Below are positions 1 through 39,990 of a DNA stretch of 39,990 nucleotides, one piece after another. The position numbers were made by a program, and so were the translations under genes. Every line of letters starts with the position of its first letter. Positions within the stretch are counted from its first letter, which is position 1. The notes beneath the pieces were generated by a model that saw only the letters and a list, made by a program, of their open reading frames with translations, was not told where the DNA came from and made no database searches. Origin of the DNA: a virus. The stretch lies in IMG/VR virus record IMGVR_UViG_3300021962_000249, positions 1 through 39,990 of that record, one strand, 5' to 3'.

Positions 1-2305
1 CACTGATACCTGTTGAGACTGGCAAGCCAGTACAGTTGGTCAATGTACCTGATGAAGGAGTACCCAACACAGGTGCTGTCAAGGTGGGTGATGTCAGTGT
101 CTTGTTGGTGAGCGTTTCTGTTCCAGCTAATGTAGCAAAATCGGCATCACTCAATGCAGTATTGAATTGAGCGATGGTACCTGCCAAGGTGTTGCTGGAA
201 AGATTGACTGTTTTATTTGTTAATGTTTCTGTCCCAGCCAGAGTTGCCAAAGTACCAGATGTTGGCAACGTGACTGTAGTGGTTCCTGTGGTAGTTACTG
301 TGGTGCTATGAGCACCTGATGTGGCAAAAGTAGAACCATTAGCCAGTGTCAATGTGGCAGCAGTACCAGGGTCTGTGATGGTGACCTTGTTCACTGTAGT
401 GGCGGTGGCCGCACCCAACACAGGTGTTACCAGCGTTGGAGTATTGGCAAACACTAGTGCGCCAGTGCCAGTTTCATCAGTGACAGCAGATGCCAGATTT
501 GCTGAACTTGGAGTACCCAAGAACGTGGCAACACCTGTGCCTAGCCCAGACACACCTGTGCTGATTGGAAGACCTGTGGCGTTGGTCAAGGTCACACTGG
601 AAGGAGTACCTAGAGCAGGTGTTACTAGTGTGGGACTGTTGGCAAATACCAAGGCTCCGGATCCTGTTTCATCAGTGACAGCAGATGCTAAATTTGCTGA
701 ACTTGGGGTACCTAGGAACGTGGCAACACCTGTACCCAATGATGTAATGCCAGTACCACCATTGGCCACAGGAAGTGTGCCAGTGACACCTGTAGTAAGG
801 GATACATTGGTGATGGTGTTGTTACTGCCATTGATGGTCTTGTTGGTCAGTGTTTGTGTGGCAGTGGCACCTACAATGGCTTGATAATTGGTACCATCTT
901 CTGTGTATTGCCAGATGTCAGATGTTTCATTCCAACGCAACAACACATTGGTGTCATCACCACGTTCCACTTCAATGCCCGCATTTTCAGTAGCACCACC
1001 TGTGGCGTTGCTGTTCAATGTGATGACATTATCTGCCAATTGAATGGTTTCTGTGTTCACAGATGTTGTGGTGCCTGAAACAGTCAAGTTACCAGCAATG
1101 GTAACGTTGGCACCAGACAAACTGATGGCTGTGGTGGATGATGAACCTGACTTGATAATCATCTCACCTGCTGATTGTGTGAAACGACCAAACTCCACTT
1201 CATTGTCTTGCAGAATGATATCAGCTCCATCCGCATCCAACACGATGTCTGTGGCGGCATCCAACATGATGCCAGCAGCACTATCAATTTCCGCGATGAC
1301 GGGTGTGGTGATGGTTGGAGATGTTAATGTCTTGTTGGTAAGAGTTTCAGCACCTGCCAACGTGGCGAAATCAGCATCAGTAACAGCGGCATTGAATTGA
1401 GAGATGCTGCCGGTCACGGTGTTGCTTCCTAACGCAATGCTCTTGTTGGTGAGTGTGTCTGTGGTGTCTCGACCCACCAATGTGGTGGTGGCAGTAGGAA
1501 GTGTCACAGTACCAGTGTTGCTGATGGTGCTGATGACAGGTGTGGTTAGTGTCTTGTTGGTAAATGTTTCTGCGCCTGCCAGCGTAGCCAATGTGCCAGA
1601 TGTTGGCAGTGTGACATTGGTGGAAGCTGTAGAGGTCAAGGTCAGAGAATAGGCACCAGATGTTGCCAAAGTGGAGCCATCTGCCAAAGCCAATGTGGCT
1701 GACGTGGCAGGTGCTGTGAATGCTACTTTGTTCAATGAGGTGGCAGATGCCACACCCAACACAGGTGTCACAAGGGTTGGACTGGTGGCAAATACTAAGG
1801 AACCTGAGCCTGTTTCATCAGTAACGGCAGCAGCAAGATTGCTAGAGCTAGGTGTGGCAAGAAATGTGGCAACACCGCTACCTAGTCCTGAAATACCTGT
1901 GGCAACAGGAAGACCTGTGGCGTTGGTGAGTGTGGCGGCTGATGGAGTACCTAGATTCGGTGTGGTAAGAACTGGGCTGGTAAGTGTTTTGTTGGTGAGT
2001 GTTTCAGAACCAGCTAATGTAGCAAAATCACCGTCTGTCAAGGCGGTGTTGAACTGTGCAATAGTACCAGAGACGGTGTTACTACCTAATGCAATAGTTT
2101 TGTTGGTGAGTGTGGTGCTACTGGAGCCAGTGATGGCAGATGTGTTGGACAAGTCAGCCTTGGCCAGCTCGAAACCACCTGCTGTTGTTCCATCATGAAC
2201 ACGTAGCGTATCCACCGTGGTATCTACGGTTATTTCACCAACTGCACCGGTGAAGTTGTTGTTTTGAGTTGTGGTACCACGGCGAAACTGTACTTGTGTT
2301 GGCAT
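1..2305 (-). CDS. Tail fibre-like protein with Mtd_N-type N-terminus (3' end outside window)
   Basis: The reading frame starts at ATG 2305, behind a good Shine-Dalgarno (AGGAG, about 8 nt upstream), and is open to the left edge, so the C-terminus is missing. The first ~45 residues ([14 protein letters not shown]..., then [14 protein letters not shown]) match the pattern of the Major tropism determinant N-terminal domain, which attaches fibres to a baseplate. The rest is a low-complexity Thr/Ser/Ala/Gly/Val fibre built from repeats such as LTNKTL, GTPSS.NL and [14 protein letters not shown] block near the middle ([19 protein letters not shown]) is also present in the two other fibres of this cluster. 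Role: host recognition or fibre shaft, by family. The receptor-binding tip is not visible. The fibre call is firm; the specific partner is inferred. Confidence 0.85.
421..1884 (-). repeat. Direct repeats inside the fibre gene (421-543, 616-738, 1762-1884)
   Basis: Three ~123-bp segments encode the same ~41-residue block ([27 protein letters not shown]). Copies 421-543 and 616-738 are nearly identical at the DNA level and are offset by 195 bp (65 codons). The third is more diverged. They keep the frame and are part of the fibre shaft. Confidence 0.8.
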
Positions 2306-2323
2306 CTATATTCTCCTAAAACA

Positions 2324-2680
2324 TTAAGTCAATACGCCTAAATCTTTTTCGCCTATGGCACCTAGAGGTGTCGTTAGACAATCAAAACTTGCGCTGATGG
2401 CTTGACCAAATGCATCTTGTGTCAAAGCGGTAAGATTTCCATAGTCACCAGTTGGAAACACAATGGTAGCTGTGGCAGCTTCCAACGCCGCCAAACGATC
2501 CAAATCTTCTTGCGTGATTCCAGTTGAATAGTTTGCTACAACAACAATGTTATCATTAGAATCACGAACGTAGATTTTTTGGTCAGCTGTGTTTAACGCA
2601 ACTTCACCTACTGCCAGATGTGTGGTTGTAGGTAGGGCACTAGCTGTTTCACTACGTTTAATCTTGATTACTGATGCCAT
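2324..2680 (-). CDS. Small virion/tail-fibre-associated protein, Mtd_N-like
   Basis: A 118-residue protein starting MASVIKIKRSETASALPTTT. The segments HLAVGEVALNTADQKIYVRD resemble the fibre-attachment N-terminus seen in neighbouring fibres (IKRS...GE...D..I.V.D). After a short helical stretch (ITQEDLDRLAALEAATA) the C-terminal half resembles nothing I recognise. Its start overlaps the end of the upstream 59-aa gene by 13 bp, and no strong ribosome site is visible, which suggests translational coupling. The role is probably a short fibre or adaptor; this is inferred from the N-terminus and the neighbours. Confidence 0.75.
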   Translation of the reverse strand: MASVIKIKRSETASALPTTTHLAVGEVALNTADQKIYVRDSNDNIVVVANYSTGITQEDLDRLAALEAATATIVFPTGDYGNLTALTQDAFGQAISASFDCLTTPLGAIGEKDLGVLT

Positions 2681-2847
2681 TGGCTATGTTCTTGGTCAGG
2701 TGATTGCGAAAGTTGTTTCTTTAATTCTTCAATTTCTTCCTGTGCCAGAGCAAGTTGAGTAGTCAACATGGTTTTTTCCATTGTCAACCCTTTCACTTGC
2801 TCGGCCAAGGATGCAATATATTTGTTTAAAAACTTCTGTGAATCCAT
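2668..2847 (-). CDS. Small coiled-coil protein, unknown function
   Basis: A 59-residue protein. I place the start at ATG 2847 (MDSQKFLNKYIASL) because GAGG lies 6 nt upstream; an in-frame TTG at 2859 has no such site. Residues ~15-50 form a heptad-rich, charged helix (TMEKTML..QLALAQEEIEELKKQL), as in small trimerising phage accessory proteins. It sits between two fibre genes and overlaps the next one. A late-promoter-like AATAAATA (2861-2868) lies immediately upstream. I do not recognise a family. Confidence 0.6.
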   Translation of the reverse strand: MDSQKFLNKYIASLAEQVKGLTMEKTMLTTQLALAQEEIEELKKQLSQSPDQEHSQWHQ

Positions 2848-2860
2848 AACGAACCTCAAT

Positions 2861-2868
2861 TATTTATT
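2861..2868 (-). promoter_or_regulatory. Weak late-promoter-like AATAAATA
   Basis: Seven of eight matches to the octamer, 13 nt before ATG 2847. The spacing is short, so it is only suggestive. Confidence 0.35.
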
Positions 2869-4561
2869 AGTATGTTCCACCGTCAATCACATTGGTCCAG
2901 GCAGGTGTGCCTGAGTTGGAATACAAGAAGTATCCATTGGTACCAGCAGCAGTTGCTTGTACAGCACTTGTTCCGTTACCGTACAACACACCGTTAGTTG
3001 TGAATGTTGAAGCACCGGTACCACCGTTTGCCACCGTGATGGCAGATGCTAGACTAGAAACAGTGCCACCTTCAAGATTGGCAACCAAGGTACCAATGCT
3101 GTAACCAGTACCTGATGTGTTTACTGTTGTAGTAGGTTCTGATTGCAAGTCTTTGAACAACTTGAACTTGTCTGAATCAGATGCATCCTTGAACAAACCT
3201 GCATACTTTGTGGTGGCAGATGCAACATATTCCGTGTAAAATCCTAGATCCACAGAGTTAGCTGAGTTGTCAGTTCCCAACTTCAACAACACATCATCTA
3301 CTGACAATGTGGTGCTGTTGATGATGGTTGATGAACCGTTCACAGTCAAATTACCTGCTACTGTTACATCAGCGCCTGAAAGTGTGATGGCAGTGGCGCC
3401 AGATGAAGATTTGATATCGTTTCCTGTAACTTGCAAATCACCTGCTACAGTGACATCAGCACCTGAAAGTGTCAATGCTGTAGCTGATGAAGATTTGATG
3501 TCGTTGCCTGTTACTGTCAAATCACCTGCGATAGAAACATCTGCACTTGACAAAGTAATGGCAGTTGTGCCACCTGAAGATTTGATGTCATTGCCACCCA
3601 CAGTCAAATCACCCACCAATGCCACGTCATTGGTCAATGCGATGGTGACAGCAGCAGTTTCTGAACCTGAACCTGATACTGAGATTTGATTGGTGGTGCC
3701 TGCCACAGTGGCCACATAGTTACCTGTAGTATCAGTTCCCAATGCCACTGAGTCAGCTGCAATGGTCACTACACCTGCTTCGGTTACTGTGATGTCACCT
3801 GAGAATCCTGCATATACATAGTCAGCCATATTTTCTGCTGTAATCTTACGATTGGCTGAAGCAGAAGCATCATATACAATGAATTCATCATCATCTGCCA
3901 ATGTGGTAACTGCTGTGCTGCCATTGACATCCAACTTGCTACCTTGTACAGAATTGATGGTGACCGCACCTGTTGACACAGTGAAGTTGGTGCTGTTGAA
4001 TGATGCCACGCCCTTGTTGGTGGTAGTGGCATCTTCAGCGGCGATGGTCACCACATTGTCTGTGATGGTGGTGTCAATGCCTTCGCCGCCTGTGAATGTC
4101 AATGTTTGGCCAGTACTGAACGTGTCTGAGCCTGTGTCACCTGCAATGGTGAATGATGATGAGGCAGGTGAGGCAAATGACAACACACCTGAACCGTTGG
4201 TTGTAAGAATTTGTCCATTGCTACCATCTGCAGCTGGCAATTGCAGTGTGAAGTTGGAAGCGATGGTTGCTGCTGCTTTCAATGTGATGTTATTGGATCC
4301 ATCAGCATCTTTCAATACGATGGCATCACCTACGGTGCCGTCACGTGGATCCAAGAAAGAATCCACAGTGTTGGTGTAGTACTTACCACCCACTTTGTCA
4401 ATGACTGCTGTTGTACCATCTGATTGTACAGATTCAATGTATAGAATTGCACCAGCGCCATTACCAGAGCGGTCTTCAGCATAGGCTAGTTCGCCTTCTG
4501 CCAGGTCCCCTGTGGTTGGAGCGGTAGAACCTGTGGACCGCTTGATTTGAATTACTGTCAT
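2867..4561 (-). CDS. Tail fibre-like repeat protein, 564 aa
   Basis: Starts at ATG 4561 with AGGAG 8-9 nt upstream. The N-terminus (MTVIQIKRSTGSTAPTTGDLAEGELAYAED...) is again of the fibre-attachment type. The shaft is Thr/Ser/Ala/Val-rich with three tandem ~30-residue blocks (GADVTVAGDLQVTGNDIKSS type, around residues 310-410), then an INSTTLSVDDVLLKLG segment, and ends in GNGTSAVQATAAGTNGYFLY... The last residues are NVIDGGTY, a terminus nearly identical to that of the next protein upstream (NIDGGTF). By family this is a trimeric tail or side fibre component. The receptor is unknown. Confidence 0.85.
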   Translation of the reverse strand: MTVIQIKRSTGSTAPTTGDLAEGELAYAEDRSGNGAGAILYIESVQSDGTTAVIDKVGGKYYTNTVDSFLDPRDGTVGDAIVLKDADGSNNITLKAAATIASNFTLQLPAADGSNGQILTTNGSGVLSFASPASSSFTIAGDTGSDTFSTGQTLTFTGGEGIDTTITDNVVTIAAEDATTTNKGVASFNSTNFTVSTGAVTINSVQGSKLDVNGSTAVTTLADDDEFIVYDASASANRKITAENMADYVYAGFSGDITVTEAGVVTIAADSVALGTDTTGNYVATVAGTTNQISVSGSGSETAAVTIALTNDVALVGDLTVGGNDIKSSGGTTAITLSSADVSIAGDLTVTGNDIKSSSATALTLSGADVTVAGDLQVTGNDIKSSSGATAITLSGADVTVAGNLTVNGSSTIINSTTLSVDDVLLKLGTDNSANSVDLGFYTEYVASATTKYAGLFKDASDSDKFKLFKDLQSEPTTTVNTSGTGYSIGTLVANLEGGTVSSLASAITVANGGTGASTFTTNGVLYGNGTSAVQATAAGTNGYFLYSNSGTPAWTNVIDGGTY

Positions 4562-4591
4562 GTGTTACTTCTCCTGGAGTGGTTTACTTAG

Positions 4592-4807
4592 TTAGAATGT
4601 TCCACCATCTATGTTTGATACATTTAATGAACTGACTGCTTGTGTGACCCATTCTTCCAAATCAGCATCATATACCAAAGTATAACCATCTTCCAGAGCT
4701 ACAGAATTCACATTTTTCAATTCTTCAAGATTCACCAAAGGCAAAGAAACTTTTTTGACGGTGGTGTTGATTTTGGGTTGAGCCGAGGTTGTGACTTTCA
4801 ATGCCAT
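4592..4807 (-). CDS. Small virion protein ending in IDGGTF, unknown function
   Basis: A 71-residue protein (MALKVTTSAQPKINTTV...). The stop of the upstream gene and this start overlap as TAATG (4805-4809), so the two are translationally coupled. The middle (ALEDGYTLVYDADLEEWVTQ) looks like the short beta element of fibre tips, and the C-terminus NVSNIDGGTF mirrors the C-terminus of the 564-aa fibre downstream. Probably a virion or fibre accessory protein; this is inference from position and the shared terminus. Confidence 0.7.
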   Translation of the reverse strand: MALKVTTSAQPKINTTVKKVSLPLVNLEELKNVNSVALEDGYTLVYDADLEEWVTQAVSSLNVSNIDGGTF

Positions 4808-5148
4808 TAGCGTGTGACCTCAGGTGTAACTGTGATGATACCTTCTAGCACGCGGGTGACAGCACTACCTTCACCCGCAGGTGCTACAATTTCCACATCA
4901 TACACATAACGTCCTGCTTTCAAAGCTGACGTTTGTGTGTCTGTTAACGCAATCGTCAAATCACCTGTGGTAGGTGTGGGAGATGTCACAGTGAAAGATG
5001 TGTAGCTTGTGGCTCCATAGCTTTTCCGTAACTGCGCTCTGAGGGTGTAACCAGTTAAATTAATCTCATTTCCGTTAGCGTCAGCCACGGTGATTGTCAA
5101 CGAAAAAGTTGTTCCTTGGTCAATCACCAAGTTCTTAACTGTAGCCAT
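4807..5148 (-). CDS. Ig-like/beta-sandwich virion protein
   Basis: A 113-residue protein beginning MATVKNLVIDQGTTFSLTITV, with the pattern DANG..INLTGYTLRAQLRKSYGA..., ...LTDTQTSALKAGRYVYDVEIV and a terminal EGIITVTPEVTR. This is the layout of the short phage beta-sandwich proteins found next to fibres (N-terminal domain of BppU-type baseplate proteins is the closest idea I have). The start at 5148 is supported by a GAGA site and by a perfect late promoter (5182-5189). It is first in a coupled unit with the 71-aa gene. The function is structural by inference. Confidence 0.75.
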   Translation of the reverse strand: MATVKNLVIDQGTTFSLTITVADANGNEINLTGYTLRAQLRKSYGATSYTSFTVTSPTPTTGDLTIALTDTQTSALKAGRYVYDVEIVAPAGEGSAVTRVLEGIITVTPEVTR

Positions 5149-5181
5149 GGACGTTCTCGTTCATAGAGTGATTACTACAGT

Positions 5182-5189
5182 TATTTATA
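5182..5189 (-). promoter_or_regulatory. T4-type late promoter TATAAATA
   Basis: A perfect octamer on the minus strand, 33 nt before the start codon at 5148. It lies in the only intergenic gap between the 369-aa gene and the beta-sandwich gene. Confidence 0.8.
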
Positions 5190-5201
5190 ATTGTTCTGGT
5201 G

Positions 5202-6311
5202 TTAGCCGTGAGTTTCTTCAAAATATGTTTGCAACCAGTTCCAATCCACAGTCTTTTTCAGTGCATCTTTATCATCTCGGTGTTGTTCTGCATAGGCATT
5301 TCCTTCTCTGGCTCCCATCAATACCCAATCTGAATGAGGACCTTCTGCAAATGCCAACCAACGATCCAACCACAGATGTGAATCTTCACCATAACTCACA
5401 GTCAATTTCACAGCCTCACGGAAGGCTGTTCTCCATGCCTCATAAGGTGTGGTGGCGAATGTGGCTTCACTGACAGTTCTGGGAACTGTGATGGTCTTGC
5501 TGTATTGTGTGAAATCTAAACCGAAGTTCACAGGTGTGTTCAACACTAGATTGCTGTTGTAACATACCACACCCATATGACCATATTGCAATCTGTTGCT
5601 CATGTTCTTGGCATGGAAGATGATGTGAGCGTCAGCAATGGTTTCCACGGGATAATCAAACACTGTGATATCCGTGATGAAGTTTTTGCCAGTCACCACG
5701 AAGAATTGTTTGGCATCACCTGCCAGATCCACACAACGTTGGAACATCTTTCTACGACCATCAATGCCATCAATACGAACTGCACGGGGACAAATCTTCA
5801 CCAGATGATTCCAATTTTCTTCAGCATTGGTTTCACCGTTGCTAGCAAAGAACACAGGAACTGCATCCTTCTTGGCAGTCCTACGTACCTTCAATGTGTG
5901 TAATGCCACCACAGGATCCACTTCAATAATCATCTTGTCTGGCCATTCCCATGGGTCATCACTCACCTTCTTGGCTTTTTCAATCACCTTGCGTTCTCCA
6001 GCCCATCCTGCGATGAACACTTGTTCTGCGTCCTTACGGACCACAAAGATGACTGGGCCAGAAATGTGTTCCCAGGTGATGCCATTGCTACACCGATACA
6101 ACTTTCGTTCAGACCCCTTGGCATCAATGATGTCCACGTAATCAAATGCTGACAGTTCTTTGTCGCCTGCCTGGGCCCATCCTTTAGCATCTGTCACTGT
6201 GTCAATGAAGTCCGTGAACCATCCAAGACTCCGGACCCAAGGCTTGGTTTCCAGAATCCAATATTGTTCAAACAAGTCAGTATGTGCCAGCCATGTTTCA
6301 TTATTCAGCAT
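5202..6311 (-). CDS. Conserved phage protein, possibly glycosyltransferase-associated
   Basis: A 369-residue soluble protein. Start ATG 6311 has GAGG a few bases upstream and overlaps the end of the upstream glycosyltransferase gene by 11 bp, so the two are co-translated. The centre (PVFFASNGETNAEENWNHL, CPRAVRIDGIDGRR, AKQFFVVTGKNFI) has the alternating strand/helix look of a GT-A nucleotide-sugar fold, and the end has TTPYEAWRTAFREAVKLT. I recall this arrangement in large proteins of marine T4-like phages, but no metal-binding DxD is clear, so enzymatic activity is uncertain. The pairing with a glycosyltransferase suggests virion or host-surface glycan modification. Confidence 0.6.
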   Translation of the reverse strand: MLNNETWLAHTDLFEQYWILETKPWVRSLGWFTDFIDTVTDAKGWAQAGDKELSAFDYVDIIDAKGSERKLYRCSNGITWEHISGPVIFVVRKDAEQVFIAGWAGERKVIEKAKKVSDDPWEWPDKMIIEVDPVVALHTLKVRRTAKKDAVPVFFASNGETNAEENWNHLVKICPRAVRIDGIDGRRKMFQRCVDLAGDAKQFFVVTGKNFITDITVFDYPVETIADAHIIFHAKNMSNRLQYGHMGVVCYNSNLVLNTPVNFGLDFTQYSKTITVPRTVSEATFATTPYEAWRTAFREAVKLTVSYGEDSHLWLDRWLAFAEGPHSDWVLMGAREGNAYAEQHRDDKDALKKTVDWNWLQTYFEETHG

Positions 6312-7017
6312 TCTTCCTCACCTTTTTCATTTTTGTGATTTTTTTCACTTCATTATCAATACGTTTTTCTTCATTGGTGCCGATGCTAGGACCGAACGCC
6401 CATTGTCCTACATGACGAACCTGAAAACTTAGGTTCATGTCAATCAGAATCTTATGTCCTGCTTGACGAAGCTTATTTTGAAAATAAAAATCTTCACCAT
6501 GCCAATCATTGTCATAGTATTCAAAATTGAAGAAAGGAGGTTCAATGTTTTTTAAAATTTCTGTTTTCATCATCATACACCCCATACCCACACCTTCCAC
6601 TTCTTGCAGTTCCTGGTCACCTTCTAGTGGTAACCAGTTGTCCCAGTTTCCTCGTTCCGGGTACGCCACAGTTTGAAGTGGGACTGAACGTTTCATGTAG
6701 TTAGCGCACACCACATCTACATTGTGTCCCATCAATCTCATGGCAGTGGTGCTGGGAAACAGCATGTCTGAGTCCAGCCAAAGAGCGTAGTCTGCTTTAA
6801 TGTTCATGGCTTGTTTTGCCAGACGTTCACGCTGAGCCAACAGAATGGTGCTTTGGTCATAGATGACATGAACATCAATACCTGCCATGGTAGTGGTTTT
6901 CACCAACTCCACCAATGCAGTTGTGAACAAACTGTACATGGATTCCTTACATGGAATCAGAATGGCTAGTTTAGTGGGGCGTGTTTTCCAAATACTTAAG
7001 TCATAGATGTTCTTCAT
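6301..7017 (-). CDS. GT-A (family 2-like) glycosyltransferase
   Basis: A 238-residue protein. KLAILIPCKESMYSLF near the N-terminus is the usual first strand and nucleotide-binding loop of GT2-like enzymes. DSD at residues 82-84 (ALWLDSDMLFP) is the metal/nucleotide-sugar motif. WHGEDFYFQNKLRQAG near residue 170 is the acceptor-side acidic motif followed by a helix. The start forms an ATGA overlap with the upstream gene (stop at 7014), and the end overlaps the next gene. No signal or membrane segment is seen, so it acts in the cytoplasm. The substrate is unknown; glycosylation of virion fibres or of a host glycan are both plausible. Confidence 0.8.
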   Translation of the reverse strand: MKNIYDLSIWKTRPTKLAILIPCKESMYSLFTTALVELVKTTTMAGIDVHVIYDQSTILLAQRERLAKQAMNIKADYALWLDSDMLFPSTTAMRLMGHNVDVVCANYMKRSVPLQTVAYPERGNWDNWLPLEGDQELQEVEGVGMGCMMMKTEILKNIEPPFFNFEYYDNDWHGEDFYFQNKLRQAGHKILIDMNLSFQVRHVGQWAFGPSIGTNEEKRIDNEVKKITKMKKVRKNAE

Positions 7018-7472
7018 ACACCAGCTACCCCTGCTGCCAATGAGGTGGATTGTGTGGTGATGTCACGAATCATTCCCGTGATTTCATATACACGTTTCAC
7101 AAATAGTTGATAGTCAGCTAAAGGAAACTGAGTCACAGTATTTAATGTATCAATACTGTACTTATCAAAAATAAGAATTTCCATGGCGGCTTGACGAGCC
7201 CATCGTTCAATCATGGCAAACCGTGTGGTCTGTAAATCATTGTTCAGAAGGTTCAACAAATGTTCTGGGTCATGTTGAGCTAGAACATCTTCCAGAAAGG
7301 CAATACGCTCTGGCCATGTGTTGGCTTCTTTCAGGTACTTCAATTCATACAGAAGTTCCGTGAGTTTCTTTTTGTCATACCCAATGGAAACCCATCGGAC
7401 ATAACGTTCTTCGTATTCCGATGGGTTATCATTGATGGCATTCAGTAATGTGTCAAAGGTAATGTCTGTCAT
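7014..7472 (-). CDS. Hypothetical helical protein, 152 aa
   Basis: Not recognised. I chose ATG 7472 (MTDITFDTLLNAI) because GGAG lies 8 nt upstream; an upstream in-frame GTG at 7481 overlaps that site. The protein is mostly helical and charged (KKLTELLYELKYLKEANTWPER, DPEHLLNLLNNDLQ), with a hydrophobic tail (TSLAAGVAGV). It is the first gene of a three-gene coupled unit that continues into the glycosyltransferase (ATGA overlap), with a late-promoter-like TATAAATT upstream. Confidence 0.7.
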   Translation of the reverse strand: MTDITFDTLLNAINDNPSEYEERYVRWVSIGYDKKKLTELLYELKYLKEANTWPERIAFLEDVLAQHDPEHLLNLLNNDLQTTRFAMIERWARQAAMEILIFDKYSIDTLNTVTQFPLADYQLFVKRVYEITGMIRDITTQSTSLAAGVAGV

Positions 7473-7504
7473 AATTATCACTCCACATGAAAATAGTATA
7501 AAAC

Positions 7505-7512
7505 AATTTATA
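7505..7512 (-). promoter_or_regulatory. Late-promoter-like TATAAATT
   Basis: Seven of eight bases match the T4 late octamer, 32 nt upstream of ATG 7472, in the gap between the 58-aa gene and the 152-aa gene. Confidence 0.55.
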
Positions 7513-7536
7513 TATGTGCTACAATTTTGTCAAGTC

Positions 7537-7713
7537 TTAGTAGGTGTTTGGTGTGGTTCTACCACCGAAGTCTGTGGACAACCGGATTTGACCGGTTGTG
7601 ATGCCAATTTGTGCACCTAAATTAGCTCTCAGTGCCACCTGGCCTGAGAGACCGTATGCGTTACGGACTCGCCCCATGGTGATTGCTGAACCTGTATTTG
7701 GAATTATACCCAT
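7537..7713 (-). CDS. Small glycine-rich virion protein, 58 aa
   Basis: An intact reading frame from ATG 7713 to TAA 7537 (58 residues, MGIIPNTGSAITMGRVRNAY...). AGGGG lies about 7 nt upstream of the start. The sequence has the style of the short phage structural proteins that lie next to fibre genes (GSAITMGRV, GLSGQVALRANLGAQIG, then ST.FGGRTTPNTY). It sits directly after the S74 fibre and has the same orientation. The function is unknown; virion association is inferred. Confidence 0.65.
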   Translation of the reverse strand: MGIIPNTGSAITMGRVRNAYGLSGQVALRANLGAQIGITTGQIRLSTDFGGRTTPNTY

Positions 7714-7736
7714 TGTGAACCCCTAGAAGGCCAAAA

Positions 7737-9767
7737 TTATTTAGTGCAGTTGCAATTCTTCTTCACTTCATCTAATTCCAACTTTAAGGCCTTGATGGCT
7801 TCTACTAATACTGGAATTAACTTCTCATACTTCACGGTCAAGTATTGTTCATCAATAGGTGCAGGTGCTACAGCTTCAGGAAGAACAATTTGCACTTCTT
7901 GAGCGCTAACACCCACTTGCATTTTGTCATTGTTGTAACCTAGTGACTTGGCCACTTCATTTTCTGTGAAGTAGTATCCATTCAATGAAGTTACTTTTTC
8001 TAGTGCATTTGGGATGGTGCCATGGAAGTTCTTCAAACGAGCGTCAGAATAGAACGCTGTGATTTCATTGGTGGCACGAATTTCACCTGCTGTACCTGAG
8101 CCTGCTGTACCCACACCCAATGAATTGAATTGAACATTGGAGCTGGTTGCTACAGCTTGTCCGATGCTAATGGTGACTGCACCTGTGGCACCAGACACAG
8201 TGACACCCGTGCCTGCCACATTGCTGGTAACACCTGAGTTGGTGATGGTGACGGCGCCTGTGCCACCTGACACACTGATGCCTGATCCTGCTACAGCAGA
8301 GGTTACACCTGCGTTAGTCAATGTCACAGAACCACCAAGTGATACTGAACCACCACCTGACATACCAGTTCCTGCTGTGACTGTTACTGCACTGTTCACC
8401 AAGCCAGCATTTGGAAGGCCTGTGCAATTGGTCAATGTACCTGATGAAGGAGTACCTAGAGCAGGAGTGGTGAGTGTTGGGCTTGATGCCAACACAACAG
8501 AACCTGAACCTGTGGTACCGTTGCTCAAGTTGGAAGCAGCAATTTGTGAACCGTTGATGAGATAGTTCTTGCCTGTTGGGATGTTGATGTGTTCTGAGCT
8601 GAGCCAAGAATTAGTACCGTTGTTATAGGCCCAGGTCTTGTTACCTGCAGTTGTGGCTTCCACAGTTAGACCTGCGCCATCAGCACCTGCGTTTGTGGCA
8701 TTACCCTTGGCTACTGTCAAGTTCAAATCATCAATGTCTACAGTGGTGCTGTTCACTGTTGTGGTGGTACCATTCACAGTCAAATCACCTGAGATGGTGA
8801 CTGCATTACCGCTCAATGAGATGGCAACTGCACCTGTTGAGGACTTGATGTCATTACCTGTTACTGTCAAATCACCCTTCACTTCCACATCAGAAGCGTT
8901 CAATGTTAGAGCTGTGGCGCCAGTTGAGGACTTAATGTCATTGCCATTCACAGTAACATCACCTGCTAATGTAACATCAGCACCTGCCATGGTGATGGCA
9001 GTGGTGGCGCTTGAACTGGAAGCAATAACTAGTTGACCACCTGATTGAATCAACCGACCAAATTCTGTACCACCATCCTTCAGGATGATGTCTGAACCAT
9101 CAGCATCAAGAATGATGTCAGCAGCTGCATCAAGAGTGAAATCTGCTGATGCATTCACTTGTGCAATGGTGGGTGTGGTGATGGTTGGACTGCCATTGAA
9201 CACCAACAAACCAGTACCAGTTTCATCTGATACTGCTGCCAACATTTGAGCTGATGTGGCAGTCAAAGTGTTGTTGGCAAGATTGATGGTCTTGTTGGTC
9301 AATGTTTGTGTGACATCAGTACCCACCATGGTGGTGGTGGCATCTGGGATGGTCACTGTTCGGTCAGCTGTGGGATCCACTACTGTTAGAAGTGTTTCAA
9401 AGGCATCTGCTGTGGCACCTTCAAAATACAAACCATTGGTAACAATGGCGGCATCTAGTGTTTTGTTGGTGAGTGTTTGTGCACCATCAAGTGTTGTAAG
9501 TGTTCTTGTGGCTGAGCCTGTGTAGTATTTGATATCACCGGCATTGTTCCAAACGTCACCTGATACAGGTGATGAAGGATCAGCACTACCAGCTACAACA
9601 CGAATACTAGCGGTAGAAGAACTACTTGTGACAGTAGTAAACTTACCTGTCATGGTAGTAGAACCGTCTTTTTCTACCTTGTCGGTGTTCAAATTACTGA
9701 AGTTGTTGTCTACTTCAGTATTTGTGAGTGGAGTACCTTTTACGTTTCTTAAGGTTAGTGTGGACAT
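7737..9767 (-). CDS. Tail fibre with C-terminal S74 self-cleaving chaperone
   Basis: A 676-residue fibre. Start ATG 9767 has AGAGGA 6 nt upstream. The shaft is repetitive and Thr/Ser/Gly-rich, including the VTVNGNDIKSSTGATALTL-type blocks shared with the other fibres (residues ~230-330). A glycine-rich segment (VTAGTGMSGGGSVSLGG) precedes the chaperone. The last ~103 residues are a peptidase S74 intramolecular chaperone: YSDARLK places the Ser-Lys dyad at S574 and K579, followed by GYYFTENEVAKSLGY, VGVSAQEVQ and a terminal heptad helix. By family this domain drives trimerisation, then cuts itself off just before the serine. This is therefore a trimeric, autoprocessed fibre or spike. Confidence 0.92.
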   Translation of the reverse strand: MSTLTLRNVKGTPLTNTEVDNNFSNLNTDKVEKDGSTTMTGKFTTVTSSSSTASIRVVAGSADPSSPVSGDVWNNAGDIKYYTGSATRTLTTLDGAQTLTNKTLDAAIVTNGLYFEGATADAFETLLTVVDPTADRTVTIPDATTTMVGTDVTQTLTNKTINLANNTLTATSAQMLAAVSDETGTGLLVFNGSPTITTPTIAQVNASADFTLDAAADIILDADGSDIILKDGGTEFGRLIQSGGQLVIASSSSATTAITMAGADVTLAGDVTVNGNDIKSSTGATALTLNASDVEVKGDLTVTGNDIKSSTGAVAISLSGNAVTISGDLTVNGTTTTVNSTTVDIDDLNLTVAKGNATNAGADGAGLTVEATTAGNKTWAYNNGTNSWLSSEHINIPTGKNYLINGSQIAASNLSNGTTGSGSVVLASSPTLTTPALGTPSSGTLTNCTGLPNAGLVNSAVTVTAGTGMSGGGSVSLGGSVTLTNAGVTSAVAGSGISVSGGTGAVTITNSGVTSNVAGTGVTVSGATGAVTISIGQAVATSSNVQFNSLGVGTAGSGTAGEIRATNEITAFYSDARLKNFHGTIPNALEKVTSLNGYYFTENEVAKSLGYNNDKMQVGVSAQEVQIVLPEAVAPAPIDEQYLTVKYEKLIPVLVEAIKALKLELDEVKKNCNCTK

Positions 9768-9769
9768 CG

Positions 9770-9967
9770 TTATCCTCTATTGGCAATTAATAGTTGGAGC
9801 ATATTTTTAATATCTGTTAATTCTTGTTTTACACTATTTATATCAGTTTCAAGTTCTTTCATTTTGTCTTTACTGAAACGTCTGGCTTTATATGCTGCCA
9901 ACCCCTCTAAATCAGTATTCACAACCGCAGAACTGTTACTGTCTCGACGAATTTTTAGTTCATCCAT
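9770..9967 (-). CDS. Small coiled-coil protein, 65 aa
   Basis: MDELKIRRDSNSSAVVNTD is followed by a clear heptad helix (FSKDKMKELETDINSVKQELTDIKNMLQLLI) to the end. It starts 4 nt after the stop of the preceding 739-aa virion protein and ends 2 nt before the S74 fibre start, so it is part of the same unit. It may be a chaperone or trimeric adaptor for the neighbouring fibre; that is inference. A perfect late promoter lies inside its coding sequence. Confidence 0.7.
   Translation of the reverse strand: MDELKIRRDSNSSAVVNTDLEGLAAYKARRFSKDKMKELETDINSVKQELTDIKNMLQLLIANRG
9835..9842 (-). promoter_or_regulatory. T4-type late promoter TATAAATA inside the 65-aa gene
   Basis: A perfect octamer, 67 nt upstream of the S74 fibre start at 9767. 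It would give the fibre a transcript of its own. Confidence 0.7.
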
Positions 9968-9971
9968 GATA

Positions 9972-12191
9972 TTATGCCATCAATGCCAAGGCACGCATGC
10001 TGTTTACCCTGGGGATGTAATAGGAATCCACACTGGTCATGACAATTTTCACAGCAAACACAGTGAATTGACTAAAAGCAGAACCGTTAGATGTGTATTC
10101 AAACACTCCAGAACTGTTCAATCCTCCCACCACAGTGGTTTCATCATGTCCATTTTTATTGAACTTGTATACTAGTTCTCCAGCACCCAATGTGTTGCTG
10201 TTCAAGCTCTTCACCATTTGTGTCCAAGGACGGCTCTTGGGATCCACGGTGTCACCAGGAGCCACTAGTTTAGCGTACAATGTGATGTCCGTACCTGATG
10301 GGATTTCAGCGTCCAAAAACACCATTAAGTCATCTGCTTCAGAACCTGTTGGAAGAGACACAAAGCGTGTGTGGTATTTGGCGTTGCCTTGTACATCTGT
10401 GGCTTCATAATCCACTGTGATGATGTCATCGGTACCTGTTACCGCGGCGTTGGAGGTCAATGTGATGCTATCTCTGGCGGTGACGGCACGTACCACGCCA
10501 ATCACTTTGCCTTCTGAATTACGCAACACAGAACCATTGATGACTTGATTGATGAATGCAGTTTCATCACCTGTGGTCTTACCTGTTACTGTGGTACTGC
10601 CTGTACTGAAGGTGGAAGTACCAGACAATGTTCTACGCACACTACGAACCACGTGTTCATAACCAATGATTTGTGACTTGGTGATGTCCACGATGGGTGA
10701 GATGTTGGGGTTGCTGGTGGCAAAATTCACCTTCACCATCACAGAACCCAAGGTGTCATTTGTGATGTTCAAACCACCAGCCAATGTTTCATAGCTGTGT
10801 GAGTACACAGTCTTTTCTTCACCTAATGTGAAGATGCCTTCCTTCTTCATGGCAGTGTAGGCAGCAGGTTCCACTTCAGCAGAATTGTAAATCTTATGCT
10901 CAAATGACAATGCTGAATCATTATATTCCACATAGGAGATGGCAGGTGCCATTTGATGAATCAATTTACCTTCTGTACCATCTTCATAAGGTTCCAATGA
11001 GATGATGGCAGTGCCTGCACTGGAAGCAGTTGGTGTTCTCTTGATGGATACAGTTTCACCGTCTGAGAAAGTACCAGAAACTATTTCTGTGTGTGCCACA
11101 GCATTATATCGGTCATAATTCAATACAGTACCAATAGCACCACTGGTTCCACCCGTTAGTGTGTCGCCTACTAAAATGTCTACTGAGTTGGCACTGATGC
11201 CAAGATAATCAATCTTCTTGTTCTTCAAGTACAATGTACCGCTGGACACATTGAAGTCAGCACGATATAACGTAAACTTCATATCACTGGTTTCTGAGAC
11301 AGTCCAACTTACACTGTTGCTAGACACATAGAATCTACCAGCAGAAGGTTGTTTGTCAATTTTTTCTTCAGTACCAATTTTGTTTTGACCTAACACGGCT
11401 GTCCAGACTTCATAACCTTCACGACCACCTGCAGGAAGAAGCACAATGGCATATTCTTCATTGTTCTTCAAGTACACAGGTGATTCAAATGTAAATTGTG
11501 TAGGTGCAGAAGCATCAGTAGACACATTCACATCTTTAGGATATAAGGTAACTGTGCTAAATGGGACAATTTCTGTGCCAGGATTTCCATTAGTAGTGGT
11601 GCGAATTTGTAATGTGATAGGTACGGTTGCTGAAGAAGGGCGTGTTTTGAAATACACATCCACCTTGGTGATGAAAATACCGTTATCCAAACCAGATACA
11701 AAGAAGGTTTGTGCCACAGGATCCTTGAATGTTGTAGTGGATGGATTCACTGTAACGGTACGTTCCACAGACAATTCTCTGGGTGATGTGGAACGTGCAA
11801 ATGTGATATTAGGTGCTCTTGTAGCTGCAATCTTGGCACTATCATATGTGATGGCGCCAAAAGAATTGTAGGTAGTGATAGCTACACAATCTGTCTGAGC
11901 ATTTGGGTCAGAGGGATGATTGATGAGGGTGAACACGCGTGTTCCTGTCTTGAATGTTTCTGCAGGAATACGAAACACACCAGTGAGTTCACCGTTGGTA
12001 TCAGTAATTAAACTACCACCAAAAGCCGTTTGAGAACTAGTTCTACAATGGTCTGTTACCAATTGTCCATCAAAGAAGGGATATACGCGAGTGTTTGGCT
12101 TCAATCCTTTGGCATTGAAGTTGACGGAAGCACTACGCATATACGGTAATGGTTCGTCAGTAGGCTGCTGTATAATTGGAGGTGTTGTCAT
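9972..12191 (-). CDS. Large virion structural protein (baseplate/fibre connector type)
   Basis: A 739-residue protein. An early segment (FNAKGLKPNTRVYPFFDGQLV) and a later one (DPVAQTFFVSGLDNGIFITKVDVYFKTRP...VPITLQIRTTTNG.PG) are characteristic of the large structural proteins that follow gp8 in marine T4-like phages. I see no enzymatic motif. The start at 12191 lies 13 nt after the stop of the DUF4815 protein and lacks a clear Shine-Dalgarno, so reinitiation is likely. In related phages similar regions can belong to one long chain with the DUF4815 part; here they are two genes. The role in the baseplate periphery or fibre attachment (gp10/gp11 zone in T4 order) is inferred from synteny. Confidence 0.85.
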   Translation of the reverse strand: MTTPPIIQQPTDEPLPYMRSASVNFNAKGLKPNTRVYPFFDGQLVTDHCRTSSQTAFGGSLITDTNGELTGVFRIPAETFKTGTRVFTLINHPSDPNAQTDCVAITTYNSFGAITYDSAKIAATRAPNITFARSTSPRELSVERTVTVNPSTTTFKDPVAQTFFVSGLDNGIFITKVDVYFKTRPSSATVPITLQIRTTTNGNPGTEIVPFSTVTLYPKDVNVSTDASAPTQFTFESPVYLKNNEEYAIVLLPAGGREGYEVWTAVLGQNKIGTEEKIDKQPSAGRFYVSSNSVSWTVSETSDMKFTLYRADFNVSSGTLYLKNKKIDYLGISANSVDILVGDTLTGGTSGAIGTVLNYDRYNAVAHTEIVSGTFSDGETVSIKRTPTASSAGTAIISLEPYEDGTEGKLIHQMAPAISYVEYNDSALSFEHKIYNSAEVEPAAYTAMKKEGIFTLGEEKTVYSHSYETLAGGLNITNDTLGSVMVKVNFATSNPNISPIVDITKSQIIGYEHVVRSVRRTLSGTSTFSTGSTTVTGKTTGDETAFINQVINGSVLRNSEGKVIGVVRAVTARDSITLTSNAAVTGTDDIITVDYEATDVQGNAKYHTRFVSLPTGSEADDLMVFLDAEIPSGTDITLYAKLVAPGDTVDPKSRPWTQMVKSLNSNTLGAGELVYKFNKNGHDETTVVGGLNSSGVFEYTSNGSAFSQFTVFAVKIVMTSVDSYYIPRVNSMRALALMA

Positions 12192-12204
12192 GTTTATTTA
12201 ACTG

Positions 12205-15200
12205 TTAAATTGCGTTGACATCTTGGAAGGCATAAGTGGAGATGGCTTCATTTTCTCCACCTTTCCAGCCAGTACCGCTGCCGCCGTACACAACTGGATT
12301 GGCTTGGCCGCCGCCGCCACCGTAGATGACAGGCTCTGTGTAGGCTGGTGGTACTTCTTCTGGTGGTGCTGGTGAATCATCTGGAAGTACCGGTGGTTGT
12401 CCTTCAATAATAATTGTTGGTGTTACTGAAATGATGACTGGTGGTCCTAAAGCACCTCCCACAGAATCAATTTTAATTGGCTTCAAATTCCATTCTTGTT
12501 CAATGAACATAGGAACAATTGGTTTTTCTTTCTTCTCAGGAGGAGGAGGCAAGATATGCGGCTTGAATTCATCAATGCATGGCACAGGGATGTGTACTTC
12601 CACGATTTTTTCCACTTCACGAACCACTTCTTTCTGTACTTCTACTTCCTTGATGATAACTTCCGTGTTGTAGTGATTGATGACTTGTGGTTGTGTTCTG
12701 TGTTCATACCAGACATCTTCTGCTGGAATCAAGCCGATGCTACCTTCATATCCATATACTACATTGTTAGTTACTGATACTGATTCTGAGGCATATGGAT
12801 TTTCTGAGAACACCACGTGTTCATAAGGCAGAGTGGCAATTTCACCATCAGATGGATAGTTCACTAGGTCTGGACGGAAATCTTCTGCCAAGATGGCAGC
12901 TGTGATGCCAGTGTAGGTGATGAGACCTGTTGTACTTGTGGTGGTACCGGTGATAGTGTATGCTGTGTTAGCAACAAATGTTCCAGTGCAGTTCACTAGA
13001 TACAATCTCACCCACTTGTAGTTACCGCCTCGAGCAATTTCCACACGATGTTCCACTTCACCAGTGGCGCCTGATGTGGCTTGTGATACTGTTTCACCAA
13101 TAGCAAAGTTAACAGCACCTACAGTTTGACGAACCACAATCTTAGCATCTGTGGGAGCTAGCACCACACTGCTAGTGCTAGACACTTCCAAATCAATGGG
13201 GTCTGCATCTAATCGTGGGGACAAAGAACCTTGATAAATCAAACAATTATTGGTTTCATTCACCAAGTTGATTCTGTCAGCTCTATCAAATGAATCCACC
13301 AACACACCATTCTTGAATCGTTCCTCACCTGTATCATTATATATCAAGGTGTTGATGGTCTTTTGTTCCAAGAAAGACAACTTAGTGAATTCTTCCAAAC
13401 TGCTCAAACGTTTTTCAATCACACCAATGTCTGCCATGGTGTAGCGACGTTGCAAATCTGCCTTGCTGAAGCTTGAGGCATTGGCAGGTCGTCCAGCTAA
13501 CTTGGCTGCTTTAGGAGACAGTGCAGGGAAAGGCGGCATTTGTAAAATACCCAAGTCCATGCAATTGGCTGGCAGTCTAGGTGTAAGTGGATTTTCTGAT
13601 GCCTGTCCTTCAATCACTGTGAAGTTACCATCAGTATCCAGAATCACACGATCCACACGGGGGAGATTCCATTCAATATCTGTCGTGAATTCTTCTTGTG
13701 GATGTGGGATGTAATGTGGAGTGAATCCAGTGAAGGCCTTGGTGGATGATGTGTAACCGATGGGATTGATGTTGGATGATGTCAAAGTAGTTGTGGATGT
13801 TGCCACGTTAGCCACTGTGACACGGAAATCCAAACTATCTCTCATTTCATATTTCTTACCATTGCTAGCCATGTACACAGGCATCTTGTGCCAGTCAATC
13901 TGTGTGGATGTTGGGCTACTACCTTGAGCAGGTAATGGATAGCTATCTACGTTAAAGAAGGCACCCGCATTATGTGTGAAGTGATCCAACCGAACCACGT
14001 ATCGACGTTCTTCTAAAAATCCGCCATCTACTGTTCCTAGATTGTAGTGGCTATCAGTTTGACCATTTTTGATTTTGAATTGTGCTGTGAGGTCATCACC
14101 TGAGCTGTTGACGGTGGCCCAGCTGGTTTCCACGCCGCCTGCCTTGATGTAATCCAAAGCATAGATGTCATACAAGCCCAGTGAAGCTGAGGTTGTGAAC
14201 TTTTTAGCCACCACATCCCAGTTTGGATGCACCACACGAAGAGGTGTGCTACCTGTAGTAGTGATGGTGGCGGCTGAATTAGCAGTCAATACAATGATGG
14301 GACCTGTTGAAGTACCATCATTCTTAGGTGTCACTGATGATACAGTTCCTAGTAGTGCATTTGCTGATGTATAAATTTTGCTTCCTACAGGACAATCTTC
14401 AGTTGTGATGTCTACAGAAGCATTATAGGCAAATGTAATATTTGCTGATGATGTACTGGCTGTACCTACCAGATAGGTGCTACCACTAATGAATCCTAAC
14501 TTTTTTGTGGTTTGAATTCTAACATATCTGTTAGTGTTCAAAGTTTTTGTTCTTGGTGTAACATCTGAGCGTGACACTGAAGCCAACACGGACACCGTGG
14601 GAGAACCTGTCAAACTTCCTGGTGTGTAGATGTTGAAGTTGATGGTGTTGGTACCAGGTGTCACGGTCATGTTACCACCAGTCATGTTGATGACTTCGCC
14701 GGCTGTGTAGATGGTGCTACCTGTGCTGACAGTGGTTTCTGCAATCACGATGAATTCAGCCAAGATGGTGGCATCGTTGCTAGCAGTGAAAGCAAATGTT
14801 TCATCACCCGACACACTGATGGAAGCTGAACCGTTGGCGGCTACAGCAACTGAGGTGAAATGTTTTCTGTATGTGAATGAATTGTCAAGTGTGGTTGGTT
14901 GTAATGTCTTGACATAGTTGTAGGTGGTGGGAATGATGTAAGGTGAGAATGTAGATTCTTTCAATTCTGCTGGTGTAACAGCCACGTCTGCATGGAAGTC
15001 TTTGGATGCGTTATCATAATACACACCAGCAATATCAGCAACACTACCACCAGTCATGTCAATATCATACAAATACACTCTGTATCTAGCAGCTGCTGCA
15101 CCAGGAGTACCTGAGATATATTCCACTGTGGCAACACGTGCAGTACCAATTTGTGAACCTGGTGCTGATGTTGAGGAGTAGGTGCCAGCTGTGACAGCGC

Positions 15201-16413
15201 CTGCAGCTGCTCCACGTAGTGACACCAGAGCACCGTTAGCTGGAATGCTTCCGCACATTTCATCAACAATCAAATAGTTGCCATAGGCGGTAGACAATTT
15301 GATGGCTGTTCTTTCTCTGGTGTCGGTGGGCTTCACAACATCCAGATACTTGGTGGCAAACAGTTCGTATTCAAATCCTCGAACATATGCCTTGCCTGGT
15401 TCCACACCCAGTGCCAACTTGCCGTTGTCACCACCTTGTCCTGAAGTGTAGACACCATCGGTGTCATCATCCACAAGATGTTCACGGATGTGATAGTTGA
15501 ACGGACGAACCACATAGTCACCTGATTCATCATAGGTTCTACGTGCCAAAGTCTTGTTCAATTCTGCATATTGTGAACGGTCATATCGGCGACTGATGGC
15601 TCCTGCGTTCACTTCATATAAAATGAAGAAACCTTCCACAACTTCATTGATAGGATAGGCCACTAGTTCTGTGGACAGTTTGAATCTGTCAGCACCAGGA
15701 GCTGTATAGTTGAAAGCACCTTGTGCTGGATCCAACAATGTTTCATCATCATCTGATGTGATGATTTCTTCATTCACTAAAAATCCTACTTTTTTACTAG
15801 GTGTTTCACTGTACTTTTCTAGTACAATAGTTTGTGAGTAATGACGAATGAAATAACCGTTGGCATACACCACACCATCACCTACAGAAAACAAAGAACC
15901 TTTTGTGATAGGTGTCTGTGACACATCCGCAATGATAACAGTGACATTTTCATCATCAGATTGTGTAAGAACTTCATCTGCTGCAAATGTTTCTGTGGCA
16001 CCACTGTCACCTTGTGAGATGTATTGTAGAAACAATGCTTTGTACGTGGTTGTTTCAGTACCTGTGGCAACTTTTTTCACCACAGCCTTTACATTATCAG
16101 TGGCACCTACCAAAGTTTTACCTTCCAATGCCAATAAAGCAGCATCAGTGATTTCTTGACCTGAGGTATCTGTGTCCAAAATTTTCACAACATCCACACC
16201 AAAGTTTGTGGATTCTGGGCATCCAGAAATCACAGAACCTTCCTTGAAGATGTTATCGCCAAAGCGTTTTACTTGGTCTTGAAGGATGGTTTGTAGTTGT
16301 GTAAGTTCACGTGCTTGTACAGCATATCCAGGCTTAAATAAAACTTTATGAAAGTTTTTATCTAGGTCAAAATCATCATAGTATGGATAGGTGTTGAGAT
16401 TTAGCTTAGCCAT
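12205..16413 (-). CDS. DUF4815 virion structural protein, 1402 aa (gp10 position)
   Basis: The N-terminus (LNTYPYYDDFDLDKNFHKVL, then PGYAVQARELTQLQTILQDQ, then GDNIFKEGSV) is the DUF4815 signature of marine T4-like virion proteins. The middle is a long beta-rich region. Around residues ~1265-1295 there is a charged segment (NTEVIIKEVEVQKEVVREVEKIVEVHIPVP), probably an extended coil, followed by proline-rich and glycine-rich linkers (PPVLPDDSPAPPEEVPP, YGGGGGQANPVVYGG). It lies 6 nt downstream of the gp8-type gene. By T4 order this is where gp10, the wedge protein carrying fibres, would be. Structural role is high-confidence; equivalence to gp10 is inference. Confidence 0.88.
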   Translation of the reverse strand: MAKLNLNTYPYYDDFDLDKNFHKVLFKPGYAVQARELTQLQTILQDQVKRFGDNIFKEGSVISGCPESTNFGVDVVKILDTDTSGQEITDAALLALEGKTLVGATDNVKAVVKKVATGTETTTYKALFLQYISQGDSGATETFAADEVLTQSDDENVTVIIADVSQTPITKGSLFSVGDGVVYANGYFIRHYSQTIVLEKYSETPSKKVGFLVNEEIITSDDDETLLDPAQGAFNYTAPGADRFKLSTELVAYPINEVVEGFFILYEVNAGAISRRYDRSQYAELNKTLARRTYDESGDYVVRPFNYHIREHLVDDDTDGVYTSGQGGDNGKLALGVEPGKAYVRGFEYELFATKYLDVVKPTDTRERTAIKLSTAYGNYLIVDEMCGSIPANGALVSLRGAAAGAVTAGTYSSTSAPGSQIGTARVATVEYISGTPGAAAARYRVYLYDIDMTGGSVADIAGVYYDNASKDFHADVAVTPAELKESTFSPYIIPTTYNYVKTLQPTTLDNSFTYRKHFTSVAVAANGSASISVSGDETFAFTASNDATILAEFIVIAETTVSTGSTIYTAGEVINMTGGNMTVTPGTNTINFNIYTPGSLTGSPTVSVLASVSRSDVTPRTKTLNTNRYVRIQTTKKLGFISGSTYLVGTASTSSANITFAYNASVDITTEDCPVGSKIYTSANALLGTVSSVTPKNDGTSTGPIIVLTANSAATITTTGSTPLRVVHPNWDVVAKKFTTSASLGLYDIYALDYIKAGGVETSWATVNSSGDDLTAQFKIKNGQTDSHYNLGTVDGGFLEERRYVVRLDHFTHNAGAFFNVDSYPLPAQGSSPTSTQIDWHKMPVYMASNGKKYEMRDSLDFRVTVANVATSTTTLTSSNINPIGYTSSTKAFTGFTPHYIPHPQEEFTTDIEWNLPRVDRVILDTDGNFTVIEGQASENPLTPRLPANCMDLGILQMPPFPALSPKAAKLAGRPANASSFSKADLQRRYTMADIGVIEKRLSSLEEFTKLSFLEQKTINTLIYNDTGEERFKNGVLVDSFDRADRINLVNETNNCLIYQGSLSPRLDADPIDLEVSSTSSVVLAPTDAKIVVRQTVGAVNFAIGETVSQATSGATGEVEHRVEIARGGNYKWVRLYLVNCTGTFVANTAYTITGTTTSTTGLITYTGITAAILAEDFRPDLVNYPSDGEIATLPYEHVVFSENPYASESVSVTNNVVYGYEGSIGLIPAEDVWYEHRTQPQVINHYNTEVIIKEVEVQKEVVREVEKIVEVHIPVPCIDEFKPHILPPPPEKKEKPIVPMFIEQEWNLKPIKIDSVGGALGPPVIISVTPTIIIEGQPPVLPDDSPAPPEEVPPAYTEPVIYGGGGGQANPVVYGGSGTGWKGGENEAISTYAFQDVNAI

Positions 16414-16419
16414 AGATTA

Positions 16420-19077
16420 TTAAAAGTTGATGTACAATTTGAATGTTTCAGTTTGTTCAGCTTGACGTTGTAGTGGTGTGATATTATTGTAGTAAATAAC
16501 TTCACCAGACTTCTGAGAAGTCTCTGGTTGCACCACAGAATCTGCAACAATGGTCAATCCTGATTGGCCTGTTGTGATGTTCTCTAAAATGGACTCATCG
16601 GTAAGACTATTTATCACAGGTAGCAGATAGATGATTTCTCCATTTACATATGCTACAATATATTTTCCTCCACTGTCTGTTTCAATCACATCATCTAAAT
16701 TGTATTCGGTACCATCTGGCACTTCAATAACATAGCATCCATTGCCTGTGTTGGAAGAAAACAATCGTTCATCTCCAAACTCCTTCAAATTTTTAATGAT
16801 GCCGTATTGCCGGAAATCATTCTCCAAGAAGAAATCATCTAGAAAATCTTCAATGTTCACTGTGATGCCAACAGTGGTGGCAAACAATTCTTGAGGAACA
16901 TTGGACCCGTGGCCGCCTTGTGGTGAAATGGTAGCTGTAATTTCTGCGCCTGTACCATCACCATTCACTGTGATATCAGCAAATGTATATCCTGTTCCTC
17001 GGTCTGTGATGGTGACTGCGGTAATTTCACCGTCCACTACTGTGACAGAAGCAGACGCACCTTCACCATCACCATTGATGGTTACTGTGGTGGTGGCTTG
17101 TGCGTATCCAGAACCTCCGTCCACAATTTCCATGAAGTCAATTTGTCCGTTGGTGGCTACCGCATATCCAGCAACATTTTGATTGATGATGTTTGGAAGG
17201 TCTGTGGTTTCAATTGTTACAGATCCTGTGGCACCTGTGCCTGTTCCAATGATGGAAACAAAGGCGAAACTATATCCAGAACCACCGTTTGTAAGTGTTA
17301 GTTCTGTGACCAGTCCAGCTGACACCGTGGCGGTGGCCTCGGCTCCTACACCATCACCAACAATAACCACAATAGGTGCTGTTGTGTATCCTGACCCCTG
17401 CGAATCCAGAATGATTTCACTGATAGTTCCATTATGGTCAAATCGTGTGGAAGTGCCATAGAACTTCACAGGAATGTAATCATCATTCAGAAATTTCACA
17501 CGGTCAGCAGCAGGTACTTCATATATCAACTGCCACACATATCCATCTGATAAGGTTTTGGGACCTACTTCTGAGAAACTAGGTTTCACTGTGGATGGAT
17601 TTCCATTGTTATTACTCAAACATTTGTATACACGGTAGTTGTCACTGTTGAACACATAGAAATCTTGACTGGCCATGTTCACAGTATCATCATATTGGTC
17701 GTATATTGTGGCTGTGGTCCAATCAATTCTGTTTGCCAGCATGGTGATGTCACTAGGATTCACCTTTTTCACACCTAGAATGTTTCTTTTGATGGCACTA
17801 TCATCACTTCGGCAATCCACAGGAGTTGGTGGTGTTGAGTCATTGGCCCAAGCTGTTGGACGAGACAAAAACACATAGAAATAATCATGTGGATTTGGAT
17901 AATTGGTGATGGTGAATGTATTGATGGTGACAGTTTGATCCAAAGGACCTGTCAAAGTGGTATCACCTAATCCAAACAAAGGTGTGATGTTGATGGCAGT
18001 TCCTGCTGTAGCATTGGCAAAACTAGATGCCAACTTAATTACATTGGCTGATACTTTAATTGTGAAATAATTAGTGGCATCAGTGAGTGTGGCGATGCTA
18101 CCAGTATCTTCTGCATAGGTAACTTCTTGTCCGGTTACAAAACCGTGATTGGGTAAGTACAAGGTGTTATCAATTTTAAGAAATGCTTGATAGCTGTTAC
18201 CTGTGCCGGTAAGATTGATGGCTGACCCACCGGAGGTCAATGACAGTTGAAAGGTGTCTACAGCTGCGTTCACAACATAGTATTCAGTACCATCAGTTAG
18301 ACCTGTGATACTAGTACCCCCATTGTTGTAATAAGTTACAATATCACCATTGGAAAATCCATGGGATGTGGAGGTGATGGTTTCTGTGGAGGTGTTCACA
18401 CCAGTGGTAGGCACATTGATGCCATGTAAATTCATCATTTGTTCATCTACAACAGCTCCTTCAATGTATTCTTCCACCAACACTAATTGAAATGCTGACC
18501 CAGAAGGAGATCCAGCAAGATTGATGGCAGTGGGTGAGGAAGCAATTGCAAAAGCACGACTAGTAGCCAATTTGATGGTGTCATCATCAATGAAAATCAC
18601 ATAGTATGATACAGCATTCACAAGATTGGTGATGCCTGTTGTGGCACCATTTTCAAAATAAATTACCTTATCACCTTCATTAAATCCATGGTCCACATAG
18701 GTGATGGTATCAGACCCTACTGTTACAGCCGTGTCTGCAAATTCAATGCCGTTGATGGTTAGTGTGGTGACTTCCTCACCAGTAGGTGTTAAAAGTTCCA
18801 CACTAGTACCATCTGTAGCGATGTAATCATCAGTTAAAATTTTATCACCATCTACAAACACTTCAATTCTTCCAGGAGTGTAACTCAACGTTTTACCTTT
18901 GATATCTTCACCTGAAAACGTATCATCACCAGCAGTTGCCGAATAGGTGTACATCGTGGTGTCTAGTGTGTTCAGAGTATTCAACTCTCCACTAGGCACA
19001 TTCAAAGTGTTCACTACATCGCGGTGAAAACTGCGTGCGAGTTCCGTCCGGAACCTAATCGGCAATAGTGCTGGCAT
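16420..19077 (-). CDS. 8: Baseplate wedge protein gp8-like, enlarged
   Basis: An 885-residue protein. T4 gp8 is about 334 residues, so this one carries large insertions. The gp8-like core is recognisable from NPHDYFYVFLSRPTAW, through SQDFYVFNSDNYRVYKCLSN and DGYVWQLIYEVPAADRVKF, to the C-terminal NITPLQRQAEQTETFKLYINF. Residues ~118-370 hold three repeats of HGF..GD.V.Y...TGIT.L...YYV....D...L....AINL. Residues ~560-720 hold four GGSGY...GDGTGA beta repeats. Residues ~785-835 share a module with gp53. In T4 gp8 dimers link the wedge subunits gp10, gp7 and gp6. It sits between the 152-aa virion gene and the DUF4815 gene. Confidence 0.88.
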   Translation of the reverse strand: MPALLPIRFRTELARSFHRDVVNTLNVPSGELNTLNTLDTTMYTYSATAGDDTFSGEDIKGKTLSYTPGRIEVFVDGDKILTDDYIATDGTSVELLTPTGEEVTTLTINGIEFADTAVTVGSDTITYVDHGFNEGDKVIYFENGATTGITNLVNAVSYYVIFIDDDTIKLATSRAFAIASSPTAINLAGSPSGSAFQLVLVEEYIEGAVVDEQMMNLHGINVPTTGVNTSTETITSTSHGFSNGDIVTYYNNGGTSITGLTDGTEYYVVNAAVDTFQLSLTSGGSAINLTGTGNSYQAFLKIDNTLYLPNHGFVTGQEVTYAEDTGSIATLTDATNYFTIKVSANVIKLASSFANATAGTAINITPLFGLGDTTLTGPLDQTVTINTFTITNYPNPHDYFYVFLSRPTAWANDSTPPTPVDCRSDDSAIKRNILGVKKVNPSDITMLANRIDWTTATIYDQYDDTVNMASQDFYVFNSDNYRVYKCLSNNNGNPSTVKPSFSEVGPKTLSDGYVWQLIYEVPAADRVKFLNDDYIPVKFYGTSTRFDHNGTISEIILDSQGSGYTTAPIVVIVGDGVGAEATATVSAGLVTELTLTNGGSGYSFAFVSIIGTGTGATGSVTIETTDLPNIINQNVAGYAVATNGQIDFMEIVDGGSGYAQATTTVTINGDGEGASASVTVVDGEITAVTITDRGTGYTFADITVNGDGTGAEITATISPQGGHGSNVPQELFATTVGITVNIEDFLDDFFLENDFRQYGIIKNLKEFGDERLFSSNTGNGCYVIEVPDGTEYNLDDVIETDSGGKYIVAYVNGEIIYLLPVINSLTDESILENITTGQSGLTIVADSVVQPETSQKSGEVIYYNNITPLQRQAEQTETFKLYINF
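17968..18726 (-). repeat. Three ~70-residue HGF repeats in the gp8-like gene
   Basis: The repeats begin at about residues 118, 228 and 303 of the protein. Each has an HGF, a GD/GQ turn, V.Y, a Gly/Thr loop, an aromatic YYV-type strand and a terminal AIN[LI]. They are diverged at the DNA level, so the duplication is old. Confidence 0.8.
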
Positions 19078-19087
19078 TAGTTTTTAA

Positions 19088-19546
19088 TTATGAAAGTGTG
19101 ACAGTCCAAGTTACGGTCATAGCGTCAGAAGCACCTTTGTTCACTACTGAGAACACAGTGCGGCACAACATGGTTCCTGCTGATGAAGCATTGAAGATAC
19201 CTGCTTCTACTAGAGCACCTGTACCAGTACCAGCTGGGAATGTGCAAACATATTGCACAGAGTCATTGGTAGTTGATGAGGTGGTTTGTGTTGATGATGT
19301 CAATGCAGTACGTGATGAAGATACAGCTGCACCTAGACCTGTGTTACCAGCTGCGGCTGCTGTGTTGTCTGTACCCACTTCCATGTGTGACATCACGTTT
19401 GATGATGTGCCAATCATACGTGAAGTGATGTAAGCCTTACCGACACTTACCACTAGATTGTCAATTTCACGTTCTTCTCTTACTACACCATTTTCATCAT
19501 GTAGTACAATCTTCACCTTACCTGTTGCTTTGATTAGTTCTTCCAT
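19088..19546 (-). CDS. Small virion protein, 152 aa
   Basis: Start ATG 19546 has a near-perfect Shine-Dalgarno (AGAGGA, 5-6 nt upstream) and a perfect late promoter 46 nt upstream. The N-terminus (GKVKIVLHDENGVVREEREIDNLVVSVGKAYITSRM) is a pattern I know from small structural proteins of marine phages. The rest is a Thr/Ser/Ala-rich beta segment ending VTWTVTLS. It lies between the gp7-position and gp8-like genes, where T4 has no extra gene. The strong signals suggest it is made in quantity. Function beyond virion association is unknown. Confidence 0.75.
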   Translation of the reverse strand: MEELIKATGKVKIVLHDENGVVREEREIDNLVVSVGKAYITSRMIGTSSNVMSHMEVGTDNTAAAAGNTGLGAAVSSSRTALTSSTQTTSSTTNDSVQYVCTFPAGTGTGALVEAGIFNASSAGTMLCRTVFSVVNKGASDAMTVTWTVTLS

Positions 19547-19592
19547 TTTTTCCTCTGGTTTTTAAGTTGATGAAACTACAAATCAATACTAG

Positions 19593-19600
19593 TATTTATA
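19593..19600 (-). promoter_or_regulatory. T4-type late promoter TATAAATA
   Basis: A perfect octamer in the gap between the gp7-position gene and the 152-aa virion gene, 46 nt before the ATG at 19546. Confidence 0.8.
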
Positions 19601-19606
19601 CAAAAT

Positions 19607-22498
19607 TTAGAAACTGCTGACGGTTCCCACGTAAGTGGACGTAGTTGTTTGTGTGGTTACATAGGATTCAGCAAAATAACTTTCCAGAACCACAGAACCA
19701 CCTGCATCTGTTGTGGTGACCGTGTCTGTGATGTTCTTGCCCATGTCTGTGATATTCACATCAGATATGGTTACTGTGTCTGTTGAAATCACATAATCCA
19801 GACTCAATGCCACATCATCTCCTATTGTGACATCTTCTTGCAAGTCACTACTTGCGTCATTCAATTGGTTGAAATTACGAACCATAGTGTCAGACACAGA
19901 CAATGTATCTGTAAGTGTGAAGTCTAATTCCTTCACAACAGTTTCAGATGTGGTAATAGTGTCTGTTAAAGAAACAGGAATCACAATCAACAAGTCTAAG
20001 TTGTCAGAAGTGGACACTGACTCAGTTAATGATTTAGAAACTGAAGATACCAACCCATCTGTTGTACTTTGACTATCTGATAGAGTTTTACTGATGTTCT
20101 TGGTCAATACGTCAGTGGTGTTCACAGTTTCAGACTTCACAAGATTGACATTCAAAGTGGCGTTGTCTGACTTGTTGAAACTATCAGACAACACACTACT
20201 GGTGTTCAACACCAATGTATCAGTCATTGACACATCATCTTGTAAATCAGATGTGGCATCATTCTGTTGATTGAAATTTCTCACCAAAGAGTCTGACACT
20301 GTAAGAGTATCAACAAGTGCCATATTTGTATTGAATGTAACTACTTCAGTTGTGCTTACTGTGTCTGATTTGAATGGTTGAGCAGTTGTGGTTGCCACAT
20401 CTGTTGCTGTTATGACATCAGAGAATGGTTTGCTAATGGACAGAACTGGGGCATCCGACATGCTCACATCATCTTGTAAATCTGATGTGGCGTCATTTTG
20501 TTGATTGAAGTTGTAGAGTAAGCTGTCAGACACATTCACAGAATCCGTGAGAGCAATAGAATTGTTTCGTGTCATGTTGTCTGACATGGTTACGCTGTCT
20601 GACAAACTCTTATTAACATTCTTGGTCAACACATCAGCACTGGACACCACATCAGTTCTAGTGTTTGAGATGTTGAATGTCACAATTTCTGTGGAAGATA
20701 CTGCCTCACTCAAAGGTAACAAGTACACAATGGCAGCGTTGAATGTTTCACTTAATGTGACATTTTCAGTAAATGGTTTGCTAATGGTCTTTGCAATTCC
20801 CTCAGATAATGTCAACGTTTCTGACAATTCACGATATGGAAGGTCTTCAATATCTGTCTGAGTGAATGTATCTTCCACTGTTACTGTTGAAGGTGTCAAC
20901 ACACCTGTCAATAGCAAGTTGGCAAACATCTTGAAGCCCGCAGGATGTGTGCTCTTTAAGTAGGTATCTTTCCAGTTAGATAGTTGTTCTGTGGTCTCAA
21001 TGACGTAAGAATAGGGTTGATAGTAGTCATTGTCTTGCACCTTGATGATGTCAGACAAGAACCCTGCGTTATCTTGGAACTCACCTGGTGCATGATAAAT
21101 GTGGCCAGTTGAGAACGTGATTTCTGCGGGTGATGCACCTGCTCTACCATTGTTGAAATCCACTGTGAAGGTCTTCACCGGTGTGAAGGTCGTGGATATC
21201 ACTAGTTCTAGAACTGCCCCAGTACCAGACCCTGAGACTGTCAGTGCAGTCAGAGGTAATCCGGTGACTGGATCCAATTCATTGCTGTAGTTGGCACCAC
21301 CATTCACCACAGCAACTTGTGTGATTTTACCCCCAGACACCAACACACGAAAGTCAGCACCAGTACCATCACCCACCAACACCACGTCTGTGGCGCCTGT
21401 GGCATATCCTGAACCACCATCCAAGATGGTGACAGATTCAATTACACCTGTCTTACGAACCAGGAACTTTTCACCGCTGTCCACAATGGACAACAGCTTG
21501 ATTTTACCCCGGGTTGGAGCAGATGCATAATCTCCGAACAAGGTGTAATCTTGTAAGAAGTATTGTTCAGCCAGTGTGTTTTCAGTTTTTACGATACGAA
21601 CAATGGCGTTGTTTTGTAGTGCTTCATAAGCGTAGGCGGCTGATCCTGTGGTGACTTCTGTGTAGTCACCCGCGAAATACAACCCTTCAATACCTGTTTC
21701 TGAAATGAAATAACTGTCATCTCGACGAAATTTACTACCTGCTTCATCAATACTTACAACACTTGTCAACTGTTTTGAAATGGTGCCATAGGTTGTTGTG
21801 GCGGCACCTACAAATTGCACATATACGTGTGTGTCGTAGTTACCTAAACTAGCTGCCAAACTGGTGTCTGCCACAATATCATCTGGAAACACATAGTTGG
21901 GATTGATATCCACTTCCAACTGAAAAATGTTGGGTCGAGAAGTTTCATAGACATCCAAACACCGTGTGGTGGTGGTACGAACAAAACTCCCCACACCTGA
22001 AATGAATTCCAAATATTTCAGAGTAACAATTTTTTCTTTCAGTTCAAAGATGTTTTCATCAGGGAACCGTGTGGTGTCCACTTTGATGAAACGTTTTCTG
22101 CTCCAACGACCATCAGATGCACGAAGAAGATAATCACCAGGATATTTTACAGTAGCCGTGTCATTGAACATGAAACGGAAAAACATCTCCGTGGCATTTT
22201 CTGACCCCTTGGCTTCATAATATTGATTGATGTATTTGATTAACTTACGATTGGTAATTAAAGTGTCTGTTGGAAAATCGTAAGAATATTGACTTCTAAA
22301 ATAAGGAATGAAGGTGTCAAGCGTAACATCAATGTCTGTCCAATCTGCGTTATTTAACAGAACATCATGGGCCTCACCCTGTTGTTCCAAAAATCTATAG
22401 TAATGTTCCAGGAACGTTACAAACTGCGGGTATTCCACCCGCACAAATTCAGGAAGTTGTCCTGAAACTAAGTGATGTAACTTTCTCTTGATGGACAT
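19607..22498 (-). CDS. Baseplate wedge protein in gp7 position, with repeat tail
   Basis: A 963-residue protein (T4 gp7 is about 1032). The N-terminus (LPEFVRVEYPQFVTFLEHYYRFLEQQG, then RKLIKYINQYYEAKGSENATEMFFRFMF) is the conserved start of the large wedge protein that follows gp6 in marine T4-like phages. A GGSGY...GDGTGA repeat pair lies at ~360-440, the same element as in gp8. The core ends near ~FKMFANLLLTGVLTPSTVTVED (~530). From there to ~935 it is an unusual chain of ~17-20-residue repeats (SLSDSVTMSDN type). The start overlaps the gp6 stop as TAATG. gp7 identity rests mainly on order (25-6-7-8). Confidence 0.8.
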   Translation of the reverse strand: MSIKRKLHHLVSGQLPEFVRVEYPQFVTFLEHYYRFLEQQGEAHDVLLNNADWTDIDVTLDTFIPYFRSQYSYDFPTDTLITNRKLIKYINQYYEAKGSENATEMFFRFMFNDTATVKYPGDYLLRASDGRWSRKRFIKVDTTRFPDENIFELKEKIVTLKYLEFISGVGSFVRTTTTRCLDVYETSRPNIFQLEVDINPNYVFPDDIVADTSLAASLGNYDTHVYVQFVGAATTTYGTISKQLTSVVSIDEAGSKFRRDDSYFISETGIEGLYFAGDYTEVTTGSAAYAYEALQNNAIVRIVKTENTLAEQYFLQDYTLFGDYASAPTRGKIKLLSIVDSGEKFLVRKTGVIESVTILDGGSGYATGATDVVLVGDGTGADFRVLVSGGKITQVAVVNGGANYSNELDPVTGLPLTALTVSGSGTGAVLELVISTTFTPVKTFTVDFNNGRAGASPAEITFSTGHIYHAPGEFQDNAGFLSDIIKVQDNDYYQPYSYVIETTEQLSNWKDTYLKSTHPAGFKMFANLLLTGVLTPSTVTVEDTFTQTDIEDLPYRELSETLTLSEGIAKTISKPFTENVTLSETFNAAIVYLLPLSEAVSSTEIVTFNISNTRTDVVSSADVLTKNVNKSLSDSVTMSDNMTRNNSIALTDSVNVSDSLLYNFNQQNDATSDLQDDVSMSDAPVLSISKPFSDVITATDVATTTAQPFKSDTVSTTEVVTFNTNMALVDTLTVSDSLVRNFNQQNDATSDLQDDVSMTDTLVLNTSSVLSDSFNKSDNATLNVNLVKSETVNTTDVLTKNISKTLSDSQSTTDGLVSSVSKSLTESVSTSDNLDLLIVIPVSLTDTITTSETVVKELDFTLTDTLSVSDTMVRNFNQLNDASSDLQEDVTIGDDVALSLDYVISTDTVTISDVNITDMGKNITDTVTTTDAGGSVVLESYFAESYVTTQTTTSTYVGTVSSF
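19681..20860 (-). repeat. Ser/Asp/Thr repeat region in the gp7-position gene
   Basis: About 390 residues of a degenerate ~17-20-residue unit, consensus-like [SP]LSDSVT[TV]SD.L..N..K. Three units carry an additional near-identical insert NFNQQNDATSDLQDDV, encoded around 19838-19880, 20229-20280 and 20466-20515. No Cys or enzymatic motif is seen. Confidence 0.85.
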
Positions 22499-24384
22499 TA
22501 TTGTTGTGTGTATGGACGACAGCTAATTGTTAGACCAGGTGTGATGTTAGCCGTGGAATTATTTTGGCTATCATCTAATGTGATGATGGTGTTTTTTGCT
22601 GCTCGAGCTGCCACTGCAAATGTTTCCACGTCTGATGTTCGTACCGTACCACTGGTGATGTTTTGATACAACGGTTGAGGACGGAGGCTTAGATACAACT
22701 TGTCTACATTTCCTAGATATTCAGTAACAATGACATTGCTCAATGTGATGATGCCTCCATCATAATGCACTGTACCTACTGTGGCCACAGGTGTGTTGGT
22801 ATTACGGTCTACAAATTTGATGGTGCCGTATCCAGTGTCACTTTGTACAGCGTCATTACTGAAGTCCTGAAGATACCCATTATATCGCAAGCCACTAATA
22901 GTTGTGATGAAATTACTGCTTCGAATTGTTTCTGGGTCAATGGCGGTCAAATAATTTAACGTAGCTGTATAACCTGATGTGGAACTAATTCCAATAGGCA
23001 GACGTTTTTGCAAACGCATTTTAAACAAAGAACTTACCACAGAGGTGTTCAACAGTTTCACACGTTCACTAACTCTGGATAAGAAGAACGTCCTACTTAA
23101 AGTTCCTAGTTCATCATTGAAGTAATCTTCAACTTCTGCTTTCACAAGCACAGACAAATCTGATGCTTTCAAGTTGGTCATCTTAGGATTGAAATTCACT
23201 ACTCCTTCTAAACCCAAATACAAGTAATCAGGATCCACAAATTCATGTTTGATGCTCATCACACTGCGTGGACGAAGCACTGTTTCTTTCACAAAATTTT
23301 TATCTGCTTCTGTCAACACAGACCCAAAGATGGGGTCAATGGAAATATACACCGTGCCATACACTGGGGGACTATTTTCTTCACCACCCCAGACAGTGAC
23401 TTCTCGAGCTTTGGTTAAATTCTGTTTGATGAGTGTACGATAATCTTCAGTGGTGATGGCACGATTTCTGTTGGCATTGAACTTGGGAGCATTGAATCGA
23501 ACACTATCAATACTTTCTGGAGCAGAACCGCCGGCGGCAGCAGAGATGATGGTGATATCCACTTCATCTTCTCCATCAATGTCGCCAACTAGAGTGAATG
23601 TACGTGCTCCGTTAGCTGCAGCTCCTTCTGATACCAGATATGTGATGGTGACAATGTTTCCTGTTGTTAATTGTGCACCCACCACATCATCACCGAATAC
23701 AATTTGATATTCACCTTTGTTGTTTTCTTCCACCCAGAACACTTTGCTAGTAGATGTGATGTCCACGATATTGGAGGTTTTCGTCCACGTGGTTGATGTC
23801 AAGTCACCCACTGAATTCTGAACATCCACTTCAATCGTGGTGGTGTCCACATTGGCGTTAGGAATTACTAATGGGCCGGAGCGATTATCGGTACCAATGA
23901 TGAAATCATTAGTTAAACGAACACCTTCAACTAATTCTACATCTGTGAACACATATTTGTTTTCTCCATTCACAGTAGCAGTTTGTGATTCATTCACATA
24001 GAAGGTGTATGAACTGCCGTTAATTGAAGCGTTGAATTTTGTACTGGGTGTGATGGATAGAGTTGGGCCTGGTGATACTGTTTTGTTTACAGATAAGTTG
24101 ACTGTAGCTTTTGCTGATGTTGTGGAACGTGGTGAATATCCCAACATTTTAGCTAGAGACACCACAGAACTTCTTTTGATGGCAGTATCAATGAACATTT
24201 CATTGGCTTGAAGATTGGCTAACACAGCATTATAATGGGTGTTGTAGGCCAACACATCTAGCAGAAGTGACAAGGCAGAACCTGTGAAATCATAATCCGT
24301 GAATTCAGACTGTGATGCCAGATAGTTTCTTAGATTGGTTTTAATTGTATCAAAGTCTAATTCTGTTACTGTGATTTCTGCCAT
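22498..24384 (-). CDS. 6: Baseplate wedge protein gp6
   Basis: A 628-residue protein (T4 gp6 is about 660). The start (ITVTELDFDTIKTNLRNYLASQSEFTDY, then FTGSALSLLLDVLAYNTHYNAVLANL, then NEMFIDTAIKRSSVVSLAKMLGY) is the classical gp6/Baseplate_J N-terminus. The central region contains SIDSVRFNAPKFNANRNRAITTEDY, the J-like motif. In T4, gp6 forms the continuous ring of the inner baseplate and binds gp25, gp53 and gp7. Stop and start overlap as TAATG on both sides (with 25 before and the gp7-type gene after). Confidence 0.96.
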   Translation of the reverse strand: MAEITVTELDFDTIKTNLRNYLASQSEFTDYDFTGSALSLLLDVLAYNTHYNAVLANLQANEMFIDTAIKRSSVVSLAKMLGYSPRSTTSAKATVNLSVNKTVSPGPTLSITPSTKFNASINGSSYTFYVNESQTATVNGENKYVFTDVELVEGVRLTNDFIIGTDNRSGPLVIPNANVDTTTIEVDVQNSVGDLTSTTWTKTSNIVDITSTSKVFWVEENNKGEYQIVFGDDVVGAQLTTGNIVTITYLVSEGAAANGARTFTLVGDIDGEDEVDITIISAAAGGSAPESIDSVRFNAPKFNANRNRAITTEDYRTLIKQNLTKAREVTVWGGEENSPPVYGTVYISIDPIFGSVLTEADKNFVKETVLRPRSVMSIKHEFVDPDYLYLGLEGVVNFNPKMTNLKASDLSVLVKAEVEDYFNDELGTLSRTFFLSRVSERVKLLNTSVVSSLFKMRLQKRLPIGISSTSGYTATLNYLTAIDPETIRSSNFITTISGLRYNGYLQDFSNDAVQSDTGYGTIKFVDRNTNTPVATVGTVHYDGGIITLSNVIVTEYLGNVDKLYLSLRPQPLYQNITSGTVRTSDVETFAVAARAAKNTIITLDDSQNNSTANITPGLTISCRPYTQQ

Positions 24385-24782
24385 TATCGTAATCTCTCTA
24401 ATGTTACTGTGAGTGATGCGGGTTGACTTATGCCTACAATAGTGAAGAACAGAGTGATTTCATATTCATTCTCATCTTCGTTAGGGACGACATCCACATT
24501 GTCTAGTTGTAATCTGGGTTCCAATCTAGTTAATGTGTTGGCAATGGATTGTCTCAACACTTCTGTGGTGATGGGATCCACAGGCTCAAACAATAATGCA
24601 GTGATTCCAGAACCCACTTCAGGTTGAAACAGTCTTTCTCCAGGAACTGTAAACAACAACGTTTTCAGAGATTGACGAACAGCATTCAAATCCACTTTTT
24701 TCAACACATCCTGTGTCTCTGGATGAGCTGAAAATGTCAAATCTAAGTCTTTGTATAGTTTAGCAGGAGAAAGAATAGGCAT
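24384..24782 (-). CDS. 25: Baseplate wedge protein gp25
   Basis: 132 residues, the same length as T4 gp25. The GPW/gp25 family pattern is clear: LTFSAHPETQDVLKKVDLNAVRQSLKTLLFTVPGERLFQPEVGSGI..LLFEP, then LEPRLQLDNVDVVPNEDENEYEITLFFTI. It has the acidic-patch and lysozyme-like beta fold known for the family and no catalytic role. It binds gp53 and gp6 and nucleates sheath polymerisation. A perfect late promoter lies only 10 nt before the ATG and no Shine-Dalgarno is visible, so late transcripts may be leaderless. Confidence 0.96.
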   Translation of the reverse strand: MPILSPAKLYKDLDLTFSAHPETQDVLKKVDLNAVRQSLKTLLFTVPGERLFQPEVGSGITALLFEPVDPITTEVLRQSIANTLTRLEPRLQLDNVDVVPNEDENEYEITLFFTIVGISQPASLTVTLERLR

Positions 24783-24792
24783 TTTTATTGAA

Positions 24793-24800
24793 TATTTATA
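24793..24800 (-). promoter_or_regulatory. T4-type late promoter TATAAATA, abutting gene 25
   Basis: A perfect octamer in the 26-bp gap between genes 5 and 25. Only 10 nt separate it from the ATG at 24782, so initiation about 6 nt downstream would leave almost no 5' leader. Confidence 0.75.
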
Positions 24801-24808
24801 TGGTTACT

Positions 24809-26659
24809 TTAGACGTTTCCTAGATTCAACAACGCACCCCGACCGCCACTTGCATACTTGTGATTCATGAAAGTACCAAATGTTCTTCTATTACCATTTC
24901 TATTGAACGTGATGTGAATCCAAGGCATTTTACTACCTGTGGTCTTGTACTCCAGCAACAGCTGGTCAAAGGGAATATTGGCTTTGATCCACGCTGCAAT
25001 TTCCATGTACCCCAACTTGGATACTCCATTGAACTGCAAATCCGCAGCTTGACCGTACAAATGTTGAGAATTCAAAGCACCGCCTTCAGGAATGAAGTCT
25101 CGAAATCCACTGGTAATCACCATGTTGGAGTACTTGTCCTTGATGGGATCCAGACATTGTTGAGCCAAGGCCTTCATGTTACAAGCCATGTCATACACGG
25201 TGTTGCCATTGAAGGCTCTGAGTCTGGACTGTGAAGCTGCAGCATTACAAATGTTACCCACCGTGAAGTAATCAGAAATCTTCAGTGAGTTAGTGATTTG
25301 TTGTTGATTGGTGATGTCAGCACATCCTGGAATAGTCTGCGGACGGTCTGGAGCTGGAAGATTGTCAGTGGCAGTAGCTGCAGGTTGTGGTTGGTTCAAT
25401 TCTTCTCTGGTGATAACACCATCAGTGATGGCTTCTTCTTGTAACCGTTTGATGACAGCAGCATTCTGTTCATAGTTTTCACCTAACATATCCAATGTGA
25501 ATGTCAACACTTCTTCACGGGTGGGGACAATCAAATCTGGGAAGGTGGGAAGTTTAGGTGTCTTTGGTGAAATTGTAGATGGGGGATTAATAACAGGTGG
25601 TACTGGTGGCGCTGGTGTGACAGACATACCATTCATCTTCAACATGGCAACTTCTGTTATAGGACTGGCAATAGTGGTTTTTGTAGTCCCTGTCATCACT
25701 AACCCCTGTAAAGATTTCATGTTAATCTTTTCATTGGAGTTGATGTTTATTGTTTTGTCTGTGTGTATATCAATACCATCTACAGCAGTTAAACTGAATT
25801 TTTTCCCGGCTTTCATTTCAATGTTACCATGAACGTTGGTCTTCATGTCACCATCCACTTGTAGATTGCAATTGTTCTTCACATAGATGTTACAATTGCC
25901 TTCCACAGTGATGTTGGCATCACCTTTAATCAACACATTGTTGTGACGAAGAAATACTTCATAGTTGTCTCCCACCACACGACGAACCATGGTGCCATTT
26001 CTATCCACGTCGATGTGAGTGCCAGCCTTGTGATACATGGTCAAACGTTCATTGTCTTTGGTGTCATCAATTTCAATGATGTGACCTGATTCAGATTCAA
26101 ATACATGATTGAAAGGATAGGCAGCATTATATGCTGTCAGAGGCTGGTCCCAAGTGCCTTCAATGGCTTTTTTCACGCCCTTCACTCGAGCATCATCTTT
26201 CACTTTGATGATGGTTTCATTCAACTTCTGATTACGAGCCAGCCTGTTGGTGTCAGGTTCGCTGTTAGTTAAATAGGCAGATTTTGGATATACTTTTTCT
26301 GGGTCCTGAAATCCATAGTTACTGGTGCCGCGCAATTTTTCATAGTAGCTTTTCCCAGGAATACCGCTCATGGTTCCAATCATCACAGGTTCTTGACAAT
26401 CTTCACCATCACGGAAATATCCAGTCACCCAGGTACCTTCCACGGGACCTACGGGTGTGGTTCCTAGGCCTGAGATGGCAGCAGAAGTGATGGGCTGTAA
26501 TGGATAGGCCCAAGGTAGGTCTTCAGTAGGTAGTAAAGTTTTATCTGGGGTGTGGTACCCCACGATGCGAACTTTACATCGTCCAAGAAACATAGGGTCT
26601 TGGCGGTCTTCCACCACCCCTACCCACCAATAGAAATCGTTGCCGTATAAATTTTCCAT
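24809..26659 (-). CDS. 5: Baseplate hub/needle gp5 with M15 peptidase domain
   Basis: 616 residues. Residues ~1-130 are the gp5 OB-fold (FYWWVGVVEDRQDPMFLGRCKVRIVGYH, DLPWAYPLQPITS, GPVEGTWVTGYFRDGEDCQEPVMIGTM). Residues ~225-345 are the triple beta-helix needle (repeats such as GDANITVEGNCNIYVKNNC). After a proline-rich linker, residues ~455-616 are a D-Ala-D-Ala carboxypeptidase-like M15 domain: SQHLYGQAAD gives H533 and D540, and WIH gives H582, the zinc ligands, with an acidic residue near 570. T4 gp5 instead carries a lysozyme between OB and helix. The predicted role is local peptidoglycan cleavage during tail penetration. It follows gp27 by 2 nt. Confidence 0.93.
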   Translation of the reverse strand: MENLYGNDFYWWVGVVEDRQDPMFLGRCKVRIVGYHTPDKTLLPTEDLPWAYPLQPITSAAISGLGTTPVGPVEGTWVTGYFRDGEDCQEPVMIGTMSGIPGKSYYEKLRGTSNYGFQDPEKVYPKSAYLTNSEPDTNRLARNQKLNETIIKVKDDARVKGVKKAIEGTWDQPLTAYNAAYPFNHVFESESGHIIEIDDTKDNERLTMYHKAGTHIDVDRNGTMVRRVVGDNYEVFLRHNNVLIKGDANITVEGNCNIYVKNNCNLQVDGDMKTNVHGNIEMKAGKKFSLTAVDGIDIHTDKTININSNEKINMKSLQGLVMTGTTKTTIASPITEVAMLKMNGMSVTPAPPVPPVINPPSTISPKTPKLPTFPDLIVPTREEVLTFTLDMLGENYEQNAAVIKRLQEEAITDGVITREELNQPQPAATATDNLPAPDRPQTIPGCADITNQQQITNSLKISDYFTVGNICNAAASQSRLRAFNGNTVYDMACNMKALAQQCLDPIKDKYSNMVITSGFRDFIPEGGALNSQHLYGQAADLQFNGVSKLGYMEIAAWIKANIPFDQLLLEYKTTGSKMPWIHITFNRNGNRRTFGTFMNHKYASGGRGALLNLGNV

Positions 26660-26661
26660 AA

Positions 26662-27918
26662 TTAATTGATTTGCTTTCTGAATGAATCCTTCATAACTTC
26701 CATGTACATGGTATGTTTATTCACCAAGAATGAATGACGAATAGCTGTCACCAGATATAAACCTGAAAGATATGGGTCAATGTAATTGTTGATGTTTTGT
26801 GATGTGATGTCTTTGTTAGTGGCTTTTGGAATAGTGAGATTCAACACCACACCCACTTCTATGTCAGTTCTGCCAGCCACCTCGATGTTCAATTTCAAAT
26901 GTTGTGCTTCTTGAATTAAACTGTTTCTTTGCATAGCCCAGACTTCATAATTTGGGTCTTTGTTTTCTTCAAACATATTGAACTGTTTGGTTCTCACACT
27001 TCTGAAGCCATCTGGATTTCTGGGAACATTTTCTGAATAGGTCTGTGTGTTTCCTTTATCATGAAGATTGAATACTTTTTTGTGATACTGATACTGGTCA
27101 CTTGTGAATTCCAAATATTGTTTGGTGGTGATGTCATGGGTAATCAGTTTACTGCTGTAATATCCAAAGTCCTGGTCACGTAGCACATCTGACATGGTGA
27201 CGGGACTGATGCTTTGTATCATTTTGTATTTGGTGTTCACATCTGTGGACCCAGGTTGACTGGCATTGGGAATATAAGAATATGCACCAAACACATTCTG
27301 AACACCCTTACGAATCAAACTTTCCACACTAGCCAAATAGAAGTTTTTATTACCTTCAAAAAACAACACGTTAGGCACTGTTTTGTAACTTCTGTTGCAT
27401 ACCCAGTTGATAAGTTTCAATGGTGACCAGTAAGGAGACACCACACTTAAACTGCTAGAATGTGCTTCTGTAGTTATTAAAGTTTTGTTATTGAACAGAT
27501 AGTCTTTGTATATTTTTCCAATGATGTCATGAGTGGTACCAGAAAACTTTTTACTAACTCTGGTGATGTTGTCTGTTAGTGCTTCTTTGGACATCATGTT
27601 CAACACATAAGCCTGTGTTTTTTCACTTAGAATGCGTTCAGAAATTCCAGTGATGAAGAATGTTTTTTCAATAGATGAGGAATACTGAGGTGTTCTGAAT
27701 TTCACTTCAATCAATTCAGTTCCACCTATCAAGGGTAATTGAGTGATGAAACTTGCTGAATCTTTTATTACCACATAACCGGACATGGTGTTGGAAAAGA
27801 TATCCTCGAAGATAACTGTTTCCAACATAAAATCTTTAATGTCATATCTTTTTCTACCGGACAGTATAGAAAGTTTCTCTATGATAACTTCGCCGGCATT
27901 ATATAGTTGTTCGGTCAT
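26662..27918 (-). CDS. 27: Baseplate hub protein gp27
   Basis: 418 residues (T4 gp27 is about 391). The pattern (DFMLETVIFEDIFSNTMSGYVVIKDSASFI.QLPLIGGTELIEVKF near the N-terminus, SPYWSPLKLINWVCNRSY in the middle, and SGLYLVTAIRHSF...YMEVMKDSFRK at the end) is that of the trimeric tail-tube adaptor ring. In the hub it joins the tube to the gp5 needle, encoded directly downstream. Its ATG overlaps the stop of gene 53 as TAATG. Confidence 0.93.
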   Translation of the reverse strand: MTEQLYNAGEVIIEKLSILSGRKRYDIKDFMLETVIFEDIFSNTMSGYVVIKDSASFITQLPLIGGTELIEVKFRTPQYSSSIEKTFFITGISERILSEKTQAYVLNMMSKEALTDNITRVSKKFSGTTHDIIGKIYKDYLFNNKTLITTEAHSSSLSVVSPYWSPLKLINWVCNRSYKTVPNVLFFEGNKNFYLASVESLIRKGVQNVFGAYSYIPNASQPGSTDVNTKYKMIQSISPVTMSDVLRDQDFGYYSSKLITHDITTKQYLEFTSDQYQYHKKVFNLHDKGNTQTYSENVPRNPDGFRSVRTKQFNMFEENKDPNYEVWAMQRNSLIQEAQHLKLNIEVAGRTDIEVGVVLNLTIPKATNKDITSQNINNYIDPYLSGLYLVTAIRHSFLVNKHTMYMEVMKDSFRKQIN

Positions 27919-28616
27919 TAACTGTTAATTTTAGTTGTGAACTCAGATACAAATGATGAAAGAAATTTTGGATTCAATATTTTAATATTGCGTTTGGCAT
28001 CATTCACATTGATTTCATGTTCATAGTTGGGCACAGGAACTGTGGTGCCAGAAAAGGATTCACTTACAATGTAACCTATTTCTGGGTCATAGTAGTGATG
28101 CACAGCTTCTTCAGGATCTGTTACTGCTGTCACAGTAAGATTTTCCACTTCAGTTGTGGTGTTTGTAAGAATGGAAGAAGTTGTGATGATGGTTTTACCT
28201 ACTTGTGAGCGAAGATAAACTGTGTTGCCGCTTTTTGATGTAACTAGAAATTTTCCATCGGTATCTGAAGTAATCACATCATCAATGTTATATGCTGCAC
28301 CAGAAGGCACTGTGAGTGTGAAATCATACTTTTGATACACCAGGTCCGTGACTTTGCCATCACGAATAGGCCATTCTTCTCTTGGGTCTGTGATGTTGTT
28401 CACCAACAGCAACACCCAATGATAGCTAGGCCTACCATAGAATTTTTGACTGACCATTTCAGGTGTTTCTCCATCCAACACCAGATATTCATCTAGACCC
28501 ACTACATTCTGTGTGAAATCCACACCCAACGCCACACGTCGAAGAAAATCTTGTATGAAGATGGGACGGTCATTGTTAGTGGTGACCAGATAGGGAAACT
28601 TGGAAAAATATTCCAT
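27918..28616 (-). CDS. 53: Baseplate wedge protein gp53
   Basis: 232 residues (T4 gp53 is about 196). The N-terminal half contains YLVLDGETPEMVSQKFYGRPSYHWVLLLVNNITDPREEWP, the LysM-like core typical of gp53, and the end is IKILNPKFLSSFVSEF. The extra length comes from an insertion at ~100-165 (YNIDDVITSDTDGKFLVTS) that is also present in the gp8-like protein. In T4, gp53 clamps the six wedges together around the hub. Both ends overlap neighbouring genes as TAATG. Confidence 0.92.
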   Translation of the reverse strand: MEYFSKFPYLVTTNNDRPIFIQDFLRRVALGVDFTQNVVGLDEYLVLDGETPEMVSQKFYGRPSYHWVLLLVNNITDPREEWPIRDGKVTDLVYQKYDFTLTVPSGAAYNIDDVITSDTDGKFLVTSKSGNTVYLRSQVGKTIITTSSILTNTTTEVENLTVTAVTDPEEAVHHYYDPEIGYIVSESFSGTTVPVPNYEHEINVNDAKRNIKILNPKFLSSFVSEFTTKINS

Positions 28617-29833
28617 TAGAATCCTCCTTCTGTGACACGCTTACGATCCAACAATTCCAGTTCTAGGAAACTCAAAGACAGAGTGACTTCAGCAGGACGA
28701 CCTTGAGAATCTTTCAAGGTGACGAAATCATTACCACCATATTCCACTTTCATGTCAACAAGAGCTGCACTGGAGATGTCGAATAGATGTGGATTCTTTT
28801 TTCCTTTGTAATAGAACCGTAGGGCAAATTCTGCGGGATATCCCACAAAGAATTCTTCAGTACCTATCACTGGGTGCATGTATTTTTTAAATGTGTTTAC
28901 AATGTTATCAATTTGAATGGATTCTGCATCATTTTTAGGCAACAATGTGTACTGAAAATCAAAGGTTCTGAAATTCATGCTCTTGAACAATTGAGCTTTG
29001 AAAGGATTTATTGCTGTACCAGATGTCACACTCACTGTACCAGCCAAATCACCAAAATTACCGAATGTGTCTTGTGCCTTGTTCAACCCGATGCTGGCTG
29101 CAGCACCACCTGAGTTAGCCAAAAGATTCAGGGTGTTGCTCATTAGATTCTTTGCTCCCTCCATGGAAAAATCCACACCAGTACCTAAATCACCGATGGC
29201 TTTGGCCATCCCACCAATAGCTCCCAAATCTGTGTCTTGCCAATTGGCACGATAGGACACTTTGGGTTTATCATTCATGTACAATGCAATGCATTTTTTC
29301 AAAGTCACCACATCTTCACCGCTGGCACCTTCTTTTGTGATGACGGCTGCGCCTGCGATACCACCTGCCACACCTGCCACAATAGAACCAGCTGTGACTG
29401 CTTGATTCACTGCTTCTCTTTTACGTTGATTGAAAGCTTTGCCAGGTCCGATGTTAGGAACTTCAGTAGCTTTAGATAAATCTCGGGCCACTGGGCCCAC
29501 AGCTTGTTTGGTTGCCTGTTGAACACCTACAAAAGAACCGATGGTTCCTAGAGTAGTCGCTACTCCCAATCCAGCTTTTCGTTCCACACGATTCTGAGAA
29601 CTGACATCTATTTGAAAATTGCTAGGTGCTGGTGCTTCTCCAACAGCTTGACCCTTTCTTTCTGTGATGAAAAACATCACATAATGTGGATAGGCATTGC
29701 TTCCCACCTCACTGGGAAATCTGAAAACTTCCATTCCCTCTTTTGTCATCTGTTCAATAGCACGACTGGTGTATCTTCCTGCATTACCACGTGCTGTGAA
29801 GTTCATGAGTGGTGCTGGTGTGCCGTCAGCCAT
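28616..29833 (-). CDS. 48: Tail tube cap/baseplate protein gp48
   Basis: 405 residues (T4 gp48 is about 364). The N-terminus carries EVFRFPSEVGSNAYPHYVMFFITE, the C-terminus NFRTFDFQYTLLPKNDAESIQIDNIVNTFKKYMHP...GYPAEFALRFYYKG and EVTLSLSFLELELL, which together are the tail-tube-like fold of gp48. A Gly/Ala-rich helical insertion (~95-180, SIVAGVAGGIAGAAVI) is present. gp48 caps the baseplate and starts tube assembly with gp54. Start ATG 29833 has AAGGA upstream and a perfect late promoter 28 nt away. Confidence 0.92.
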   Translation of the reverse strand: MADGTPAPLMNFTARGNAGRYTSRAIEQMTKEGMEVFRFPSEVGSNAYPHYVMFFITERKGQAVGEAPAPSNFQIDVSSQNRVERKAGLGVATTLGTIGSFVGVQQATKQAVGPVARDLSKATEVPNIGPGKAFNQRKREAVNQAVTAGSIVAGVAGGIAGAAVITKEGASGEDVVTLKKCIALYMNDKPKVSYRANWQDTDLGAIGGMAKAIGDLGTGVDFSMEGAKNLMSNTLNLLANSGGAAASIGLNKAQDTFGNFGDLAGTVSVTSGTAINPFKAQLFKSMNFRTFDFQYTLLPKNDAESIQIDNIVNTFKKYMHPVIGTEEFFVGYPAEFALRFYYKGKKNPHLFDISSAALVDMKVEYGGNDFVTLKDSQGRPAEVTLSLSFLELELLDRKRVTEGGF

Positions 29834-29838
29834 AAATA
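29831..29838 (+). promoter_or_regulatory. Late-promoter-like CATAAATA for the plus-strand block
   Basis: Seven of eight matches to TATAAATA, 30 nt upstream of ATG 29869 (gene 4). It overlaps the start codon of gene 48 on the other strand. Confidence 0.6.
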
Positions 29839-29861
29839 GTTTCCTTGAAAGACTTTACAGA

Positions 29862-29869
29862 TATTTATA
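29862..29869 (-). promoter_or_regulatory. T4-type late promoter TATAAATA for gene 48
   Basis: A perfect octamer on the minus strand, 28 nt before ATG 29833. It touches the start codon of the divergent gene 4, so the two divergent units share a ~40-bp region. Confidence 0.8.
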
Positions 29870-30327
29870 TGGCTTATACCAAAGATACCTACAAAGGAAG
29901 ATTCATCCCCAACAATCCCAAGAAATACGTGGGAGATGTCATGGAAATCATCTATCGTAGCAGCTATGAATTGAAATTCATGAAATGGTGTGACTTGAAT
30001 GAGTCAGTGCTACGATGGGCCAGTGAAGAAATTGTCATCCCCTATGTCAGTCCCATGGATGGACTGGTCCACAGATACTATGTGGATTTCTACATAGAAG
30101 TTCAAGACAAAACTGGCAGAAAGAAAAAATATCTAGTGGAAGTGAAACCCCACCGATTCACCGTACCTCCGGAAGTTCCCAAACGGAAAACCCAGAGATT
30201 TATATCAGAGGTGAAGCAGTGGGGTGTGAATAATGCCAAGTGGACAGCAGCACGGCGTTTTGCTTCTCAGAACGGATGGGAATTCATGCTTGTTACAGAG
30301 AAGGATTTAGGGAGTACTTATAAATAG
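29869..30327 (+). CDS. 4: Head completion protein gp4
   Basis: I place the start at ATG 29869 (MAYTKDTYKGRFIPNNPKKYVGDV), which gives 152 residues against about 150 in T4. A TTG at 29845 would extend it by 8 residues but lies too close to the promoter. The sequence YKGRFIPNNPKKYVGD..IIYRSSYELKFM.WCD, SEEIVIPYVSPMDGLVHRYYVDFYIE and YLVEVKPH is the gp4 pattern. Acidic residues and the E.K motif resemble a nuclease-like fold (TnsA/VSR type). By family it finishes filled heads before tail joining. It is divergent from gene 48 and first in the plus-strand block. Confidence 0.94.
   Translation: MAYTKDTYKGRFIPNNPKKYVGDVMEIIYRSSYELKFMKWCDLNESVLRWASEEIVIPYVSPMDGLVHRYYVDFYIEVQDKTGRKKKYLVEVKPHRFTVPPEVPKRKTQRFISEVKQWGVNNAKWTAARRFASQNGWEFMLVTEKDLGSTYK
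30319..30326 (+). promoter_or_regulatory. T4-type late promoter TATAAATA at end of gene 4
   Basis: A perfect octamer on the plus strand, overlapping the last codons of gene 4 and 80 nt before ATG 30407. It would drive the block from the conserved virion gene through 54, 26 and the tape measure. Confidence 0.8.
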
Positions 30328-30406
30328 TAAGTAGTTTTTAAATCATTCCGGACATAGTAATTCTAACACGTTGTCAAGTAGTAGTCAAGCCCTGAATTTT
30401 ACCATA

Positions 30407-30979
30407 ATGCCAACTAATCCCATTCAACAACTTCGTGACCGAGAAACACCCACCAGTTCCTTCCGGTGGTATCAGGACATGATTCGTAAGTTGGGTATGA
30501 CCAATATTCAACCTCAGAAGGTGATGAGAAGTGATATTGGTGAGTTTGTGACCAACGTAGTAATGGGTAGTATGTATCTGTTCATGTATGACCCCAAGAT
30601 GTCAGCTAAACTTCCATATTATGATACAGTACCAGTGGTGATAATCTTCAGAAAAGTACCAGGCGGCTTCTACGGATTGAACATGCATTATCTTCCACCA
30701 TTGTTTAGAATGAAGTTGTTGGACAGAATGATGGAAATGGTGGATGATGAAAGTCTTGGTGAAGATGCCAGAATGATGGTGACCTGGAAGTTGTTAAGTA
30801 ACGTGGCAAGATATCCAGGATCCAATGTGGCAGTGAAACGGTATTTGTATGAGCAAATTGGATCCAGAATCATGAGAATCTATCCCAAAGATTGGAGAAA
30901 GACCATCATGCTGCCCATTGACAACTTTGAGAAGGCTTCACGGAATCAAGTATTCAACGACGCACGGAGTAACATCTAA
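30407..30979 (+). CDS. Conserved T4-like virion protein (gp2-type DNA end protector is one candidate)
   Basis: 190 residues from ATG 30407 (MPTNPIQQL). A TTG at 30371 in frame would add 12 residues; neither has a good Shine-Dalgarno. The signature YLFMYDPKMSAKLPYYDTVP...GGFYGLNMHYLPPLFRMKLLDRM is one I recognise as highly conserved in marine T4-like phages next to gp4. These proteins have sometimes been called DNA end protector, but I am not sure of that name. Genes 2 and 4 adjoin in T4, which gives weak support. The stop overlaps gene 54 as TAATG. Confidence 0.8.
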   Translation: MPTNPIQQLRDRETPTSSFRWYQDMIRKLGMTNIQPQKVMRSDIGEFVTNVVMGSMYLFMYDPKMSAKLPYYDTVPVVIIFRKVPGGFYGLNMHYLPPLFRMKLLDRMMEMVDDESLGEDARMMVTWKLLSNVARYPGSNVAVKRYLYEQIGSRIMRIYPKDWRKTIMLPIDNFEKASRNQVFNDARSNI

Positions 30980-31938
30980 TGACAGAACCAAAAAGATTAG
31001 AACAACAGAACATCACTGCGCCTGTAGATATTCCTAGTCTACAACAATTCCTTGCCTTCGTTAAACAGAACAATCTAGCAAGACAAGAAAGATTCTTTGT
31101 CAGTTTTCCCAATGATTTGCTAGGATCCAACAACAACGACTTGTCATTCTTATGCCACCAGGCTTCTTTACCTGGAAAAAACATAGGTGTAAGAACTTTG
31201 CGTATCAACGGCCTAGACCGTCAATTTGCTCAAACAGCAGATTACACCAATGACATCACACTGGAATTTCTAATGGACACAGATTTTCGTCCAAGAGCCA
31301 TGGTGGAAGATTGGATGGCACGCTGTGTGGAAAGATACAACACCACGGATAGCAATGAAGTGGGATACTATTCTGATTATGTACGTGACTTGAGCATCTA
31401 CGCATTGATACCTGCAGGCATTCCTGGAGAAGCATTGTTCAATTGGAGTCCTACACAAGCTGACTTGGGATTAAGAAACAAAGCCACATTGGGTAGAGGT
31501 CCATTGAACACTGCTGTGGATAAACTGATGTTGCGCAGTAAACGCCTTGTAGATAACAAGTTCACAAAGTTGAAAAGTCAAGCATTTGGTGCTGTGTCTA
31601 GTATTGCTGCACCATTATTGGAACTAACCACAGATGCTGAACAAATTGCCTACCGTGTGAAGCTAGTGGATGCCTGGCCCAAAAGCATGAACATTGTGCC
31701 ACTAGGATTTGATGCTGTTGGCGTGATGAGAATGAATGTGACATTTACATTTCATCATTGGACATCCAGCTTCTCCAAAGTGGAGCTATCTGGCCAAGAC
31801 ATGGCTGATAGTGCCACAGCCGCCGTGAGTAAGTATGCCAAGAAGTTCACAGACAAACTACCTAATGTAGACGCTACAAATTTAGGAGCTGATTTGAGAA
31901 GTAAAGCCACAAGTTTAACTAGACGATTTGGTCGTTAA
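30979..31938 (+). CDS. 54: Baseplate tail tube initiator gp54
   Basis: 319 residues, almost exactly the T4 gp54 length (about 320). Segments include RQERFFVSFPNDLLG, FLCHQASLPGKNIGVRTLRINGLDRQFAQTADYTNDITLEFLMD and the terminal WPKSMNIVPLGFDAVGVMRMNVTFTFHHW, which fit the tail-tube fold of gp54/gp19 (beta-sandwich with a late strand in the order seen in tube proteins). gp54 sits on gp48 and starts polymerisation of the tube. It could be confused with the tube protein gp19, but that is shorter (~163) and the neighbours are baseplate genes. Confidence 0.85.
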   Translation: MTEPKRLEQQNITAPVDIPSLQQFLAFVKQNNLARQERFFVSFPNDLLGSNNNDLSFLCHQASLPGKNIGVRTLRINGLDRQFAQTADYTNDITLEFLMDTDFRPRAMVEDWMARCVERYNTTDSNEVGYYSDYVRDLSIYALIPAGIPGEALFNWSPTQADLGLRNKATLGRGPLNTAVDKLMLRSKRLVDNKFTKLKSQAFGAVSSIAAPLLELTTDAEQIAYRVKLVDAWPKSMNIVPLGFDAVGVMRMNVTFTFHHWTSSFSKVELSGQDMADSATAAVSKYAKKFTDKLPNVDATNLGADLRSKATSLTRRFGR

Positions 31939-31950
31939 CCAGGAGAAATT

Positions 31951-32652
31951 ATGAAGATACCTATGGTGAAAGTGCCGACATTCACAACAACATTACCTGT
32001 GTCAGGTGATAAAGTGGAATTTCGTCCTTTCTTGGTGAAAGAAGAAAAATTATTGTTGTTAGCTAACGACAGTGAAGATAATGAAGATGTGATAAATGCC
32101 ATACAGGACCTTGTTCGAGGATGCACATTTGAAAAACTGAATCTGAACAAGTACTGTCTGGCAGACATACAATGGTTGTTCTTACAAATTCGAAGCAAGT
32201 CCATTGGTAAAGACATTGATATGTACATGATTTGTGGAGAATGTGACCATAAGCAACTAAAGACCTTGGATGTCACAGATTTTCATACTAAATCCACACA
32301 AAAAATTGACCATGTGATTGCCATTGATGATAATGTGAAAGTTGAACTTCGTTATCCTTCATTGAAGCATTATATGGATTTGTTTGAAGAACAAGATGAA
32401 AACAAAATCTATGATGTAGTGATTGATTGCATTGATAAAATCTACAGTGATGATGAAGTGTTTGTGAACATTGGAGAAACCAATCAAGAACTTCGTGAGT
32501 TCGTGGACAATTTGACAGCTGAACAGTTTGAACCATTTGAACAGTTCTTCTTGAATATGCCTACATTGGTGAAAGAAATAGAGTTTCAATGTGTGAAGTG
32601 TGGAAAAGACAACACTGTAATCGTGGATAGTTTACGACATTTTTTCGGCTAA
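31951..32652 (+). CDS. 26: gp26-type baseplate hub assembly / tail chaperone, zero-frame product
   Basis: 233 residues (T4 gp26 is about 208). Start ATG 31951 follows AGGAG. The N-terminal part (VPTFTTTLPVSGDKVEFRPFLVKEEKLLLLA, then CLADIQWLFLQIRSKSIGKDI) is the T4_baseplate (gp26) pattern. Cysteine pairs CGEC (~98) and CVKCGK (~216) look like a split zinc ribbon. It ends ...RHFFG with TAA at 32650-32652, six bases after a T_TTT_TTC heptamer. The -1 frame opens only at 32631 and runs to 32816, so a second, longer product of 288 residues is predicted. It lies directly before the tape measure gene, the classic place for frameshifted tail chaperones. Confidence 0.88.
   Translation: MKIPMVKVPTFTTTLPVSGDKVEFRPFLVKEEKLLLLANDSEDNEDVINAIQDLVRGCTFEKLNLNKYCLADIQWLFLQIRSKSIGKDIDMYMICGECDHKQLKTLDVTDFHTKSTQKIDHVIAIDDNVKVELRYPSLKHYMDLFEEQDENKIYDVVIDCIDKIYSDDEVFVNIGETNQELREFVDNLTAEQFEPFEQFFLNMPTLVKEIEFQCVKCGKDNTVIVDSLRHFFG
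32640..32646 (+). promoter_or_regulatory. -1 programmed frameshift heptamer T_TTT_TTC
   Basis: In the gp26-type frame the codons read CAT TTT TTC GGC TAA. Tandem slippage by one base on T_TTT_TTC continues into the overlapping -1 frame. The overlap window is only 22 nt: the last -1 stop is TAG 32628-32630 and the zero-frame stop is 32650-32652. Confidence 0.75.
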
Positions 32653-32816
32653 ATCTTTCTCACGACAACATGGTCAATTTTTACAAAACCAATTTCTTGT
32701 TGATGCACATTCACAAGTACTCGTTGACAGAAATTGAGAACATGATGCCTTGGGAAAGAGAAACATACGTAGGATTGTTAGTACAGTACTTGGAAAAGAA
32801 AAACAATGAACAATAG
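32646..32816 (+). CDS. -1 frame extension of the gp26-type protein (56 residues)
   Basis: After the slip the reading begins CGG CTA AAT and gives RLNLSHDNMVNFYKTNF, then LMHIHKYSLTEIENMMPWE, ending at TAG 32814. The segment NFYKTNFLLM..HKYSLTEIENMMPWERE is a well-formed, amphipathic helical piece with conserved-looking residues, typical of the second half of such tail chaperones. An independent start at ATG 32670 (48 residues) is possible but has no Shine-Dalgarno. The fused product would be 288 residues. The role is chaperoning the tape measure or hub assembly, by analogy with lambda G/GT. Confidence 0.8.
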   Translation, partial: RLNLSHDNMVNFYKTNFLLMHIHKYSLTEIENMMPWERETYVGLLVQYLEKKNNEQ

Positions 32817-32824
32817 GTACCAAC

Positions 32825-34630
32825 ATGGCAGCTAGAAAGACATCTGGAAGAAAGCCAAGGAGAGAAAAGACCGAGATGTTGAAAAACATCAAGGATAGTA
32901 TGTCCGTGGAAAAGACACGGCTGGATCCTGAAGAACAAGCAATCTCTAACATCGAAGTTGCAAGCAACATTGCCAAAGTGGCTGTGGTGTTGGAGAATCT
33001 TTCCAATGACCAGACAGATGTTTTGAAAGACATTTTGAAGGCTTTGGAAAACATTCCAGAAAATGTTGGTGAATCAATTGAACAAAGTGAAAAAATATTA
33101 GAAAAACTAGTGAAAGCTATTGTGAAGTTGGAAAAAGATTTAGAAGCTGCTGAAAAGAAAGGAGATAAAGAGAAAGCTGAGGCACTTCGTGGAAGTATTT
33201 CCACACTACGCGGTGAAGCAGATAAAGCCATTCAAGGTGGTGCATTAGCAGCTGGCCCACAAACCATGGGTGAAGTTTTCGCCAATATGTTGGGTGTTTC
33301 ACCCAGAGAACTACGAGGAGCTGGCGGAGGGGTGGGAGGATTCTTCAAGGCATTCGCCGGCGGAATGAAAAATAACACATTAGATGCCTTCACTCCTCGA
33401 TTGAACAAACCACCCACACTAGAAGAAACTTTAGAAAGAGAAAGAAACAGAGGCAAGATTTCTGATACACTAGGTGAAGCCAGAAAAGCTGATGTTGCAG
33501 AAAGAATGAAGCTAGTACCAGAACACCTTCGTGTGAAGGTGGATCCTGAAACTGGAATGCGATATCGTACAGGAACCAAAGGTAACAGAATCAATGAGTT
33601 TGAAGAATCTGGTGCCAAGAATTCTAGATTTGAATTTGGTACACTGGGCGGTCTAGTTGATGAAGAAACAGGTGAAGCCTATGACTACAAGACCAAGGGG
33701 TCTATGAGACCTACCAGAGAGGGCTTCGGGGATGCTGATGGTGTGGATGAAGCCACAGACACCGGTACCCAAGAAATTCTGGATAAGATGGATGATATCA
33801 ATGACACATTACAAGAAGTGGTCAGTGCCATTGAAGGCGTTGAAACTGGGGGCGGTGGAGGTCTAGACATCCCCATCCCCCGCCGCCTCTTCCCCCGAGG
33901 AGGAAAACCTCCTAAAGGAGCTGGCAGCGTAGCAGATGATGTAGCCAAAGCTGGAGCTAGCAGTGTTGATGATGCGGCCAGAGCAGCAGGGAGCGTGTCC
34001 CGTGGTAGCAGATTGTTAGGAGGAGCTGGCAGATTGTTAGGAAGATTGGCAACACCACTAACAATTGCTGCAGGTGCTTATGAAGGCTACACAGGATATC
34101 AACAAGCCAAGGCACTAGAAGAATCAGGTGCCATCACGACAGAAGAAGCCAACAAACAAAAAGGATCTGCCGTAGGTGGTGCTGTAGTAGGAACAGGGGG
34201 AGCGTTGGCAGGAGCTGCAGCTGGCGCCGCCATTGGTTCAGTAGTACCTGTGGTGGGTACTGCTATTGGTGGGTTAGTTGGTGGCTTGGTGGGATATTTT
34301 GGAGGTAAAGCCGCAGGTGAAGTGGCGGGAAGTGCCATCGGAGGAGCAGTTACAAGTGCAGGTACAGCTTCCATGCAACCTGGAGCAAATCCTGCAGCAG
34401 CTGTAGCCACAACACAAACCAGATCCAGAACAGCAGCTGCCTCTGCATTATCCAATGGTGCTGCAGCTTCACCAGCAACTCAACCTATCATCAACAACAT
34501 TGATAATTCCAGCCGAGTGAATGCACCACCCGCCACACAGCAACAACCATCTTCAGTAGTGGTGACAGTTCGGGACACATCCTCCAGTCACATACGTTTC
34601 AATAATAGAAGAATGGCTAGAGTAATGTAA
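32825..34630 (+). CDS. Tail tape measure / hub protein (gp29-type)
   Basis: 601 residues, very near T4 gp29 (about 590), and the gene lies directly behind the chaperone gene. Start ATG 32825 has AGGT 6 nt upstream. Residues ~30-140 are a charged helix region (EKILEKLVKAIVKLEKDLEAAEKKGDKEKAEALRG). The centre contains a glycine-rich linker (GGGGGLDIPIP). Residues ~455-525 are a Gly/Ala zipper (VVGTGGALAGAAAGAAIG, IGGLVGGLVGYFGG), the sort of membrane-active segment found in tape measures. The C-terminus (SHIRFNNRRMARV) is basic. In T4 gp29 sets tail length. I have no direct family motif, so identity is from length, position and composition. Confidence 0.75.
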   Translation: MAARKTSGRKPRREKTEMLKNIKDSMSVEKTRLDPEEQAISNIEVASNIAKVAVVLENLSNDQTDVLKDILKALENIPENVGESIEQSEKILEKLVKAIVKLEKDLEAAEKKGDKEKAEALRGSISTLRGEADKAIQGGALAAGPQTMGEVFANMLGVSPRELRGAGGGVGGFFKAFAGGMKNNTLDAFTPRLNKPPTLEETLERERNRGKISDTLGEARKADVAERMKLVPEHLRVKVDPETGMRYRTGTKGNRINEFEESGAKNSRFEFGTLGGLVDEETGEAYDYKTKGSMRPTREGFGDADGVDEATDTGTQEILDKMDDINDTLQEVVSAIEGVETGGGGGLDIPIPRRLFPRGGKPPKGAGSVADDVAKAGASSVDDAARAAGSVSRGSRLLGGAGRLLGRLATPLTIAAGAYEGYTGYQQAKALEESGAITTEEANKQKGSAVGGAVVGTGGALAGAAAGAAIGSVVPVVGTAIGGLVGGLVGYFGGKAAGEVAGSAIGGAVTSAGTASMQPGANPAAAVATTQTRSRTAAASALSNGAAASPATQPIINNIDNSSRVNAPPATQQQPSSVVVTVRDTSSSHIRFNNRRMARVM

Positions 34631-34655
34631 AAAAGGGGCCTTTTGGGCCCCTTTT
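34631..34655. terminator. Bidirectional intrinsic terminator
   Basis: A 10-bp GC/AT stem (AAAAGGGGCC paired with GGCCCCTTTT) with a 5-nt loop. It sits 1 nt after the tape measure stop and between two convergent genes. The T tracts on both sides allow it to work in both directions. Confidence 0.93.
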
Positions 34656-34675
34656 CTATTTCCTTCTTTGTGATA

Positions 34676-35593
34676 TTAATCCTCAGCCAACTTACTGAAA
34701 TAACTCAAAGTATCATCATCGTCATCATCTGGTACAGATGACTTGGGAGCTGGTGCCTTGGCGGCACGTGGAGCAGGAGCTTCTGCCACAGGCTCGGCCT
34801 CCATCCGACTTTCAGAAATCTTGTCGGCAGTGACAGAGCTAGGACCACCCTTCAACACCAGGTCCAGCTTCCGCTTCAGTTCCTCATAGCTCTTGAAGTT
34901 CTTGGCATCTGTGAATTCTGTCAGAGAATGTTGCTGATTCCAGATGGCCTCAATGGCTGAATCATCCTCAGCAATAGCTGACACAGGCTCGAATTCGGAC
35001 TTGTCATAGTTCCGATATCCTTCCACATTACGAATCTTCAACTTGAAGTTGGCACCCTTCCAGAAATCGAACGGATTAGTAGGATCCTCATCCTCGAACT
35101 GAGGTTGCATCACATCCTTAATCTTGTCGAAAATCTTCTTGCCATACTTGTACAAGAACACCTTGCCCTCGTTCTGAGGATTGGCTGAGTCCTTGATGAC
35201 AAGAATGTTGCTGATGTAAGTGAGCTTACGCTTCTGCTTACGAGCAATCTCCTTGTTGCTTTCCACACCTGAGTTCCATAGCTCATTGTTCAGCTCAGAA
35301 ACAGGGTCAGGTAGGTTCAATGTGGTCAAGCTGTTTTCAATGTACCAGCGACCAGAAGGACCTTGGAATCCATGATTCCAGATGCGAACCCAAGGAAGCT
35401 CTTCTCCCTTGCTAGGCGGCAGAAAGCGAATCACGGCGTAGCCGTTGCCTGCCTTGTCCACTGCCGGGCTCCAGAACCGGTCATCATCACGGCGTTCACC
35501 TGAAGCGGGCTTTGCAATCTTTTCCACCTCTTTCATGAGGCTGTCGAAGTTGCCACGACTCTTGCGTAAATCGGATAGACTACTGAATGACAT
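34676..35593 (-). CDS. 32: Single-stranded DNA-binding protein gp32
   Basis: 305 residues (T4 gp32 is about 301). The core matches gp32: AGNGYAVIRFLPP, WVRIWNHGFQGPSGRWYIENS, KRKLTYISNILVIKDSANPQNEGKVFLYKYGKKIFDKI and FDFWKGANFKLKIRNVEGYRNYDKSEF. The C-terminal tail is acidic (PDDDDDDTLSYFSKL), as used for protein contacts. No cysteine occurs in the protein, so the T4 zinc ligands are absent. It has AAGGAG 8 nt upstream of ATG 35593 and two 12-bp tandem repeats before it. It is last in the operon 33-59-(61 aa)-32. Confidence 0.96.
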   Translation of the reverse strand: MSFSSLSDLRKSRGNFDSLMKEVEKIAKPASGERRDDDRFWSPAVDKAGNGYAVIRFLPPSKGEELPWVRIWNHGFQGPSGRWYIENSLTTLNLPDPVSELNNELWNSGVESNKEIARKQKRKLTYISNILVIKDSANPQNEGKVFLYKYGKKIFDKIKDVMQPQFEDEDPTNPFDFWKGANFKLKIRNVEGYRNYDKSEFEPVSAIAEDDSAIEAIWNQQHSLTEFTDAKNFKSYEELKRKLDLVLKGGPSSVTADKISESRMEAEPVAEAPAPRAAKAPAPKSSVPDDDDDDTLSYFSKLAED

Positions 35594-35613
35594 TGTGTAT
35601 CTCCTTGTATAAC

Positions 35614-35637
35614 GGTGTATGTAACGGTGTATGTAAC
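35614..35637 (-). repeat. Two perfect 12-bp tandem repeats in the gene 32 leader
   Basis: GTTACATACACC occurs twice in tandem (35626-35637 and 35614-35625), followed by a shortened third start (GTTATAC) that runs into AAGGAG. The mRNA here is almost free of G and looks unstructured. By analogy with the autoregulated T4 gene 32, it may be a translational operator. Confidence 0.75.
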
Positions 35638-35658
35638 GTGTGACCTGCCATAATGAAA

Positions 35659-35844
35659 CTACTCCTCATCAAACTCATCATATTGAACAGTTCTGTTCTC
35701 TGAATAATAATCATCCTCATCTTCATCGTCAAGCATGTCATAGATGGCATTCCGATGCTTACCAAACTTGTCCTTGTCTATTTTCTTGGGACGTTTGAAA
35801 TCACGATAATCATCTTCATAATCCCAATCTCGCTGTTTACTCAT
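35659..35844 (-). CDS. Small acidic protein, unknown function
   Basis: 61 residues. The first half is basic/aromatic (QRDWDYEDDYRDFKRPKKIDKDKF) and the end is strongly acidic (LDDEDEDDYYSENRTVQYDEFDEE). The ATG at 35844 has AAGG upstream and overlaps the end of gene 59 by 8 bp. The next gene is 32, 65 nt further on. I do not recognise the family. A DNA-mimic or protein-binding role is a guess from composition. Confidence 0.7.
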   Translation of the reverse strand: MSKQRDWDYEDDYRDFKRPKKIDKDKFGKHRNAIYDMLDDEDEDDYYSENRTVQYDEFDEE

Positions 35845-36418
35845 AGAAAGCCTTGTGTGTAATCATTGAAAATTTATCCTTCTCCACTTTGATGAAAGGT
35901 GAGTACTTGTGTATGGTTCGTGAAATGGAATTCCAAACTGGATCCAACACCAGCTGTTCATCCACCTCTGTAGTAAATCTATACAATTTATTTAGAATTA
36001 CAAGTGTTTCCAACCGACATCTTTTACCACAATACTCCTTCAGAATCACGGGGTGTCCTTGAGAACAATCCCAGGCATCTTCCAGTTTTGTGACTTGAAA
36101 CACCAGATTCTTGATGTCTTGTGTGTAGGTGTAGGTGAGACTTTCTTGTACCCGTTTCCATTCCGTGTAGATTTCCGGACCAGTGTTCTCGAAAATACCC
36201 CACTCATTACCATTCAGGAAGTTGGCCACCAGATAGTTGATGAACTCATCTTGATTGTAATTGTACTGCTTCATCAGCACTTCCAACTTCTTTTTGAAAC
36301 TGGCCTTCACACCTGCCTTGGGTCGTCGTGGAGCAATCCCACTTCGGATATCATAGTTGTCAGTTGTGAAGTGGAGCCTCAAAGAAGTGTAAATCTTATA
36401 GGCGTCAGAAACATTCAT
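35837..36418 (-). CDS. 59: Replicative helicase loader gp59
   Basis: 193 residues (T4 gp59 is about 217). The N-terminal segment VSDAYKIYTSLRLHFTTDNYDI..G, the middle (INYLVANFLNGNEWGIF, EIYTEWKRVQESLTYTYTQDIKNLVFQV) and the end (CGKRCRLETLVILNKLYRF, DPVWNSISRTIHKYSPFI) match the all-helical gp59 architecture. It loads the gp41 helicase onto gp32-coated forks. The gene lies between 33 and 32, as in T4. The start overlaps the gene 33 stop as ATGA. Confidence 0.92.
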   Translation of the reverse strand: MNVSDAYKIYTSLRLHFTTDNYDIRSGIAPRRPKAGVKASFKKKLEVLMKQYNYNQDEFINYLVANFLNGNEWGIFENTGPEIYTEWKRVQESLTYTYTQDIKNLVFQVTKLEDAWDCSQGHPVILKEYCGKRCRLETLVILNKLYRFTTEVDEQLVLDPVWNSISRTIHKYSPFIKVEKDKFSMITHKAFYE

Positions 36419-36684
36419 ACAGGTAGTTTGGCAGTCTTTTTCAGCAGGTTCATTTCCTCAGCTTCTGCTTGTATCTTGGCTTTCAAGGAGCTGGTAATCA
36501 TGGTGGCCACCGCCACGGGTTCTATGCCTTTCATTTCACAATAGTCCAATAGAGCTTCAAAACATCCAATTCTACGCTTGATGGCTTCTTTTTCAATGTG
36601 TATAGAGAAGTCAGTGGAATTGGTGAACTCACGGGTGATGAGATATTCCACTGTGAGTAGCTTCGGGTCCTGTTCATCAGTCAT
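36415..36684 (-). CDS. 33: Late transcription co-activator gp33
   Basis: 89 residues (T4 gp33 is about 112). DSSF-like charged helices (FSIHIEKEAIKRRIGCFEALLDYCEMKGIEP) and a terminal helix (LKAKIQAEAEEMNLLKKTAKLPV) are the pattern I know from gp33 of marine T4-like phages. T4 gp33 links the gp45 clamp to RNA polymerase so that gp55-directed late promoters can fire. The window contains many such promoters. Start and stop overlap both neighbours as ATGA. Order 33-59-32 is that of T4. Confidence 0.85.
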   Translation of the reverse strand: MTDEQDPKLLTVEYLITREFTNSTDFSIHIEKEAIKRRIGCFEALLDYCEMKGIEPVAVATMITSSLKAKIQAEAEEMNLLKKTAKLPV

Positions 36685-37166
36685 GTTTTAGGCTCATAGA
36701 AAATGTGACCCCCGATACGCACTACAGGTCTGGCAAAAGTCCAGTTGGGTGTCACCTTGGTGTTATGAAAATATAGTGCATTCTCTAAGCTAATAACGCT
36801 TGTGTTATTTGTCAACACCGCAACAGCAATTTCTTTCGCCTGTTCATAGATTCGGGTGTTGAATCGCGCCTTGGGTCCGCAAGTCCAAGAGAATTGACAA
36901 CCTCGAGAATTTCTCTGGTACACCACACCACACACCGTCTTGGGAAATTCTGGGTGCCGGACACGATTCATGGTCACCACAGCCACGGCCAATTTTCCTA
37001 GATATGGCTCAGCAGGTGCTTCGTAGTAGATGTTTTTTGCCAGACATTCCACATCTTTGGTGTTCAACACCACAGGGACAGCAGGTGTTCTTAGCAAAGG
37101 TTTGTTGGTGTGAAATAGTGGTGCTGTGAACAACAATACTATGGGAAGAACTAGAATTTTTTTCAT
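36681..37166 (-). CDS. SleB/CwlJ-type cell wall hydrolase with signal peptide
   Basis: 161 residues from ATG 37166, which has a strong AGGAGG 5 nt upstream; an in-frame ATG at 37181 overlaps that site and is disfavoured. The first ~20 residues (MKKILVLPIVLLFTAPLFHT) are a signal or anchor peptide. The domain (DVECLAKNIYYEAPAEPYLGKLAVAVVTMNRV, then VCGVVYQ, then CQFSW, then ALYFHN) is Hydrolase_2 (SleB), whose catalytic glutamate is in IYYEA. By family it is a lytic transglycosylase or amidase acting on peptidoglycan. The likely role is endolysin or periplasmic wall processing. The stop overlaps gene 33 as ATGA. Confidence 0.9.
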   Translation of the reverse strand: MKKILVLPIVLLFTAPLFHTNKPLLRTPAVPVVLNTKDVECLAKNIYYEAPAEPYLGKLAVAVVTMNRVRHPEFPKTVCGVVYQRNSRGCQFSWTCGPKARFNTRIYEQAKEIAVAVLTNNTSVISLENALYFHNTKVTPNWTFARPVVRIGGHIFYEPKT

Positions 37167-37184
37167 AATACCTCCTGTCATAGT

Positions 37185-37213
37185 ACATTAACACAACACC
37201 ACTCACTTGTCAA
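37185..37213 (-). promoter_or_regulatory. Sigma70-like promoter upstream of the SleB-33-59-32 operon
   Basis: TTGACA (37208-37213) is separated by 17 nt from TAATGT (37185-37190) on the minus strand, so the -35 is perfect and the -10 is weak. The -35 sits in a perfect palindrome, CACTTGTCAAGTG (37204-37216). Confidence 0.55.
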
Positions 37214-37216
37214 GTG
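37204..37216. promoter_or_regulatory. Palindrome CACTTGTCAAGTG over the -35 box
   Basis: Six-base inverted arms with one central base. It is too short for a good terminator and overlaps the -35 box, so an operator is possible. Confidence 0.4.
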
Positions 37217-38722
37217 TTAGAAACCAGTACAGCTACTTCCTCCGCAACCACAAGTACCTTCCTTGAACTGTTCGCTACACTCTGGAGGACAGAACTGCGT
37301 ACATGCATCCAAACGTACAATCACAGTACCATCACTTTGCTTGCTGTAATACACTTCAGGTTGTGTCATGTCCACTTCATCCTCTGACACATCATAGACA
37401 CCAAACTTCAACACCATGAGATACAACTGTTCATTATCAGAATTCAATGCTTCCATGAATTGACGATACTTACCCACTTGCAAATCTGCTGGGGGAGTCA
37501 CAGTCAACTCGGTGCCATCATATGTCACCCAAGGAAGTTGATTTCTATAGTGAGTACCAAACAACACATCATCAATGCTCACTGCCACACCAGGTGCTGC
37601 AATTTGCACTGGGATGGTGATGGAGGTGCCACGCTTCACAGGGATGTAGGTGTTGGCAGGGTCAGGTGAAAGAAACAGATTGTCATGTGAGATGGCTTGT
37701 ACCAACAGATTAGGTGTGGTGCCATAGATGGTTTCATTTCTGAACAATCTGTCTGCCAAACCAGCAGACAAGAAATTGTTTTGAATTTGTGATGCTGTTT
37801 GTCCAGGGGAGTTATGAATGTACTGACACACTAGAGCGCTAGTTATGGCAGCAGCATATGATGTTCCTGAGCCTGAGGTGATGGTGCCATCCAAGGCTGC
37901 AATTTCCACATCAATACCAGGAGCAGTGATGTCCACTTCAGGACCCCAGTTGCTACCAGTACCAGGACCCCAACCAATCACACGGTCATAGGCATCAGAA
38001 GCTGCAACACCAATCACAGTATCTAAACCGACAGGTGAAAAGTTGTCAGCTGCCTCCACTGTGTTACCTGCAGAAGCCACAACAACTAGACCTGACAGTT
38101 GTAATTCACGAATCTTTTCATCTAGAATTTGACTCTTAGCCACGTGCCATGAACAATTCACAACCTTCACATCATCAGGTGTTTCCAAATGGTCAGTCTT
38201 TACAGCATTGAAAGCAGCCAAGAGTTGGCTGATAGGAATGGCTACACCTGATTGAATTTTCACATTCTTAATTGTGGCATCTCTGGCAGCACCTAATTGA
38301 CCACCTACAATCAAACTGGCGATGGCAGTACCGTGGCCAATAGTGTCATTGAATGTTTCATCGTATGAATGCAAGTTCAGAATGTTTCTGCCATGCAGTT
38401 CTGGGTGTGTGATATCAATACCAGAATCTAGGACATACACCACAACACCAGCACCTTCATTCTTAGGTGTGTACACTGTGCGCATTGGCAAATCGGTGCT
38501 GTTCACACGATTTCTTTGCCAGGCACTCAACGTGGCGGTGACAGATGTATCCTCTTCTGTCAGGGTGACTTGTGAAAACTGTGAGAAATCTACAGAATCC
38601 GAAGTGGTCACATTCATGACATTCAATGATTCATAGATTGCATTCACTGTGATGCCAGCTGCTTCCAACTCTGTTTGCAATGCTGCTGCATCACCAGTAT
38701 AAACTAGATTGTAAAGGGCCAT
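37217..38722 (-). CDS. Subtilisin-like (S8) serine protease with Cys-rich tail
   Basis: 501 residues. Catalytic triad by motif: D99 in VYVLDSGID, H130 in GHGTAIASL and S288 in GTSYAAAITSALV, with the oxyanion N220 in VASAGN. The N-terminal ~85 residues (LYNLVYTGDAAALQTELEAAGI) look like an I9-type propeptide. There is no signal peptide, so it works in the cell or virion. After the catalytic domain comes a beta domain and a six-cysteine tail (CPPEC, CGCGG, C). Start ATG 38722 has AGGAG, and a late promoter lies 33 nt upstream, pointing to a late, perhaps virion or maturation, protease. T4's own prohead protease gp21 is an unrelated family. Confidence 0.9.
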   Translation of the reverse strand: MALYNLVYTGDAAALQTELEAAGITVNAIYESLNVMNVTTSDSVDFSQFSQVTLTEEDTSVTATLSAWQRNRVNSTDLPMRTVYTPKNEGAGVVVYVLDSGIDITHPELHGRNILNLHSYDETFNDTIGHGTAIASLIVGGQLGAARDATIKNVKIQSGVAIPISQLLAAFNAVKTDHLETPDDVKVVNCSWHVAKSQILDEKIRELQLSGLVVVASAGNTVEAADNFSPVGLDTVIGVAASDAYDRVIGWGPGTGSNWGPEVDITAPGIDVEIAALDGTITSGSGTSYAAAITSALVCQYIHNSPGQTASQIQNNFLSAGLADRLFRNETIYGTTPNLLVQAISHDNLFLSPDPANTYIPVKRGTSITIPVQIAAPGVAVSIDDVLFGTHYRNQLPWVTYDGTELTVTPPADLQVGKYRQFMEALNSDNEQLYLMVLKFGVYDVSEDEVDMTQPEVYYSKQSDGTVIVRLDACTQFCPPECSEQFKEGTCGCGGSSCTGF

Positions 38723-38755
38723 AATTTCTCCTGAAAGTGGAACGATGTTTAGATA

Positions 38756-38763
38756 TATTTATG
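38756..38763 (-). promoter_or_regulatory. Late-promoter-like CATAAATA
   Basis: Seven of eight matches, 33 nt before the protease ATG at 38722. It overlaps the stop codon of the QueC-like gene. Confidence 0.6.
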
Positions 38764-39325
38764 TAGGTTGCATTGCCCAGTTTCTTTCCATACAGAAAAA
38801 ACATCCCCCACAGGGAGTGATTTCATCAGAAACTATCGGTCTTCCACAAGAAAATGTCAGATTCCATAAATCCAAGATGGTTTCTTTCTGATAGATGTGA
38901 TATATTTCAGGTTTGAACATCTCTATGAAAGGTCGAAGATGTTGTTTACTGTAGGCAGGCCCACGTACCGGAGGTGTATCATGAGGTATAATCACGGTAG
39001 GTGTAAACACATTGTCTGGAACTTTGTTACATCCAGAAAATACATATCCTGGAAATGTATGAAGAATGGTTTCCACAGCTAACCTGATATAAGTTTTACC
39101 CCATTGATTTATAGGTATTTGTTTTTGAAAATGGGAATTCAACCATTCATGAGTTTGAATCATGAAGGGTTGTTGATGTGGGAACAAACGGTTTTTCATA
39201 TAATGAAGAATCACAGGTGTTTCTGGGTACTGTTTCAGTAGCAGATAGGTTAATAAAGTGCTATCAGCTCCACCAGAAAACAAAATATTGATGTGGGTAC
39301 AATCTTCAGGGATGTCAATTTTCAT
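38759..39325 (-). CDS. PP-loop ATPase, QueC-like (7-cyano-7-deazaguanine synthase type)
   Basis: 188 residues from ATG 39325. A start at 39376 is in frame, but that region belongs to the tmRNA, so I prefer the shorter form, which lacks a good Shine-Dalgarno. The P-loop is NILFSGGADSTLLTYLLLK (residues ~13-31). The C-terminus has SCGRP, PCGGC and FFC, a four-cysteine zinc site as in QueC (C...C..C..C), followed by MERNWAM. QueC makes preQ0, the precursor of queuosine and of deazaguanine DNA marks. No queD, queE or transglycosylase partner is in the window. A different member of the PP-loop superfamily cannot be excluded. Confidence 0.75.
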   Translation of the reverse strand: MKIDIPEDCTHINILFSGGADSTLLTYLLLKQYPETPVILHYMKNRLFPHQQPFMIQTHEWLNSHFQKQIPINQWGKTYIRLAVETILHTFPGYVFSGCNKVPDNVFTPTVIIPHDTPPVRGPAYSKQHLRPFIEMFKPEIYHIYQKETILDLWNLTFSCGRPIVSDEITPCGGCFFCMERNWAMQPT

Positions 39326-39338
39326 AGAAAAATTTGGT

Positions 39339-39365
39339 GGGGTTTTCTGTTCCCAGGGAAACCCC
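39339..39365 (-). terminator. Hairpin after the tmRNA tag region
   Basis: A 7-bp stem (GGGGTTT paired with AAACCCC) with a 13-nt loop, followed 6 nt later by five T residues. It may be a weak terminator or a 3' structure of the tmRNA coding piece. It lies 13 nt before the QueC-like start. Confidence 0.45.
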
Positions 39366-39385
39366 GAACCCGGCATGCCACCTAA

Positions 39386-39436
39386 TTAGGCAGCTAATGC
39401 AAGAGGCGTATTATATGTGCCTGTTAATGTTTTTGC
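39386..39436 (-). other. tmRNA proteolysis-tag reading frame
   Basis: Resume codon GCA, 16 codons, then TAA. The product ends in ALAA, the C-terminal signal recognised by ClpXP-type proteases. In the gene order this lies in the second (coding) piece. Confidence 0.85.
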
Positions 39437-39598
39437 TCTGCTTACGGCAGTCGCCTATCGGGTAGCTCTCGCATCTAGTCCTTAACCTGTCGAAACCAGT
39501 CATCCCCGAAATATTTGCTACTGAATGGAGATGGAGGGAATCGAACCCTCGTCCAAGCTATGTTTCAAGTTGAGCAATCTACTACCATCCTACAGAAT

Positions 39599-39606
39599 TA
39601 TTTATC
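39599..39606 (-). promoter_or_regulatory. Late-promoter-like GATAAATA before the tmRNA gene
   Basis: Seven of eight matches to the late octamer. It overlaps the end of the TonB-receptor-like gene and lies about 10 nt before the likely 5' end of the acceptor piece. Confidence 0.5.
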
Positions 39607-39990
39607 AGAAATTAATTCGAATCCCCATTTGCATCTGCCAACGAGACATCAAATCATCTGTCTGATAAGTGGTATTTAATGGATCGAAACTAAATGTTGG
39701 AACGCTATTCACACCACGACCTGAACGATATTGGAGTGGATAGACATTTTGATTATTAAGATTTGGAACGAAATAATACTTGCCCCAATCCTTGTTCAAC
39801 AGATTACCGAAGTTGGTGATGTCAAATGTGATATCTACATTCTTGATTGATTGGATGATACGAACATCTGCTCGGTGGTTCCACGGAGTTCTTGCACCGT
39901 TTCTCTTGGTGTATTCACCGCGGTGTGAGGACAGATATGGGTCATTACTGATGAATCTATCTAAATCTTCCCAGATTTGTTGTGCTGTTC
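39605..39990 (-). CDS. TonB-dependent receptor-like outer-membrane barrel, C-terminal end only
   Basis: The frame is open from the right edge to TGA 39605, so the N-terminal part is outside the window; about 127 residues are visible. Segments HRGEYTKRNGARTPW, NHRADVRIIQSI, FDITNFGNLLNKDWGKYYFVPN and the final SRWQMQMGIRINF, with a terminal phenylalanine, are the last strands of a TonB-dependent receptor of the style common in Bacteroidetes. Such barrels import siderophores, glycans or vitamins across the outer membrane. The plug and TonB box cannot be checked. It is adjacent to a tmRNA and a phage late operon, so it is either phage-borne cargo or a contig junction with other DNA. Confidence 0.8.
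   Translation of the reverse strand, partial: TAQQIWEDLDRFISNDPYLSSHRGEYTKRNGARTPWNHRADVRIIQSIKNVDITFDITNFGNLLNKDWGKYYFVPNLNNQNVYPLQYRSGRGVNSVPTFSFDPLNTTYQTDDLMSRWQMQMGIRINF

Follow-up and report, generated by a model that had tools for sequence, protein, structure and literature searches.

Locus architecture and the gp26-type gene

The window, the whole stretch of 39,990 nucleotides analysed here, is an IMG/VR virus record and represents a new, uncultivated marine member of the T4-like group discussed below. Its tail region contains a gp26-type gene followed by an overlapping extension in the -1 frame, flanked by tail-tube-like and tape-measure-like genes:

30979..31938, + strand: tail-tube-like gene (gp54/tube family), upstream context (phrog_45 tail tube, 5.8e-30)
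31951..32652, + strand: gp26-type gene, TAC-N short form, 233 aa (PF12322, phrog_150, structural model)
32640..32646, + strand: putative slippery heptamer T_TTT_TTC, 3 nt 5' of the gp26 stop (direct reading, conservation)
32646..32816, + strand: predicted -1 extension, 56 residues plus stop, gp51-type, TAC-NC C-terminal domain (phrog_634, phrog_150)
32825..34630, + strand: 601-aa gene, probable gp29-type tape measure (phrog_794, position, length)

The 233-aa open reading frame (ORF), preceded by AGGAG, matches PF12322 T4_baseplate (7.9e-52, residues 9-232) and phrog_150 baseplate hub (5.2e-53), and is, judged by these family matches, a homologue of T4 gp26; the closest relative found is 59% identical. 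Upstream of it lie gp2-like and tail-tube-like genes. The next ORF 3' of it is, on moderate evidence, tape-measure-like: the phrog_794 tail length tape measure family matches the 601-aa product at 8e-18, over its glycine-rich part only, and its length is close to that of T4 gp29. Gene order, length and these weak family matches make 32825-34630 a probable gp29-type tape measure gene.

The window gp26 contains two CxxC pairs (CGEC and CVKC, at about residues 95-98 and 216-219), a hint that gp26-family proteins may have a zinc site; cysteines occupy similar positions in T4 gp26 and gp51. On the minus strand, long ORFs at 30954-31208 and 32674-33231 run antisense to the tail genes and have the look of chance ORFs. 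Also on the minus strand, and recognized by eye, are a 501-aa ORF (37217-38722) with a subtilisin-like serine protease pattern (GHGTAIASLI, GTSYAA) and highly repetitive tail-fibre-like ORFs with many TLTNKT-type motifs (1-4561 and 7737-9767).

We compared the predicted fold of the window gp26 (model pLDDT 89.6) with known structures. Foldseek found nothing significant in the PDB for this model, nor for that of gp51. Structural re-alignment placed the HK97 chaperone 2ob9 at the top for gp26, with a Z score of 7.2 (below 8) and a Foldseek E value of 1.2, aligning 83 residues at an rmsd of 4.3 across residues 1-85 of the model, followed by a Vibrio PICI-like protein at Z 5.3 and by remaining rows at Z of 4.3 or less. 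Among the Foldseek candidates re-aligned, the HK97 tail assembly chaperone is the closest fold to the N-terminal domain of the window gp26, a comparison of a predicted model that agrees with a tail assembly chaperone and is not proof of one. For the gp51 model, re-alignment, which was confined to Foldseek's own candidates, did not list the HK97 chaperone, a miss that says nothing against the fold.

The slippery site and its conservation

The 3' end of the gp26-type ORF reads CGA CAT TTT TTC GGC TAA and thus includes T_TTT_TTC, a canonical -1 heptamer of the X_XXY_YYZ type, in the correct phase. In the -1 frame a stop codon lies immediately 5' of 32631, and from 32631 the frame stays open to a TAG at 32814-32816. 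Normal reading yields 233 aa, and a tandem slip on TTT TTC is predicted to yield a 288-residue fusion ending in ...RHFF-RLNLSHDNMVNFYKTNFLLMHIHKYSLTEIENMMPWERETYVGLLVQYLEKKNNEQ. Searched alone, the extension hits phrog_634, the gp51 family of baseplate hub assembly catalysts (1.1e-23), and aligns with the C-terminal end of phrog_150 (2.1e-8); 617 phage records match it in a tblastn search. Its first ATG, at 32670, has no Shine-Dalgarno (SD) sequence upstream (TCTTTCTCACGA). The first-pass annotation, made from the letters of the window, had claimed the same heptamer in CAT TTT TTC GGC TAA, a -1 frame open from 32631 to 32816, products of 233 and 288 residues, and an extension with no SD of its own; direct reading and the tandem-slip translation bear out each of these points.

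Accessory signals are less uniform. The window has no predicted stem-loop 3' of the slip site (z 0.21), which counts against frameshifting; in sampled relatives, folding of the downstream stretch is on average more stable, at z -1.7 versus -0.26 for a control stretch. A clear SD-like element upstream of the heptamer is likewise absent in the window; such an element occurs 4-20 nt 5' of the heptamer in 148 of 224 relatives, a raw count that we set aside as evidence. To our knowledge, neither a stimulatory structure nor an upstream SD-like element is needed in every known case of -1 frameshifting.

Relatives were gathered from IMG/VR by the gp26 protein alone, so the heptamer was not selected for; duplicates were removed and four reference phages added. 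A scan of viral contigs with the single gp26 sequence gave no match, and alignments were required. The slippery T-run heptamer lay within 6 bases of the stop in all of the first 80 loci, and T_TTT_TT[C/T/A] was present 0-9 bases 5' of the stop in all 223 distinct frameshift-type loci, in 174 of them as T_TTT_TTC exactly 3 bases away. Every locus that is not cut off by the end of its contig has a -1 frame that runs on for 57-73 codons and carries a common motif. The homologue comparison proposed in the first-pass annotation recovered both the heptamer and the -1 extension in these frameshift-type loci. The four records in the set that lack the heptamer belong to T4-subgroup or Ackermannviridae-type phages. 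Ten reference junctions, including the window and ranging from a cyanophage to Sinorhizobium, Vibrio, Stenotrophomonas and Acidovorax phages, were all slippery (eight T_TTT_TTC, one T_TTT_TTT and one T_TTT_TTG).

The heptamer coincides with a terminal Phe-Phe pair, at which T_TTT was observed in 224/224 genes versus about 66/224 expected from their own codon use; of 221 Phe-Phe pairs elsewhere in these genes, only 8 are slippery. On these counts, conservation of the site is not explained by conserved phenylalanines alone. Moreover, at -1 codons 4-10 past the slip, 56% of single-base codon changes are synonymous in the -1 frame, whereas the other two frames reach 9% and 11%; in the 50 loci where this interval contains neither ATG nor GTG nor TTG, the figures are 61% versus 23% and 14%; the underlying pair counts are not independent, and the contrast between frames is large. 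By this measure, the stretch directly past the slip evolves as -1-frame coding sequence.

Probable frameshifting and the alternatives

We consider it highly probable that the gp26-type gene of the window encodes a tail assembly chaperone of the T4-like kind and is expressed by programmed -1 frameshifting. Matches to PF12322 and phrog_634 support assignment of the gp26-type gene and its -1 extension to the T4-like gp26/gp51 chaperones. The first-pass annotation had already inferred that a hub gene here is a frameshifted tail assembly chaperone, a proposal now supported by the heptamer, the constrained -1 frame and the gp51-type homology, and in agreement with the tape-measure-like neighbour and with the T4 26/51 pair described below. 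Most ribosomes would terminate at 32652, producing the 233-aa short form, and a minority would slip by -1 on T_TTT_TTC to produce the 288-aa long form, whose added C-terminal domain would be the counterpart of the gp51 end; both the slippage and its rate we infer rather than observe directly.

Under a rival reading, translation would reinitiate at an ATG past the gp26 stop and release a free gp51-like peptide. In its favour, many records, among them several in GenBank, list the extension as a gene of its own, and the ATG at 32670 lies inside the extension of the window. This ATG lacks an SD, however; in 93 of 214 relatives the first 12 codons of the -1 frame contain no ATG, that frame shows constraint 5' of any start, and T4 makes the extension domain only within a gp26-like fusion. 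SD-like motifs accompany the first possible start codon in 2 of 214 relatives, and with so few of them and a constrained -1 frame, independent initiation fits the data poorly; we regard a separate small gene as very improbable. Somewhat less improbable, although still unlikely, is a variant compatible with frameshifting in which both a fusion and a free extension peptide are made, the latter from an internal start: 120 of 214 relatives have their first ATG no more than 12 codons from the slip site, but the same scarcity of SD-like motifs at potential start codons (2 of 214) speaks against it.

The first-pass annotation had itself named a sequencing error at the T run as grounds for rejecting its proposal. 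Homopolymers are generally error-prone, and a sequencing or assembly error could in principle have split one continuous gene. The arrangement recurs, however, in isolate genomes and in independently assembled contigs by the hundred, and because independent contigs share it, such an error is excluded for practical purposes, its probability being negligible.

The frameshift reading places the locus beside lambda G/GT and P2 E/E', which likewise comprise a short form and a -1 extended form, encoded immediately before the tape measure gene as is probably the case here. The window gp26 differs from G/GT in being larger (233 aa) and in its CxxC pairs, and no sequence family in common was detected; its slip site, T_TTT_TTC, also differs from that of lambda, G_GGA_AAG. 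By analogy with the G/GT model (reviewed in PMC5009743), the abundant short form would coat the tape measure protein, the extension of the rare long form would recruit tail tube subunits, and both forms would leave the particle.

The two-gene T4 arrangement, the Ackermannviridae variant and significance

T4 carries 26 and 51 as two distinct genes, transcribed divergently. T4 gp26 (208 aa) consists of the PF12322 domain alone, and gp51 (249 aa) of the PF12322 domain plus an extension, matching phrog_150 over almost its full length and also phrog_634; because of this domain content, gp26 corresponds to the short form and gp51 to the long form, the same domain plan as that of the two forms predicted for the window. 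T4 thus has two genes, no frameshift and a lost slippery site, whereas the window has one gene with the heptamer. In a T4-subgroup sample of 34 loci, the T-rich heptamer was found in none of the 33 gp26 genes with a readable 3' end, and GLKEFF is mostly encoded there with GAR TTC TTT. A maximum-likelihood tree gathers the 26 sequences into one group and the 51 sequences into another, the two adjoining each other and apart from the frameshift type (99/97), with gp51 on a long branch and a midpoint root only. This topology is consistent with a single duplication within the T4 subgroup having given rise to the 26/51 pair. Other Straboviridae keep the frameshift arrangement, namely Schizotequatrovirus V05, Ceceduovirus CC2 and Nanhuvirus LPCS28. 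T4 gp51 is required yet absent from the particle (PMC3004832).

The gp26 relatives in Ackermannviridae (21 distinct loci) have no T_TTT_TTN heptamer. All 21 carry a T_TTC or T_TTT tetramer at the gp26 end, 20 of them as xTT TTC NNN stop, and the -1 frame is open from the tetramer into a homologous extension (...DLLSYF...MPWHLDLLTE...), with no start codon 5' of the conserved part of the extension in most loci. A separate, coupled gene, considered for two Ackermannviridae-type phages, was set aside since most members have no start codon there. In these phages the slip site may be a reduced one, or the extension may be expressed by some other route. That one family has arrived at three solutions, a T_TTT_TTN frameshift, two genes as in T4 and a non-heptamer frameshift in Ackermannviridae, is a tentative proposal that we rate as rather doubtful. 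The extension is unannotated in most of the Ackermannviridae records examined (S8, PP35, VPALA, MAM1). A literature search by title and abstract returned no paper on point for the Ackermannviridae non-heptamer site, and an extension reached from a bare tetramer may be less known than the T4-like frameshift.

Tail assembly chaperone genes of this frameshifted kind were identified in T4-like phages by Vladimirov et al. in 2022, and the window locus adds one member. The abstract of that study reportedly states that several T4-like groups conserve frameshifting, T4 itself using 26 and 51. Two papers cite this work: a passage of the report on phage Adele (PMC12846349), citing Vladimirov, Gautam and Davidson (Virology 2022), refers to poly-T slippery sites in T4-like TAC-N genes, and a passage of the PRFect paper (PMC10885494), citing Vladimirov et al. 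2022, states that some T4-like phages carry separate short and fused longer genes in place of a frameshift. As given in these passages, the poly-T sites and split genes of T4-like phages match our findings. A 2016 review (PMC5009743) still lists T4 as an exception.

The -1 extension is present and wholly unannotated in the records of Acidovorax ACP17, Aeromonas CC2, Cronobacter LPCS28 and Ochrobactrum ORM_20. The broader implications, made in essence already in 2022, concern how such ORFs are read. Small gp51-type ORFs, which in marine T4-like phages by the hundred are overlooked or carry inconsistent annotations, would gain a function as the C-terminal domain of a long chaperone rather than as separate genes. 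The T4 comparison also shows how two separate genes can take the place of a frameshift product, and it supports reading the long-puzzling T4 hub 'catalyst' gp51 as the long form of the chaperone.
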